This document shows, one piece after another, positions 1 to 64,000 of a stretch of DNA of 64,000 nucleotides. Location: positions 558,001 to 622,000 of the forward strand of contig NZ_CADFDK010000003.1 in assembly GCF_902832885.1 (NCBI RefSeq), given 5' to 3'. The DNA is from Burkholderia seminalis DSM 23518 (GTDB taxonomy: Bacteria; Pseudomonadota; Gammaproteobacteria; Burkholderiales; Burkholderiaceae). The notes beneath the pieces are model-generated. The model was given only the letters and a program-made list of their open reading frames with translations. It was not told the origin of the DNA and searched no databases. Position numbers and translations under genes: made by a program. Within the stretch, counting starts at the first letter, position 1; each line of letters starts with the position of its first letter.

Positions 1-1493
1 ACCGCTTCGTCGCGATGAACGAGAACAACGGCAGCTTCCGCGATACGGTGTCGAGCAAGCGCTACCTGTTCGCGCCGTCGTTCACGTGGGACATCGGCGC
101 GGACACGACGCTCCATTACGAATTCGAGAGCGTGCGCCAGCGCGCGCCGCTCGATCGCGGCGTGGTCGCGGTGGGCGGGCAGCTCGGCGCGATTCCCGCG
201 TCGCGCTTCCTCGGCGAGCCGCGCGACGGCGACTTCGACGTGCGCAACACGGGCCATCAGTTCACGCTCGAGCATCGCGTCGATGCGAACTGGTCGGTCA
301 ACGCCGGCTTCGCGCAGCGCACCACCGACCTGTCCGGCCGCTCGTCCGAGGCATTCGCGCTGCAGCCGGACGGCCGCACGCTGTGGCGCCGCTACCGGCA
401 AGTCGCGTTCCACTCGAACGACCTGCAAGGCCGCGTCGAAACGGCCGGCAAGTTCCGCACCGGCGGCATCGGCCACACGCTCGTGCTGGGTATCGACGCG
501 TACCGCTTCAACTACGACCAGTTCGTCGCGCGCTCGACACCCACGGCCGCCGCGCCGTATGCGATCGACATCTTCGATCCCGTCTACGGCCAGCCGGCGC
601 CCGTGCCGCGCACCGCGACCAACCTGCTCGAGCGCGACGACGGCCAGGGCGTCTATGCGCAGGACACGCTCGCGTTCGGGCCGCACTGGAAAATCCTCGC
701 GGGGCTGCGCTGGGATCGCTTTCATCAGTCGGTCGAGAACCGCCTGAAGGGCACGACGAGCCACCAGTTGCAGACCGCGTTGAGTCCGCGCCTCGGCATC
801 GTGTACGAGATGAGCCCCGCGCTGTCGCTGTATGCGAACACCGCGTATTCGTTCCGGCCCAACAACGGCGCCGACGTAAACGGCCGCGCGTTCGATCCGG
901 AGAAGGGGCATGGCTACGAAGTCGGCGCGAAATGGGCCGGCGCACGCTGGCTCGCCACCGTCGCGGCATTCCACGTCAACAAGCGCAACGTGCTGACCGC
1001 CGATCCGGCCAACGCCGGCTTCTCCCGCGCGGCGGGCGAGGTGCGCAGCCGCGGCGTCGAATTCGAATGGAACGGCGACCTGGGTCACGGCGTGCGCGGC
1101 CTCGTCAACGTCGCCTACGTCGATGCCGCGGTCACGCGCGACGCGGTGCTGACGCCCGGCGCACGCCTCGTCGACATTCCGCGCCTGAGCGGCAGCGCGC
1201 TGCTCCTGTACGAAACCGCGGTGCCGTTCGCGGACAAGGCCGGCGCCGGCGCCGGCGTGATCTACGTCGGACGCCGGGCCGGCAATACCGCGAACACGCA
1301 GGACGGGTTCGACCTGCCGGCCTATGCGACCGTGCAGCTGAACGGCTATGTGCAGATCGACAAGCACCTGCGCGCGTCGGTGGTGCTGAACAACCTGTTC
1401 AACCGCACCACCTACGTCAGCTCCTACAACAGCCTGTGGGTCACGCCAGGCGCACCGCGCAGCCTGTTCGCGTCGCTCGCCTACGCGTTCTAG
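1..1493 (+). CDS. TonB-dependent siderophore receptor, C-terminal part (5' end outside window)
   Basis: The reading frame is open from the first bases, so this is the 3' part of a longer gene; an internal Met at position 15 is not a convincing start. About 496 residues are visible. They show the alternating, aromatic-rich beta-strand pattern of an outer-membrane barrel, with receptor-like phrases such as GVYAQDTLAFGPHWKILAGLRWD, SPRLGIVYEMSPALSLYANTAYSF and NNLFNRTTYVSSYN. It ends in a C-terminal Phe after an aromatic strand, as barrel proteins inserted by BAM do. The plug domain and TonB box lie outside the window. The family imports ferric siderophores using TonB energy; the ligand cannot be told from this part. 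The gene converges on the ArsB-like gene, with about 30 bp between the stops. Confidence 0.88.
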   Translation, partial: RFVAMNENNGSFRDTVSSKRYLFAPSFTWDIGADTTLHYEFESVRQRAPLDRGVVAVGGQLGAIPASRFLGEPRDGDFDVRNTGHQFTLEHRVDANWSVNAGFAQRTTDLSGRSSEAFALQPDGRTLWRRYRQVAFHSNDLQGRVETAGKFRTGGIGHTLVLGIDAYRFNYDQFVARSTPTAAAPYAIDIFDPVYGQPAPVPRTATNLLERDDGQGVYAQDTLAFGPHWKILAGLRWDRFHQSVENRLKGTTSHQLQTALSPRLGIVYEMSPALSLYANTAYSFRPNNGADVNGRAFDPEKGHGYEVGAKWAGARWLATVAAFHVNKRNVLTADPANAGFSRAAGEVRSRGVEFEWNGDLGHGVRGLVNVAYVDAAVTRDAVLTPGARLVDIPRLSGSALLLYETAVPFADKAGAGAGVIYVGRRAGNTANTQDGFDLPAYATVQLNGYVQIDKHLRASVVLNNLFNRTTYVSSYNSLWVTPGAPRSLFASLAYAF

Positions 1494-1523
1494 CCGGAAT
1501 CGGCCGGCCGCCGCGTACCGCGG

Positions 1524-2783
1524 TCACGCGCCGAGCGCGAGCCGTGCGGCGAGCGCGAGCAGCAGGGCCGGCAACATCACGCACGCGCCGACCGCAAGGA
1601 ACGCGCGGAAGCCGACCTGCAGCCCCTCGCGCCGGATAGCCGCGAGCCACAGGATCGTCGCGAGCGATCCGGTCACGGACAGGTTCGGCCCCAGGTCGAC
1701 GCCGATCAGGATCGCGTCGATCACCCGGTGCGGGCTGCCCGCGGCGTCGATCGTCGAGCTCGCGAGGAGTCCGGCCGGCAGGTTGTTGACCAGATTCGAC
1801 GCCAGCGCGATCGCGACGCCCGCCACGGCCGCGGCGGTCTGCTCGCCGCTTGCCGTCAGCGCGCGCAGCAGCCCGGCCAGCGCACGCACCGCGCCGCTCC
1901 GGTCGAGCGCCTCGACCAGGACGAACAGCCCGGCGACGAGCGGCAACACGCTCCATGAAATCGCGCGAACGATCGGCACGGCGGCCGTGCGATCCCGAAC
2001 CAGCACGCACGCGACCGTGACGACACCCGCCGCCGCGGTCGGCAACCCGAGCGGAAGATCGAGCGCCGACACCGCCATCAGCGCGGCGGCCGTGACCGCG
2101 ATGCCGGCCAGCGCGATACGGCCGCCGCCGGTGAGCGGCCGCGTCGGCAGGCCCGATTCGCAACGACCGCGCAGCGCGTGTCGCTGGGTGATCCGCAGCA
2201 TCCCGTACGTGCAGGCGATCGACACGACGGACGGAACCGCGAAGTGGGCCAGCCATGCGCCGAGCGGCGGCATGCGCGCGCCGTACAGCACGAGATTCGC
2301 CGGGTTCGAGATCGGCAGCACGAAACTCGCCGCGTTCGCGACGAACGCGCAGATGTACAGCAGCGGCAGCGGCTCGGCCTTCGCGCGGCGCGCGGCCGCG
2401 ACGACCGCAGGCGTCAGCACGACGGCGGTCGCATCGTTGGACAGGAAGACCGTCGTCACCGCGCCCACCAGGTAGACGAGCGCGAACAGGCGCCGGGGCG
2501 AACCCTGCGCGCGATTGACGACGCGCGTCGCGACCCAGTCGAACAGCCCTTCGCGCCGCGCGACCTCGGACAGCAGCATCATGCCGGTCAGGAACAGGTA
2601 CACGTCGCCGCCCTTCGCGACGGCCTCGAGCGCCGGATGCACGGGCAGCAGGCCGCATGCGACCAGCAGCAGCGCGCCGCTCACCGCCCAGGTCGCCTCG
2701 GGCCAGCCGAACGGACGCGCGATGACGCCCGCCGTGGCGAGCGCGGAAATCAGCCATGCAAGCGAAACGGAATTCATGGACAA
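1524..2783 (-). CDS. ArsB/NhaD-type inner-membrane anion permease
   Basis: A 419-residue polytopic membrane protein of the ArsB/ion-transporter superfamily. The two halves carry the family's signature loops: FLSNDATAVVLTPAV in the first, and LVNNLPAGLLASS then DLGPNLSVTGSLATILWL in the second, as in ArsB (about 430 residues). ArsB exports arsenite, but no ArsR, ArsC or ArsA gene lies nearby, so the substrate here is unknown. It is the last gene of a four-gene minus-strand operon, 31 bp after the MFS gene, and should therefore be controlled by the sigma-54 promoter at 5489-5503. An alternative start two codons in (MNSVSL) is equally possible. Family certain, substrate unknown. Confidence 0.85.
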   Translation of the reverse strand: MSMNSVSLAWLISALATAGVIARPFGWPEATWAVSGALLLVACGLLPVHPALEAVAKGGDVYLFLTGMMLLSEVARREGLFDWVATRVVNRAQGSPRRLFALVYLVGAVTTVFLSNDATAVVLTPAVVAAARRAKAEPLPLLYICAFVANAASFVLPISNPANLVLYGARMPPLGAWLAHFAVPSVVSIACTYGMLRITQRHALRGRCESGLPTRPLTGGGRIALAGIAVTAAALMAVSALDLPLGLPTAAAGVVTVACVLVRDRTAAVPIVRAISWSVLPLVAGLFVLVEALDRSGAVRALAGLLRALTASGEQTAAAVAGVAIALASNLVNNLPAGLLASSTIDAAGSPHRVIDAILIGVDLGPNLSVTGSLATILWLAAIRREGLQVGFRAFLAVGACVMLPALLLALAARLALGA

Positions 2784-2814
2784 GTCGGAAATGACATGGA
2801 GAGGACAGGCACGT

Positions 2815-4080
2815 TCATGACGACGTGGCCGGCAGATCGGCCGGCTTGCCGCACACGCTGCTCAGCGCGCGCGCATGGCCGAGCCAGAGCGCGAGCGACC
2901 CGGTCGACACGGCGCCCAGCACGACGAATGCGGCCGGATAACCGAAGTGCTGCGCGAGCACGCCGCCCAGCGCGGGACTGAGCGCCGCGCCGATGCCCTG
3001 CGCGGTCGCGACGGCGCCCTGCCCGGCGTTCACGCGGCCGGAGCCGTGCAGCAGGCGTACGACGAGCGCCGGCACGACGACGCTCTGCAGGCCGGCGCCG
3101 ATACCGTCGAGCACCTGCACCGGCCAGACGCCCGCCTCGCTCATCAGGACGGCGGCGAGCGCGCCGCGCACCGGCAGCACCAGATAGGACAGCAGCAGCA
3201 CGCGCCAATAGCCGTGCGCGCGGATCAACCGGGGTGCGAGCCACGCGGCCGCGATCATCACGAGCTGCGCGATGACGATGGTCTGCGCGGTGAACATGCT
3301 CGCGTTGCTGCGATGCGTGGCGACCACGCCCATCCCGTAGAGCGGCAGCATCGCCGCGTTGCCGAGATGAAACAGCGCGAGCGACGCACCGAGCAGGACC
3401 AGCGGCCGGTTCGAGGCCAGCGTACGCATGCCGCCGACGCGCATCGTCGGCGCGCCCGCGGGCCGGTCGTCGTGCGCGGCAAGCGTTCGCGGCGCGGCAG
3501 GCTCGGTGTCGAGGCCACGCGCGCACGCATGGTCGATGGCCTGCCCGGGAATCGCCAGCGTGCTCGCGATCGCGAGGATCGTGAACACGGCGACGAGCGC
3601 GAACACCGCGTCGAATCCCGCATGCCAGCCGAGCCAGCCGGCGAGCGCCGCGCCCACGACGTTGCCCGCGTGGTTCGCCATCTGGTTGCGGCCGAACTGC
3701 CGGTCGAAACCCTGCCGGCGCGCGATGCCGAGCGTCACGCCCGCGACGGCCGGCGCCAGCGCCGCGCCGCCGACGGCGGCCAGGATCTGCGACGCCGCCA
3801 CCGCCGGATAGCCGTCGGCGACCATCAGCGCCAGCGAGGCGAGCGCCGTCACGGCGGTGGCCACGATGATCAGCGCGCGCTTCGCGCGCAGCGCATCGAC
3901 GAGCGCGCCGGCCGGCGGCGTCGCGGCCATCGCGGCGAGCCCGGCCAGCGTCATGACCGAGCCGATCGCGTCGGCGCTCCAGCCGCGCGACAGCAGGATC
4001 ACGCCGACGAACGGGCCGATGCCGGCCTGCACGTCGGCCAGGAAAAAGTTGAGCGCCTCGAGCGCGCGCGTCGGTTTCAT
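2815..4080 (-). CDS. MFS transporter
   Basis: A 421-residue protein with about 12 hydrophobic helices and a hydrophilic central loop near residues 190-230 separating two six-helix halves, the major facilitator layout. The first half has a DALRAKR-like loop between helices 2 and 3, equivalent to the family's conserved cytoplasmic loop. I start it at the Met of MKPTRALEALNFF because the longer frame would overlap the upstream gene by about 100 bp and has hydrophilic, non-membrane sequence there. It lies 13 bp after the 181-residue module protein and 31 bp before the ArsB-like permease. Substrate unknown; drug or organic-anion efflux is a guess from subfamily appearance only. Confidence 0.85.
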   Translation of the reverse strand: MKPTRALEALNFFLADVQAGIGPFVGVILLSRGWSADAIGSVMTLAGLAAMAATPPAGALVDALRAKRALIIVATAVTALASLALMVADGYPAVAASQILAAVGGAALAPAVAGVTLGIARRQGFDRQFGRNQMANHAGNVVGAALAGWLGWHAGFDAVFALVAVFTILAIASTLAIPGQAIDHACARGLDTEPAAPRTLAAHDDRPAGAPTMRVGGMRTLASNRPLVLLGASLALFHLGNAAMLPLYGMGVVATHRSNASMFTAQTIVIAQLVMIAAAWLAPRLIRAHGYWRVLLLSYLVLPVRGALAAVLMSEAGVWPVQVLDGIGAGLQSVVVPALVVRLLHGSGRVNAGQGAVATAQGIGAALSPALGGVLAQHFGYPAAFVVLGAVSTGSLALWLGHARALSSVCGKPADLPATSS

Positions 4081-4093
4081 GGTCGACGGGCGG

Positions 4094-4639
4094 TCATTCG
4101 TCTTCCGCATCGACGAGTTCGGCGATCTCGCTGACATCGAGCACGGCGCCGTATCGCGTGACGACGCCTTGTCCCCACGCCATGACATGGACACCGGCGC
4201 GCAGATAGTCGCTCAGTTCGGCCGCCGCATGGGGCGGCACCCGCAGCACGGCACCGTTCGCCAGCAACGCGCCGTTCAGCTCGCCTTTCGGGCCGTGCAG
4301 CGCGAACGCGACCTCGCCGCTCATCTCCATCGGCTTGCGGCCGCCATGCGGCGGCTTCGGCGCACCGTGCACGGGCCCGTCGTCGACGATCTCGACGCCG
4401 TGGCGCCCGGTCAGTTGCACCGCGGCGATCGTCTCGGCGCCGCGCATCTTGACGCCGCGCACGCGAATGCGGTCGCCTACCTCGATGTGGCGAACCAGTT
4501 CGCGGCCCAGATGCGGCGGCACGTGAACCTGCAGGTCGCCGTTCAGGACCAGGCCGTCGATGTCGCCGTGCGGGTTGAGCAGGAACTGCGTGACGCGGCC
4601 GCGCGTTTCGGGCAGGCAGGCGGGATCGATCCAGTGCAT
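4094..4639 (-). CDS. Conserved protein with two copies of a PPH-containing module (cytoplasmic)
   Basis: 181 residues, no signal peptide, starting MHWIDPACLPETRG. It has two copies of a roughly 60-residue unit of the form G-V-x(7-8)-G-(D/E)-(I/L)-(D/N)-G-x-x-L-x-x-G-x-(L/V)-x-VPPH-x(4)-L, at about residues 13-66 and 113-170. The spacing of short beta-strands and glycines suggests a small OB-like barrel. The upstream exported protein carries the same unit twice. It is the second gene of the sigma-54 operon, 40 bp after the exported protein. No catalytic residues stand out. I do not recognise a named family; a binding or periplasm/cytoplasm sensor-type role is speculation. The start is chosen to leave a 40-bp intergenic gap. 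Confidence 0.75.
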   Translation of the reverse strand: MHWIDPACLPETRGRVTQFLLNPHGDIDGLVLNGDLQVHVPPHLGRELVRHIEVGDRIRVRGVKMRGAETIAAVQLTGRHGVEIVDDGPVHGAPKPPHGGRKPMEMSGEVAFALHGPKGELNGALLANGAVLRVPPHAAAELSDYLRAGVHVMAWGQGVVTRYGAVLDVSEIAELVDAEDE

Positions 4640-4679
4640 GGCAGGACTCCTTATTGGATGAAGAGAAAACGACGCGCGA

Positions 4680-5450
4680 TCAGCGCGCGACGTCGTCATA
4701 GAGATTCACGACGCGGCCCGGCGCACCGAACGCGGTGGCCTGCAGCGCTTCGCCATAGGCGTTGCGCGTGCCGTACCCGACCGCGGCCACGCGCGCGCCG
4801 GGCACGAGCAGCCCGCCGAATTGCTGGGCGGCCGGCACGGTCAGCTTGACGATCGCGCCGTCGTCGAGCATCACGCCGTCCGGCTCGCCGCGCGGCGCGC
4901 GCATGACGCGCCGCACGACGCCGGACACGCTGATCCGGGTCAGATTGACGCCGCGCAGTGCGGGCGGCATCGGCGCGGCAGGTGCCGGCGGCTGGTCCGA
5001 CAGCGACGCGCCGGTGCGGTCGTTGCGCACGACGCGCGCGTGGAGGTCGTCGCCGAGGCGGCGTTCCCCGGCCACCGTGACGCGCTCGCCCGGCCGCGCG
5101 AGCGCGACCAGTTGCGTGCCGAGATGCGGCGGCAGGCGGACGAGCGTGCCGTCGGTCAGCACGAAACCGTCGACGTCGCCTTCCGGGTTGATCGTCATGC
5201 GTGCCAGCGTGCCGGACACGAGCGCGTCGGGAGCGATGCCGCCGCCGGGCACGCCGACCGGCGGCGCCGGGTCGAGGCCGGCGCGCGGCGGTGCGCCGGG
5301 CGGCTCGTCCGCACGCGGCGCGGGCGGAATCTGCGCGGCGCAGGCGGTCGCCGCGGCAAGCAGCGCGACGGCGCACAGTCCGACAGCGGTGCGGCGAACG
5401 GCGGCGCGCCGCGGCGGCCGCGAACGCGCGGCAAGTGGGGTCGACATCAT
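4680..5450 (-). CDS. Exported protein with two copies of the same PPH module
   Basis: 256 residues from an ATG (a second ATG follows directly), with GGAG about seven bases upstream. An Arg-rich N terminus (RSRPPRRAAVRRTA) is followed by a hydrophobic stretch ending TACAAQI, which fits a Sec signal or lipoprotein-like signal. A Pro/Ala-rich linker leads to two modules: NPEGDVDGFVLTDGT...RLPPHLG, closely matching NPHGDIDGLVLNGDL...VPPHLG in the next gene, and a more diverged copy around EPDGVMLDDGAIVKLTVP. It is the first gene of the operon, with the sigma-54 promoter about 40 bp upstream. Function unknown; I infer that it and the downstream protein work as an exported/cytoplasmic pair with the two transporters. 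Confidence 0.75.
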   Translation of the reverse strand: MMSTPLAARSRPPRRAAVRRTAVGLCAVALLAAATACAAQIPPAPRADEPPGAPPRAGLDPAPPVGVPGGGIAPDALVSGTLARMTINPEGDVDGFVLTDGTLVRLPPHLGTQLVALARPGERVTVAGERRLGDDLHARVVRNDRTGASLSDQPPAPAAPMPPALRGVNLTRISVSGVVRRVMRAPRGEPDGVMLDDGAIVKLTVPAAQQFGGLLVPGARVAAVGYGTRNAYGEALQATAFGAPGRVVNLYDDVAR

Positions 5451-5488
5451 GGCGGGCTCCGGCAACGGGTTGCGATGCGTCGATATTC

Positions 5489-5503
5489 GCAACACGCGTG
5501 CCA
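5489..5503 (-). promoter_or_regulatory. Sigma-54 (-24/-12) promoter of the 5450-1524 operon
   Basis: On the minus strand the sequence reads TGGCACGCGTGTTGC, an exact match to the sigma-54 consensus TGGCACG-N4-TTGC with correct spacing between the GG and GC dinucleotides. Transcription would start about 12 bp downstream, near 5477, leaving a leader of about 25 bases before the ATG at 5450. Two NtrC-type palindromes lie 50-115 bp upstream and the sigma-54 activator gene is adjacent, so all parts of an enhancer-dependent promoter are present. Confidence 0.9.
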
Positions 5504-5554
5504 GCACGCGCGCGCCCGCCGGGCGGTGTTCCGGACGACGGACCGTGCGGGACG

Positions 5555-5603
5555 TGTCGGGATTCCCGACATGTTTCACCCGCCGTTGTCGGAGATTCCG
5601 ACA
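5555..5603. promoter_or_regulatory. Paired activator-binding palindromes (UAS)
   Basis: Two 17-bp inverted repeats: TGTCGGGATTCCCGACA at 5555-5571 (perfect) and TGTCGGAGATTCCGACA at 5587-5603 (arms 7-3-7, perfect). Centres are 32 bp apart, about three helical turns, placing both on one DNA face as expected for cooperative binding of an NtrC-family oligomer. They sit between the regulator gene's stop and the sigma-54 promoter. Confidence 0.85.
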
Positions 5604-5618
5604 GTCACATCGGCGCGG

Positions 5619-6985
<1,367 letters not shown>

Positions 6986-7004
<19 letters not shown>

Positions 7005-8482
7005 GGGATTTCAATGACGAAGGAGGCGCCGCGCGGCACGTCGTCGAGCCAGGCCTGGCCGCCGTGCGCCGCGGCCACTTCGCGGACGACCGCAAGACCG
7101 AGGCCCGTGCCGTCCGCCCGTCCCGTCACGAACGGCTCGAAAATGCGGTCGCGCTGCTCGGCGGGAACGCCGGGGCCGGTATCCGACACGGTGATCCTCA
7201 GCCAGTCGCGTCCGGCATCGGTGCGACGCGCGGCGGTCAGCGTGACCGCGCCGCCGTCGCCGGCATGGCGCAGCGCATTGAGCACCAGGTTGTCCAGTGC
7301 GCGGCGCATCTGGTCGGGATCGAACACGGGGAAACCGGCGGGCTCCGCCACGCGCTCGCGAGGCTCGCCGCGCGACCATGCGAGCTCGATCGACCGGCGC
7401 TGCGCCAGCTCGCGGTGCGCGTCGACGACCTGCGCGAGCCACACGTCGACATCGACCCGCGTCGCATGCGGGCTGACCGGCTGCGTCAGCGCAAGCAGGC
7501 CGGACAGTTGCGCATCGATGCGTTCGATCTGCGCCAGGATCACGCGCAGCGCATCCTGCTGCCGCCCGCTGTCGCCGGCCAGCGCGTTTTCGGCTTTCAG
7601 CCGCATCGCGCCCATCGGGTTGCGAATCTCGTGCGCGACCTGGGCGGCCAGCTTGCCCAGCATCCCGAAGCGTTCCGCCTGCGCGAGCCGCGTGCGGAGT
7701 TCGGCGGCCTGCTGCTGCAGGTGTTCGGCACGCCGTGCGCGCGCGTTGAACGCCTCGATGATCCGGTCGAGATCCGACTCGCCGACGTAAGGCAGGTGCG
7801 GTTCGCGACCGTCGGGCCCGAGCCCGGTCTCGATCCGCGCGAGATTGCGCTTCCAGCGGCGCAATCCGATGGCCAGCGCCGCCGCGATCGCGAGAATCAC
7901 CGCGAGCACGCCGGCGAGGCCCAGCGCCAGCAGCTCGCCGTGCCGGCCGAGCGGCGGGCGCGCGCGCGTCAGCATCCAGACGAACAGGCCCGATCCGGCG
8001 CGGACGGGGCACGCCGCCGCGATCACGGCATCCTGCGCGCCCTCGACGGCGTTCGACGTCGCGGCGCGCGTCGCGGCGGCCGCGCGCAGCGTGCGGAGAA
8101 TCAGCGGCGTTTCCGCGTCCGGCACGTCGCGCTTGATGCCGCTGCCCTGATAGGTGGGAAAGGAATACGCGAGAAAACCGCTCGCCGCGGCGCCGCCGCC
8201 CGCCGTCCAGAAACCGCCTTCCATGTCCGGCGCGCGCGCGAGGACGATATCGAGGATCGCATGCATCAGCGCGGCATCCGGCTGCGCGCCGGCCGGCGCG
8301 GACGTATCGTAACGCGACGCGACCGCTTCGCAGGCCGCTGCGCCCGCGGCCCGCGCACCGGCGATCTGCTGCCCTTCGGCGGAACTGGCCATGACCCAGA
8401 CGACCGCGACCAGCGTCGCGCAGAGCGCCGCGACGAGCGCCCAGAGCATGACGAGTTGAGTGGAGAACGGCGGACGCTTCAT
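6986..8482 (-). CDS. Membrane sensor histidine kinase
   Basis: About 498 residues from MKRPPFSTQL; ATG at 8494 (four codons upstream) is also possible. One membrane helix near the N terminus (LVMLWALVAALCATLVAVVWVMA), a periplasmic sensor region of about 140 residues with no recognisable domain, a second helix (LLALGLAGVLAVILAIAAALAIGL), a HAMP-like linker, then the HisKA box AAQVAHEIRNPMGAMR with the phosphoacceptor His. The ATP-binding domain has an N box (DNLVLNALRHA), G1 DTGPGVP, an F box and G2 GTGLGLAVV. It pairs with the overlapping NtrC-type regulator. The signal is unknown; periplasmic sensing fits the exported first product of the target operon. Confidence 0.93.
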
Positions 8483-8660
8483 CGGATCGGGCATGCGGTC
8501 GAGGGCGACAGGATAACGTAAAGCATGCGACGCCGGGACCCGCGCGAATACGACGCGTCGCGCCGGACGGCAACGGTCGCCATCGGGAAAGGCCGCTGAA
8601 AGAACCAAGCGCTAGACTGCCTGCGGCTCGACACTCCCGCCCCTTCCCCTCGAGGACAGC

Positions 8661-9617
8661 ATGCGCGCCATTGCCTTCCGAAGACTCTCCGTCGCCTTGT
8701 TCGCCGCCGGTGCGCTGTTCGGCGCCGCGTCCGCGAGCCGCGCCTGCGACGTGCCCGCCCCGGTGCGGACGATCGATCCGCCCGGCTACTACGACGACCC
8801 GACCGGCTACGCGCGCGACGTGAAGCCGATGCGCGATTTCGTCGCGAAGCTGAACGCCGCGGCGGAACGCGCCGACTGGTCGTGCGCGCTGACGCTGCTC
8901 GACAGTTGGGCGCAATCGGATGCGCTGATGGGCAAGATCTCCGGCTATCAGGGATATTTCGAGCGTTCGTGGGCCGGCACCGACTTCGCGATGGTGATCC
9001 TGCGCATGCCGCCCGGCGTGCGCGAAGCGAACCGCGCGCCATTCAACGCGATCGACCCGTGGCTCGAACGCATCGCGATCGCCACCCGCGATTCGGAGGC
9101 AATCAACCGCCTGCACAACAACCTCGTGTACTGGGCGGGCCTCGACCTGATCGCCATCGGCACCGTGACCGACAACGCGAGCCTGATCGACTCGGGCCTG
9201 CTGCGCGTGCGCGAAGGAATCCGCGACATCGCCGCGGACGGTTCGCTGGCCCGGGAAGTCAAGCGCGGCAACCGCGCGCTGCACTATCACACCTTCGCGC
9301 TGCTGCCGCTCGTGTTCGCGGCGGAGCTCGTGCACCGGCGCAAGATCGACCTGTATCGCGAGAACGGCGGCGCGATCGGCCGCCTGGCCAACCTCGTGAT
9401 CGACGCGGTGGAGAACCCCGACAGTTTCAGGAAGATCACGCCGGTCAGGCAGGACCTGTTCCCGTGGACGTTCCGCGACGAACTGAGCTGGGTCGAGCCG
9501 TACTACGCACGCTTCGGCGATCGCCGGCTGCCCGCGATCATCGCGCCGCGCCGCCCGTTCAGCGAATGGCGGCTCGGCGGCGACGTGACCGCGGCGTGGG
9601 GTGCGCCGCTGCCGTAA
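8661..9617 (+). CDS. Alginate-lyase-like (PL5) exported protein, catalytic His replaced
   Basis: 318 residues with a clear signal peptide cleaved near ASRA-CDVP. The body resembles the AlgL/PL5 alpha-barrel family: an N-terminal P-x-x-Y region, the segment INRLHNNLVYWAGLDL matching the family's NNHxYWA block, REVKRGNRALHYHTFALLPL matching the Arg and Tyr catalytic block, and a late ENPDSF-WVEPYY region. In characterised PL5 enzymes the second residue pair is Asn-His; here the position after NN is Leu. Arg and Tyr are kept. It might be inactive, use different chemistry, or act on another uronan. It stands alone, divergent from the kinase gene, with no alginate biosynthesis genes around. Confidence 0.75.
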   Translation: MRAIAFRRLSVALFAAGALFGAASASRACDVPAPVRTIDPPGYYDDPTGYARDVKPMRDFVAKLNAAAERADWSCALTLLDSWAQSDALMGKISGYQGYFERSWAGTDFAMVILRMPPGVREANRAPFNAIDPWLERIAIATRDSEAINRLHNNLVYWAGLDLIAIGTVTDNASLIDSGLLRVREGIRDIAADGSLAREVKRGNRALHYHTFALLPLVFAAELVHRRKIDLYRENGGAIGRLANLVIDAVENPDSFRKITPVRQDLFPWTFRDELSWVEPYYARFGDRRLPAIIAPRRPFSEWRLGGDVTAAWGAPLP

Positions 9618-9706
9618 CGGCCCGCGCACGATGCGGAACACACGCGGCGCGAGCGCATCGAGTCATGCCGACCGCGCGAACGGTGTTGCGCCGCCTCTTC
9701 CGCGCG

Positions 9707-10036
9707 TCAGCGCACGCCCTCGTGCGCAGCCTCGTTCACGGTACCGCCGACGCGCTCCGCGCGCTCGACGATGCGCGCGAGCCGGATGATGTCGGTCAGC
9801 GCGAAATCGTTCGCGTCCGGCGTCGGCCGATCGTGCTCGCGCGCGACGCGCATCGCGAACGCGAGCGCTTCCGAGCGCTCGCGCAACAGCGTGCGCAATG
9901 CATCCGCGATGATCCGGCGGTCGCGCGGATCGCCCAGGCCGAGCACCGGCCCGCGGCCCGGTTCGACGGCCGGCGCTCCGTGCGCCGGCGCCGCCAGCAT
10001 GGCGATGCCGGGCATCGGCACCGTGTTCCGTTTCAT
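9707..10036 (-). CDS. Small conserved-looking protein at the end of the xyl operon
   Basis: 109 residues, starting MKRNTVPMPG, with a strong ribosome site (GGGAGAGG) just before the ATG. It begins 36 bp after xylH on the same strand, so it is probably co-transcribed with the xylose genes. The middle is helical and charged (LRTLLRERSEALAFAMRVAREHD, LTDIIRLARIVERAERV), consistent with a small helical bundle. No motif or family is recognised and no membrane segment is clear. Its place in the operon suggests an accessory role in xylose use, but this is only positional. Confidence 0.6.
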   Translation of the reverse strand: MKRNTVPMPGIAMLAAPAHGAPAVEPGRGPVLGLGDPRDRRIIADALRTLLRERSEALAFAMRVAREHDRPTPDANDFALTDIIRLARIVERAERVGGTVNEAAHEGVR

Positions 10037-10071
10037 GTCCCTCTCCCGTTGACGGGCGGCCGCACGCTGCG

Positions 10072-11307
10072 TCACCGCCGGTTCGACCGCGACACCACGT
10101 CGATCCACACCGCCAGCACCAGTACCGCGCCCTTGACGATCATCTGCCAGTACGCGTCGACGTCCAGCATCGACATGCCGTTGTCGAGGCTCGCCATCAC
10201 CAGCGCGCCGATCAGCGCGCCGTACACGGTGCCCGAGCCGCCGCGCATCGACGTGCCGCCGATGAAGCACGCGGCGATCGCGTCGAGTTCGCCCATCGTG
10301 CCCGCGGACGGCGAGCCGGCCGCGAGCCGCGCGGTGTTCACGATGCCGGCGAACGCGCACATCAGCCCCATCAACGCGAAGATCGCAAGCTTCACGCGGT
10401 CGGTGTCGACGCCCGACAGTCGCGTCGCCTCGAGATTCGAGCCGACCGCGTAGATGCGCCGCCCGAACACGGTCTGCGTCGCGATCCACGAGAAGACGCC
10501 GAGCAGCGCGAGCAGCAGCAGCACCGGCACCGGGATGCCGCCGTAGCGGTCGAGCGTCGCGACGAACGCGAACAGCACCGCGCCCGCGCCCACGATCTTG
10601 ACGGCGTCCTGCCACGGCGGCGCGACCGCGAGGCGATAGCGTCGCCGCGTGCCGCGCTGGCGCACGACCAGCAGCGCGACGAGCGCGAACAGCAGCAGCG
10701 CGAGGCCGTCCCCGGCCATGCGCGGCAGGTAGCCCTGCCCGAGGAACACGAAGCCGTCGGACACCGGCGCGATCGTCGAGCCGCCCGTCACGCCGAGCAG
10801 GATCCCGCGAAACGCGAGCATCCCGCCCAACCCGACGATGAACGACGGCACGCGCCGGTAGGTCGACCACCAGCCGTTGAAGAGCCCGATCAGCACGCCG
10901 AGCGCGAGCACCGCCGGCACCGTCGCGGCGACCGGCCAGTGGCGGTTCACGTCGAGGATCGCCGCGACGCCGCCGAGCAGCCCGAGCAGCGAGCCGACCG
11001 ACAGGTCGATCTCGCCCGCGATGATCACGAACACCATCCCGCAGGCGAGCATGCCGGTGATCGACATCTGCCGCAGCAGGTTCGACACGTTGCGCGGCGT
11101 GACGAACGCGCCGTCGGTCAGCACCGAGAAGAAGGCCCAGATCGCCGCGACCGCGAGCAGCAGCGCGAGGATCTTGTAGCGCACGAAGACCTGGCGAAGC
11201 TGGCTGCCGGTCGGGCGGCCCGCGGCGTGCACCGCGTCGTGGCCGCTTGAACGGCGCGCCTCCGCGTCCTGCGTCGCCGGGGTGGAAGAGGAAAGTTCTG
11301 GATTCAT
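10072..11307 (-). CDS. xylH: D-xylose ABC transporter permease XylH
   Basis: 411 residues. After a hydrophilic N-terminal tail come about 10-12 hydrophobic segments of the ribose/xylose permease family, including [17 protein letters not shown], the typical membrane loop that contacts the ATPase, and [21 protein letters not shown] near the C terminus. The long insert between helices (about residues 210-250) is typical of XylH compared with the shorter RbsC. The start overlaps the xylG stop by four bases (ATGA), which indicates translational coupling. With XylF and XylG it forms the high-affinity xylose importer in the inner membrane. Confidence 0.93.
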
Positions 11308-12863
11308 GTCGCACTCGCTGCGGTGGGTTCGGTCGGCCGCCGGCCGGATTTCAGCGCGGCGCCGAGGATCTGTTCCTGCGTGAGGCCTTCGTTGACGAAA
11401 TCCCCGCGCAGCTCGCCTTCGCCGATCACCAGCACGCGATCGGCGAGCCCGAGCACCTCCGGCATTTCCGACGACACGACGATCAGCGCGACGCCGCGCT
11501 TCGCGAGCGCGAACACGAGCCGGTAGATCTCGGCCTTCGCGCCCACGTCGACGCCACGCGTCGGCTCGTCGAGAATCAGCACCTGCGGCTCGGCCAGCAG
11601 CATCTTCGCGAGCACGGCCTTCTGCTGGTTGCCGCCGGACAGGCTCGCGATCGGCAGGAACGGATGCGCGGCGCGCACCGACAGCCGCTGCATCTCGGTG
11701 CGGATCGCATCCAGCTCGGCCGCCGCGTCGATCCGGCCGCGCACCGCGAAGCGCCGCAGCACCGCCAGCGTGATGTTGTGGCCGACACCGAGCTGCGGCA
11801 CGATGCCGTGACGCTTGCGGTCCTCGGGCACCATCGCGATGCCGGCGCGGATCGCATCGGCAGGCGTCCGGATCGACAACGGCCGACCGTTCATCAGCAC
11901 GGTCGCCGTGCACGCGCCCGGGTACGCGCCGAAGATCGCCTGCATCAGCTCGGTACGGCCCGCGCCGACGAGCCCCGCGACGCCGAGGATCTCGCCGCGC
12001 CGCACGCTGAACGACACGTCGTCGACCCGCTTGCGGCGCGGGTTCGTCACGTCGCGGCAGGTCACGTGGCGCGCCTCCAGCACGACCTCGCCGATATCGT
12101 GCGGCTCGCGCGGATACAGATCGCGTATCTCGCGGCCGACCATCATCGCGATGATCCGGTCGGTCGTCAGCGCGCGCATCGGCTCGGTCGCGACGTGACG
12201 GCCGTCGCGGATCACGGTCACGGTGTCGCACACCGCCTCGACCTCGTCGAGCTTGTGCGAGATGTACACGCACGCGACGCCGCGGCGCTTCAGGTCGCGC
12301 ACGATGTCGAGCAGGATGCGCGTTTCGGACGCGCTCAGCGACGAAGACGGCTCGTCGAGAATCAGCAGCTTCGCGCGCTTGTTCAGCGCCTTCGCGATCT
12401 CGATCAGTTGCTGGTGCCCACCGCCGTAGTTCATCACCGGCTGGGCGACGTTGATCGAGTCGATCCGCAGTTCGTGCAGCAGTGCCTCGGCACGCTGCAC
12501 CATCGCCGCGAAGTTCATGCGTCCGCCCGGCAGCGTGATCTCGTTGCCGAGGAAGATGTTCTCGGCCACCGACAGCTCGGGCACGAGCATCAATTCCTGG
12601 TGGATGATCACGATGCCCGCACGCTCGGTGTCGCGCACGCCGGACGCGACGAGCGGCGCGCCCTCCCAGCGGATCTCGCCGTCCCACGTGCCGTACGGAT
12701 ACACGCCCGACAGCACTTTCATCAGCGTCGATTTGCCCGCGCCGTTCTCGCCGCACAGCCCCACGCACTCGCCCGGCCGCACCATCAGGTCGATGCCGTC
12801 CAGCGCCTTCACGCCGTCGAATTCCTTGACGATGCCGCGCATCGTCAGCAAGGGTTCGGTCAT
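11304..12863 (-). CDS. xylG: D-xylose ABC transporter ATP-binding protein XylG
   Basis: 519 residues with two fused ABC domains, as in monosaccharide importers. Domain 1 has Walker [10 protein letters not shown] near residue 40, a signature region ([16 protein letters not shown]) and Walker [12 protein letters not shown]. Domain 2 has the family's degenerate Walker A ([10 protein letters not shown]), signature LSGGNQQK and [11 protein letters not shown]. It energises XylH at the inner membrane face. It lies 60 bp after xylF and overlaps xylH by four bases. Confidence 0.95.
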
Positions 12864-12923
12864 TCGCTCATGCCTCGCAGTGTGCGCGCGGACGCGCCGG
12901 TGGGCCGCCCGCGCACCGCGCCG

Positions 12924-13952
12924 TTACTGGCTCGCCAGCTGTGCCTGGGTATAGAAGCCGTCCTTCACGACGACGTCGACGTTGCGCTTGGTCAGGAGCG
13001 TCGGCTGCAGCAGCACCGTGTCGACCTTCTTCCTGCCGTTGTCGTACTGCGCGTTGAACGCGGGCTTCGTGCCCTTGGCGAGATCCACCGCGAGCTTCGC
13101 CGCTTCGCTCGCGATCAGCTTGAGCGGCTTGTAGACGGTCATCGTCTGCGTCCCGGCGATCACGCGCTTGACGGCGGCAAGATCCGCATCCTGCCCGGAC
13201 ACCGGCACCTTGCCGGCCAGATGCTGCGCGGCGAGCGCCTGGATCGCGCCGCCCGCGGTGCCGTCGTTCGACGCGACGATCGCATCGATCCGGTTGTTGT
13301 TCGCGGTCAGCGCATCCTCGACGATCCGCAGCGCGGTCGACGCGCTCCACTCCGGCACCCACTGCTGGCCGACGACCTTGATGTCGCCGCGATCGATCGC
13401 CGGCTTCAGCACCTTCAGTTGCCCTTCGCGCAGCATCTTCGCGTTGTTGTCGGTCGGCGCGCCGCCGAGCAGGAAATAGTTGCCCTTCGGCTTCGCGTCG
13501 ACGACGCCCTGCGCCTGCAGTTCGCCGACCTTCTCGTTGTCGAACGAGATGTACGCATCGACGTCGGCGTCGAGGATCAGCCGGTCGTAGGACACCACCT
13601 TGATGCCGGCCTTGCGCGCCTCGGCCACCACGTTGCCGAGCGTCTTCGAATTGAACGGGACGATCACGATCACGTCCACGCCGCGCGAAATCAGGTTCTC
13701 GATCTGCGAGATCTGCCGCTCCTCGCTCGCATCCGCGGACTGCACGGAAACTTTCGCGCCGAGCTTCGTGGCGGCGGCCACGAAATAGTCGCGGTCGCGC
13801 GACCAGCGCTCGACGCGCAGGTCGTCGATGCAGAAGCCGATTTCCGGCTTGTCCTTGCTCGCATGCGCGAGCGGCGCGCCCAGCGCGAAGACCGCCAGCG
13901 CGGCGGCGCCGGCCAGCGCATTCAATACGGTACGACGTTTCACGGATTTCAT
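12924..13952 (-). CDS. xylF: D-xylose-binding periplasmic protein XylF
   Basis: 342 residues. A Sec signal (KRRTVLNALAGAAALAVFALGAPLAHA) is followed by a type I periplasmic-binding fold: IGFCIDDLRVERWSRDRDYF, the ISQIENLISRGVDVIVIVPFN strand-helix unit, VSYDRLILDADVDAYISFDN, and GQDADLAAVKRVIAGTQTMTVYKP. The wording and length match XylF rather than RbsB. It delivers xylose to XylGH. It starts 104 bp after xylB, the widest gap inside the operon, which may hold a processing site or secondary promoter. Confidence 0.94.
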   Translation of the reverse strand: MKSVKRRTVLNALAGAAALAVFALGAPLAHASKDKPEIGFCIDDLRVERWSRDRDYFVAAATKLGAKVSVQSADASEERQISQIENLISRGVDVIVIVPFNSKTLGNVVAEARKAGIKVVSYDRLILDADVDAYISFDNEKVGELQAQGVVDAKPKGNYFLLGGAPTDNNAKMLREGQLKVLKPAIDRGDIKVVGQQWVPEWSASTALRIVEDALTANNNRIDAIVASNDGTAGGAIQALAAQHLAGKVPVSGQDADLAAVKRVIAGTQTMTVYKPLKLIASEAAKLAVDLAKGTKPAFNAQYDNGRKKVDTVLLQPTLLTKRNVDVVVKDGFYTQAQLASQ

Positions 13953-14056
13953 GTCTCCATTCCTCTCTTTATTGGACAACGTCACGAACGCCGGGCAGCC
14001 GCCGAAGCCGCTCGCCCATCGTCTTGCCACCGCGCGGCACGGCTTCGTGCGGCGCG

Positions 14057-15535
14057 TTACGCGCCTGCCGCGAACACCGGTTCGAGCGCCCGGTACAACG
14101 CGCGAAACGTCGGACGCCGCGCGTCGCGATACCACGCGTGGCGCGCCATGTCGGGCTCCCGTACCGCGACGACGGGCGGCTGCGGGCACACGGCGTCGAG
14201 CGGCGCCTCCGGTTCGAGCGCGAGATGCGCGAGCCGCGCGGCGCCGAGCGCCGGACCGACTTCGCCGCCCGCGCGCAAGGTCAGCGCGCGGCCGCTCAGG
14301 TCGGCGAGCATCTGCGTCCAGTACGCGCTGCGCGAGCCGCCGCCGATCACCGTAATGCCGTCGGGCGCGAGCCCGGCCGCATGCAGCGCGTCGATCCCGT
14401 CGAGCAGCGCGAAGCCGACGCCCTCGAGCGTCGCGTTCGCGAGATCCGCGCGCCGCGTATCGGGCGTCATCCCGTAGAACACGCCCTTCGCGTTCACGTC
14501 GTTGTGCGGCGTGCGCTCGCCGCTCAGATAAGGCAGGAACCACGGGCGCTCCGCGCGCGCGTTGTCCTGCGCGTCGGCGAGCAGCGCGGCCACGCCGTCG
14601 TACCCGGCCAGTTGCGCGGTGAAATCGATGCAGCCGGCCGCGTTCAGCATCACCGACATCAGGTGCCAGGTGCGCGGCAACGCATGACAGAAACTGTGCA
14701 CCGCCGATTCGGGATTCGCGCGAAACCCGTCCGACACGGCGAAATAGACACCCGACGTGCCGAGCGACAGCAGCGCGTCGCCGGGCCGCACGATGCCCAC
14801 GCCCACCGCGCCGGCCGCGTTGTCGCCCCCGCCCGCGACGACCGGAATCTCGCGCAACCCGAGCGAGCGTGCGACGCCCGGCAGCAGCGTGCCGGCGATG
14901 CGGTTGCCCTCGAACACGGCGGGCACCTGCGCGCGCGACAGCCCGCATGCGGCCAGGAGCCCGTCGTCGTAGTCGCGCTTCGCGACGTCGAGCCACAGCG
15001 TGCCGGCCGCATCCGACGGGTCGGTCGCGAACATGCCGGTCAACCGGTAGCGCAGATAATCCTTCGGCAGCAGCACGTGGGCGATCCGCGCGAATACGTC
15101 CGGCTCGTGCCGGCGCACCCACAGGAGTTTCGGCGCGGTGAAACCGGGCATCGCCAGATTGCCGGCGACGGCACGCAACGTGGGCGCCAGCCGCTCGAGT
15201 TCCGCGCACTCGACGTCCGCGCGGCCGTCGTTCCACAGGATCGCGGGGCGCAGCACGTCGCCCCGCGCATCGAGCAGCGTCGCGCCGTGCATTTGCCCGG
15301 TGAGCCCGAGCGCGCCGATGTCGTGCGGATCGATGCCGGCCGCGCGCGCGTCGGCGACCAGCGCCGCCAGCGCACCGCACGCCGCGTCCCACCAGTCGCG
15401 CGGCGCCTGTTCGGACCAGCGCGGCCGCGGCCGGCTCACCGTCAGCGCCTGGCTCGCGCTGGCCCGCACCACACCGTCGCGGTCGAGCAGCACGGCCTTC
15501 ACGCCCGACGTACCGAGGTCGACTCCGATATACAT
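14057..15535 (-). CDS. xylB: Xylulokinase
   Basis: 492 residues, a FGGY-family sugar kinase. The first ATPase-fold motif is at the N terminus ([21 protein letters not shown]), followed by the substrate region [11 protein letters not shown] with a catalytic-type Asp in [11 protein letters not shown], and the C-terminal signature block ([20 protein letters not shown]). It phosphorylates D-xylulose made by xylose isomerase, feeding the pentose phosphate pathway. Its start is four bases after the xylA stop, so it is normally coupled to xylA translation; a frameshift in xylA could reduce its expression. Confidence 0.94.
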
Positions 15536-15539
15536 GGCG

Positions 15540-16863
15540 TCAACGCAGCCCGTAGATGGCCTGGTTCACGATGTTCTCGAGCCGCTCCTGCCCGCCGCTC
15601 GCATGCTGCGGATTCACGCCGCGCGCGAGCGCGTCGGCGGCGAGCGACTCCAGCGTGTAGCCGCCCGCCAGGATCTCGCGGCCGAATGCGCTGTCCCATT
15701 GCGCGTAGCGCTGCCGGCGCAGCGCATCGAGCCGGTCGTTCTCGACCAGCACGGCGGCGCGCTCCAGCGCCAGCGCGAGCACGTCGATCGCGCCCACGTG
15801 GCCGTGGAACAGGTCTTCCGGATCGACGCTCTGGCGGCGCACCTTCGCGTCGAAGTTCATGCCGCCGGTGGTGAAACCGCCGTGGCGCAGGATCTCGTAG
15901 AACGCGAGCGTCAGTTCCTCGACGCTGTTCGGAAACTGGTCGGTGTCCCAGCCGTTCTGCGGATCGCCGCGATTCGCGTCGACGCTGCCGAACACGTCGA
16001 GCGCGAACGCGTTCGCGATCTCGTGATGGAACGAATGGCCGGCGAGCGTCGCATGGTTCGCCTCGATATTCACGCGGATCTCGTTCTGCAATCCGTATTG
16101 CGTGAGGAAACCGTGCACGGTCGCGACGTCGTGGTCGTACTGGTGCTTGGTCGGCTCCTGCGGCTTCGGCTCGATCAGCAGTGCGCCGGTGAAGCCGATC
16201 CGGTGCTTGTGCTCGACGACCATCGACAGGAAGCGCGCGAACTGCTCGCGCTCGCGCACGAGATCGGTATTGAGCAGCGTCTCGTAGCCTTCGCGGCCCC
16301 CCCCACAGCACGTAGTTCTCGCCGCCGAGCCGGTGCGTCGCATCGAGCGCGTGACGCACTTGCGTCGCCGCCCACGCGAACACGTCGGGATTCGGGTTGG
16401 TCGCCGCGCCCGCCGCGAAGCGCGGATGCGAGAACAGGTTCGCGGTGCCCCACAGCAGCCGGACGCCCGTGGCCTGCTGACGCTCGCCGAGGTAGTCGGT
16501 CATCCGCGCGAAGTTCTCGACGTACTCGCGCAGGCTGTCGCCCTCCGGCGCGACGTCGGTGTCGTGAAACGTGTAGAACGGCGTGCCGAGCTTCGTGAAG
16601 AACTCGAACGCCGCATCCGCCTTCTGCCGCGCCCGCTCGAGCGCATCGCCCGGCTGGTCCCACGGCCGCCGGAACGCGCCCTGGCCGAACATGTCGTGGC
16701 CCGGCCACACGAACGTGTGCCAGTAGCACACCGCGATGCGCAGATGCGCCTCGAGCGTCTTGCCGAGCACCTGCTTCGTGCGGTCGTAATACCGGTAGGC
16801 AAGCGGATTGTCCGATTGCGGACCTTCGTAGCGAATCGCGGGAATCTGTTCGAAATACGACAT
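15540..16863 (-). pseudogene. xylA: Xylose isomerase, interrupted by a one-base frameshift
   Basis: The coding region starts at ATG 16863 ([16 protein letters not shown], ribosome site GGAG) and ends at 15540. The first ~185 residues and the rest are both clear xylose isomerase, including [27 protein letters not shown] and [14 protein letters not shown] with metal ligands, but they lie in different frames. The break is at a run of eight G (16297-16304 as C on plus): seven G would give the family's [14 protein letters not shown] in frame, whereas eight send it into another frame. Total length is 1324 bases, one more than 441 codons. Either the strain lacks functional xylose isomerase or the homopolymer was miscounted in sequencing. 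The rest of the operon is intact, which favours a sequencing error or a recent event. Confidence 0.9.
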
Positions 16864-17127
16864 GGCGTCTCCGTGCGGTTTCTTGTTGCAGTGCGGCGCG
16901 CGGCGCGTGGGCACGCGGGCCGAATTCGATCTGGCTGGATCGTGCCCGTGCGCCTGCCCGCCCGCAATTGCGAAATTGCGCAGTACGCTTAACGTTTCTT
17001 GCCAGCACGCTGCGCACGGCATGCGTTCCGTCCTACAATCGCCGAACACCCAACCATCGCGCGGCACGCCCCGCGCCCCCGGAGACAACGGCGCGACGCC
17101 CCGCACTGCGCGCGCTTCGAGACCGAG
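16864..17127. promoter_or_regulatory. Divergent xylA/xylR control region with inverted repeat
   Basis: This 264-bp gap separates the divergent xylA and xylR genes and must hold both promoters. It contains a perfect 7-bp inverted repeat, CGCAATT-GCGA-AATTGCG, at 16963-16980, about 100 bp upstream of xylA in an otherwise GC-rich stretch: a good candidate XylR operator. A TACAAT hexamer at 17034-17039 is a plausible -10 element for xylR; no good -35 was found at standard spacing. Operator assignment is inference from position. Confidence 0.55.
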
Positions 17128-18321
17128 ATGACCCGCGCCCCTTCCAGCCAGACACCGCACCGCATCGCGCTGCTGTTCAACGCCAACAAGGTCTACGACC
17201 GCGAGATCATCAGCGGCATCGGCCAGTACCTGCGCTCGACGCGCGTGGTGTGGGACCTGTTCCTCGAAGACGATTTCCGCTGCCGGCTCGCCGGCATCGA
17301 GCACTTCGACGGCGACGGCATCATGGCCGACTTCGACGATCCGGCCGTGGCCGACGCGCTCGCCGGCTCGCCGCTGCCGATCGTCGCGCTCGGCTCGTCT
17401 TACGAGGATCCGGCGCAGTATCCGGACGGCGTGCCGTATATCGCGACCGACAACGCGAAGCTCGTGTCGCTCGCGTACACGCACCTGATCGGCGCCGGGC
17501 TCGCGCACTTCGCGATGTACAGCCTGCCCGTCGCGCAGCAGAACCGCTGGGCGCAGCAGCGCGAGCTGGCGTTCGACCGGCTCGCGCGCGCGGACGGGCT
17601 CGACGCGCCGATCTACCGCGGGCTGTCGACGAGCGCATCGGCCTGGAACCACGCGATCGAGCAGTTGATCGGCTGGCTGCACGCGCTGCCGAAGCCCGTC
17701 GGCATCATCGCGGTGACCGATGCGCGCGCGCGGCACCTGCTGCAGGCCTGCCTGATCGCCGGCCTCGCGGTGCCGGAACAGGTCGCGATCATCGGCATCG
17801 ACAACGATCCGCTCACCCGCACGCTGACGCGCATCCCGCTGTCGTCCGTGATCCAGGGCACCGAGGAAATGGGCCGGACCGCCGCGCACCTGCTGCACCA
17901 GATGCTGCGCGGCGCGCGTTTTCCCGACCGGCGGATTCTCGTGCCGCCCGTCGGGATCAACGTGCTCGAATCGACACGCCACCAGCCGCTCACGAGCCCG
18001 TACGTGATGCGTGCACGCCATTTCATCCGCCAGTACGCGTGCCAGGGCATCAAGACCGAGCAGGTCGCCGACTACGTCGGCGTGTCGCGCTCGCTGCTCG
18101 AGGAACACTTCCGGCGCGAACTGCAGCGCACCGTGCACCAGGAAATCCTGCGCCACAAGCTCGAAGCGGCACAGGCGCTGCTCGCCGGCCGGCAGGCGTC
18201 GAGCGCCGAAGTCGCGATCCGCTGCGGGTTCACGTCGCTCCAGTACATGTACGCGGTGTTCCGGCGCGAACTCGGCTGCACGCCGCGCGAATACCAGGAA
18301 CGCGCGATCGCCGCGCATTGA
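17128..18321 (+). CDS. xylR: XylR, xylose operon activator (PBP domain plus AraC helix-turn-helix)
   Basis: 397 residues starting [27 protein letters not shown]. The N-terminal ~280 residues form a periplasmic-binding-like sugar sensor ([45 protein letters not shown]), and the C-terminal ~105 residues are an AraC-type double helix-turn-helix ([47 protein letters not shown]). This architecture is that of E. coli XylR, which activates xyl genes when xylose binds. The start is chosen because the upstream in-frame sequence is non-conserved and holds the promoter. galM follows 27 bp downstream. Confidence 0.93.
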
Positions 18322-18348
18322 AGCCGCCTTTACCCATCGAATCCGCCC

Positions 18349-19437
18349 ATGCATATCGATACCGACTCTCTCCACCGGGCGCCCGGCGCCGCACGCGTGC
18401 ATGCCGAGCCGTGGGGCACGCTGCCCGACGGCGACGCGGTGCGGCGCTATACGCTGCGCAACGCGCACGGGATGCGCGTGGTCGTCAGCGATCTCGGCGC
18501 GACCGTCGTGTCGTGGCTCGCACCCGACCGTGCCGGACGCTTCGCCGATATCGTGCTCGCGCACGACACGCCCGCCGAATACGTCGATTCGGGCGTCTAC
18601 CTCGGCGCGACGATCGGCCGGTGGGCGAACCGGATCGCCGGCGCGCGCTTCACGCTCGACGGCGTCGACTACCGGCTCGATCGCAACGAGCGCGACAACC
18701 TGCTGCACGGCGGCGCGAACGGCTTTCACCGCCAGCGCTGGGCGGTCGTCGACGATGGCGGCGGGCTGACGCTGCAGCTCGATTCGCCCGAAGGCGACGC
18801 CGGTTTTCCGGGCAACGTGAGCGTGCAGGTTCGCTACGCGCTCGACGACGACGGCACGCTGACGATCGACTACACCGCCGTCACCGACGCGCCCACGCCG
18901 CTCAACCTGACGAATCACAGCTACTTCAACCTCAGCGGCCGCGCGGGCAGCGACGTACGCGGCCACGTGCTGAGCATCGACGCGGACGCGTTCCTCGAAG
19001 TCGACGACGCGCTGATCCCGACCGGCACCGCCGATGTGACCGGCACGGCGTTCGACTTCCGGCAGAGCGCGCCGCTCGGCGCGCGCCTCGACTGGCCGCA
19101 CGCGCAACTCGCGCGGGCGCGCGGTTTCGATCACTGCTTCGTGCTGCGCGACGGCGCGCGCGCGGTCAGGCCGGTCGCGACCATCTACGATCCGGAAAGC
19201 GGCCGCGAGCTGATCGTGTCGACCGATCAGCGCGGCCTGCAACTCTATACGGGCAACTATCTGGATGGCGTGCGCGTGAGCGGCGGCACGCGCTGCGCGC
19301 GACACGCCGCGCTGTGCGTCGAGGCCGGCGGCTTTCCGGATCAGGTCAACATGGCCGACCTGCGCGACGACGTCATCGTTCAACCGGGCGCCGTCTATCG
19401 GCAGACCACGCAATACCGCGTCGGCGTTCGCGCATGA
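18349..19437 (+). CDS. galM: Aldose 1-epimerase (mutarotase)
   Basis: 362 residues of the GalM beta-sandwich family. Visible signatures are the [12 protein letters not shown] block, [14 protein letters not shown] with the conserved His-Gly, [12 protein letters not shown] with the catalytic-region His, GFDHCFVL and a C-terminal acidic motif in [12 protein letters not shown] that supplies the catalytic base Glu. It interconverts alpha and beta anomers of aldoses, here most likely xylose before isomerisation. It lies 27 bp after xylR and is probably co-transcribed with it. Confidence 0.92.
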
Positions 19438-19441
19438 CGCG

Positions 19442-19480
19442 GCGTGCGGCGTCGACCTGTCGAGCCGCCGCGCCGCACGC
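19442..19480. terminator. Hairpin between convergent galM and ytf-type operon
   Basis: A perfect 10-bp stem, GCGTGCGGCG (19442-19451) with CGCCGCACGC (19471-19480), loop 19 bases that can fold further. It starts five bases after the galM stop and lies 17 bp before the stop of the opposing operon. There is no T-run on either side, so it may be a factor-assisted or bidirectional terminator. Confidence 0.4.
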
Positions 19481-19496
19481 ATTGTCGCGCGATCCG

Positions 19497-20585
19497 CTAC
19501 ACGCGCCGCATCGTCGCCGATACCAGCGCCGCATCCTCGCCCGTCCCGGCCGGCCGTGCCGCCGGCGCCGCATCGGCCGGCCGCGCACCGAGCCCCGTGC
19601 CGCCCGCGCGCCGCCGCGTCGCATGCCGCTCGATCACGCGCTGCAGCACGCAGAACACGCACAGCAGCGCGCCGATCACGATTCGCGTCCACCACGAACT
19701 CAACGTGCCGTCGAACGTGATCAGCACCTGGATCGTACCGAGGATGCCGACGCCGAACACCGAGCCGATCACGTAGCCCACGCCACCCGTCAGCAGCGTG
19801 CCGCCGATCACGGTCGCGGCGATCGCGTCGAGCTCCATCCCCTGCGCCTGCAGCCCGTAACCCGACAGCACGTACAGCGTGAACACCACGCCGCCGAGCG
19901 CCGAACAGAAGCCGCTCAGCGCGTAGACGCCGATCTTCGTGCGCGCGACCGGCAGCCCCATCAGCAGCGCCGAGCGCTCGTTGCCGCCGATCGCATACAC
20001 GTTGCGGCCGAAGCGCGTGAAATGCGCGACGTAGATCGCGACGGCCAGCGTCGCGAGCGCGATCAGCGCGCCCGCGCTCAGCATCCCGCCGCCGACCGGC
20101 ACGCTGATGCCCGCGATCGCATGGAACACCGGTTCGTTGATCGTGATCGACTGCGTCGTGATCAGGAAGCACGCGCCGCGCGCGAGAAACATCCCGGCCA
20201 GCGTGACGATGAACGGCTGCAGACGGAAGTAATGGATCAGCGCGCCCATCGCCGCGCCGTACAGCGCGCCGAACGCGAGCACGAGCGGCACGATCACCCA
20301 CACGGGCCAGTGCAGCCGCTCGGCGCCGACCGCGCAGAAGATCGTTGTCAGCGCAACGACCGAGCCGACCGACAGATCGATGCCGCCCGACACGATCACG
20401 AAGGTCATCCCGATCGCGACGATCAGCAGGAATGCGTTGTCGACGAGCAGCCCGGTCAGCACCTGCATCGAGAAGAAGCCCGTGTACATCACGGACCCGA
20501 AGCCGAACAGCGCGGCGAACAGCACGATCGTCACGACGATCGGCAGCGTGCGCGGATCGGCAAGCCGTGCGAGGAATCGGTTCAT
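19497..20585 (-). CDS. yjfF: Sugar ABC transporter permease, YjfF-like
   Basis: 362 residues with about ten hydrophobic helices of the ribose/galactofuranose permease family. [20 protein letters not shown] is the conserved loop, and [24 protein letters not shown] the late family block. An Ala/Pro-rich cytoplasmic tail of about 40 residues follows the last helix. It overlaps the upstream permease gene by four bases. As one of two different permease subunits it should heterodimerise with the YtfT-like protein, the arrangement known from the E. coli galactofuranose importer. Confidence 0.88.
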
Positions 20586-21622
20586 CGCGGCGTCGCTCCG
20601 GTGGTGGCGCGCGAACGCGCGGCAGGCAGCAGTCGCGACGCGAACCGGACGACGAGCGCACGCGCCGCGTCCGACTGGATCAGCGTCACGACGATCACGA
20701 CGACCGCCTTGACGACGAGCGTCGCCTCCGGCGGCACGCCGATCGAATAGGTCGTGTAGGTGAGCGTCTGGATGATCAGCGCGCCGAGCACCGAGCCGGC
20801 GAGGCTGAAGCGGCCGCCGAGCAGCGACGTGCCGCCGAGCGTCACCGCGAGGATCGCGTCGAGTTCGAGCAGCAGGCCCGCGTTGTTGCCGTCCGCACTG
20901 CGCACGTTCGAGCTCGCGAGGATGCCGGCCAGCGCCGACATCACGCCCGAACACAGATAGACGCCGAACACGACCGCGCCCGAGCGCAGCCCGACGAGCC
21001 GCGTCGCGACCGGGTTCACGCCGATCGCGCGAATGAACAGCCCGAGCGCCGTGCGGTTCACCAGCAGCGCGGTCGCCGCGATCGTCGCGGCCGCGATCCA
21101 CACCGCGCACGGCACGGTCGCGAGATAACCGCCGCCCAGCGCGAGGTAGCCCGGCGCGCCGATCGGGATGATCTGACCGCCCGTCAGCAGTTGCGCGACG
21201 CCGCGGCCGGCCACCATCAGGATCAGCGTCGCGATGATCGGCTGCATCCCGACGAATGCGACGAGCAGCCCGTTCCACGCGCCGGCCAGCAGCCCGACAC
21301 CGAGCGCGGCCGCGAGCGCCAGGCCGACCCGCGACGGGTCCGCATCGAGCACGATCGCCGCGGCCGCGCCGGCAATCGCGACGATCGCACCGACCGAGAT
21401 GTCGATCCCGCGCGTCGCGATCACGAGCGTCATCCCGAGCGACACGAGCACGAGCGGCGCCGCGCGGTTCAGGATGTCGATCGGCGCGCCGAACAGGTGA
21501 CCGTCGAGCAGCGCGATCGACAGGAAACCCGGACGATACGCGACGTCGAGCGCCAGCAGCAGTACGAGCGTCAGCACCGGCCACGCGAGCGGATGACGAA
21601 ACAGCGTGCGCAGCCGCGTCAT
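20582..21622 (-). CDS. ytfT: Sugar ABC transporter permease, YtfT-like
   Basis: 346 residues, polytopic, same family as its neighbour: [25 protein letters not shown] contains the conserved membrane loop, and [26 protein letters not shown] the C-terminal block. It overlaps both neighbours by four bases (ytfR upstream, yjfF downstream), so the three are translationally coupled. A dedicated pair of unlike permeases is characteristic of the ytfQRT-yjfF system, which imports galactofuranose in E. coli; substrate by analogy only. Confidence 0.88.
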
Positions 21623-23133
21623 GACTGGCCTCCCGCGATCAGCCGGTACACCTGCTCCTCGGAAGCGTCGGCGCCGGTCAGTTCGGCGACCTTGCGCCGG
21701 TCGCGCAGCACCGCGATCCGGTGGCTCACGCGCACCACCTCGCCGATCTCCGACGAGATGAACAGGATCGCGAGCCCTGTCGCGCACAACGCGAGCACTC
21801 GCTCCATGATGTCGAACTTCGCGGCGACGTCGATGCCGCGCGTCGGCTCGTCGAGGATCAGCAGCTTCGGGGCCGTCGCGAGCCAGCGCGCGAGCAGCAC
21901 CTTCTGCTGGTTGCCGCCCGACAGCAGCCCGATCGGCTGCTCCGCGTCGCGCGCCTTGATGCCGAGCCGGGCGATGTACGTCTCGGCGATCTCGCGCTGC
22001 CGCGCGCGCCCGATCAGCCGCCACCAGCCGCGTCGCGCCTGCAGCGCGAGGATGATGTTCTCGCGGATCGACAGCGCGGCGACGATGCCCTCCTTCTTGC
22101 GATCCTCCGGACAGTACGCGATGCCGTGCCGGACCGCATCGTGCGGCGACGCGAGCCGCGTGCGCGCGCCGTCGATCTCGATCGCGCCGGTGTCCGCGCG
22201 CTCGGCGGCAAACGCCAGCTGCGCGGTTTCGGTGCGCCCCGAGCCGAGCAGCCCGGCCAGCCCGACGATTTCGCCCGGACGCACGTCGAGATCGAGCGCA
22301 CTCATCATCCCGCGCCGGCCGACCTGCTGCATCGACAGGAACGGCGCGGCGCCGCCGGCCGTGCGCTCGACGGCCGCCGCGCCGGCTTGCAGCGTGTCGG
22401 ACATCCGTTCGCGGCCGGTCATCTTCGCGACCAGCGCGTCGACCGGCAGGTCGCGTGCCAGATACTCGCCTTCGCGCTCGCCGTTGCGCATCACGGTGAT
22501 CCGGTCGGACACCGCATAGGTCTGCTCGAGAAAGTGCGTGACGAACAGGATCGCGATGCCCGACGCCTTCAGCCGGCGCAGCACGTCGAACAGCCGCGCG
22601 ACCTCGCCGTCGTCGAGGCTCGACGTCGGCTCGTCGAGAATCAGCACGCGCGCGTCGACGGACACGGCGCGCGCGATCGCGACCATCTGCTGGACGGCGA
22701 TCGGATACGCATCGAGCGAGCGCGTGACGTCGAGCGACAGGTCGAGCTCGCCCAGCGCCGCGCGCGAGCGCGCATGGATCGCGTTCCAGTCGATCGCGCC
22801 GCGCCGCATCGGCTGCCGGCCCGCGAAGATGTTCTCCGCGACCGACAGGTTCGCGCACAGGTTCACTTCCTGGTAGAGCGTCTGGATGCCGGCCGCCTCG
22901 GCCTCGCGCGGCGCGGCGAAGCGCACCGGCCGGCCGCCGACGCGAATCTCGCCTGCATCGTGCGCATGCACGCCGGTGAGCACGTTGATCAGCGTCGACT
23001 TGCCCGCGCCGTTCTGGCCCATCAGCGCGTGGATCTCGCCCGGAAACAGCCGGAAGTTCACGCGCTGCAGCGCGCTGACGCCCGGAAACGACTTGTCGAT
23101 GCCGATCATCTCGACCACCGGCGGACTCTCCAT
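21619..23133 (-). CDS. ytfR: Sugar ABC transporter ATP-binding protein, YtfR-like
   Basis: 504 residues, two ABC domains. Domain 1: Walker A MGQNGAGKST near residue 40, Walker B LILDEPTSSLDD; its signature region YPIAVQQMVAIARAV is diverged, as usual for the first domain of this class. Domain 2: degenerate Walker A GLLGSGRTE, signature [15 protein letters not shown] and Walker [14 protein letters not shown]. Start is the Met of MESPPVVEMIGIDKSFPG. It lies 74 bp after the binding-protein gene and overlaps the ytfT-like gene by four bases. Confidence 0.92.
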   Translation of the reverse strand: MESPPVVEMIGIDKSFPGVSALQRVNFRLFPGEIHALMGQNGAGKSTLINVLTGVHAHDAGEIRVGGRPVRFAAPREAEAAGIQTLYQEVNLCANLSVAENIFAGRQPMRRGAIDWNAIHARSRAALGELDLSLDVTRSLDAYPIAVQQMVAIARAVSVDARVLILDEPTSSLDDGEVARLFDVLRRLKASGIAILFVTHFLEQTYAVSDRITVMRNGEREGEYLARDLPVDALVAKMTGRERMSDTLQAGAAAVERTAGGAAPFLSMQQVGRRGMMSALDLDVRPGEIVGLAGLLGSGRTETAQLAFAAERADTGAIEIDGARTRLASPHDAVRHGIAYCPEDRKKEGIVAALSIRENIILALQARRGWWRLIGRARQREIAETYIARLGIKARDAEQPIGLLSGGNQQKVLLARWLATAPKLLILDEPTRGIDVAAKFDIMERVLALCATGLAILFISSEIGEVVRVSHRIAVLRDRRKVAELTGADASEEQVYRLIAGGQS

Positions 23134-23207
23134 GCAGCCTCCCTCGAAGCGGTTGCGATCCTCGGGCGGCCGCGATGCGGCGGCCCGAGCCGGACCTGCC
23201 CGGCCGG

Positions 23208-24170
23208 TCAGTACTTGCGGGTCGGCATCACCTGCGCGGCGACGCTCATCGGGAACACGGTCTCGTTCGTGACGATGCGCTTGGGCAGCGTCTTGCCGGC
23301 GACGACGTCCTTCACCGCGCTCATCAGTTGCGGGCCGAGCAGCGGGCTGCATTCGACGTCGACGTTGATCTTGCCGGCGATCATCGCCTGGAAGCCGCCC
23401 TTCGTCGCGTCGAACGACACGACGCTCACGTCCTTGCCGGGCTTGATCCCGGCTTCCTCCATCGCCTGGATCGCGCCGAGCGCCATGTCGTCGTTGTGTG
23501 CGTAGACGACGTTGATCTGCTTGCCGTAGGTCTTCGCGAACGCTTCCATCACCTGCTTGCCGCCGGCGAGCGTGAAGTCGCCGCTCTGCGACGCGATCAC
23601 CTTGAATTTGGGATTGTTCTTGATCACTTCGAGCAGGCCCGCGCGCCGGTCGTTGGCCGGCGCGGAACCGACCGTGCCCTGCAGCTCGACGATGTTGATC
23701 GGGCCCGGGTCGTTCTTGTAGCGCTCTTCCATCCAGTGGCCCGCGCGGCGCCCTTCCTCGAGGAAGTCCGAGCCGATCATCGTCACGAACAGCGACGGAT
23801 CCTTCACGTCGACCGCGCGGTCGGTCAGGATCACCGGGATGTGCGCGGCCTTCGCTTCGGTCAGCACGGGCTCCCAGCCCGATTCGACGACCGGCGAGAA
23901 CGCGATCACGTCGACCTTCTGCGCGATGAACGAGCGAATCGCGCGAATCTGGTTCTCCTGCTTCTGCTGCGCGTCGGAGAATTTCAGGTTGATGCCGGCA
24001 TCCTTCGCCGCGCTCTTCACCGACACGGTGTTCGCGGTGCGCCACGCGCTTTCCGCGCCGACCTGCGAGAACCCGAGCGTGATCGGCTTCTGCTGGGCGA
24101 ACGTGTCCGGCGCCCATACCGTCGCCGCGGCGACGAGCGCACCGGCCGCCAGCTTCCTGATGAATGTCAT
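23208..24170 (-). CDS. ytfQ: Sugar-binding periplasmic protein, YtfQ-like
   Basis: 320 residues, signal peptide ending APDTFAQ. The type I binding-protein fold is evident: ITLGFSQVGAESAWRTANTVSVKSAA, QENQIRAIRSFIAQKVDVIAFSPVVESGW and VVYAHNDDMALGAIQAMEEAG. The opening phrase with Gln-Val-Gly-Ala-Glu-Ser-x-Trp-Arg is characteristic of YtfQ-type galactofuranose receptors. It is the promoter-proximal gene of the four-gene operon. No galactose/galactofuranose catabolic enzyme other than galM lies nearby. Confidence 0.9.
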   Translation of the reverse strand: MTFIRKLAAGALVAAATVWAPDTFAQQKPITLGFSQVGAESAWRTANTVSVKSAAKDAGINLKFSDAQQKQENQIRAIRSFIAQKVDVIAFSPVVESGWEPVLTEAKAAHIPVILTDRAVDVKDPSLFVTMIGSDFLEEGRRAGHWMEERYKNDPGPINIVELQGTVGSAPANDRRAGLLEVIKNNPKFKVIASQSGDFTLAGGKQVMEAFAKTYGKQINVVYAHNDDMALGAIQAMEEAGIKPGKDVSVVSFDATKGGFQAMIAGKINVDVECSPLLGPQLMSAVKDVVAGKTLPKRIVTNETVFPMSVAAQVMPTRKY

Positions 24171-24660
24171 GGTCCGTCTCCGATGATGTAATTGTCTGCC
24201 GCGGCGCTGTTCTGATTCTGCATGGCGCGAACGCGGTGCGGGGCCGGTGCCGGCCGGCGCGTTCGGCCGGCCCGGTCTGCATGCCCCGCATCAGTCTAGG
24301 AACAAGTCCGATAACCTTCCAATGAAATATTGGATTGAGGCGATATCGGAATCGGCATACGTATAAACACCTAAACGCACACCCCGCCCGTTACAGCCGG
24401 CCCTGGCCGCGTTTGCGACGCCCTCGCCCGCCACGCCATGTTCCGTTCGGCGAATCCGCCGAATGCCGCCTTCGTCATCGTGTGTTCGTTCGCACGCGTG
24501 GTATCGCGGCCGCAGCCGGGCCGGGAACGGCGCACGATTCTTGCTCCCCGGGGCTCGAACCGACGAACGAGCAGGAGCAGAACATGCGTGCAGGATGTCC
24601 GCCCGGAACACGGCCTGGCGATACGCGGATCGGCACACGCGTCGATCGACGCGCCGCGGC
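24171..24660. promoter_or_regulatory. Divergent ytfQ/topoisomerase promoter region with inverted repeat
   Basis: A 490-bp gap without a convincing gene. It holds a 6-bp inverted repeat TCCAAT-GAAAT-ATTGGA at 24318-24334 in a locally AT-rich patch, about 150 bp upstream of the ytfQ-like start, and a CGATATCG palindrome just beyond (24351-24358). These are candidate operators for the sugar operon. The half nearer the topoisomerase gene shows no clear promoter. Confidence 0.4.
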
Positions 24661-25707
24661 ATGACGAAGCGCACGCCATCGCGGCCGAATACGCGCATGC
24701 CCGGCGGGCCCCTGCGTCATGTCGACGACCGTCGCCCCGGCTATACGCGCCGGCGGCTCCGCCACGGCTTTGCCTATTACGGACCTGACGGTGCGCGGGT
24801 TCGCGACGCCGACGAAATCGCCCGCATCGACGCGCTTGCGATTCCACCCGCGTACACCGACGTATGGATCTGCATGGACCCGCGCGGACATCTTCAGGCA
24901 ACCGGCCGCGACGCGCGCGGGCGCAAGCAGTATCGCTATCACCCGCTGTGGCGCGAGACGCGGGACGCGAACAAGTACGCGCGGATGGCCGCCTTCGCGC
25001 GGGCGCTGCCGCGCATCCGCGCGCGCGTCGCGCGTGATCTGGCGTTGCCGGGCATGCCGCGCGACAAGGTCGTCGCGACGATCGTCCGATTGCTCGACAC
25101 CACGCTCGCACGGATCGGCAACGCCGAATACGCGCGGGAAAACGGCTCGTACGGGCTGACGACGCTGCGCAAGCGCCATTTGAAGATCCAGTCCGGCCAG
25201 GTGCGGCTGCGCTTCGCCGGCAAGAGCGGGATCGAACACGACGTGACGGTCGACGACGCGCGGGTCGCGCGGATCGTGCGGCGCTGCGCGGAGCTGCCCG
25301 GTCACGAGCTGTTCCAGTACGTGGACGACGACGGCGCGCGCCATCCGGTCGGCTCGTCCGACGTGAACGACTACCTGCGTGACGCCGGCGGCGCCGATTT
25401 CACCGCGAAGGATTATCGGACCTGGGCCGGCAGCGTGCACGCACTCGGCTTGTTGCGGCGCGTGGAGCACCGCGGCATCACGCACGCGCGCAAGCAGATC
25501 GTCGAGACCGTGCGCGCGGTGGCGGACCTGCTGCGCAACACGCCGGCCGTGTGCCGGCGCTGCTACATCCATCCGGCCGTGCTGGACGCCTTCGAGGCGG
25601 GTGCGCTCGCCGCGCTCGCGGTCGAGCGGACGCCGCGCGGCCTGCGTGCGGACGAAGCGGCCTTCGTGGCGGTGCTCGGCGCCGTCGGCCGGCGCGCGGC
25701 GAAATGA
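24661..25707 (+). CDS. DNA topoisomerase IB (poxvirus/eukaryote-like)
   Basis: 348 residues from MTKRTPSRPNTR. The N-terminal DNA-binding region (RRPGYTRRRLRHGFAYYGPDG, IPPAYTDVWICMDPRGHLQATGRDARGRKQYRYH) and catalytic domain match bacterial type IB topoisomerases. Catalytic residues are visible: Arg/Lys in TTLRKRHLK, Arg in KDYRTWAGS, and the nucleophilic Tyr302 in CRRCYIHP. The enzyme relaxes supercoils through a 3'-phosphotyrosyl intermediate without ATP. It stands alone, so co-regulation cannot be read. The upstream in-frame extension is not family-like, hence this start. Confidence 0.93.
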   Translation: MTKRTPSRPNTRMPGGPLRHVDDRRPGYTRRRLRHGFAYYGPDGARVRDADEIARIDALAIPPAYTDVWICMDPRGHLQATGRDARGRKQYRYHPLWRETRDANKYARMAAFARALPRIRARVARDLALPGMPRDKVVATIVRLLDTTLARIGNAEYARENGSYGLTTLRKRHLKIQSGQVRLRFAGKSGIEHDVTVDDARVARIVRRCAELPGHELFQYVDDDGARHPVGSSDVNDYLRDAGGADFTAKDYRTWAGSVHALGLLRRVEHRGITHARKQIVETVRAVADLLRNTPAVCRRCYIHPAVLDAFEAGALAALAVERTPRGLRADEAAFVAVLGAVGRRAAK

Positions 25708-25747
25708 CCGTGCGCATCGTGCCGCCGCCCGTTTAGCGACCGGCACT

Positions 25748-25784
25748 GCCCGGAACCCGTGTCGTCTTCAACCGGGTTCCGGGC
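25748..25784. terminator. Strong hairpin between convergent topoisomerase and GntR-regulator genes
   Basis: A perfect 12-bp stem, GCCCGGAACCCG (25748-25759) with CGGGTTCCGGGC (25773-25784), 13-base loop. It lies 40 bp after the topoisomerase stop and 90 bp beyond the stop of the opposite operon. No T-run follows, but stem strength and convergent position suggest a shared terminator. Confidence 0.55.
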
Positions 25785-25873
25785 GCATGACCGACAGCCG
25801 GATCTGCCCGTTTCCCCGAACTCGTTCACACCACAGGCCCGCACGACGCCGCTGCATGCCAGCCCGGCCGCCC

Positions 25874-26602
25874 CTAGACGCGGCCCGCCAGATGAAACCG
25901 CGATGCCGGATGCCAAAGCTGCACCGACGTCGCGACGTGATCGCCCACCCAGGTACGGCGCCGCAGCAACAGGCACGGCTCGCCGATTTCCATCACGAGG
26001 TGCCGACGCACCTGCGCATTGGGCTTCTCCGCGTAGATCCTGAACTCGGCACGCTGGATCGGTGCCAGTCGCACCATGTAGTGATTCGGCGTCTCGAGCG
26101 TGAAATCCTGCTCGAGATAGTCGGGAAACAAGACCGGATTGACGTAGCGATCCTCGAACTGGATCGGCTCGTCTTCCTCGAAATGCACGATGCGCGAGTG
26201 AAACACCGGCCCCGACCGCAGCCCGAGCGCATCGATCGCTTCCGGGTCGACGCTGCGCTCGATCAGCAGCACCCGCGCGCTGTGCCGATGGCCCCGCTCC
26301 GCGATCTCGTCCGCGATGTTGCGGATTTCGAGCACCGTCGATTCGTAATGCCGGCGTTCGACGAACGTGCCGGCTCCCTGGATGCGGGTCAGCACGCGTT
26401 CGGCCGTCAGTTCGCGCAGCGCGCGCGACACCGTCATCCGGGCCACGCCGAATTCCTTGACCAGTTCGGCCTCGGTGGGAATCGCGCCGCCGGGCTTCCA
26501 GTCGCCCTTCGCGATCCGTTCGACCACGTAGCGCTTGATCTGCTGATAGGCCGGCAGTGCACGCGCCGGCCGGGCGGAAAGTTCGCGTTCCGTTTCGTTC
26601 AT
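25874..26602 (-). CDS. HutC-like GntR-family regulator (UTRA domain)
   Basis: 242 residues. N-terminal winged helix of the GntR family (ALPAYQQIKRYVVERIAKGDWKPGGAIPTEAELVKEFGVARMTVSRALREL), then a UTRA effector domain with the HutC-like phrases QGAGTFVERRHYESTVLEIRNIADEI, HSRIVHFEEDEPIQFEDRYVNP and RRTWVGDHVATSVQLWHPASRF. HutC itself represses hut genes and responds to urocanate. Here it is the last gene of the operon it probably controls, 49 bp after the MIO-less lyase, so its effector may be the lyase product or substrate. Candidate operators are at 31452-31468 and 31622-31633. Confidence 0.9.
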   Translation of the reverse strand: MNETERELSARPARALPAYQQIKRYVVERIAKGDWKPGGAIPTEAELVKEFGVARMTVSRALRELTAERVLTRIQGAGTFVERRHYESTVLEIRNIADEIAERGHRHSARVLLIERSVDPEAIDALGLRSGPVFHSRIVHFEEDEPIQFEDRYVNPVLFPDYLEQDFTLETPNHYMVRLAPIQRAEFRIYAEKPNAQVRRHLVMEIGEPCLLLRRRTWVGDHVATSVQLWHPASRFHLAGRV

Positions 26603-26651
26603 GCGCCCTCGACCGAATGAAAATTGGATGATTCGCCGCGCCCGGTCATCG

Positions 26652-28145
26652 TCACTGCAACGACGGCGGCACGCCCGCGACGATGCCTGCCGCGATCGCG
26701 ATATCGTCCGCGAGCGGCCGGTCGTCGTGATACGCCGGCACGCGTTCGCGCACCTGCCGCCACAACGCATCGGTCGACGCGGCCCGCCCCGTTTCGCCCG
26801 ATTGCAGGTCGTATGCCTGCGCGGCGGCCAGCAGCTCGATCGCGAGCACGCGCGTCGTATTCTCGATGATGTCGAGCGCCTTCAGCGCGGCCGGCGTCGC
26901 ATGACACAGGTGATCTTCCTGCAGCCCCGACGTGATACCGCCGTCGAGGCTCGCCGGCGCCGCGAGACGCTGGTTCTGCGCGACCAGCGCGACCGCCGTG
27001 TACTGCGCGATCATGAAACCGGAGCAACTGCCGCCCGGCGTCGCGAGAAACGCCGGCAGCCCGCTGACGAGCGGATTCACGAGCCGGTCGAGACGTCGCT
27101 CGGCGATCGCCGCGACCTGGGCCATCGCGGCCGCGAGGCTGTCCATCGCGAGCGCGATACCCGCACCGACCGCATGGGCCTGCGAATGCGCGACGGGTGC
27201 CTCCCGCGTGCCGGCGACGATCGGATTGTCGGTGACGGACGCGAGCTCGCGATCGACCACCTCCGCCGTCACGGCGAACACGTCGCGCGCCGCGCCATGC
27301 ACGTGCGGAATCGTGCGCAGGCTGAGCGGATCCTGCGTATGCCGGCCGCTCGCCGCGCACAGCATCCCGCTGCCCGCCAGCAGCGCACGCAAGCGCGCCC
27401 CGACCTGCCCGATGCCCGGCGAAATCCGCAGCGCGAGCGACGCCGGATCGAATGACGCGAGTTGCCCGCCGAGGTTCTCGAAGCTCATCGCCGCGATCCA
27501 GTCGGCCCAGTCGAGCAACCGTTCCGCGCGCGCGAGGGCGAGCGCGGCCAGGCCGGTGACGCACGGTGTGCCGTTGACGAGGCTCAACCCTTCCTTCGCG
27601 CCGAGGACGAGCGGCTCGCGACCGATACGGCGCAGCGCCTCGTCGCCGCGCATGCGCTCGCCGCGATGGCGCGCATGACCGTGACCGATGCAGACGAGCG
27701 CGACGTGAGCCATGTGGGTCAGATAGCCGACCGACCCGTGCGCCGGCACTTCGGGCAGGCAATCGTGCTCGAGCAATGCGACGAGCTGCTCGACGACGTC
27801 GACCCGCACGCCTGAATACCCGTGCACGTAATTGTTGATCGCCGCCGCGATGATCGCGCGCGTTTCCGCCGCGCCGAGCGGCACGCCGACGCCCACCGCG
27901 TGGCTCATCAGGATGTTGCGCGACAGCTCGCTCTGCTGGGCCGGCGATACGATCACGTTGCACAGCGCGCCGACCCCCGTGTTGACGCCGTACGCGCGAA
28001 TGCCGCGCGCGACGATTTCGTCGACGAGTTCGCGAGCGGCGACGACGCGCGCGCGGGCGTCGTCGGTCAATGCCAGCGGCGCGCCTGCCGCCACCGCCGC
28101 AACCTGGCGCCAGTCGAGCGGCCGTGCCGCGCGGAATACGGTCAT
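26652..28145 (-). CDS. Histidine-ammonia-lyase homologue lacking the MIO triad (ergothionase candidate)
   Basis: 497 residues, full family length. Typical HAL blocks are present: AYGVNTGVG (~51-59), LMSHAVGVG (~79-87), LVNGTP, QDPLSLRTIPHVHGA, ASVTDNPIV, SGLPAFLATPGGSCSGFMIAQ and TSGLQEDHL. However, the stretch that normally reads GSVG-ASG-DLAPLAHM reads GSVG-YLTHMAHVA (residues 137-149). Alignment by eye shows a clean three-residue loss of Ala-Ser-Gly, the residues that cyclise to the MIO electrophile. Such an enzyme cannot use classical MIO chemistry to expel ammonia. Ergothionase, a relative that eliminates trimethylamine from ergothioneine without MIO, fits this pattern and has been studied in Burkholderia. 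The gene follows the ABC ATPase by 7 bp. Confidence 0.85.
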   Translation of the reverse strand: MTVFRAARPLDWRQVAAVAAGAPLALTDDARARVVAARELVDEIVARGIRAYGVNTGVGALCNVIVSPAQQSELSRNILMSHAVGVGVPLGAAETRAIIAAAINNYVHGYSGVRVDVVEQLVALLEHDCLPEVPAHGSVGYLTHMAHVALVCIGHGHARHRGERMRGDEALRRIGREPLVLGAKEGLSLVNGTPCVTGLAALALARAERLLDWADWIAAMSFENLGGQLASFDPASLALRISPGIGQVGARLRALLAGSGMLCAASGRHTQDPLSLRTIPHVHGAARDVFAVTAEVVDRELASVTDNPIVAGTREAPVAHSQAHAVGAGIALAMDSLAAAMAQVAAIAERRLDRLVNPLVSGLPAFLATPGGSCSGFMIAQYTAVALVAQNQRLAAPASLDGGITSGLQEDHLCHATPAALKALDIIENTTRVLAIELLAAAQAYDLQSGETGRAASTDALWRQVRERVPAYHDDRPLADDIAIAAGIVAGVPPSLQ

Positions 28146-28152
28146 GACGGCC

Positions 28153-28944
28153 TCAGTTGGTGGTGCGGTCGTGGTGGCTCGACACGAATTGCCGGAAGCG
28201 CTCGGAGGTCTGGCCGCCGAAGACCGCGTCGGGCGTCCCGTCCGTGTCGACCTCGCCCTGATGCAGGAACATCACGCGATTCGACACGTGCCGCGCAAAG
28301 CCCATTTCATGCGTGACGACCAGCATCGTGCGGCCCTCTTCCGCGAGCGAGCGCATCACGCGCAGCACCTCGCCGACCAGCTCGGGGTCGAGTGCCGACG
28401 TCGGTTCGTCGAACAGCATCACTTTCGGATGCATCGCGAGCGCGCGGGCGATCGCGACGCGCTGCTGCTGCCCGCCCGACAGGTGGGCAGGATAGTAGCC
28501 GCGCTTGTCCGCGAGGCCGACGCGCGCCAGCAGCGCCTCGGCCTCCTCGACCGCTTCGGCGCGGCTGCGCTTTTGCACGCGCAGCGGCCCTTCGACGAGG
28601 TTGTCGAGCACCGTCATGTGCGACCACAGGTTGAAGTTCTGGAACACCATGCCGAGCTGCGAACGGATCCGGTCGACCTGGCGGCGGTCGCTCGGGTGCA
28701 GCTTGCCGTCGCGCGCGCGCTTCATCGCCAGTTCCTCGCCCGCGAGCGCGACGGAGCCGTCGTCGGGGGTCTCGAGCAGGTTCAGGCAGCGCAGGAACGT
28801 GCTCTTGCCCGATCCGCTCGCGCCGAGGATCGAGATGACGTCGCCCTCATGCGCGTCGAGCGAAATGCCCTTCAGCACATGATGATCGCCGAACGACTTG
28901 TGGATGTTCTTGACCGACAGCGCAACGGGAGCAGCGGTGTTCAT
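28153..28944 (-). CDS. Polar amino-acid-type ABC transporter ATP-binding protein
   Basis: 263 residues of the HisP/GlnQ family: Walker [16 protein letters not shown] near residue 45, Q-loop VFQNFNLW, signature [15 protein letters not shown], Walker [15 protein letters not shown], and the His switch [22 protein letters not shown]. The insert after Walker A ([22 protein letters not shown]) is typical of HisP-like ATPases. It sits between the two permease genes and the MIO-less lyase, 27 bp after one and 7 bp before the other, so uptake and cleavage of the substrate are probably one function. Confidence 0.92.
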
Positions 28945-28971
28945 CGAATTCTCCAGGAAGGAATGGCGCGC

Positions 28972-29715
28972 TCAGGAGGCGACGCGCCGGGCATTGCGGG
29001 CCGACGCGGGCGCACTGGACGGCTTCGGCGCACGCAGGTGCGCCGAGAGCCGCCATTCGAGCGCGCCGAGCAGGCGCACGACGATGAAGTTCAGGCCCAG
29101 ATAGATGACGGCGGCGCAAACGAACACTTCGGTCGTCCGATAGGTTTGCTGAATGATCTGCTGCGCGACGCCCGTCACCTCCCACACGGTGACGAGGCTC
29201 GCGAGCGCGGTCGACTTGACGAGCAGCACGGCCTCGGTCGAATACGCGGGCAGGCACTGGCGCAGCGCGATCGGGCCGATCACGCGCCGCAACAACGCGA
29301 AACCGGACAGACCGATCGAGTAACCGGCTTCGATCTGCCCGACCGGCACGGCCATCAGCCCGCCGCGCAGGATCTCGGCCGTGTAGCCGGCCGTGCACAG
29401 TGCGAGCGACAGAACCGCGCAGACATAAGGTTCGCGCAGCAGCGGCCACATGAAGCTCTCGCGGATCACGCCGAACTGGCCGAGCCCGTAATACACGAGA
29501 AACATCTGGATCAGCAGCGGCGAGCCGCGAAACACCAGGATGTACGCGCGCGCAAAACGGTTCGGCAGCCAGTGCGGCGACACGCGCATCGTGACGATCA
29601 CGAGCGACAGCAGGCCGCCGAGCACGAGCGACGCGAAGAACAGCCCGAGCGTGGTCGGCACGGCCGCGAGCAGCTGGCGCAGCGTATCGAGGAGAAAGCC
29701 GAAATCGATGGACAT
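28972..29715 (-). CDS. Polar amino-acid-type ABC permease (HisM-like)
   Basis: 247 residues with about five membrane helices of the His/Glu/Gln/Arg/opine permease family: FASLVLGGLLSLVIVTMRVS, FRGSPLLIQMFLVYYGLGQF, the EAA-type loop EAGYSIGLSGFALLRRVIGPIALRQCLPAY that docks on the ATPase, and a C-terminal helix. Twelve bp separate it from the partner permease. With its partner it forms the membrane channel for the operon's substrate. Confidence 0.9.
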   Translation of the reverse strand: MSIDFGFLLDTLRQLLAAVPTTLGLFFASLVLGGLLSLVIVTMRVSPHWLPNRFARAYILVFRGSPLLIQMFLVYYGLGQFGVIRESFMWPLLREPYVCAVLSLALCTAGYTAEILRGGLMAVPVGQIEAGYSIGLSGFALLRRVIGPIALRQCLPAYSTEAVLLVKSTALASLVTVWEVTGVAQQIIQQTYRTTEVFVCAAVIYLGLNFIVVRLLGALEWRLSAHLRAPKPSSAPASARNARRVAS

Positions 29716-29727
29716 GCGCGTTCTCCG

Positions 29728-30450
29728 TCAGTTGCGCGCGAAATTGCGGCGGAACGACCGGCCGACGATCGCTTCCGCCCGGTTGAACACGCGGTTCGAC
29801 AAGCCCGTCATCAGCAGGTACAGCGCACCGCCCGCGACGAAGAACACGAAGTACTGGTGGGTCGAATTGGCGGCGATCTGGCTCGTGCGCAGCAGCTCGG
29901 CCAGGCCGGTGACCGAGATCAGCGCCGAGTCCTTCAGGCTCAATTGCCATACGTTGCCGATACCGGGCAGCGCGAAGCGAAGCACCTGCGGAATCAGGAT
30001 GCGGCGCAGCACCATGCTGCGGGGCATGCCGATCGAGCGTGCCGCCTCGAGCTCGCCCTTCGACACCGCGAGCACCGCCGCGCGATAGACCTCCGCCTGG
30101 TAGGCGCCCGAAATCATTCCGACCGCGAGCGCGCCGATCACGAACGGCGGCACGCCGATGAATCCTTCCGCGCCGAACCACTGGCCGACGGCCGTGACGA
30201 GCGTCGAGCCGCCGAAGTAGAACAGATAGATGACGAGCAGTTCGGGCACGCCGCGAAATACCGTCGTGTACAGGTCGCCGAGCAGCCGGGCGCTGCGGTA
30301 GCGCGACAGCTTGGCCGCCGCGATCGCCGCGCCGATCACCGCGCCGACCGCGAGCGCGGCGAGCGTCAGCGCCACCGTCATCAGCGCGGCGAGCAGCAGC
30401 ACGCCGCCCCAGCCTTCGGTTCCGAAGCCGAGCATTTCAATAATCGCCAT
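29728..30450 (-). CDS. Polar amino-acid-type ABC permease (HisQ-like)
   Basis: 240 residues beginning MAIIEMLGFGTEGWGGVLL. Same family: FRGVPELLVIYLFYFGGSTL, EVYRAAVLAVSKGELEAARSIGMPRSMVLRRILIPQVLRFALPGIGNVW (EAA loop), then LLMTGLSNRVFNRAEA. The start is chosen because the longer frame has no membrane or family-like sequence and would crowd the binding-protein stop. It follows the binding-protein gene by 85 bp. Confidence 0.9.
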   Translation of the reverse strand: MAIIEMLGFGTEGWGGVLLLAALMTVALTLAALAVGAVIGAAIAAAKLSRYRSARLLGDLYTTVFRGVPELLVIYLFYFGGSTLVTAVGQWFGAEGFIGVPPFVIGALAVGMISGAYQAEVYRAAVLAVSKGELEAARSIGMPRSMVLRRILIPQVLRFALPGIGNVWQLSLKDSALISVTGLAELLRTSQIAANSTHQYFVFFVAGGALYLLMTGLSNRVFNRAEAIVGRSFRRNFARN

Positions 30451-30535
30451 GCGTGCCTCCCGGCAAGCGTTGAGTGAATCGGCAGGATGCCGGCCGCCGC
30501 GCGTGTCGCTTACGCGGCGGCGGCCCAATGCGCGC

Positions 30536-31396
30536 TTACGGCGTGACGTCGGTCTTGAACCACTTGTCGGCGAGCTTCTTCACCGTGCCGTCCGCGAGCG
30601 CCGCGCCGATCGCCGTATCGAACTTCGTCTTCAGGTCGGCATCCTGCTTGCGGAACGCAAGCCCTTCGCCCGGCCCCCAGATCGGCCCGCCGAGCTTCGG
30701 ACCCGCGAGCACGATCGACGCGTTGTCCTTCTTCGCGTTGTTCGCCGCGTAGTACGTGACGTCGTCGAACGATGCGTCGATGCGCCCGGCGACGAGGTCG
30801 AGATCGCGCTCGGGGGAGGTCTTGTACACGCGAATCGACGCGATGTCCTTGAAGCTGTCGTTGATGAATTTCGTGTAGACGGTGCCCGACTGGATGCCGA
30901 TCGTCTTGCCCTTCAGCTGCTTGCGCAGCGCGTCGACGGTGGGCTTGTCCGCGTTGGCGTCGCCCGTCAGCTTGACGATCGGCGCGCCGGGCGCGGCCTT
31001 CGGCAGGATCTTGGTGTCGGTGACGGCGAACGTCGCGGGCGTCGCCGCGTACGGACGCGAGAACAGCAGGATCTTTTCGCGGTCCGGCGTGATGGAAATC
31101 GCATCCATCAGGATATCGAACTTGCCGGCCTGCAGGCCGGGGATCATCCCGTCCCAGTCCTGCGCGACCATGTTGCACTGCACCTTGATCCGTTCGCACA
31201 CGTTGGCGAGCAGCTCCGGTTCGAAACCGCCCAGCTTGCCGCCGGGCAGCGTGAGGTTCCAGGGTGCGTAGCCGCCTTCGAGCGCGACCGTCACCGTTTT
31301 CCATTCCTTGGCCTGCACGGGAGCCGCGAGCGTTGCCGCCGCGGCCGCGATGATGCCGATCGTCCTGAGTGCCCAGTTGATGCGCTTGCCGTTCAC
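30536..31396 (-). CDS. Family 3 periplasmic solute-binding protein
   Basis: I choose the GTG at 31396 because AAGGAG lies eight bases before it and the product then begins with a clean signal peptide (GKRINWALRTIGIIAAAAATLAAPVQA-KEWKTV); the longer ATG forms add unlikely sequence. 286 residues with the SBP family 3 pattern: VALEGGYAPWNLTLPGGKLGGFEPELL, QDWDGMIPGLQAGKFDILMDAISITPDREKILLFSRPYA, and IGIQSGTVYTKFIND. These bind amino acids and betaine-like compounds; the ligand is presumably the substrate of the lyase downstream. It is the first gene of the operon. Confidence 0.9.
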   Translation of the reverse strand: MNGKRINWALRTIGIIAAAAATLAAPVQAKEWKTVTVALEGGYAPWNLTLPGGKLGGFEPELLANVCERIKVQCNMVAQDWDGMIPGLQAGKFDILMDAISITPDREKILLFSRPYAATPATFAVTDTKILPKAAPGAPIVKLTGDANADKPTVDALRKQLKGKTIGIQSGTVYTKFINDSFKDIASIRVYKTSPERDLDLVAGRIDASFDDVTYYAANNAKKDNASIVLAGPKLGGPIWGPGEGLAFRKQDADLKTKFDTAIGAALADGTVKKLADKWFKTDVTP

Positions 31397-31451
31397 GAGA
31401 TTTCTCCTTGCGTTGAAGTTCGCCATCCCTTCGGTGCAGCAAGCCGCCTCA

Positions 31452-31468
31452 GGAATTTGTCTATACAA
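31452..31468. promoter_or_regulatory. Candidate GntR/HutC-type operator upstream of the binding-protein gene
   Basis: GGAATTTGTCTATACAA contains TTGT-N4-ACAA (31457-31468), close to the TTGTATATACAA-like sites bound by HutC-type regulators. It lies about 60 bp upstream of the operon's first gene, where a repressor would block transcription. Assignment to the operon's own GntR regulator is inference. Confidence 0.6.
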
Positions 31469-31621
31469 GCATGCAAGAAGAAAAACGGCGATACAAGCGA
31501 TGATCAAAAAAAACCGGGGAAACGCGGGAAATCCCCTAATTTCAAGGCTTTCATGTGCCCCATCGAAGAGAATTCGGGCACGGGTTTGGTGCAGTTCGTG
31601 CAGATCAATCGCAAGGATGAC

Positions 31622-31633
31622 TAGACAAATTCC
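31622..31633. promoter_or_regulatory. Second copy of the operator arm in inverse orientation
   Basis: TAGACAAATTCC is the exact reverse complement of GGAATTTGTCTA at 31452-31463. A perfect 12-bp match 160 bp away in the same upstream region is unlikely by chance and suggests a second, distal regulator contact that could support looping. Confidence 0.5.
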
Positions 31634-32032
31634 GGATTCGATCGGCATCGCCGCTGCCGCGCGACGAGCCATTTCCGTCGATCCGATTCGCTATGCGCGC
31701 GCGATTAAAAGCAGTTGGTCGCCAGGGCTGACGTCACGCGTCGAATGTGCGCCAACGCTCACCCCGTGTATCAACACGGCTTCGATCCAGTGCCGCTCGT
31801 TGTCGGGTTGTGTGCATGCCGATGCGGAGCGGTCCGGGCTCCCGAAGGTGGAAGCCTGAACCGGCCCGACTGCAAATCCTTCGATCGCTCGATCGGCTTG
31901 CGCTTGCCGATCGATCCGGCACGGACGACATCGCGTACCGGACGGCACATCCGTGAACAGGCTTCCGGAAAACCTCGGCAGCGGGCATTTCAATCCCGGT
32001 ATTTCGTTGCACTCGCCCGTGAATGGCCAGTT
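31634..32032. other. Intergenic region without a supported gene
   Basis: About 400 bp between the second operator-like site and the first small exported gene. Short open frames exist on both strands but none has a ribosome site, family-like sequence or consistent codon use. Nothing else is supported here. Confidence 0.5.
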
Positions 32033-32260
32033 TCACGTCCTCCCGTTCGGGACGGGCACACCCGCGTTGCCGTCACGATGGTCCGGGGCCGATGCGGACC
32101 GGCATTGCGCCCCATCAGGCGCGCGCGTCGGGTTCAGTTCACGCAGCACGCTGGCGCGGCTGCCGTCGTCATTCGGCAATTGGGGCTGCCCGCGCGCGAA
32201 CGCGGGCGCGACCGCCGCCGCGAGCAGCGCGGCGATCGCCAGTCGGGAAAAGCTTTTCAT
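32033..32260 (-). CDS. Small exported protein
   Basis: 75 residues: MKSFSRLAIAALLAAAVAPAFA is a convincing Sec signal, leaving a mature part of about 53 residues rich in Pro, Arg and Asp. GGGGAG lies just before the ATG. The short SRASVLREL phrase recalls the N-terminal helix of DUF4148 proteins common in Burkholderia, but the rest does not, and it may be a truncated or frameshifted relative of its upstream neighbour. Fifteen bp separate the two genes. Function unknown. Confidence 0.6.
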   Translation of the reverse strand: MKSFSRLAIAALLAAAVAPAFARGQPQLPNDDGSRASVLRELNPTRAPDGAQCRSASAPDHRDGNAGVPVPNGRT

Positions 32261-32275
32261 CGCCCGACTCCCCGC

Positions 32276-32554
32276 TTACTGCGCGCTGGCGGCCGGTACG
32301 GACACCGACGCGGTCGCCGTGCTCTGCTCGCCATGCGCAATTGCATAGAGTTCGCGATTGCGCGCGATCGTCTGCGTGCTCGGCGGATAGTCCCAGTTCG
32401 ACGTCGGCACGGTGCCGTCACGCTGTGCCTGAACGAGATCGGCGATCACGTCGGCGCGGGTCGGACCCGATGACGACGTCTGTGCGAAAGCGGCCATCGG
32501 CGTGCCGATGGCGAGGGCGAGCAGCGCGGCAGCTGCGATCAATCTGCGATTCAT
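32276..32554 (-). CDS. DUF4148-like small exported protein
   Basis: 92 residues: signal peptide MNRRLIAAAALLALAIGTPMAAFA, then SGPTRADVIADLVQAQRDGTVPTSNWDYPPSTQ, the TRAxVxAELxQxxxxG...Y-P pattern of DUF4148 proteins, which are abundant, small and exported in Burkholderia. I start it at MNRR rather than the upstream in-frame Met, which would put extra charged residues before the signal. It is probably co-transcribed with the 75-residue protein. Function of the family is not known. Confidence 0.75.
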   Translation of the reverse strand: MNRRLIAAAALLALAIGTPMAAFAQTSSSGPTRADVIADLVQAQRDGTVPTSNWDYPPSTQTIARNRELYAIAHGEQSTATASVSVPAASAQ

Positions 32555-33085
32555 GATGAAACTCCCCAGAACGGTTCGATGAGGACGCATCGTCGATGCG
32601 CCGCCGGCGGAACCGCGGATGCGATTCGCCGCCTGACGCTTTCATTCTGGTGATCGCGACCGGCACGACGCTGACGCCCGGATGACAATCCTGAAATCCG
32701 CCGCATCGCGCGCAGGTTCACGACGACGATAATCGACCTGCGCGGGCTGGCCGATCGGCGGCGGTACCCGAACGCGCGCCAATGCGAAACCGGCACCCGC
32801 CCGAAGACGGCCTGTCCTTCGTCACGCCGTCCGCCCGGGCGCGGCCGGCCAACGTCGGCGTGCTGGCCGAGTTCTTCGTCGCGAAGCTGACCGCGACCGG
32901 GTGGCGCGCCGGCAGCGTGTCGGGCCGCCCGACGATCAGCCGGCCGAGCGGGACGATCGACTGCCGCAGCCGGTCGGCGGGCAGGCTCGCGAGCGCGGCG
33001 CGAGACGCGGCAGGCACCGGGTCCACGAAATTGACGTCCGGACGGAAGCACGGCGACACGATCGCATCGAAGATGCGGTGGCACG
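32555..33085. other. Region without an intact gene, probably decayed
   Basis: No frame with family-like sequence and a ribosome site was found. A minus-strand frame at 32718-33059 has protein-like composition (FRPDVNFVDPVPAASRAALASLP) and may be a remnant, but I do not recognise it. The following 950 bp hold two clearly broken genes, so this is probably part of the same decaying segment. Confidence 0.4.
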
Positions 33086-33430
33086 ATGCTGCCGGCCGCG
33101 CAGGCGCGCTTCGAGAATGCGGCGCCCGCGCGCCGCCCGTTCGACCATGGCGCGTTCTTCGCGACCGGCATCTTCGTGATGGCGTTGACGGCGATCGGCC
33201 TCGACTCGACGACCACCGCGATCGCGTCGCTGCGCGAACGCAATACGTTCAAGCTGTACGTGTGCTTACCCGTCTCGCGCGGATGGCGATGATCGCGCTG
33301 CAGGCGCTCGTGCTCATGACGGTCGCGCGCAGTCGCTCACGGCCGCCGAACTCGCGTGCAACGTCACCGACTACCCGCTGCCGTTCTTCAGCGACCTGAC
33401 GATCCCGATGCACGACGCGTCGCCACGCTG
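33086..33430 (+). pseudogene. Remnant of an ABC-2-type permease gene
   Basis: Three consecutive pieces in three different frames read like one protein: HGAFFATGIFVMALTAIGLDSTTTAIASLRERNTFKLYVCLPVSRGW, then AMIALQALVLMTVARS, then CNVTDYPLPFFSDLTIPMHD. The SLRERNTFK-L block and the PFFSDLTIPM block resemble ABC-2 family permeases, where they flank membrane helices. At least two frameshifts and loss of the 5' part make it non-functional. Confidence 0.6.
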
Positions 33431-33452
33431 TTTCGACGAAGGAAAGACACCA

Positions 33453-34036
33453 ATGACATCGAGCAATCCCATAACCGGCTACCTGCTGCACGCAAGCAAC
33501 CTCCTGCCCTCGATCGTGCTCCTGTTCTACGGGCGGCTCCGCCCCGCCCAGCCGGACCTGCGCGGGACGCACGCGTTCCTGATCGGCGACATGCTCGCGC
33601 TCGTGCACGGCGCCTGGCCGATCCGTCGCGCGAAACGCAACAGCATCGCGATCGGCATCGACCTGTTCTTCGTGATCGGCGCGGCGCTGGCGCTGGTGTC
33701 GCCGGCAGGTAGCCGTCTGTGGGGCGACTGTGGAGCGAGGAACTCGGGCTGGCCGCGACGCCCGTCCGCGTGCTGGTGGTCGGCATCATGCGTACCGCGT
33801 GGCCGGACGGCGGTTTCGTCGACGGCACGTTCGTCGACCATGCGCGTGCACGCTCGCTGTCGCTCGTGCTGCTCGCCGTCACGGCCGTCGCGCTCGCGGT
33901 GTCGATCACGATGCGGCACAGCCCGCTGTGGGGCGGCGTCGGGCCGGTCAATATCGCGTACGCGCAGCGGCAGCTTGCCGCCGCCGTCCCGCACGCCGTC
34001 GACCCGCCGGGCCTGATCGGACGGGTCCGCTACTGA
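33453..34036 (+). pseudogene. Membrane protein gene broken by a frameshift
   Basis: The first part starts with a good ribosome site (AAGGA) at MTSSNPITGYLLHASN and continues through hydrophobic stretches (LLPSIVLLFYG, SIAIGIDLFFVIGAALALVSPAGS) to about 33712. The other half, LWSEELGLAATPVRVLVVGIMRT...LVLLAVTAVALAVSITMRH, is in a different frame and runs to 34036. The join needs one frameshift near 33712-33722. The family is not recognised; several membrane helices are evident. Confidence 0.6.
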
Positions 34037-34193
34037 CACGCCGGTTCGCGGCGCCACGGAGAATGTCGCATGACGTTTCGACAGCCGCGCGGCCCGGGCA
34101 CCGCGTCCGAACCGGACGCCGATCCCCGGCTTGCCGGCATCCGGGCCACGCTGTCCGATTCGGGGCGGTCGTGAACGTGCGCGGCGTGGCTGA

Positions 34194-34222
34194 CGTGATC
34201 ACGCCGCCGCCGCACGATCACG
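34194..34222. terminator. Possible hairpin after the TRAP operon
   Basis: CGTGATC (34194-34200) pairs with GATCACG (34216-34222), 15-base loop, starting five bases beyond the dctM stop at 34227 in the direction of transcription. No T-run; weak support from position only. Confidence 0.3.
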
Positions 34223-34226
34223 CGCG

Positions 34227-35579
34227 TCAGAACACCGCGTGCCCGCTGATCAGGCTCGGCAGCCAGGTCGAGAAAAACGGCATGTACGTGACGATGTTGA
34301 TCGCACTGAAGATCGCGAGGTAGTACGGCCACGCCATCTTCGTGGTCTCGCCGATCGACACGTTGCCGATCGCGCAGCCGACGAACTGCACCGACCCGAT
34401 CGGCGGATGCACGAGGCCGAGCGAGCAGTTCAGCAGCAGCATGATCCCGAACTGCACCGGCCCGACGCCGCACGCCATCGCGATCGGCAGGAACAGCGGT
34501 GTCGTGATCAGGATGTGCGCGGCCATGTCGACGAACGTGCCGAGAAACACCTGGATGATGTTGATGTACAGCAGCATCAGCCACGGCGCGGCGGTCGACT
34601 GCTTGAGTAGCCCTTCGATCGCATCCGGAATCTCCAGGTACGACATCTGGAAGCGCAGCATGTTGGACACCGCGATCAGCAGCAGCACGACGCCCGTCGT
34701 GCGCGCCGCATGCGACAGCGCGCGGCGCAGCTTCGCGGCCGTCAGCGTGCGGTAGACGAGCGCGGTCAGCACGAGCGAGTACACGACGGCGATCGCGGCC
34801 GCTTCGGTCGCGGTGGCGATGCCCTTCGCGACGCACACGAGGATGATCGCGATCACCATCAGCCCGGGCACCGCGCCGACGAAGCTGCGCAGCACCGCAT
34901 ACCAGCCGGGAAACGCGGGCAGCGCGGACGAGCCGTCCTCGCGGCGCGGGTAGCCGTGACGCACGGCCTGCCAGTACGCGGCGGCGAGCACGAAGCCCAT
35001 CACCCACAGCACCGGCAGCAGCCCCGAGAACAGCAGGTCGCCGATCGACACGCCGCTCACCGGCTGGCCGTGCAGCATGCCGGTGATGCCCTGCGCGGCG
35101 AACGCGTAGATGATCATGTTGGTCGACGTCGGCATCAGCGCGCCGGCGAGCGACGCGTGCGTCGTCACGTTGACCGCGTACGCGGCGCTGTAGCCTTCGC
35201 GCTTCATCAGCGGAATCACCACGCCGCCCATCGCGGACGTATCGGCGGTCGGCGAGCCCGACACGCCGCCGAACAGCGTGCACGCGACGACGTTCGCCAT
35301 CCCGAGGCCGCCGCGGAAATGGCCGACGGTCGCCTGCGCGAAGCGCAGGATCCGGTCCGCGATGCCGCCGTGCAGCATCAGTTCGCCGGAGAAGATGAAG
35401 AACGGCACCGCGAGGAACGAGAACGCGTTCATCCCCGAGATCATCGCCTGCATCGCGGTCGCGATCGGCAGGCCTTCGACCATGTAGGTCAGCACGCAGG
35501 CTATCCCGAGCGCGAACGACACGGGCACGCCGAGGACGAGAAAAATCAGAAAACTGACGGACAGGATCGCGAGTTCCAT
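34227..35579 (-). CDS. dctM: TRAP transporter large permease (DctM)
   Basis: 450 residues, about 12 hydrophobic helices. Family hallmarks: VPFFIFSGELMLHGGIADRILRFAQATVGHFRGGLGMANVVACTLFGGVSGSPTADTSAMGGVVIPLMKREGY near residues 50-125, and a late PIGSVQFVGCAIG block. The start at MELAILSVSFLIF puts the first helix at the N terminus, with four bases from the dctQ stop. It is the transport channel of a sodium-coupled TRAP system. Confidence 0.95.
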   Translation of the reverse strand: MELAILSVSFLIFLVLGVPVSFALGIACVLTYMVEGLPIATAMQAMISGMNAFSFLAVPFFIFSGELMLHGGIADRILRFAQATVGHFRGGLGMANVVACTLFGGVSGSPTADTSAMGGVVIPLMKREGYSAAYAVNVTTHASLAGALMPTSTNMIIYAFAAQGITGMLHGQPVSGVSIGDLLFSGLLPVLWVMGFVLAAAYWQAVRHGYPRREDGSSALPAFPGWYAVLRSFVGAVPGLMVIAIILVCVAKGIATATEAAAIAVVYSLVLTALVYRTLTAAKLRRALSHAARTTGVVLLLIAVSNMLRFQMSYLEIPDAIEGLLKQSTAAPWLMLLYINIIQVFLGTFVDMAAHILITTPLFLPIAMACGVGPVQFGIMLLLNCSLGLVHPPIGSVQFVGCAIGNVSIGETTKMAWPYYLAIFSAINIVTYMPFFSTWLPSLISGHAVF

Positions 35580-35583
35580 GGCG

Positions 35584-37694
<2,111 letters not shown>

Positions 37695-38882
37695 TCACGG
37701 CGAGCGCCTGAAATAATGCTGCGCCAGCGCGACCCAATAGAGGACGCCCGCCGGAATGATGTCGTCGTTGAAGTCGTATTTCGGGTGATGCAGCGACGGG
37801 GCATCCGTTCCGGCCGGCGCATTGCCGATCAGCACGTAAGCGCCGGGCCGCTCTTCCAGCATGAAGCCGAAGTCTTCGGACGTCATGTTCGGCGGCACGT
37901 CGCGCAACAGGCGGTCGTCGCCGAACGTGTCGCGAACGACCGTTTCGCACAGCGCCGTCTCGGCCGGCGTGTTGACGGTCGCCGGATAGTACTGGAAGAA
38001 CTCGACATCGACCTGCGCCCCATGCGCGGCGGCCAGCCCTTCGCATACGAGCCGGACATCGCGCTGCAGCCGTTGCTGCAATTCGGACGACAGCGTGCGA
38101 ATCGTCCCGCGCAGCTCCGCGCTGTCCGGAATGACGTTGTCCGTCGTGCCCGCCTGGAACATGCAGACGGAAATGACGGCCGGATCGACCGGATCCTTGT
38201 GCCGCGCGGCGATGGTCTGGCACTGCAGCACCATCGCGCACGCGAGCGGCACCGGATCGATGCCCAGGTGCGGTTGAGCCGCGTGCGCGCCCTTGCCGGT
38301 GACCGTGATCCGGAAACGGGAACCCGCGGCCATGATCGGGCCGGTGCGCATCCCGAAATGCCCGGCCGGCAGGCCGGGCCAGTTGTGCATGCCGAATACG
38401 GCTTCCGTCGGGTAGCGATCGAACAGCCCGTCGTCGATCATCTTGCGCGCGCCCGCGCCGCCCTCTTCCCCGGGCTGAAACACGAAATGCACGGCGCCCG
38501 GCAGCTGCGGCAAGTCCTTCAGGATGCGCGCGGCGCCGAGCAGCATGACGGTATGGCCGTCGTGCCCGCACGCATGCATGATTCCGTGCGTGCACGACGC
38601 ATGCGCGAAGTCGTTCGCTTCGTGAATCGGCAATGCATCCAGATCCGCGCGCAGCACGATGCCGCGGCGCGGGTCCGCGCCGGGCAGGCTCGCGACGACG
38701 CCCGTGCCGCCGAGCCCGCGCGACACCGCGTAGCCGAGCGCCTCGAGCTCGCGGGCGACGACGTCGGCCGTCCGGTGTTCCTCGAATCGCAGTTCGGGGT
38801 GCGCATGCAGATCGCGGCGCAATGTCGCCCAGTGCGCGTGATGCAGGTCCAGCGACGTGTCGGGGATGACGATGTTTTCCAA
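37695..38882 (-). CDS. M20-family amidohydrolase (hippurate-hydrolase-like)
   Basis: 395 residues if translated from the TTG at 38882, which has AGAGG seven bases upstream; a TTG seven codons earlier is the alternative and no ATG fits. M20D features: RDLHAHPELRFEE, ADLDALPI, metal ligands in GIMHACGHDGHT, the catalytic Glu in QPGEEGGAGA, MHNWPGLPAG and a late His in LHHPKYDFND. The family cleaves N-acyl amino acids or amide conjugates. It is the last gene of the long unidirectional amine-catabolism run, 67 bp after the aldehyde dehydrogenase. Confidence 0.9.
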   Translation of the reverse strand: MENIVIPDTSLDLHHAHWATLRRDLHAHPELRFEEHRTADVVARELEALGYAVSRGLGGTGVVASLPGADPRRGIVLRADLDALPIHEANDFAHASCTHGIMHACGHDGHTVMLLGAARILKDLPQLPGAVHFVFQPGEEGGAGARKMIDDGLFDRYPTEAVFGMHNWPGLPAGHFGMRTGPIMAAGSRFRITVTGKGAHAAQPHLGIDPVPLACAMVLQCQTIAARHKDPVDPAVISVCMFQAGTTDNVIPDSAELRGTIRTLSSELQQRLQRDVRLVCEGLAAAHGAQVDVEFFQYYPATVNTPAETALCETVVRDTFGDDRLLRDVPPNMTSEDFGFMLEERPGAYVLIGNAPAGTDAPSLHHPKYDFNDDIIPAGVLYWVALAQHYFRRSP

Positions 38883-38949
38883 GTCGGCACCTCTGCCAGG
38901 CAAACCGGTTCAAATCGGGACCGCCGCCGCATCGCGTGCGGCGACAGCT

Positions 38950-40407
38950 TCAGTCGTCGAATCCGAGGATCGACTTGATTTCCATGTATTCCTCCATCCC
39001 TTCGATCCCGTACTCGCGGCCGTTGCCCGACTGCTTGTATCCGCCGAACGGCGCCTGCGGATCCCACGCCGGGTAGTTCAGGTGTACCTGGCCGGCCCGG
39101 ATGCGCGCGGCCACCGCGCGCGCCTGCGCCTTGTCGGTGCCCTGCACATGCGCGCCCAGCCCGTAGACCGTGTCGTTCGCAATGGCGATCGCCTCGTCCA
39201 CGGTATCGTAGGGAAGAATCGCGAGCACCGGACCGAAGATCTCCTGCTGCGCGATCGTCATGTCGGTGCGAACGTCGGAGAAAATCGTCGGCCGCGCATA
39301 AAAGCCCTTGTCGAACCCTTCCGGCCGGCCGGGACCGCCGGCGATCAGCTTCGCCCGTTCGTCGAGGCCCACGTCGATCATCTGCGCGACCCGGCCGAAT
39401 TGCGCGCGATTGGCAAGCGGCCCGTGCGTCGTCGTCTCCGCGAACGGATCGCCGACCACCAGTTTCTGCGCGGCCGCGAGAGCCAGCGCCTCGACCGTGC
39501 CGAGCAGGTTGCGCGGCACGATCATGCGGGTCGGCGCGCTGCACGACTGCCCCATGTTCCGGAACGCGGCGGCCACGCCGGGCGCAATGGCCCGCTGCAG
39601 GTCCGCATCCGGCAAGACGATGTTCGGCGACTTGCCGCCCAGCTCCTGCGCGACGCGCTTGACGGTCGGCGCCGCCGCCTGCGCCACCAGCACGCCGGCA
39701 CGCGTCGAGCCGGTGATCGACACCATGTCGACTTCCGGGTGCGAAGACAGCGCGGCGCCCACCACCGCGCCGTCGCCGCTCACCAGGTTGAATACGCCCA
39801 CGGGCACGCCCGCATCGGCGATCACTTCCGCGAACAGCAGCGCGCTGAGCGGCGACAGCTCGCTGGGTTTCAGCACGACCGTACAGCCGGCCGCGAGCGC
39901 CGGGCCGACCTTCGCCGTGATCTGGTAGATCGGCCAGTTCCACGGCGTGATCAGCGCGCACACGCCGATCGGCTCGCGCACGATCGCGGTCGTTCCCCGC
40001 CGCGAGACGAACGGATAACGCGCGAGATTGTCGCGCGCGACGCGGATATGCTCGGCCGCGAGCGGCACGTGCGCGGCGCGCGCATAGCTGATCGGCGCGC
40101 CCATTTCCGTGGCCAGCGCCGCGGCGAACAGCTCCGCGCGCTCCAGCATCAACGCATGCACGCGATCGAGCAGCGCGGCGCGCGCCTGCGGCGACGTGGC
40201 CGCCCACGGTTCGAAGGCCCTGCGCGCGGCGCTGACGGCCCGGTCGGCGTCACGCGCGTTGCCGAGCGGGATCTCGCACAGTCCGTCTTCGGTGGACGGG
40301 CTGACGACCACGAACCGGTCGCCGCCGTCGGGCACGACCCAGTCGCCGTCGATGAAGAGGCGATCGAGCCTTCCGTTTTGCATCAGGTGAACAACAGGAG
40401 AATTCAT
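38950..40407 (-). CDS. Aldehyde dehydrogenase
   Basis: 485 residues, NAD(P)-dependent ALDH superfamily. ITPWNWPIYQ with Asn157, the cofactor region VVLKPSELSP, ITGSTRAG, the general base Glu255 in QELGGKSPNIV and nucleophile Cys289 in NMGQSCSAPTRM are all present, so it should be active. It overlaps the upstream FAD oxidoreductase by four bases, which ties it to an amine-oxidase step: the oxidase would make an aldehyde and this enzyme the acid. Exact substrate unknown. Confidence 0.93.
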   Translation of the reverse strand: MNSPVVHLMQNGRLDRLFIDGDWVVPDGGDRFVVVSPSTEDGLCEIPLGNARDADRAVSAARRAFEPWAATSPQARAALLDRVHALMLERAELFAAALATEMGAPISYARAAHVPLAAEHIRVARDNLARYPFVSRRGTTAIVREPIGVCALITPWNWPIYQITAKVGPALAAGCTVVLKPSELSPLSALLFAEVIADAGVPVGVFNLVSGDGAVVGAALSSHPEVDMVSITGSTRAGVLVAQAAAPTVKRVAQELGGKSPNIVLPDADLQRAIAPGVAAAFRNMGQSCSAPTRMIVPRNLLGTVEALALAAAQKLVVGDPFAETTTHGPLANRAQFGRVAQMIDVGLDERAKLIAGGPGRPEGFDKGFYARPTIFSDVRTDMTIAQQEIFGPVLAILPYDTVDEAIAIANDTVYGLGAHVQGTDKAQARAVAARIRAGQVHLNYPAWDPQAPFGGYKQSGNGREYGIEGMEEYMEIKSILGFDD

Positions 40408-41681
40408 TGCAGCGTGTCCTTGAGTCGATACCAGGCACCGACGAACGGCAGGAACCAGGGTTTGCCGAAGTGCCCGGGAATGGCCGGCCAGTCGAAGTCT
40501 TTCCAGGGGTTGAGATCCGCGCGCCCGTCCATGATCTCCGCCATCAGCGTGCCCATCAGCGTGGCCATGTGCGTGCCGTGGCCGCTATAGCCCATCGCGT
40601 AGTACACGCCGTCGCGCTCGCCCGCGCGCGGTAGTCGGTTGGCGGTCATGTCGACCATCCCGCCCCAACAGTAGTCGATGCGTACGCCGGCCAGTTCGGG
40701 AAACACGGCGGCCAGCTGCTGCCGCAGGATCGCCCCGCTCTTTTCGTCCGAACGCGGGTTCGACGCGGCGAACCGCGCGCGGCCGCCGAACAGCATCCGG
40801 TTGTCGGGCGTGACGCGAAAGAAATTGACGAAGTTCTTCGTGTCGGTGACCATCCGGCGCGTCGGCAACAGCCGGTCGAGCAGGTCGTCCGGCAACGGCT
40901 CGGTGACGATGATGAACGCACCGACCGGCACGATCCTGCGGCGAATCCAGCCGAACGGGCCGACCTGCGAAATGCCGCTCGCGAGCAGCACCTGGCGCGC
41001 ACGGATCTCGCCGAGCGGCGTACGCGCCGCGTAAGCGCCGCCCGCTTGCCGCTTCAGCCCGAGCACCGGCGCATGCTCGAGGACGTGCGCGCCGCGCGCT
41101 TGCGCGGCGCGTGCCAGGCCGCGCACGTAACGGCCGACGTGCATCCCGGCACTCTTGCCGAACAGCAGCCCGCCGTGATAACGGTCCGAGCCGATCTCGT
41201 CACGCAGCTCGGCTTTCGTCACCATGCGCGTGTCGGGGTCCACGCTCGCCGCGAGCAGTGCCTGACTTCGCGCGAGCTTGTCGTAATGCTCAGGTTTCGC
41301 CGCGAGCTTGAGCTTGCCGCGGCGCACGAAATCGCAATCGATCGACTCCTCCCTGACCAGCCGCTCGACCGTGTCGACGCCTGCGTCGAACGCGCGATAG
41401 AGCCGATTGGCCAGTTCCGTGCCGATGCGCTGCGATAGCGCCGCGTAATCCTGCGCGAAGCCGTTGTTGCACATACCGCCGTTGCGTCCCGATGCCGCCT
41501 GCCCGACGGTGCCCGCCTCGCAGACGATCACGCGCGCCCCTTTCCTGGCCAGCGCCAGTGCGGCCGCCGAGCCGGTGATCCCGCCGCCCACCACCAGCAC
41601 GTCGCAACTGCCGTCGCGCAACGCCGACGAGTTGCTCGCGAATGGCTCCGACGTATCGAGCCAGTAGGAACCGAAACGCAT
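40404..41681 (-). CDS. FAD-dependent amine oxidase, PuuB-like (paralogue 2)
   Basis: 425 residues of the DAO family. FAD-binding GGGITGSAAALALARKGARVIVCEA near residue 30, the cofactor-region motif SGRNGGMCNNG, and the C-terminal YYAMGYSGHGTHMATLMGTLMAE block place it close to gamma-glutamylputrescine oxidase. It is a close paralogue of the gene at 44412-45689: same length, same order of blocks, same WPAIPGHFG...WFLPFVGAWYR ending. The start is four bases into the preceding region's end and its stop overlaps the ALDH start, so oxidase and ALDH are coupled. Confidence 0.9.
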   Translation of the reverse strand: MRFGSYWLDTSEPFASNSSALRDGSCDVLVVGGGITGSAAALALARKGARVIVCEAGTVGQAASGRNGGMCNNGFAQDYAALSQRIGTELANRLYRAFDAGVDTVERLVREESIDCDFVRRGKLKLAAKPEHYDKLARSQALLAASVDPDTRMVTKAELRDEIGSDRYHGGLLFGKSAGMHVGRYVRGLARAAQARGAHVLEHAPVLGLKRQAGGAYAARTPLGEIRARQVLLASGISQVGPFGWIRRRIVPVGAFIIVTEPLPDDLLDRLLPTRRMVTDTKNFVNFFRVTPDNRMLFGGRARFAASNPRSDEKSGAILRQQLAAVFPELAGVRIDYCWGGMVDMTANRLPRAGERDGVYYAMGYSGHGTHMATLMGTLMAEIMDGRADLNPWKDFDWPAIPGHFGKPWFLPFVGAWYRLKDTLQ

Positions 41682-41774
41682 CCGTCACTCCCAGGTGGCC
41701 GCGCCGGACGGTCAGGCCGGCGAAGGTTCGCCGCGCCGGTCCGGCCGCTCGCGTGCGAGCGTCGCGGCCTTGCA

Positions 41775-43100
41775 TCAGAAATCGGCGACCTTGCCCCATG
41801 CGGAATCGCTGAACCGGGCCGGCTGGTACGGCACCGGATCGACCAGCGGCGGCGCGCCCGTCGCAAGATCCGCGATCAGGTGCCCGGCGCCCGGCCCGAT
41901 CCCGAAGCCGTGGCCGGAAAAGCCCGCCGCGAGGATCAGCCCCGGCACGCCCGGCACTTCGCCGATGCCCGGCACGCCGTCCGGCGTGCTGTCGACGAAC
42001 CCGGCCCACGCGTGCGTGATCTTCGCGTCGCGAAGTTCGGGCATCAGTTCGACGGCGCGGCGGTAGGTTTCGTGGACCGTCGACATGTCCGGCTTCGGAT
42101 CCAGGATGCGGACCGCCTCCATCGGCGTCGGCGCATCGAGGCGCCAGCGCTTCAGCGTTTCATGACCACCGCGCAGCCCTTCGAGCCCGCCCGGCAGCAG
42201 ATTGCGCCAGCGCTTCGCGAACATCGGCACGAATTGCGGCGCGAATCGCAGGAACTGCGGCGTCAGGTCCACCCGAGCGCGGCCGCTGATCGCCAGCGCG
42301 TAGCGTCCGTCGCTGCGGCGCGTCACGGACACGCCGGACGTGTACATCGCATCCGGCAGCGGATGCTCGACCGGCGACACGCTCAGGATCGACTGACGGA
42401 TCGACGCCTGCGGAAAACGGATGCCGAGCTGGCGGCAGAACGACGACGCCCAGGCGCCGCCCGCGAGCACGACGGTCTTGGTCTTGATCACGCCGGACTC
42501 CGTGACGACGGCGCTCACGCGTCCGCCCTCGCGTTCGATGCCGCGCGCCGCGCAGTACTGGTGGACACTGCCGCCGAGCTTCATCAGCGCGGCGGCGACG
42601 GCCGGCGCGGCCTTTTCCGGGTCGGCCGTGCCATCGGTCGGCGAAAACACGCCGCCTTTCCACGGCCGCCCGGTCGCGTGCCCGCGCTCGGTGGCCTGCT
42701 TGCCGTCGAGCATGTACGTCGCCACGCCCGCCGTCTTCGCGAACTCGCCCCAGCTGGCCCAGCGGGCCAGCTCGGCCTCGTCATTGCTCAGGTACAACAG
42801 GCCGCAGCGATGAAAACCCGTGTCCTCGCCCGATTCGATCGCGAATCGTTCCCACAGGTCGATGCTCTTGCTTGCCATCGGCAACTCGCGCGCATCGCGG
42901 TTCTGCTGCCGGCACCAGCCCCAGTTGCGGCTCGACTGCTCGGCGCCGATGCGCCCCTTCTCGACGAGCGCGACCGATACGCCGCGCCGGGCCAGATAGT
43001 AGGCGGTGAAGACGCCGATGATGCCGCCGCCGATCACGACGACATCGGCCGAAGCCGGCAGCGTGGCCGGGGTTTCGATATGGCGTAGCGGAGGAGTCAT
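41775..43100 (-). CDS. FAD-dependent oxidoreductase (DAO family)
   Basis: 441 residues starting MTPPLRHIETPATLP. GGGIIGVFTAYYLARRGVSVALVEKG is the FAD Rossmann motif, QSSRNWGWCRQQNRD the following conserved block, VVLAGGAWASSFCRQLG a mid-chain block and GFSGHGFGIGPGAGHLIADL the C-terminal flavin contact. It differs clearly from the two PuuB-like paralogues and resembles D-amino-acid dehydrogenase-type enzymes. Two bases separate it from the bicupin. It likely oxidises an amine or amino acid from the same pathway. Confidence 0.9.
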   Translation of the reverse strand: MTPPLRHIETPATLPASADVVVIGGGIIGVFTAYYLARRGVSVALVEKGRIGAEQSSRNWGWCRQQNRDARELPMASKSIDLWERFAIESGEDTGFHRCGLLYLSNDEAELARWASWGEFAKTAGVATYMLDGKQATERGHATGRPWKGGVFSPTDGTADPEKAAPAVAAALMKLGGSVHQYCAARGIEREGGRVSAVVTESGVIKTKTVVLAGGAWASSFCRQLGIRFPQASIRQSILSVSPVEHPLPDAMYTSGVSVTRRSDGRYALAISGRARVDLTPQFLRFAPQFVPMFAKRWRNLLPGGLEGLRGGHETLKRWRLDAPTPMEAVRILDPKPDMSTVHETYRRAVELMPELRDAKITHAWAGFVDSTPDGVPGIGEVPGVPGLILAAGFSGHGFGIGPGAGHLIADLATGAPPLVDPVPYQPARFSDSAWGKVADF

Positions 43101-43102
43101 GC

Positions 43103-43837
43103 TCAGGCTCGCTCGGTGGATGCGTTGACGTTTTGCACGACGTAGAACTTCGCCACGCGTTCGCTGCTTTCCCACCCGATCGGCGTGCCTTGCGGCACGA
43201 ACAGCGCATCGCCGGCGCCGAGCGACAGCACGCTGCCGTCCGGCGCGGCGAACCGTACGTCGCCGTCCAGCAGGAACATGAATTCGTTCACGCGATGCGG
43301 CCGGACGATCCGGTGATAGGGCGTCGAATCCCATGTGCCCGCGCAGTACGCGGCGCCGTCGTCGACGAACACGTTGTCGCTGCGGCACTGCGGCGCCGGG
43401 CCGAGCAGCACCTCCGCCGGCAGCGTGGCCGACGGCTTGAAGTCGGCATCGGCTCGCAGCGCGAACACGCCGCGCCGGGTCGGTGCCGCGCACGCGGCGG
43501 CGCAGAACGTGAACAGCACGCGCGATGCCGCGGTCACGCGCAGCGCCGTGCCGCCGCCGATCACGGCCCCGTCTCCCGGGCCCAGCACCAGCGGCGCGGC
43601 GCCGGCCGCTTCGAGCGTCAGCTCGCCCTCGATGATCGCGATGGTTTCGATGTGCGGAAAGCTCGCCACGTCGAGTTCGCCGGTGAACGCGACACGTCCG
43701 GCGGCCATCGCGTCGGGACCTTCCCACGCGATCTCCCGGGCTTGCGCGAAAGGATCGTTCGCGCCGAACGCCTGCTGGCGAAATACGGTTGACGAAGGCG
43801 CGCCATCGGCGCGGTGCAACACGAAAACTGCGGTCAT
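43103..43837 (-). CDS. Bicupin protein
   Basis: 244 residues with two cupin folds. The N-terminal half has FTGELDVASFPHIETIAIIEGELTLEAAGAAPLVLGPGDGAVI; the C-terminal half has YHRIVRPHRVNEFMFLLDGDVRFAAPDGSVLSLGAGDALFVPQGTPIGWES. The first cupin has few His metal ligands; the second keeps the G-x-G-D-x-x-x-x-P-x-G pattern. Cupins beside amine oxidases are common, but whether this one is an enzyme or a ligand sensor cannot be told. It lies two bases before the DAO-family gene. Confidence 0.82.
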   Translation of the reverse strand: MTAVFVLHRADGAPSSTVFRQQAFGANDPFAQAREIAWEGPDAMAAGRVAFTGELDVASFPHIETIAIIEGELTLEAAGAAPLVLGPGDGAVIGGGTALRVTAASRVLFTFCAAACAAPTRRGVFALRADADFKPSATLPAEVLLGPAPQCRSDNVFVDDGAAYCAGTWDSTPYHRIVRPHRVNEFMFLLDGDVRFAAPDGSVLSLGAGDALFVPQGTPIGWESSERVAKFYVVQNVNASTERA

Positions 43838-43955
43838 ATCTGCTCCTGTGCGGCGCGCGGCGGTGCGGTTAAACACTGCCGCGCGATATCGGAAATCGTC
43901 GTTCGCCGGCTCTGCTGCCGGACCTCCCCGGCATGCGAACCGTGCGTGTGTGCGC

Positions 43956-44387
43956 CTACGCCGCGTGACACGACGCTTCGCGGCGCTCGGCATGCCTGCG
44001 CGTCGAAGACGTGCGCGCCGTCGCACCGCCTGCCCGCGCGACCACGTAATCGCGCGGCGTGATCCCGAGCACCCGCCGGAAATGCCGGCACAGATGGCTC
44101 TGATCGAAGAAACCGACGTCGGTCGCGACGACCGACGGCGCCAGACCGGCGCGCAACAGGTCCTGCGCACGGCGTACCCGCACCAGGCACAGATACCGGT
44201 GCGGCGACAAGCCGGTTTCGCTGCGAAAGCGCGCGGTGAAACGCGACACGCTCAATCCGGCCACCGCCGCGAGCGTGTCGAGGTTCAGCGGCTGCGCGAA
44301 CGATGCATCGATCGCGCGCAGCACGTCGCCGATCGCCGGCGAGACGGGCCGCGCGACACGAGACGAGCCAACGAGTTGCACTGTCAT
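43956..44387 (-). CDS. Short AraC-family regulator (DNA-binding domain only)
   Basis: 143 residues: a ~30-residue lead, then the AraC double helix-turn-helix (NLDTLAAVAGLSVSRFTARFRSETGLSPHRYL and VATDVGFFDQSHLCRHFRRVLGITPRDYV), then a basic tail. There is no N-terminal sensor domain, as in MarA/SoxS-type proteins. It lies 24 bp after the PuuB-like gene and 118 bp before the bicupin, inside the catabolic run, so it probably controls it. Confidence 0.88.
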   Translation of the reverse strand: MTVQLVGSSRVARPVSPAIGDVLRAIDASFAQPLNLDTLAAVAGLSVSRFTARFRSETGLSPHRYLCLVRVRRAQDLLRAGLAPSVVATDVGFFDQSHLCRHFRRVLGITPRDYVVARAGGATARTSSTRRHAERREASCHAA

Positions 44388-44411
44388 GTCGTATCCTCCC
44401 GGGCGCTCGCT

Positions 44412-45689
44412 TCAGTGCAGGAAATCCTGCATCCGGTAATACGCGCCGACGAGCGGCAGGAACCACGCGTGCCCGAAATGGCCCGGTATCGCCGGCCATT
44501 CGAGCTCGCGCCACGGGTTCGACGCGGCTGCGCCATACAGCACGTCGGCCATCACGCGGCCCATGTGCACCGACATCTGCACGCCGTGGCCGCTGTAGCC
44601 CATCGAGTAATAGAGCCCGTCGTGCTGGCCCGCGCGCGGCAGCCGGTCGGCGGTGATGTCGACGAGGCCGCCCCAGCAGTAGTCGAGCCGCACGTCGGCC
44701 AGTTCCGGGAAGTAGCCGGCCATGCCGGCGCGCAGGACGTCGCCGCTTTTCGTATCCGAGCGCGGGCTCGACATCGCGAAACGCGCGCGGCCGCCGAACA
44801 GCAGCCGGTTGTCGGGCGTCACGCGGAAGTAGTTGCCGATCTGGCGCGACGTCACGTAAGCGCGGCGATGCGGGAACAGCCGGTTCAGTTGCGCGTCGGC
44901 CAGCGGCTCGGTGACGACGATGAAGCTGCCGACCGGCGCGATGCGCCGCCGGAACCACGCGAACGGGCCGTGCTGCGATGCGCCGGTCGCGACCAGCACG
45001 CGATCGGCGACGATCGTGCCGCGGGTGCTGGTGATCGAGTGACGCTCGCCGTCGAGCCGGTCGAGCTGCGTGACGGCCGCCTGCTCGTACACGCGTGCGC
45101 CGGCACGCACGGCCGCTTGCGCGAGGCCGACGCCGAACTTGCCCATGTGCATCTGCGCGCCGTTGCGCTGCAGGAGCCCGCCGTAGAAACCGTCGGATGC
45201 GATTTCATCGCGGATCCGCGACGGCTCGATCAGCTCGATGTCGGGATCGACGTCGCGGCGCAACGCATCGAAGGTCTTTTCGAGCCCGGCGAAGTGCTGC
45301 GGCTTCGCGGCGAGCTTCAGCTTGCCCGCGCGCCGGAAATCGCAATCGATCGCCTGTTCGGTCACGATCGTCTCGACGCTCTTCACCGCGCTTTCGTACG
45401 CGAGATAAAACTGCTTCGCCTGCGTGGCGCCAATGCGCGCGGCCAGCGACGCGTAGTCCTGCGCGACGCCCGTATTGCACTGGCCGCCGTTGCGGCCGGA
45501 CGCCTCGCCGGCCACCTGCGCGGCTTCGAGCACGACCACCGACACGCCGCGCTGCGCGAGCGCGAGCGCCGCCGACAAGCCGGTGAAACCGCCGCCGATC
45601 ACGACGACGTCGGCCCGCCCTTCGACGGGACCAACGCTTCCGGCACGAAACGCGGGGCGGGTATCCAGCCAGTACGATTCCAGTTTCAT
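44412..45689 (-). CDS. FAD-dependent amine oxidase, PuuB-like (paralogue 1)
   Basis: 425 residues from MKLESYWLDTRPAF. GGGFTGLSAALALAQRGVSVVVLEA, SGRNGGQCNTGVAQDYASLAARIG, RVTPDNRLLFGGRARFAMSSPRSD, YYSMGYSGHGVQMSVHMG. It shares more than half its residues by eye with the 40404-41681 protein, including the HFG-x-x-WFLPLVGAYYR ending. Family members oxidise gamma-glutamylputrescine or similar amines. It follows the ABC ATPase gene by about 196 bp, which may hold a separate promoter. Confidence 0.9.
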   Translation of the reverse strand: MKLESYWLDTRPAFRAGSVGPVEGRADVVVIGGGFTGLSAALALAQRGVSVVVLEAAQVAGEASGRNGGQCNTGVAQDYASLAARIGATQAKQFYLAYESAVKSVETIVTEQAIDCDFRRAGKLKLAAKPQHFAGLEKTFDALRRDVDPDIELIEPSRIRDEIASDGFYGGLLQRNGAQMHMGKFGVGLAQAAVRAGARVYEQAAVTQLDRLDGERHSITSTRGTIVADRVLVATGASQHGPFAWFRRRIAPVGSFIVVTEPLADAQLNRLFPHRRAYVTSRQIGNYFRVTPDNRLLFGGRARFAMSSPRSDTKSGDVLRAGMAGYFPELADVRLDYCWGGLVDITADRLPRAGQHDGLYYSMGYSGHGVQMSVHMGRVMADVLYGAAASNPWRELEWPAIPGHFGHAWFLPLVGAYYRMQDFLH

Positions 45690-45734
45690 TGGATCCTTCT
45701 TGTGCATGCCGGCAATGTCGATCGGCGAACGTTC

Positions 45735-45747
45735 AATGAGAATCATT
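45735..45747. promoter_or_regulatory. AT-rich inverted repeat upstream of the PuuB-like gene
   Basis: AATGA-GAA-TCATT, 46 bp upstream of the ATG at 45689, in the only sizeable gap within the catabolic run. It could be an operator for a second promoter. It faintly resembles part of a Fur box, but the fit is too poor to name a regulator. Confidence 0.3.
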
Positions 45748-45885
45748 TAATCACCGTCAAAAACCGCAGTTGCCGCGTATTCGCGCGCGGCACGCGTGCA
45801 AATTGCCGTTTTGCGCGACCGCCGCAGCAGACTATGCGGCGGGCCGTCCACCGCACCGCGCGATGAACGGTTCGCGCGCCTCGCA

Positions 45886-47760
45886 CTACAGCTGTACCGG
45901 CGCGACGCCAGCGGAAATCGGCTCCGCCTGGAAGCGCGCGAGATCTTCCTCGCTGCGATGGCACAGCACCTGCGCGCCGTTCCCGAGCGTGCGCAGCGAC
46001 GGGGCCGTGCGGTTGCACACGCCGTCCACACGCATCGCGCAGCGCGACAGGAACGGACACAGCTCGGCCTCGTTCTCGCGCTCGCCGATCGGCACCAGCG
46101 GCCGGTGGCAACGCTCGGCCGCATCGTCGAGCCAGCCCGCGCGCAACTCCGGCGCGGACGACACCAGCAAGTGCGAATACGGGTGATAAGGCGGCGCGCA
46201 CAGCGCGTCGCGGCTGCCCGTCTCCACGCGGCGGCCCGCATACAGCACGACGATGTCGTCGCTGATCGCGCGCACCTTCGCGATGTCGTGCGTGATGAAC
46301 ACGTACGACACGCCGAGCTTCGCCTGCAGGTCGCGCAGCAGCTCGATGATCGCGGCGCCGACCACGGTGTCGAGCGCCGACGTGACCTCGTCGCACAGGA
46401 TCAGGTCGGGCTCGGCCGCGAGCGCGCGCGCGAGGTTCACGCGCTGCTTCTGGCCGCCCGACAGCTCGCCGGTACGCCGCGAGGCCACCGCCGGCGGTAG
46501 CCGCACGAGTTCGAGCAGCTCCGCGACGCGCTGCCGCGCACGCGCGCCCTTGATGCCGTGATAGAACGCGAGCGGCCGTGCGAGCGTGCGCTCGACGGTA
46601 TGCACCGGGTTGAGCGCGGTATCGGCGTTCTGGAACACGATCTGCACGCGGCGGTGCTGCTCCTTGGTGCGCTTGACGATATCGAGCGCGAGCGGCTCGC
46701 CGTCGAGCAGGATCTTGCCGCCCGTCGCCGGCACGAGGCCCGCGATCACCTTCGCGAGCGTGGTCTTGCCGGAGCCCGATTCGCCGATCACGCCGACCGT
46801 CTGGCCGCGCCCGATGCGCAGGTCGACTTCGTGCAGGATCACCTTCGCGGGCCACCCTTTGGCGGTACGGCCGCCGTAGCCGGCGATCGCGCCGCGCACG
46901 TCGAGCAGCGGCGTCGGCGCGGCCGGCTCCGGTGCTTGCCCCTGCGCGTCGCGTTCGGCATCGTTCGGCGTGACCGCCGCGATCAGGCTCTGCGTGTACG
47001 GGTGCGTCGGCGCATGCAGGATCTGTTCGGTGTCGCCCGCCTCGCGGATCACACCGTCGCTCAGCACGACGATCCGGTCGGCCATCTGCGCGACCACGGC
47101 CAGGTCGTGGGACACGTACACCGCACTCATCCCGTAGCGCCGGATCACGCTCTTGAACGCCTGCAGCACGTCGATCTGCGTGGTCACGTCGAGCGCGGTG
47201 GTCGGCTCGTCGAGGATCACCAGCTCCGGATCCGTGATCAGCGCCATCGCGGCCATCAGCCGCTGCAGTTGACCGCCCGATACCTGGTGCGGATAGCGCT
47301 TGCCGATCGTCTCCGGCTCCGGCAGCGCGAGCGCGCGAAACAGCTCGATCGCCTTCGCCTGCGCGTCGCGCTTCGTCATCGTCTTGTGGATCAGCGCGCT
47401 CTCGATCACCTGGTCGAGAATCGTGCGCGACGGGTTGAACGCGGCGGCCGCGCTCTGCGCGATATACGCGACCTTGCGGCCGCGCAGCGCGGTCAGCGCC
47501 GCTGCGGAAAGCGTGCACACGTCGGTGCCGTCGAGCTTCACCGAGCCGCCGGCGATCCGGCATCCGGCGCGCGCATGGCCCATCAGCGACAGCGCGATCG
47601 TCGTCTTGCCGGAGCCCGATTCGCCGATCAGCGCGAGCACCTCGCCGCGCGCGATGTCGAAGTCGACACCGTGGACGATTGTCGTTTCCTCGCCGCCCGG
47701 CCGGCCGCCGACCACGCGCAGCCCGCGCACCTCGACGAGCGGGTTCGATTCGTGTCGCAT
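45886..47760 (-). CDS. Dipeptide/oligopeptide-type ABC ATPase, fused DppD-DppF
   Basis: 624 residues holding two complete ABC domains. First: Walker A GESGSGKTTIALSLMGHA, signature VSGGQLQRLMAAMAL, Walker B LVILDEPTTALD. Second: GESGSGKTTLAKVIAGL, signature LSGGQKQRVNLARAL, LILCDEVTSALD. A C-terminal oligopeptide-type tail with four Cys (ELCPFLSRCAMRVDGVCNR and VLCHRS) may hold an Fe-S cluster, as proposed for this class. In many organisms the two domains are separate proteins; here they are fused. It overlaps the permease gene by one base. Confidence 0.93.
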   Translation of the reverse strand: MRHESNPLVEVRGLRVVGGRPGGEETTIVHGVDFDIARGEVLALIGESGSGKTTIALSLMGHARAGCRIAGGSVKLDGTDVCTLSAAALTALRGRKVAYIAQSAAAAFNPSRTILDQVIESALIHKTMTKRDAQAKAIELFRALALPEPETIGKRYPHQVSGGQLQRLMAAMALITDPELVILDEPTTALDVTTQIDVLQAFKSVIRRYGMSAVYVSHDLAVVAQMADRIVVLSDGVIREAGDTEQILHAPTHPYTQSLIAAVTPNDAERDAQGQAPEPAAPTPLLDVRGAIAGYGGRTAKGWPAKVILHEVDLRIGRGQTVGVIGESGSGKTTLAKVIAGLVPATGGKILLDGEPLALDIVKRTKEQHRRVQIVFQNADTALNPVHTVERTLARPLAFYHGIKGARARQRVAELLELVRLPPAVASRRTGELSGGQKQRVNLARALAAEPDLILCDEVTSALDTVVGAAIIELLRDLQAKLGVSYVFITHDIAKVRAISDDIVVLYAGRRVETGSRDALCAPPYHPYSHLLVSSAPELRAGWLDDAAERCHRPLVPIGERENEAELCPFLSRCAMRVDGVCNRTAPSLRTLGNGAQVLCHRSEEDLARFQAEPISAGVAPVQL

Positions 47761-48716
47761 CAGTGTCCTCCGGCGGCGCCGGCCGCGCCCTTGCGGCGGC
47801 CGCGATGCGGCAGGCCGTCGATCATCAGGTTGACGCCCACCGTCAGGATCGCGATCGCGACCGCGGGCACGATCGCGACGGCCGAGCCGTCGCCGAGGCT
47901 CGCGATGTTCTCGCGCACGAGCGAGCCGAGGTCCGCGTACGGCGGTTGCACGCCGAGCCCGAGAAAGCTCAGGCCGCTCAGCAGCAGCACGACGAACGTG
48001 AAGCGCAGCCCGGTGTCCGCCAGCATCGGGTGGATCATGTTCGGCAGCATCTCGACGCACGCGATGTACAGCGCGCTTTCGCCGCGTGCACGCGCGACCT
48101 GCACGAATTCCAGTGTGCTGATGTTGACGGCGAGCGCGCGCGCGATCCGGTACGAGCCGGGCATGTAGCTGACCGCGGCGGTAAGGACCAGCAGCGGCAA
48201 CGACGAGCCGAACGCGGCGACGAACATCAGCGCGAACATCTTCGACGGAATCGACGTGAGCGCGTCGAGCAGCCGGCTCATCGTCTCGTCGACCGCGCGG
48301 CCCGACACGGTCGCGAGCAACCCGAGCGTCGTGCCGGTCACGGCGGCGAGCAGCACCGCGGCCAGCGCGAGCAGCACGGTCAGCCGCGCGCCGTACAGGA
48401 TCCGGCTCAGCATGTCGCGGCCGAGGAAGTCGGAGCCGAACGGCAGCTTCGCGCTGAACGGCGCGAACACGTCCGGCGTGACGATCGCGCCGACGTCGTG
48501 CGGCGCGAGCAGCGGCGCGAACACGGCGATGAACAGCATCAGGCCGACCATCGCCAGACCGACGCGGCCGCCGGTCGTCAAGGCGATGCGCGCGGTGCGG
48601 CGCTTGCGCGGCTGGTCGGGGGCAGGCGCGGCCGGCGGCATGCTGCCCCGCCCCAGGGGCGGGTCGTCGGATGGCGGCAGCGGGCTGCTGCGTTGTACGG
48701 GTTCGATCGGTTGCAT
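47760..48716 (-). CDS. Dipeptide-type ABC permease (DppC-like)
   Basis: 318 residues from MQPIEPVQRSS; a GTG at 48746 is the longer alternative. A Pro-rich cytoplasmic N-terminal tail precedes the first helix (GLAMVGLMLFIAVFAPLLAPHD), then FGSDFLGRDMLSRILYGARLTVLLALAAVLL, the typical DppC opening, and the EAA loop (RARGESALYIACVEMLPNMIHPML). About six helices. It is one of two permeases of the operon's peptide- or conjugate-type importer. Confidence 0.88.
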   Translation of the reverse strand: MQPIEPVQRSSPLPPSDDPPLGRGSMPPAAPAPDQPRKRRTARIALTTGGRVGLAMVGLMLFIAVFAPLLAPHDVGAIVTPDVFAPFSAKLPFGSDFLGRDMLSRILYGARLTVLLALAAVLLAAVTGTTLGLLATVSGRAVDETMSRLLDALTSIPSKMFALMFVAAFGSSLPLLVLTAAVSYMPGSYRIARALAVNISTLEFVQVARARGESALYIACVEMLPNMIHPMLADTGLRFTFVVLLLSGLSFLGLGVQPPYADLGSLVRENIASLGDGSAVAIVPAVAIAILTVGVNLMIDGLPHRGRRKGAAGAAGGH

Positions 48717-48746
48717 GGGCGGCATCTCGGAAGGAAGACGAAACAC

Positions 48747-49700
48747 TCAGGTGCGCAGTCGCGGGTTCGACACGATCGAGCACAGGTCGGCGAACAGCAC
48801 GAGCGTCAGGTAAGCGACGCAGAAGATCAGCGTGCACGCCTGGACCAACGGGAAATCGCGGTTGCTGACGGCGTCGACCATCAGGCTCGCGAGGCCCGGA
48901 TAGTTGAAGATCGTCTCGACGACGATCACGCCGCCGAGCAGATACGACAGGCTCAGCGCGATTGCATTGGCGATCGGGCCGATCGCGTTCGGCAGCGCAT
49001 GGCGCAGCACGACGCGCGCGGGGCTTGCGCCCTTCAACGTGGCCATCTCGACGTACGACGCGCTCAGTTGCTCGATCACCGCGGCGCGCGTCATGCGCGC
49101 CATCTGCGCGATCACGACCGCGCACAGCGTCAACACCGGCATCGCATACGCACGCAGGAAATCGTGCAGGCTCTCGATCGGGCCGCTGTACGACAGCGCG
49201 GACAGCCAGTGCAGCTTCACCGCGAACACGAGCACGGCGACCGTCGCGATCAGGAATTCCGGCGTCGCGACGAGCGACAGCGTGCCGAGGCTGATCACGC
49301 GGTCGACCACCGTCTCGCGCTTGACCGCCGCGAGGATGCCGAGCAGCAGCGCGATCGGCACCGACACGGCGGTCGTGATCGCCGCAAGCGCGAGCGACTT
49401 CGGCAGGCGGCCGCCGATCAGCTCCGACACCGGCATGTCGCCGGACAGCGACCGGCCGAAATCGCCGTGCAACAGCCCGGCGAGCCAGTGCACGTAACGG
49501 ACGTGCGCCGGCATGTCGAGACCGAACTGCTGGCGCAGCGCGGCGACCGTCTCCGGCGTCGCCGACTGGCCGAGCGCGGCCTGCGCGGCGTCGCCCGGCA
49601 GCAGGTTCGTGATCGTGAAGATGATCGCGGACACGATCAGCAGCGTCAGCGCGGTGACCGCGATGCGCCGGCCGATCAGCCCGATGAGAATTCGGTTCAT
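48747..49700 (-). CDS. Dipeptide-type ABC permease (DppB-like)
   Basis: 317 residues from MNRILIGLIGRRIAVTALTLLIVSAIIFTITNLLPGDAAQAALG, the standard DppB N terminus with one helix and the LLPGD motif. RQQFGLDMPAHVRYVHWLAGLLHGDFGRSL follows, and the EAA-like loop is ATLKGASPARVVLRHALPNAIGPI. Six helices. It lies 79 bp after the binding-protein gene. Confidence 0.92.
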   Translation of the reverse strand: MNRILIGLIGRRIAVTALTLLIVSAIIFTITNLLPGDAAQAALGQSATPETVAALRQQFGLDMPAHVRYVHWLAGLLHGDFGRSLSGDMPVSELIGGRLPKSLALAAITTAVSVPIALLLGILAAVKRETVVDRVISLGTLSLVATPEFLIATVAVLVFAVKLHWLSALSYSGPIESLHDFLRAYAMPVLTLCAVVIAQMARMTRAAVIEQLSASYVEMATLKGASPARVVLRHALPNAIGPIANAIALSLSYLLGGVIVVETIFNYPGLASLMVDAVSNRDFPLVQACTLIFCVAYLTLVLFADLCSIVSNPRLRT

Positions 49701-49779
49701 GGAGCAGCACTCCCGAAAAAACCGTGCGTGGCCGGCGCGGGGGCCCGCACCGGCCGCGCGACGGCGGCCAGCCACGACG

Positions 49780-51363
49780 TCACGCGTTCCACCACACGTT
49801 CTCGGCGAACATGAAGCCCATCATCCCGCCGGTCGGGATCGAACCGAGGCCCGCGAGCCGCTTGTCGTACCCGTCGAGGAAGCTGATGAACGCCGGAATG
49901 CCGACCCGACCCTGCTGCGCCACGATCACCTGCATGTCGCCGTACATCTGCTTGCGCTTCGCGTCGTCGGTTTCCGAACGCGCGGCGAGCAGCAACTGGT
50001 CGAACTTCGCGTTCTTCCAGCCCGATTCGTTCCACGGCGCATCCGACTTGAAGAACTGCGTGAACAGCACGTCGGCGCTCGAACGCGGGTTGATGTTGCC
50101 GAACGTGAGCGGGTGCTTCATCCAGTGGTTCGACCAGTAGCCGTCGGGCGACGCGCGGTTGACCTGCAGGTTCAGCCCGATCTTCTGGCCGGCCTGCTGC
50201 AGCAGCACGGCCATTTCGATCGACCCGTTCGCGTCGGACGTCGCATAGATCGGCGGCAGCGTGGTGCCGAGCGCGCCCGCCTTCTGGAGCAGGAATTTCG
50301 CCTTGTCCGGATCGTGCGCCCGCTGCGGCAGCGACGCGTTGAAGTAGCGATGCCCCGGCGGGATCGGCTGGTCGTTGCCGATCACCGAGTAGCCGCGGAA
50401 CACCGCCGTGCGGATCTGCTCGCGATCGAACAGGTACTTCATCCCTTCGACGAAATCGGGATTCGAGACGATCGGGTTGTCGCTGCGCATGATCAGGTCG
50501 GTATAGAGGCCCGACTTGGTTTCCTTCAGCGCGTAGCCCGGCGTCGACGAGACCCGCTGCGTCGAGCGCGGATCGATCGCGTTGATCAGGTGCACGTCGC
50601 CCGACAGCAGCGCGTTCAGGCGCGCGGCGCTGTCGCCGATGCCGATCAGCTCGATCTCGTCGAGATACGGCCTGCCCGGCTTGAAGTAGCTGTCGTTGCG
50701 CACGCCGATGGTCGCCACGCCCGGCTTGAACGACTTCAGCTTGTACGGGCCGCAGCCGATACCGGTGCTGAAGTCGGTCGTGCCGTCCTTGACGATCACG
50801 AGCTGCGGCGTCGCGAGGATCACCGGCAGATCGGCGTTCGCGCTCACGAGCGTCAGCGTGACTTCGTCGGGGCCGGTCGCCTTCGCATCCGCGAACTGTT
50901 CGGCGAGCGGCTTGACCTTCGACGCGGTGGCCGGGTTCTTGTGGCGCATCAGCGAAAACACCACGTCGGCCGGGCCGACGGGCTTGCCGTCGTGGAACGT
51001 GACGCCCTTGCGTAGCTTGATGATCCACGTCTTCGCATCGGTCGTCTGCAGCGACTCGGCGAGGTTCATCTGCGGCGTGAGGCTCGCATCGAGCTGCGTG
51101 AGACCGCTGTAGAACATGAAGAAACGGGTGTAGTCCGCGCCCGTCGAGCCCTTGGCCGGATCGAGCGTATCGGCCGTCGAGCCGGCTTCGTTCGCGACCC
51201 GGATCTTGCCGCCGCGCTTCGGCGCGGGCGCGGCGAATGCCGACTGCGCATCCATCAGCAGCCCGCCGCCGCCGACGGCCATCATGCCGCTCGCCGCCAT
51301 GACCCGCATCATGTCGCGGCGCGTGAAGCCGCCCTTGCCGTCATTGTCGATATCGTCGCTCAT
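49780..51363 (-). CDS. Family 5 solute-binding protein, Tat-type signal
   Basis: 527 residues. The N terminus carries TRRDMMRVMAASGMMAVGGGGLLM, a twin-arginine export signal, unusual but known for this family. The mature protein shows the SBP_bac_5 layout: TLDPAKGSTGADYTRFFMFYSGLTQLD, WIIKLRKGVTFHDGKPVGPADVVFSL, GCGPYKLKSFKPG and a long C-terminal half. It is the first gene of the 13.7-kb run. The family binds peptides, opines, or amine conjugates; the downstream enzymes favour an acylated amine or amino acid. Confidence 0.92.
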   Translation of the reverse strand: MSDDIDNDGKGGFTRRDMMRVMAASGMMAVGGGGLLMDAQSAFAAPAPKRGGKIRVANEAGSTADTLDPAKGSTGADYTRFFMFYSGLTQLDASLTPQMNLAESLQTTDAKTWIIKLRKGVTFHDGKPVGPADVVFSLMRHKNPATASKVKPLAEQFADAKATGPDEVTLTLVSANADLPVILATPQLVIVKDGTTDFSTGIGCGPYKLKSFKPGVATIGVRNDSYFKPGRPYLDEIELIGIGDSAARLNALLSGDVHLINAIDPRSTQRVSSTPGYALKETKSGLYTDLIMRSDNPIVSNPDFVEGMKYLFDREQIRTAVFRGYSVIGNDQPIPPGHRYFNASLPQRAHDPDKAKFLLQKAGALGTTLPPIYATSDANGSIEMAVLLQQAGQKIGLNLQVNRASPDGYWSNHWMKHPLTFGNINPRSSADVLFTQFFKSDAPWNESGWKNAKFDQLLLAARSETDDAKRKQMYGDMQVIVAQQGRVGIPAFISFLDGYDKRLAGLGSIPTGGMMGFMFAENVWWNA

Positions 51364-52056
51364 CCGAACTGCTCCTGACTGTGGGAAGTGGGTCCAAGGG
51401 TCCAGCGTGGTTGTTCAATCCCGCCGCGCCCGCTTGCTGGTGGCGGGCGCGACGTCGTACACATGCAGTTCATTTAAGCATCGCCAAAATGCGGTTTGTC
51501 GCGATTCGGGCGGCCCGCACGATACGAATCGACCGTTTTGAGCCGCCCGCGCAGCATGAATTGCTGCGTGCGCGCATGTGTCGTCGTGCGCCCGGCGGCG
51601 TGTCGCGGCGGCTGCCCGACCCGTGTCGATACGGGAAATCGTAAGGCCGCAGCCGCCGCAGATTGCGCCGACAAAATTGCCCGTTCGGCATCCGGCGCGC
51701 GTTTGACTCACGCAAACCGCACGTTTGTGTCGAATGTGTGTGTGCGTGCCCAAGACGGTCGAAACGAGCGGCACGTTGCGGCGGATCGCCGCACGCACGA
51801 GCGGCGACGATGGGGATCGCGACGGGACGTCGCGCAGGAAAGTTCGGAAGAATGCCGCTCGATCGGAACGGCTTGGCGGGAAGACGGGAAGATGACGGGA
51901 CTGCCCGGAAACCGGGCCCGTGCAGCCGTCAGGCGCCGCGGCCGCGAGCGGCGATGCATGCGTCACCGGGCATGTCGGCGCGCTCGCCGGGCGGGCGCCG
52001 GCACGGCGCCCAGGCGGCAGGATGATGCGCCCCCGCGAGCGGACGGCGCGAAGCCG
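51364..52056. other. Intergenic region upstream of the ABC/amine catabolic run
   Basis: About 690 bp with no supported gene. A 7-bp inverted repeat CGCAGCA-TGAAT-TGCTGCG at 51550-51568 lies 190 bp upstream of the first gene and is a possible operator. The rest shows only open frames that read like antisense or random GC-rich sequence. This gap separates the catabolic run from the chemoreceptor's stop. Confidence 0.45.
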
Positions 52057-53595
52057 TCACGCAGCGAGCCGGAATACCGATACGGCGGCCCGCAGGCGCG
52101 CCGCCTGCTCGTCCAGCGACGAGGCGGCGGCCGCTGCCTGCTCGACGAGCGCGGCGTTCTGCTGGGTGACTTCATCCATTTGCGCGACGGCCAGCCCGAT
52201 TTGTTCGATGCCGGTGCTTTGCTCCGCCGATGCCGCGGAAATCTCGCCCATGATGTCCGCCACCCGGTCGATCGACCGGACGATCTCGGTCATGCGCTCG
52301 CCGGCCGTCTCGACGAGCCGGCTGCCGCTGCCGGCCCGCTCGACCGACGCGTCGATCAATCCCTTGATGTCCTTCGCGGCCGCCGCGCTGCGCTGCGCGA
52401 GCGAGCGGACTTCCGATGCGACGACGGCGAACCCCCGCCCCTCCTCGCCGGCCCGCGCGGCTTCCACCGCGGCGTTGAGCGCGAGAATGTTGGTCTGGAA
52501 TGCGATGCTTTCGATGACGACGGTAATGTCGGCGATCCGCACCGATCCGTCCGAAATCTGCCGCATCGTTTCGACGACCGCGTGCACGGCGGCGCCGCCG
52601 AGCTCGGTCGCATCCTTGGCCTGGGCCACGAGCGCATTCGCCTGGCGCGCGTTGTCGGCGTTCTGTTTGACCGTGGACGTGATCTGCTCCATGCTCGCTG
52701 CCGTTTCCTGCAGCGACGCGGCCTGCTGCTCCGTGCGCTGCGACAGATCCAGGTTGCCTTGCGCGATCTCGCCGGTGCCGGTGGCGATCGAGTGGGTCGT
52801 GGTCTGGATCTCGGCGATGGTGTCGGTCAGCCGCGCCTTCATGTCGCCCAGCGCGACGAGCAAGCTGCCGGGCGCGGCGTGCGCCGTATCGAACTGCACG
52901 TCCAGTTCACCGGCGGCGATGCGGGCGGCGATCTGCGTCGCATGCGCGGGTTCCCCGCCCAGCGTGCGCCTGACGCTGCGCAGCACGCCCCATGCGATGG
53001 CCGCGAGCGCCGCGGCGATGACGAGCGCGACGGCGCCCAGCACCATCGCGAGCCGGGCAAACGCCGCGTTGATGTCGTCGTAGAAAAATCCCGTGCCGAT
53101 CCACCAGTTCCAGTCCGGAATCGCGACCACGCCCTGCAGCTTCGGCTCCAGGTCCGCGTCGGGGCTGCGCTTGACCAGCACGTCGACGAGCGCGAAATGC
53201 GCCTGCGCCATCCCCGCGCGGTACGCCTCGCTGTCGGTCATGCCGCTGGTCGTGCGGTTGCCTTTCGCGCGCGTGCCGATGAATTTCGCGTTCGGGTGCA
53301 CGAGGTTGACGCCGTCGGACGTCGTGACCCAGAAGTAGCTCTTCGAATTCGCGTTGAGCGCCGCCAGCGCGGCCTTGGCCTGCTGCTGCGCCTGCTCCTG
53401 CGTGAGCGTGCCGCTCGTCTGCATCGCGCGATACGAATCGACCAGATGCTCGGCCTTGGTCAGCAGAATGACGATCTCTTCGCGGCGGCTGTCGATCAGC
53501 GCGTCGCGCAGCGTGTGCAGCGACAACGCGGCCAGCAGGACGACGCCGAGCAGCGCCGCGGCGACGAGCATCAGCAGTTTGGTGGACAACTTCAT
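52057..53595 (-). CDS. Methyl-accepting chemotaxis protein with sCache-like sensor
   Basis: 512 residues. One helix ([23 protein letters not shown]), a periplasmic sensor of about 150 residues with the Cache-type phrases [22 protein letters not shown] and [12 protein letters not shown], a second helix ([24 protein letters not shown]), a HAMP-like linker and a long coiled-coil signalling domain. The hairpin tip [43 protein letters not shown] is the highly conserved CheA/CheW contact. It stands alone between larger clusters. The ligand is unknown; single-Cache sensors often take small organic acids. Confidence 0.95.
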
Positions 53596-53767
53596 GCGGG
53601 GGCCTCGAAATATTAACCGTTCGGTACATATATCGGCCCGGGCGGCCCCGCCTTGAACGACTCAATATCGGTAATTACCCTCATTTCGTGCGCTGACCGA
53701 ACGCGCCGGGACGCGACGGCATCACGGCCGCGCCCCGGCGCTCGACGAATCGGCCGGCGCGGCCGGC

Positions 53768-54436
53768 TTACAGCCCGAGTTGCGTCGCGAGCTGACCGAT
53801 GTCCGACACTTCGTAATAGTTGTAGAACGGCGTGCCCGGCTCGTGGCCGCGGTTCACGAATGCCTTGTGCTTGATGCCGAGATCCTCGGCCGTCATGAGG
53901 TCGTAGCGCAGGCTCGACGACACGTGCAGCACGTCCTCGGGCTTGCAGCCGAGCTTGTCGAACATGTATTCGAAGCCCTGCATCCGCGGCTTGTACGATT
54001 GCGCCTGCTGCGCGGTGAACACGGCGTGGAACGGCGCGCCCAGCTTGTCGACGTTGCTCATGATCTGCTCGTCCATCGCATTCGACAGGATCACCAGCTT
54101 GTACTTCGACGCCAGCCGCGACAGCCCGGCCGGCACGTCCGGATGCGGGCCCCACGTCGGCACCGCATGATAGAAAAGCTCGGCCTCGGCCTCGTCGAAC
54201 TTCACGCCGAGCCGCGCGCAGGTGCGGCGGACCGCGTTGACGACGACGTCGCGGTACGGCTTCCACGCGCCGAGCACCTCGTCGAGCCGATAGGCGGCGA
54301 ACGCGCGCACGAATGCCTCCATCGCGGCCGGCGACAGCCGGTCCGCATAGATTTCGCGCGCCGTCTCGGCCATCCGGAAATGGGTCAGCGTGCCGTAGCA
54401 GTCGAAGGTGATGTACTTCGGTTCAAACTGGATCAT
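53768..54436 (-). CDS. HAD-family hydrolase, haloacid-dehalogenase type II-like
   Basis: 222 residues. Nucleophile Asp12 in ITFDCYGTLTHF, motif II Ser in VILSNAMDEQI, motif III Lys in SYKPRMQGFEYMFDKLG, and motif IV region HVSSSLRYDLMTAEDLGIKHKAFVNRG. Type II haloacid dehalogenases have a similar layout and length; whether the substrate is halogenated cannot be told, and many relatives act on phosphate esters. It lies alone on minus, 170 bp from the chemoreceptor. Confidence 0.85.
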   Translation of the reverse strand: MIQFEPKYITFDCYGTLTHFRMAETAREIYADRLSPAAMEAFVRAFAAYRLDEVLGAWKPYRDVVVNAVRRTCARLGVKFDEAEAELFYHAVPTWGPHPDVPAGLSRLASKYKLVILSNAMDEQIMSNVDKLGAPFHAVFTAQQAQSYKPRMQGFEYMFDKLGCKPEDVLHVSSSLRYDLMTAEDLGIKHKAFVNRGHEPGTPFYNYYEVSDIGQLATQLGL

Positions 54437-54903
54437 GGTGACGTCCTGTCGGTGTGAAGCCCCGGCAGGGCCGGGGACGGGCTGGATTTAACGAAATTGA
54501 ATCAGGGCAAAAAGTCGTCCGCGCATCGTTCGGCGCCGCTCAAAACGCAGAATCGCCGCGTGTTGCCCGCCACATGCAGCACGATCTGCGGCACGATCGG
54601 GCGCGGCGCGGGCGGCGGGCGCCGATGGGCGCCGCGCTACCGCGGCGAGCCCGTCTGCCGATGCGGCCCTTCGGCAGGCGGCAGTGCCGCCGTGCCATTG
54701 ATCGTAGTGGTATTCCACAGCACGCGTGGCCGGATTGACCCGTCTCGCCAGCACGATCCGGGCGTTCGTTCGCGCCGATCGAGCCGGTTTGCATCGAATT
54801 CGCGGGCGCGCCCGCCGCCGCCGGAAAACAGGCGAATCGTCCTATCCGCCCTGCGGCCTCGCTGGCACAGTGATGCGTCATTCCCACCCCTCCGGAGTCC
54901 GGC
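54437..54903. other. Divergent promoter gap between HAD and GNAT genes
   Basis: 467 bp without a gene. A GC-rich hairpin, CCCCGGC-AGG-GCCGGGG (54460-54476), lies in the HAD gene's presumed 5' leader and could affect its translation. An AT-richer patch near 54484-54512 may contain the HAD promoter. Nothing else stands out. Confidence 0.4.
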
Positions 54904-55764
54904 GTGTCCGACCTCAATCCTTCCAGCACGCTTACCTATCGCCCGTTCGCCGAAACCGACCTGCCCGCCGCGCACCGGCTGTCGGAAGCCGTCAAGTGGC
55001 CGCACCGGCTCGACGACTGGCGCTTCGTGTTCCAGCTCGGCGGCGGCTTCGTCGCCGAAGACGAAACCGGCGTCGTCGGCACCGCGCTCGGCTGGCGCTT
55101 CGGCGAATCGCACGCGTCGCTCGGCATGGTCATCGTGTCGCCCGAGCGCCAGGGCCGCGGCATCGGGCGCGAGTTGCTCGCCCGCCTGGTCGACAGCTTC
55201 GGCCCGCGGACCGTGTTCCTGCACGCGACGCCGGCCGGCGAGCCGCTGTACGCGAAATTCGGGTTCGAAGCGATCGGCACGATCGATCAACACCAGGGCG
55301 CCGCCTTCCAGCCGCCGCTGATATCGCTGCCGCCCGGCGAGCGCCTGCGGCCGATCGGCGCGAACGACGGCCCGCGCCTTGCCGCGCTCGCGTCGCGCGC
55401 CGCGGGCTATCAGCGCGACGAAGTGATCGGCGCGCTGCTCGACGTCGCGAACGGCATCGCGCTCGATCGCGACGGCGAGCTGCTCGGCTTCGCGCTGTTC
55501 CGCCGCTTCGGCCGCGGCCACGCGATCGGCCCGGTGGTCGCACCGGACGCGCAGCGCGCGCAGGCGCTGATCAGTCACTGGCTCGCCCTGCACGAGGGCA
55601 TGTTCGTGCGGCTCGACGTGCCGGGCGACAGCGGGCTGTCCGACTGGCTGCAGGGGCTCGGGCTGCCGCGCGTCGATACCGTCGTCGCGATGGCACGCGG
55701 CGCCGCGCCCGAGCGCGATCCGGCGCTGCGCGCGTACGCGATCGTGAACCAGGCACTCGGCTGA
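54904..55764 (+). CDS. GNAT acetyltransferase with two GNAT-like halves
   Basis: 286 residues from a GTG with GGAG upstream. The N-terminal half is a normal GNAT domain with the acetyl-CoA loop VSPERQGRGIGRELLARL near residue 80 and AGEPLYAKFGFEAIGTIDQHQG at its end. The C-terminal half (RLRPIGANDGPRLAALASRAAGYQRDEVI, LLGFALFRRFGRGHAIGPVVAPDAQRAQALIS) looks like a second, diverged GNAT fold without the Gly-rich loop. The acceptor is unknown. It precedes the GhrA-like gene by 11 bp and is probably co-transcribed with it. Confidence 0.88.
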   Translation: MSDLNPSSTLTYRPFAETDLPAAHRLSEAVKWPHRLDDWRFVFQLGGGFVAEDETGVVGTALGWRFGESHASLGMVIVSPERQGRGIGRELLARLVDSFGPRTVFLHATPAGEPLYAKFGFEAIGTIDQHQGAAFQPPLISLPPGERLRPIGANDGPRLAALASRAAGYQRDEVIGALLDVANGIALDRDGELLGFALFRRFGRGHAIGPVVAPDAQRAQALISHWLALHEGMFVRLDVPGDSGLSDWLQGLGLPRVDTVVAMARGAAPERDPALRAYAIVNQALG

Positions 55765-55775
55765 GCGGAACGAAG

Positions 55776-56702
55776 ATGAGCTTCCTGTACAAGGCCGACC
55801 CGGTGCGCGGCGCGCAATGGGCACAGCGCTTCGCGCAGCGCGCACCCGATCTCGCGTTCCGGATCTGGCCGGACATCGGCGACCCGGAGGCGGTCCGCTA
55901 TCTCGCCGCGTGGCAGCCGCCGGACGATCCGGCCGCGCTGCTCCCGAATCTCGAGGTCGTGTTCTCGGTCGGGGCCGGCATCGATCAGTTCGACCTGTCG
56001 CGCGTGCCGCCGCACATCCCCGTCGTGCGGATGATCGAGCCGGGCATCGTCGAGGGCATGGTCGAATACGTGACGCAGGCGGTGCTGACGATTCACCGCG
56101 ACCTGTTCGACTACGCGGCGCAACAACGCGCGCAGGTGTGGCACGAGAAACCGGTGCGCGCCGCCGCGTCGACGCGGATCGGCGTCCTCGGGCTCGGCAC
56201 GCTCGGCCAGGCGGTGCTCGACATGCTCCGGCGCTTCGGCTTCCCGTGCGCGGGCTGGAGCCGCACGCCGCGCACGCTCGACGGCATCGCGTGCTACGCC
56301 GGCGACGACGCGCTCGAACCGTTCCTCGCCCGCACCGACATCCTGATCTGCCTGCTGCCGCTGACCGACGGCACGCGCGGGCTGCTCGGCACACGCGTGT
56401 TCGATGCGCTGCCGCCCGGCGCGTCGCTCGTGCAGGTCGGGCGCGGGCCGCAGCTCGATGCGGCCGCGCTGCTCGCCGCGCTCGACAGCGGCCGGCTCGA
56501 CAGCGCGATCCTCGATGTAACCGACCCCGAACCGTTGCCGGCCGGTCATCCGTTCTGGGCGCATCCGCGCATCCGGATCACGCCGCACATCGCGAGCGCC
56601 ACGCGGCCCGACACCGCCGTGGACGCCGTGCTCGCGAATCTCGCGCGCCATCGTGCAGGACAACCGATGATCGGCGTCGTCGACCGCACACGCGGCTACT
56701 GA
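55776..56702 (+). CDS. ghrA: Glyoxylate/hydroxypyruvate reductase A-like dehydrogenase
   Basis: 308 residues from MSFLYKADPVRGAQW. D-2-hydroxyacid dehydrogenase family: RIGVLGLGTLGQAVLDMLRRFGF is the NAD(P)-binding fold, LICLLPLTDGTRGLLG and VQVGRGPQLDAAAL (catalytic Arg) follow, and ITPHIASATRPDTA carries the catalytic His. The N-terminal SVGAGIDQF pattern is typical of GhrA. It reduces glyoxylate or hydroxypyruvate in the cytosol. Confidence 0.92.
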   Translation: MSFLYKADPVRGAQWAQRFAQRAPDLAFRIWPDIGDPEAVRYLAAWQPPDDPAALLPNLEVVFSVGAGIDQFDLSRVPPHIPVVRMIEPGIVEGMVEYVTQAVLTIHRDLFDYAAQQRAQVWHEKPVRAAASTRIGVLGLGTLGQAVLDMLRRFGFPCAGWSRTPRTLDGIACYAGDDALEPFLARTDILICLLPLTDGTRGLLGTRVFDALPPGASLVQVGRGPQLDAAALLAALDSGRLDSAILDVTDPEPLPAGHPFWAHPRIRITPHIASATRPDTAVDAVLANLARHRAGQPMIGVVDRTRGY

Positions 56703-56863
56703 CGCGCGCGTCCGGCACGGCGGGGTGCGCAGCAGAAAATGCCGAAGCGCCCCGTGCAAACGCCGCGCCCATACGTTTCGGGGCGCAAATTGAAAGCGCA
56801 TGCGGATCGTTCGCCCGGTAGCATGAACTCACCGCTGACACCTGACGAGAGTCCTGCCCTGCC

Positions 56864-58273
56864 ATGAACCACGCCGACCACGCTGCGCTGATCGAAGCCG
56901 ATCGTCAGCATCTGATCCACCCCGTCGTCAACTATCGCGCACACGAGGCGCGCGGCGCCACCGTGCTCGAATCCGCGGACGGCGTGTTCCTGCGCGACGC
57001 CGACGGCCACACGCTGCTCGACGCGTTCTCGGGCCTGTGGTGCGTGAACGTCGGCTACGGCCGCGACAGCATCGTGAAAGCGGCCGCCGACCAGATGGCG
57101 AAGCTGCCCTACGCGACCGGCTATTTCCATTTCGGCTCGCAGCCGGCGATCGAGCTGGCCGAACGGCTCGCCGCGCTCGCGCCGCCGTCGCTGAACCACG
57201 TGTACTTCACGCTCGGCGGCTCGGATGCGGTCGACTCCGCGGTGCGCTTCATCACGCACTATTTCAACGCGACCGGCCGTCCGTCGAAAAAGCAGATGAT
57301 CGCGCTCGAGCGCGGTTATCACGGCTCGTCGTCGATCGGCGCCGGCCTCACCGCGCTGCCGGCGTTCCACCGTCACTTCGACCTGCCGCGCGCGGACCAG
57401 CATCACATTCCGTCGCCCTACCCGTATCGCCATCCGCTCGGCGACGATCCGCAGGCGCTGATCGCCGCGTCGGTCGCCGCGCTCGAAGCGAAGGTCGCCG
57501 AACTCGGCGCGGACAACGTGGCCGCCTTCTTCTGCGAGCCCGTGCAGGGTTCCGGCGGCGTGATCGTGCCGCCGGCCGGCTGGCTGAAGGCGATGCGCGA
57601 CGCATGCCGTCGCCTCGGCATCCTGTTCGTCGCCGACGAGGTGATCACCGGCTTCGGCCGCACGGGGCCGCTGTTCGCGTGCGAGACCGAACAGGTCGAT
57701 CCGGACCTGATGACCGTCGCGAAGGGACTGACCGCCGGTTATGCGCCGATGGGCGCGGTGCTGATGTCCGATGAAATCTACGAAGGGATCGCGGGCAGCC
57801 GCGCCGAATCGGCCGTGGTCGGCCACGGCCATACGTATTCCGCGCATCCGGTCAGCGCGGCGATCGGCCTCGAGGTGCTGAAGCTCTATCACGAAGGCGG
57901 GCTGCTCGCGAACGGCCAGGCGCTGGCGCCGCGCTTCGCGGCGGGCCTCGACGCGCTGCGCGCGCATCCGCTCGTCGGCGATGCGCGTTCCGTCGGCCTG
58001 CTCGGTGCGCTCGAACTGGTGACCGACAAGGCCCGCAAGACGCGCTTCGACCCGGCGCTGAACGTGCCCGACAAGATCGCGGCGGCTGCTTACGCGAACG
58101 GCGTGGTGTTCCGCGCGTTCGGCGACGGCGTGCTCGGCTTCGCGCCGGCGCTGAGCTTCACCGCGGGCGAGTTCGACCTGTTGTTCGAACGCGTGCGCAA
58201 GACGCTCGACGACGTGCTGGGCGATGCCGGCGTGCAGCGCGCGCTCGACGCCGCGCACGCGCAGCCGGCCTGA
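56864..58273 (+). CDS. Class III aminotransferase (omega-amino acid/putrescine-pyruvate type)
   Basis: 469 residues. FSGLWCVNVGYGRDSIVKAAADQM, GGSDAVDSAVRFITHYFNATGRPSKKQMIALERGYHGSS, the cofactor Asp in FVADEVITGFGRTG and the PLP Lys287 in VAKGLTAGYAPMGAVL are all present. The family transfers amino groups from putrescine, beta-alanine or other omega-amines to pyruvate. The succinate-semialdehyde-type dehydrogenase downstream is the natural next enzyme, giving a GABA/putrescine-like route, with the Lrp gene between them. Confidence 0.9.
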   Translation: MNHADHAALIEADRQHLIHPVVNYRAHEARGATVLESADGVFLRDADGHTLLDAFSGLWCVNVGYGRDSIVKAAADQMAKLPYATGYFHFGSQPAIELAERLAALAPPSLNHVYFTLGGSDAVDSAVRFITHYFNATGRPSKKQMIALERGYHGSSSIGAGLTALPAFHRHFDLPRADQHHIPSPYPYRHPLGDDPQALIAASVAALEAKVAELGADNVAAFFCEPVQGSGGVIVPPAGWLKAMRDACRRLGILFVADEVITGFGRTGPLFACETEQVDPDLMTVAKGLTAGYAPMGAVLMSDEIYEGIAGSRAESAVVGHGHTYSAHPVSAAIGLEVLKLYHEGGLLANGQALAPRFAAGLDALRAHPLVGDARSVGLLGALELVTDKARKTRFDPALNVPDKIAAAAYANGVVFRAFGDGVLGFAPALSFTAGEFDLLFERVRKTLDDVLGDAGVQRALDAAHAQPA

Positions 58274-58353
58274 CCGGCCAAGGGAAAGCCGGGCTTGTGG
58301 CGGCCCTCGTTCGACTCTAAAGTAACCGGACATTCCATTTTTTCGCCTCTCAC

Positions 58354-58851
58354 GTGAACATGACGGACAGCAAGCTGGATCGCATCGACCTGCGCATCCT
58401 CTCCCAGTTGCAGAAGCGCGGCCGCATGACCAACGTCGAGCTGGCCGATGCGGTCGGGCTGTCGCCCAGTCCTTGCCTGATCCGCGTGAAGCGGCTCGAG
58501 AAGGCCGGCTACATCGGCGGCTACGGCGCGCACATCCAGCTCGAGAAACTCGGCGACGTGCAGGTCGTGTTCACCGAGGTCACGCTGGCCGACCACCGGC
58601 GCGAGGACTTCGACCGCTTCGTCGCGGCGATCCGCAACGTCGACGAGATCGTCGAGTGCCATCTCGCGAGCGGCGGCTACGACTACCTGCTGAAGTTCAT
58701 CACGCGCAGCGTGAGCCATTACCAGACGATCGTCGAGGGGCTGCTCGAGCAGAACATCGGCATCGAAAAGTATTTCAGTTATGTGATCATCAAGTCGCCG
58801 TTCGTCAAACGGCACTATCCGCTCGAATCGCTGTTCGGCGACCGGCACTGA
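58354..58851 (+). CDS. Lrp/AsnC-family regulator
   Basis: 165 residues from a GTG at 58354 (an ATG two codons later is equally good). Winged helix LDRIDLRILSQLQKRGRMTNVELADAVGLSPSPCLIRVKRLEKAGYIGGY, then the RAM ligand domain (VDEIVECHLASGGYDYLLKFIT). These proteins sense amino acids. It sits between the aminotransferase and dehydrogenase genes it probably controls. Confidence 0.92.
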   Translation: MNMTDSKLDRIDLRILSQLQKRGRMTNVELADAVGLSPSPCLIRVKRLEKAGYIGGYGAHIQLEKLGDVQVVFTEVTLADHRREDFDRFVAAIRNVDEIVECHLASGGYDYLLKFITRSVSHYQTIVEGLLEQNIGIEKYFSYVIIKSPFVKRHYPLESLFGDRH

Positions 58852-58950
58852 CGCACGGTGCCCGCCTGCCTCGAACGCGGCAGCGTGCTGTCCGCGCGGG
58901 GTAGTCGCGCGCCCGCGCCGCCGCCGAACCGCTTCATCCAAGGACCTGTC

Positions 58951-60423
58951 ATGCCGCTTACGCTGTCCCGAACCGAACTGCTGCGTACCGCCAACCTGAT
59001 CGATGGTACCTGGCGCGATGCGCTCGACGGCGCACGCTTCGACGTCACCGATCCGGCGACGCTCGAGACCGTTGCCCACGCACCCGACAGCGGAGCCGCC
59101 GACGCGCGCGCCGCGACCGACGCGGCGGCACGCGCGCTGCCCGCATGGCGCGCGACGCCCGCTCGCGAACGCGCCGCGATCCTGCGCGCGTGGCACGCGG
59201 CGATCATCGCGCACACCGACGATCTCGCGAAGCTGATGTCGCGCGAACAGGGCAAGCCGCTCGCCGAAGCGCGCGGCGAAGTCGCCTACGGCGCGTCGTA
59301 CGTGCTGTGGTTTGCCGAGGAAGCGACGCGCACGTACGGCGACCTGATTCCGCAGCAGCAGCGCGGCAAACGGCTGAGCGCGGTCAAGGAACCGATCGGC
59401 ATCGTCGCCGCGATCACGCCGTGGAATTTCCCGCTCGCGATGATCGCGCGCAAGATCGCGCCCGCCCTCGCGGCCGGCTGCACGGTCGTCGCGAAGCCGG
59501 CGGAAGACACGCCGCTGACCGCGCTCGCGCTCGCCTTCCTCGCGCAGGAAGCCGGCGTGCCGCCCGGCGTGCTGAACCTGATCGCCGCCTCGCGCGAGCG
59601 CGGGGTCGCTGCCGTGGCCGATTGGCTCGCCGACGGCCGCGTGCGCAAGATCACGTTCACCGGATCGACGCCCGTCGGCAAGCTGCTCGCGCGCGAATCG
59701 GCGGCGACGCTGAAGAAGCTGTCGCTGGAGCTCGGCGGCAATGCGCCGTTCATCGTGTTCGACGATGCCGAGCTCGATAGCGCGGTCGACGGGCTGATGG
59801 CGTCCAAGTTCCGCAACGGCGGCCAGACCTGCGTGTCGCCGAATCGCGTGTATGTGCAGCGCGGCGTCTACGACGCGTTCGCCGCGAAGCTCGCGGCACG
59901 CGTCGCCGCGCTGAAGGTCGCGCCGGCGACCGACCCGGCCGCGCAGATCGGCCCGATGATCAACGCGCGCGCGGTCGACAAGATCGCCCGCCACGTCGGC
60001 GACGCTGTCGAACGCGGCGCGCGCGTGCTCGCCGGCGGCAAGCGTCTGGCCGAACTCGGCCCGAACTTCTACGCCCCGACGGTGCTCGCCGACGCGACCG
60101 CCGACATGCAACTGAACTGCGAGGAAACGTTCGGCCCGATCGCGGCGCTGTTCCGCTTCGATACCGAGGACGAGGCCGTCGGCGCAGCGAACGACACGCC
60201 GTTCGGGCTCGCCGCGTATTTCTACACGCAGGACGTGCGGCGCATCGCGCGCGTGTCGGCACGGCTCGAAACGGGCATCGTCGGCATCAACGAAGGCGCG
60301 CTCGCGAGCGAGGCCGCGCCGTTCGGCGGGGTGAAGGAATCGGGCTACGGCCGCGAAGGCTCGCGCTACGGCCTCGACGATTACCTGTCGATCAAGTACC
60401 TGTGCCAGGGCGGGCTCGAGTGA
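58951..60423 (+). CDS. gabD: NAD(P)-dependent succinate-semialdehyde-type dehydrogenase
   Basis: 490 residues. AITPWNFPLAM, VVAKPAEDTP, FTGSTPVGKLL, general base Glu260 in LELGGNAPFIVFDDAELD and nucleophile Cys294 in RNGGQTCVSPNRV match GabD-type ALDH, which converts succinate semialdehyde to succinate. The C-terminal GVKESGYGREGSRYGLDDYLSIKYLC is typical. It completes the aminotransferase module. Glutarate semialdehyde is a possible alternative substrate. Confidence 0.92.
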   Translation: MPLTLSRTELLRTANLIDGTWRDALDGARFDVTDPATLETVAHAPDSGAADARAATDAAARALPAWRATPARERAAILRAWHAAIIAHTDDLAKLMSREQGKPLAEARGEVAYGASYVLWFAEEATRTYGDLIPQQQRGKRLSAVKEPIGIVAAITPWNFPLAMIARKIAPALAAGCTVVAKPAEDTPLTALALAFLAQEAGVPPGVLNLIAASRERGVAAVADWLADGRVRKITFTGSTPVGKLLARESAATLKKLSLELGGNAPFIVFDDAELDSAVDGLMASKFRNGGQTCVSPNRVYVQRGVYDAFAAKLAARVAALKVAPATDPAAQIGPMINARAVDKIARHVGDAVERGARVLAGGKRLAELGPNFYAPTVLADATADMQLNCEETFGPIAALFRFDTEDEAVGAANDTPFGLAAYFYTQDVRRIARVSARLETGIVGINEGALASEAAPFGGVKESGYGREGSRYGLDDYLSIKYLCQGGLE

Positions 60424-60483
60424 ATCCGGCCGGACGCGACGGCCTGCCGCGCACCGCAGGGTCGGGCCGGCCGTCACGCATCG

Positions 60484-61575
60484 TCACGTCTGCATGACCA
60501 GCGACGTCAGCTGCGCCGCGCGCGCCACGTCCGTCTTCGTGTAGATCGACTTGATCTGCGCGCGGACCGTACCGATCGACACGCCGCGCAGCGCCGCGCA
60601 TTCCTGCGGCGAGCGCCCGTCGCAGCACAGCAGCACCGCGAGGTCGGCTTCGGCCGACGACAGCCCGTAGAACACGCGCAATCGCTGCGCGCGCGCCGAC
60701 GGCGAGCGCAGGTCCGCGGCGGTCATCAATGCCGTCACGCCCGGCCGTTCGCGCGCGAGGTGCGACTGTTCGGGAACGGGGATCAACGCCAGCGGCAGCG
60801 GCTCGCCCGTCGTCCGCCGCAGCAGCAGCCCGCCGCGCGCGAACGCATGCCGCCATTGCGCGTCGTCGACGCATCCTTCCGGCGCGAAACGCCCGTTCAC
60901 GACCCGCAGCGCCGGTTCGGCGGCGATCAGTTGATCGGCCGCACGGTTCGTGTAGCGCAGTTCGCGCCGCGCGCCGAGCAGGAACACCGGCACCGGAATC
61001 GCGTCGAGCGCCGATTCCGCGGCGGCCACGCGCGCTTCGAGTTCGCCGATGCGCGCCTGGATCCGCAGCGCGCGGCTGATGTGCGCGCCCATGATTTCGA
61101 TCATGCGGCGCTGATCGTCGGACAGCCCCTGCGAGTCGGGGCCGCCCTGCACGCTGAGGAACGCGCCCGAGCCTTCGCCGCGATGGATGTACAGGCCCGA
61201 GATGCTGCCGAGCCCGAACGGGTGCATGAATTCCTGATAGAACACGCTGTGCGCGCGCTGGTGCGCGGACAGGTGCTTGACGTCCTCGAACCAGCGCCCC
61301 GTCGGCCAGTCCGCGGCGATCGGCACGACCGGGTCGTACAGGTAGAACTCGGTGTTGTAGCTGTGGTAGCACGCGGCGACCCACGACGCGTCGTCGCCGG
61401 CCGCCTGCTCGATCGCCGGCACCCTCGCCTTGTCGTCGAACGACAGCAGCGTGGCCATGCGCACACCGACAGACGATCGCAGCCCGTCCAGCACCGCTTC
61501 CCATCGTTGATCGCCCAGTGCCGCCGCGTAGATGTCGTCGATCCACGCCGATTGAATCAATCCGTTCAGTTGCAT
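60484..61575 (-). CDS. LuxR-family regulator with PAS-like centre
   Basis: 363 residues. The C-terminal ~60 residues form a LuxR helix-turn-helix (GLSSAEADLAVLLCCDGRSPQECAALRGVSIGTVRAQIKSIYTKT). The middle has a PAS-like segment (AIPVPVFLLGARRELRYTNRAADQLIAAEP). The N-terminal 190 residues are a sensor-like region with FYQEFMHPFGLGSISGLYIHRGEGSGAFLSVQ, seen in several Burkholderia LuxR proteins not tied to acyl-homoserine lactones. It converges on the gabD gene, 60 bp apart, and may or may not control it. Confidence 0.88.
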   Translation of the reverse strand: MQLNGLIQSAWIDDIYAAALGDQRWEAVLDGLRSSVGVRMATLLSFDDKARVPAIEQAAGDDASWVAACYHSYNTEFYLYDPVVPIAADWPTGRWFEDVKHLSAHQRAHSVFYQEFMHPFGLGSISGLYIHRGEGSGAFLSVQGGPDSQGLSDDQRRMIEIMGAHISRALRIQARIGELEARVAAAESALDAIPVPVFLLGARRELRYTNRAADQLIAAEPALRVVNGRFAPEGCVDDAQWRHAFARGGLLLRRTTGEPLPLALIPVPEQSHLARERPGVTALMTAADLRSPSARAQRLRVFYGLSSAEADLAVLLCCDGRSPQECAALRGVSIGTVRAQIKSIYTKTDVARAAQLTSLVMQT

Positions 61576-61630
61576 CTGGCTACCCCGCGCCGTGCGTTTC
61601 TGTCGAACGTCTTCAGCGCATCTTACTCAA

Positions 61631-61646
61631 TGAACGAGATCGTTCA
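61631..61646. promoter_or_regulatory. Palindrome upstream of the LuxR-type gene
   Basis: TGAACGA-GA-TCGTTCA, a perfect 7-bp inverted repeat with a 2-base spacer, 56 bp upstream of the regulator's ATG. Position and symmetry fit an autoregulatory dimer site. Confidence 0.5.
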
Positions 61647-61788
61647 AATTAACCGGGTACGTTTGGTCTGAAATACCACGTTTGTTACCGTTTCTCGTCT
61701 GATGTATTGGCAATCCTGGCAAGACAGCGCGGCCGACGCCGGCACGAACCGCGCCGCGGCCGGCTTTTCATCCGGATCAGGGTATGCC

Positions 61789-61896
61789 ATGATGCAGCGC
61801 ATGACGATCCGAAACGCCACGTCCTCGCTGCACCATCACCACGGCCGCCCTCCATTGCGCCGTGGGTCGTTTCGCATCCAGTCATCGATCGGGTAG
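61789..61896 (+). CDS. hisL: Histidine leader peptide (hisL-type)
   Basis: A 35-residue ORF (MMQRMTIRNATSSLHHHHGRPP... ending QSSIG) with four consecutive His codons (CACCATCACCAC, 61831-61842). A purine-rich site (CAGGG) precedes the first Met; starts at 61792 or 61801 are also possible. It is followed by an intrinsic terminator and then by hisC, 107 bp downstream. This is the classical attenuator arrangement: shortage of charged His-tRNA stalls the ribosome in the leader and prevents termination. It is too short and compositionally odd to be another kind of gene. Confidence 0.8.
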   Translation: MMQRMTIRNATSSLHHHHGRPPLRRGSFRIQSSIG

Positions 61897-61918
61897 CTCC
61901 CCGGTCAACACGACAACC

Positions 61919-61947
61919 AAGGCGCCTCCGGCGCCTTTTTTGTTTTT
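61919..61947 (+). terminator. Intrinsic terminator of the histidine attenuator
   Basis: Perfect stem AAGGCGCC (61919-61926) with GGCGCCTT (61930-61937), loop TCC, followed by a T-rich run (TTTTGTTTTTT). It begins 22 bases after the leader stop and 85 bases before the hisC ATG. It is the only textbook Rho-independent terminator I found in the window, and it points at hisC. Confidence 0.88.
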
Positions 61948-62002
61948 TGCCGCCGAAAAAGCCCGCTGCGCCGCCCCATCGATAACGTCCGGAGTGTTTT
62001 CA

Positions 62003-63115
62003 ATGCAACAACCGTGGAAAGACATTGCCCTGTCGGATTTGCCGCTGCGGGACGATCTGACGTTGCGGCATGCGTACGGCGCGCCGCAGCTCGACGTGCC
62101 GGTCCGCCTGAACGTCAACGAGAATCCGTATCCGCCGTCGCCGGCGCTCGTCGAACGCATCGCGACCGCGGTGGCCGATGCGGCGCGCGACGCGAACCGC
62201 TATCCCGATCGCGACTTCGCCGAACTGCGATCGCATCTCGCCGCCTACCTGACGCACGACACCGGCGTGCCGGTCGACGCGAGCCGCGTCTGGGCGGCCA
62301 ACGGGTCGAACGAGGTGATCCAGCAGATCCTGCAGGCATTCGGCGGCCCGGGGCGCTCGGTGCTGGCCTTTACGCCCGCGTATCCGATGTATGACGAATA
62401 CTGCCGGACGACCTTCACGCGCCTGCACACGTTGCCGCGCGACGAGGATTTCGCGCTGGACCTCGATCGGGCGCTCGACGGCATCCGCGAACACCGGCCG
62501 AGCGTGATCCTGCTCACGTCACCGAACAACCCGACGGGAACCGCGCTGCCGATCGACGACATCCGCGCGATTCTCGACCTCGCGCCGGGTGTGGTCGTCG
62601 TCGACGAAGCGTATGCGGAATTCCGTCGTCACGGCGTCCGCAGCGCGGTGACGCTGCTGCCCGACCATCCGCGGCTGATCGTGACGCGTACGTTGAGCAA
62701 GGCATTCAAGTTCGCGGGGGGCCGCATCGGGTATTGCGCATGCGCGCCGGCGATCGTGGACGCGCTGAAGCGGGTTCGCCTGCCGTATCACCTGTCCGCG
62801 TTGACGCAGGCGGCGGCCTGCGCGGCGCTCGCCGCGCGTGACGAAATGCTGTCGCAGGTCGACGCGATCAAGGTCGAGCGCGACGCGACCGTGTGCTGGC
62901 TGCGCGGCCGGGGCCTCGCGGTCGCCGATTCGGATGCGAACTTCGTGATGTTCGGCAAGTTTGCGGATCGCCACCGGATCTGGAGCGGACTCCTGCGCCA
63001 CGGTGTCCTGATTCGCGAGTCCGGGCCGCCCGAGTACCTGCGCGTCTCGATCGGCACCGCTCTGGAGATGGCTGCGTTTCGCGCGGCGCTGCTCGACGTG
63101 ATGGCGCGCGAATAA
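62003..63115 (+). CDS. hisC: Histidinol-phosphate aminotransferase
   Basis: 370 residues from MQQPWKDIALSDLPL. Fold-type I aminotransferase: RLNVNENPYPPS, GSNEVIQQILQAFGGPGRSVLAFTPAYPMYDEY, SPNNPTGTALPIDDI (PLP-contacting Asn), VVVDEAYAEF (cofactor Asp) and RTLSKAFKFAGGRIGYC with the PLP-binding Lys. HisC converts imidazole-acetol phosphate plus glutamate to histidinol phosphate. It stands alone rather than in the his operon, so it is likely a second hisC; the His-rich leader and terminator upstream support control by histidine supply. Confidence 0.92.
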   Translation: MQQPWKDIALSDLPLRDDLTLRHAYGAPQLDVPVRLNVNENPYPPSPALVERIATAVADAARDANRYPDRDFAELRSHLAAYLTHDTGVPVDASRVWAANGSNEVIQQILQAFGGPGRSVLAFTPAYPMYDEYCRTTFTRLHTLPRDEDFALDLDRALDGIREHRPSVILLTSPNNPTGTALPIDDIRAILDLAPGVVVVDEAYAEFRRHGVRSAVTLLPDHPRLIVTRTLSKAFKFAGGRIGYCACAPAIVDALKRVRLPYHLSALTQAAACAALAARDEMLSQVDAIKVERDATVCWLRGRGLAVADSDANFVMFGKFADRHRIWSGLLRHGVLIRESGPPEYLRVSIGTALEMAAFRAALLDVMARE

Positions 63116-63127
63116 GCAATGGGGTGC

Positions 63128-63391
63128 TTACTTCATCGTCGCGAGCCGCGATTCCAGTTCGTCGATCTTCGCGAGCACGGCTTCGCTGAGCTTCCTGACG
63201 TGACGCGGCACGTCGGGCGCCGACAGCAGTTCCTCGATGCGCCCGCGCCAGTAGCTCGGATGCCTGACGCGCGCCGCGCCCGACATCGATACGTCGTCAG
63301 CGATCGCATCGCTGTCCAGGAGAGCCACCATTCTCTGGATGTGAGAAAGCTCTCGTTCCACGTAGTCTCTTGCCAGCATATTGATTGCCAT
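63128..63391 (-). CDS. Small hypothetical protein
   Basis: 87 residues from MAINMLARDYVERELSHIQRMVALLDSDAI, ending RLATMK. It is helical and charged with no signal or membrane segment, and converges on hisC, 12 bp between the stops. Codon use resembles its neighbours, so it is probably real, but I recognise no family. The longer frame to 63523 is less likely, since the extra part is Arg/His-rich and overlaps presumed promoter sequence. Confidence 0.55.
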   Translation of the reverse strand: MAINMLARDYVERELSHIQRMVALLDSDAIADDVSMSGAARVRHPSYWRGRIEELLSAPDVPRHVRKLSEAVLAKIDELESRLATMK

Positions 63392-63787
63392 TCCCCGAAA
63401 TACGACATCAGGCCTTCCGTCGTCAGCGCCATCGTGCCGCGATGCCAACGATGCACCGCCCACGCCGTGCGTCGTCCGCATGCAACGGCCGTGTCGTTCA
63501 ACTGCGCGGACGATCGCATGCAATCGACACGGAATGGCAGGCCTGTTCGTTTGTTTTCGTTACATCCGCTCCCCGGTGCACTGTCGTCAATCGTAGGCGC
63601 ACCGGCCCGCGCCGGCATCCCCAAAAATGGGGATGCCGGCCGATATCGTTTGCGCGACGGGTTACGGAAATGCCGGAGGCGGGGCACCTCCCGCCGATAA
63701 GACGGCGGTGCGAATTCGACCGGATCGGGGTTCAGGCGCGATGCGGCCCGCAATTCGGACGCGTTTGCCTTGCACCGTCGCGGCATG
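63392..63787. other. Intergenic region holding a long hairpin
   Basis: About 400 bp. The only strong structure is the 63611-63640 hairpin described separately. No supported gene; open frames here are antisense-like and lack ribosome sites. Confidence 0.45.
63611..63640. repeat. Perfect 12-bp stem with A-rich loop
   Basis: GCCGGCATCCCC (63611-63622) pairs with GGGGATGCCGGC (63629-63640) around AAAAAT. It could be a bidirectional terminator or one copy of a dispersed intergenic repeat. No second copy was seen in this window. Confidence 0.6.
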
Positions 63788-64000
63788 TCAGGTTCCGGGC
63801 ACCGGTTGCGTCCGCAACGCCTGATGCCAGGTCTGCTGCGGGCCGTCCGCGACGGCGATCGGCGACCGTCCGTCGTGGAGCCGGCGGCACGTCAGACAGC
63901 GCATGGAGCCGGTCCAGCGCGCCACTGTCCATGTCGACGCGGGCAGCGGGCACGCGCCGCCTGTCGCACCTTGCATGTCGATTGGCGCGCTTTGCAAGTG
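63788..64000 (-). CDS. Possible partial ORF at the window edge
   Basis: The minus frame is open from the edge to a stop at 63788 and reads RWTGSMRCLTCRRLHDGRSPIAVADGPQQTWHQALRTQPVPGT at its end. The CxxC pair and Trp spacing look more protein-like than the other frames, but there is no family match and the start is outside the window. It may equally be a random open frame. Confidence 0.25.
   Translation of the reverse strand, partial: HLQSAPIDMQGATGGACPLPASTWTVARWTGSMRCLTCRRLHDGRSPIAVADGPQQTWHQALRTQPVPGT

Follow-up and report, generated by a model that had tools for sequence, protein, structure and literature searches.

In a 64,000-nucleotide stretch of the Burkholderia seminalis DSM 23518 genome (hereafter the window), a gene with the histidine ammonia-lyase (HAL) fold lacks the Ala-Ser-Gly triad of the MIO cofactor, which raises the question of what such a lyase acts on and which pathway it serves. 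We consider it likely, with a probability of roughly 0.7, that its operon imports hercynine and that the lyase is a MIO-less trimethylamine-lyase turning hercynine into urocanate for the histidine utilization (hut) pathway. The features on which we draw are collected in Table 1.

Table 1. The lyase operon of the window, its putative operator and codons of interest; codon coordinates within the lyase gene were computed from residue numbers.
Feature	Position	Strand	Remarks
HutC-type GntR/UTRA repressor	25874..26602	-	TIGR02018 HutC 280.9 bits, cut-off 220 bits; start codon inferred
MIO-less HAL-fold lyase, predicted hercynine (histidine betaine) trimethylamine-lyase	26652..28145	-	497 aa
Ala325 codon	27171..27173	-	equivalent of P. 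putida HutH Phe329
Leu274 codon	27324..27326	-	equivalent of P. putida HutH Tyr280; Leu in ergothionase too
Gly140-Tyr141 codons	27723..27728	-	site of the missing Ala-Ser-Gly, from the alignment with P. putida HutH
ABC importer ATPase, HisP-like	28153..28944	-	
ABC importer permease, ArtM/HisM-like	28972..29715	-	
ABC importer permease, HisQ-like	29728..30450	-	internal ATG chosen; ORF open from 30528
Substrate-binding protein, family 3	30536..31426	-	start codon inferred
Predicted HutC operator TTGTATAGACAA	31457..31468	-	some 30 nt before the inferred start of the binding-protein gene

The lyase gene is intact, with an ATG start and no internal stop, and Pfam Lyase_aromatic spans the whole protein (1-466 of 466, 500 bits). 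Where HALs carry the block GSVG-ASG-DLAPLAHM, the B. seminalis lyase reads GSVG-YLTHMAHV, a net deletion of three residues that bears out the clean loss of Ala-Ser-Gly described in the initial annotation. Asp145 is also gone, with Tyr in its place, in the alignment with Pseudomonas putida HutH, whose numbering we use for all HAL positions. The triad was absent from all 14 aligned orthologues of this type (window-type sequences: the B. seminalis lyase and others 69-90% identical to it); across these, the loop positions G137-S-V-G-Y-L142 and H144-M-A-H147 never vary. It was equally missing from all 20 relatives at greater distance (49-62% identity), namely those outside the Burkholderiaceae for which stretches were fetched, and from a relative in Rhizobium etli CFN 42. 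The loss is therefore not a product of chance or of decay, in agreement with the initial annotation, which had argued against simple decay. With the curated hutH equivalog model TIGR01225 the B. seminalis lyase scored 450 bits, below the cut-off of 539.15.

Compared with P. putida HutH (1b8f), the B. seminalis lyase retains the HAL fold together with Y53, H83, N195, Q277, R283 and E414, residues with functional roles in the HAL active site, as well as Q413. All seven positions are invariant over the 14 window-type and 20 distant sequences, which span the Pseudomonadota. Besides lacking Ala-Ser-Gly, the lyase differs from HutH at two further positions, so that the initial statement that all other HAL blocks are kept does not hold: Tyr280 has become Leu, as in 20 of 20 distant relatives, and Phe329 has become Ala, a position that is Ala or Pro in these lyases and Phe in HutH.

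Upstream of the lyase, on the same strand, lie genes for a polar amino acid family binding protein, two permeases and an ATPase, with the HutC gene downstream; every part of the proposed operon is thus present. The nearest solved relatives of the binding protein are nopaline- and octopine-binding proteins, and the repressor is 51% identical to the HutC encoded in the hut operon of B. seminalis. Importer genes and lyase occur together in 103 of 104 loci and HutC follows in 97 of 104; these loci comprise 24 stretches (the B. seminalis one included) and 80 named records, with some genomes counted twice and some contigs ending near the lyase. A window-type lyase is present in 39 of 200 family genomes, 37 of them with a (nearly) full-length copy at no less than 69% identity and two with a broken or partial one. 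Species of Burkholderia, Paraburkholderia and Caballeronia feature among the named hosts of the best 80 of 398 related places.

The hut promoter of B. seminalis bears TTGTCTAGACAA and a near copy, and the lyase operon bears TTGTATAGACAA. Both belong to the palindrome TTGTNTANACAA, which has five sites in the 8 Mb genome compared with two for a reversed control pattern: the hut promoter, the lyase operon, and positions before a ProY-like permease, an NCS1-like permease and an AraC-type gene. In front of the orthologous operons an exact palindrome was seen in 75 of 103 cases, one with a single mismatch in 25 and one with two in 3, whereas 2060 shuffles gave 1 exact and 11 one-mismatch sites. Measured from the inferred start of the binding protein, 94 of the 100 good operator sites begin at a distance of 20-66 nt; in Caballeronia catudaia (L232), the importer-upstream operator is poor (two mismatches) and an exact copy precedes HutU. 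Of the 20 distant stretches, only 6 contain exact TTGTNTANACAA and 17 contain TGTA-N2-TACA, the latter figure being without a control. PMC12977541 gives TGTA-N2-TACA as the Pseudomonas HutC consensus, to which the B. seminalis operon site has one mismatch, and PMC8871633 describes HutC as binding when urocanate is absent and poorly annotated permeases such as ProY as possible histidine/urocanate transporters. With an operator sequence in common with the hut promoter, and with a HutC gene adjacent, the lyase operon would belong to the HutC-regulated hut regulon, HutC being predicted to bind the site. The regulator, which scores above the HutC cut-off, probably senses a urocanate-like product, in keeping with the (thio)urocanate-like ligand first suggested.

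The single urocanase of B. seminalis lies inside a complete hut operon, HutH-HutC-HutU-HutD-HutI-HutF-HutG. In some relatives the lyase cluster includes hut genes. Three loci of two Caballeronia species have the order importer-lyase-HutC-HutU-HutD-HutI-HutF-HutG (L047 and L232 being one record), and the lyase cluster runs on into HutU, HutD, HutI, HutF and HutG in C. catudaia, C. arvi, G009 and G047. The sole urocanase of the genome sits in the lyase cluster in 4 of the 39 window-type genomes (G009, G047, G139, G179), all of which carry a MIO-bearing HutH elsewhere; the stretches around that HutH contained no HutU (3.8 kb visible in G179). A urocanase beside the lyase is absent in 34 of the 39 genomes. 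Of five urocanases adjacent to the lyase, the three scanned (G139, G047, G078) scored 940-973 bits with the hutU model compared with 658-690 bits with the thiourocanate hydratase model (cut-off 930), falling below the cut-offs of both thio-models. As these adjacent urocanases fit the plain hutU model, the product of window-type lyases most likely enters as plain urocanate. We assign the B. seminalis lyase to histidine utilization.

An alignment-based search of 398 Pseudomonadota genomes placed at least 23 genomes at 537 bits or more, the next scoring 378; the count is a lower bound, with three candidates scored per genome. At least two hut enzyme genes lie near 17 of the 20 distant relatives, and the fetched stretches of the other three (L277, L280, L281) contained no hut enzyme gene. 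A MIO-bearing HutH occurs in 13 of the 20 neighbourhoods, and all 13 of these HutH proteins have both the triad and Tyr280. The order hutU ... ATPase-lyase-HutH-HutI-HutG recurs in L269, L273, L274, L284 and L285. L273 reads hutU-NCS1-SBP-permease-ATPase-lyase-HutH, with an NCS1-like permease before the importer; its lyase is 54% identical to that of B. seminalis, the HutH next to it shares 85% identity with the P. putida enzyme, and the importer is of the glycine-betaine type (OpuAC, PF04069; ProV subfamily 368 bits, cut-off 326.6). In 10 of the 20 distant relatives a 31-35% identical ATPase lies near the lyase, the HMM class being assigned for L273 alone, while a HisJQMP-type importer adjoins the lyase in six and none lies directly beside it in four.

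Some of these distant relatives appear to occupy the Pseudomonas 'hutH1' slot beside a true HutH. The L273 lyase has the same place and order as HutH1 of P. fluorescens SBW25 and, according to PMC8871633, of P. aeruginosa, an identification based on the gene order given there and on the 85% identity of the neighbouring HutH rather than on HutH1 sequences. PMC8871633 describes an insertion of this kind in Pseudomonas, reports that hutH1 of SBW25 is not required on histidine and calls HutXWV a histidine transporter. The B. seminalis operon differs from the Pseudomonas HutH1 group in its HisJQMP-type importer and its location apart from hut. We think it probable, though with slightly more reserve than for the B. 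seminalis operon, that the HutH1-type paralogue across Pseudomonadota is a MIO-less hercynine trimethylamine-lyase forming a betaine entry arm of hut, served by a histidine/opine-type HisJQMP importer in Burkholderia and Rhizobium and by the glycine-betaine-type HutXWV in Pseudomonas. In RefSeq such lyases go under the name histidine ammonia-lyase, for example on R. etli CFN 42 plasmid p42e, where NC_007765.1:93556-95049 is triad-less and annotated hutH; many similar plasmid records share the name. A further triad-less lyase of the HAL fold (GSLGAADLAQL, QDPLSYR) was seen at L282:5013-6551 (minus strand; G501), adjoining a hut cluster in which a window-type lyase is present as well.

In phylogenetic analysis, the window type, the ergothionase group, a third MIO-less group (L054-L056) and HutH each received 100% bootstrap support, and the Treponema denticola ergothionase clade (100/100) excludes the window type. 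With MIO outgroups, one MIO-less clade holding both window type and ergothionase was not rejected by the AU test (p 0.526), on a tree from which 13 of 41 earlier rows (near-copies) were left out, to which three outgroups were added, and for which the tree program warns that long branches meet. As the test does not reject a single MIO-less clade, we do not claim independent MIO losses. The third group, from the Burkholderiaceae genomes G051, G034 and G013 (L054, L055 and L056, respectively), has the loop GSVGYLAPEAHM and keeps Tyr280. Its lyases are about 40% identical to the B. seminalis lyase and the adjoining binding protein is 64-68% identical to the B. seminalis one; the 7.5-8 kb examined contained no other hut-gene matches or operator.

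How might the B. seminalis operon work? The importer would take up hercynine (N-alpha,N,N,N-trimethylhistidine, the betaine of histidine), the lyase would eliminate trimethylamine to give urocanate, and urocanate would then be handled by the ordinary hut enzymes (HutU, HutI, HutF, HutG), whose genes lie at another place in the genome. The MIO electrophile, which serves to activate histidine's free amino group, would be dispensable because trimethylamine is already a good leaving group; the histidine-recognition residues would stay in place and the space near MIO would be remodelled by the Tyr280 to Leu and Phe329 to Ala changes. On urocanate build-up HutC may release the shared palindromic operator, inducing the lyase operon and hut together. 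Sequence, MIO loss, active-site residues, synteny, operator and distinctness from ergothionase were computed, and we infer the substrate, the reaction, the transport specificity and the inducer of the lyase operon. Histidine/opine-type and betaine-type importers converge on a single lyase type that most likely makes urocanate, which points to hercynine, at once a histidine derivative and a betaine, as the substrate; the fallback of the initial annotation, a histidine betaine other than ergothioneine, is supported. A question raised against the hercynine reading is that of a futile cycle: an EgtD over the cut-off is encoded at G000:C8:11533-12447 (L249), preceded by an EgtB-like gene (by eye), and B. 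seminalis probably makes hercynine and ergothioneine itself. The best match to gamma-glutamylmethylamide synthetase (TIGR03105) in the genome reached 233 bits, not over the cut-off of 469.6, and one route for methylamine nitrogen therefore seems absent.

The initial annotation had favoured ergothionase, which converts ergothioneine into thiourocanate and trimethylamine, in a published ergothioneine pathway of five steps. The T. denticola enzyme (PDB 6s7j/6s7q) resembles the B. seminalis lyase in its HAL fold, its missing MIO triad, the Tyr280 to Leu change and, if our prediction is right, the elimination of trimethylamine from a histidine-derived betaine. By sequence, however, the closest solved relative of the B. 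seminalis lyase is a MIO histidase (E 1.1e-86), the T. denticola ergothionase match being weaker (E 3.9e-50). The note had itself named a clustering with MIO-containing HALs as the observation to set against ergothionase; by identity this was found (39% to the HutH of its own genome, 29% to ergothionase), whereas the deep branching is left open by the tree. The thiourocanate hydratase model (cut-off 930 bits) separates sharply among the 200 family genomes, with 8 at 1028-1054 bits and the next best listed match at 695. B. seminalis has none over the cut-off, its single urocanase scoring 691.5 bits, and nor do 34 of the 39 window-type genomes, the other five being among the 8. A separate lyase, 28-29% identical to that of B. 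seminalis, adjoins 6 of the 8 true thiourocanate hydratases; in L138, the one tested, it matches ergothionase 6s7j best among PDB entries (E 1.7e-75), the best histidase match being 2e-53. The motif S[IL]GE[AG]DITxLSH is common to 6s7j and all six of these lyases and occurs in none of the 14 window-type rows, where the B. seminalis lyase has GSVGYLTHMAH; the ergothionase clade has also exchanged N195 for Ser and Q413 for Ile, both of which the window type keeps. The two types coexist at different loci in five genomes and their neighbours differ, hut genes for the window type and thiourocanate/thiohydantoin genes for ergothionase: a thiohydantoin desulfurase (611 bits, cut-off 440) lies in L133, the one locus scanned, and no HutI, HutF, HutG, HutC or operator was found in the 8 thiourocanate hydratase stretches. 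We consequently rejected ergothionase as the best reading and regard it as very improbable for this operon. In L139 and L140 (G168, G174), a thiourocanate hydratase over the cut-off had no ergothionase relative within the 19 kb fetched.

Another alpha-N-substituted histidine, such as dimethyl- or monomethylhistidine, a histidine opine or a related metallophore, could be the substrate, still giving urocanate and an amine. The opine-like binding protein leaves room for this, since nopaline- and octopine-binding proteins bind alpha-N-substituted amino acids, and the hut evidence speaks for the product urocanate only. We nevertheless find such a substrate unlikely: the importer beside the L273 lyase is of the glycine-betaine family, ergothionase, which acts on a trimethylammonium betaine, has the same Tyr280 to Leu change, and, without MIO, tertiary and secondary amines leave less readily on general chemical grounds. 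A histidase that dispenses with MIO or uses another catalytic group would agree with relatives in hut clusters and with the kept HutH recognition residues. Such an ammonia-lyase is hard to reconcile, and in our estimate highly unlikely, with the loss of Tyr280, with a MIO-bearing HutH in 13 of 20 neighbourhoods and in B. seminalis itself, and with the dispensability of SBW25 hutH1 on histidine reported in PMC8871633. The combined loss of MIO and Tyr280 might even suggest an inactive paralogue retained for binding urocanate or as a scaffold, but the invariance of seven active-site positions over 14 and 20 sequences across Pseudomonadota and the conservation of importer and operator make this the least credible of the readings considered.

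If hercynine is indeed the substrate, an enzyme activity and a pathway can be predicted for a compound that fungi and actinobacteria make as an ergothioneine precursor, and ergothioneine metabolism would be tied to histidine utilization and trimethylamine release. It would also explain the dispensability of hutH1 on histidine and the presence of a betaine-type transporter inside a hut operon, giving a role to the surplus 'histidase' gene whose presence in other bacteria has been puzzling. In RefSeq, at least one 'hutH' (R. etli CFN 42), and probably many alike, lacks the catalytic cofactor, and setting window-type proteins apart from true ergothionase matters for surveys of trimethylamine sources. 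Among the literature matches listed, judged by title or abstract start in a search covering few subscription journals, there was no report of a bacterial hercynine lyase. Elsewhere in the window, positions 20582-24170 hold genes for an ABC importer of the sugar type, whose binding protein is YtfQ-like (352 bits, under the cut-off of 510) and whose ATPase and permeases were recognised by eye on the minus strand, and an ORF at 24463-25707 on the plus strand resembles, by eye, a type IB DNA topoisomerase.
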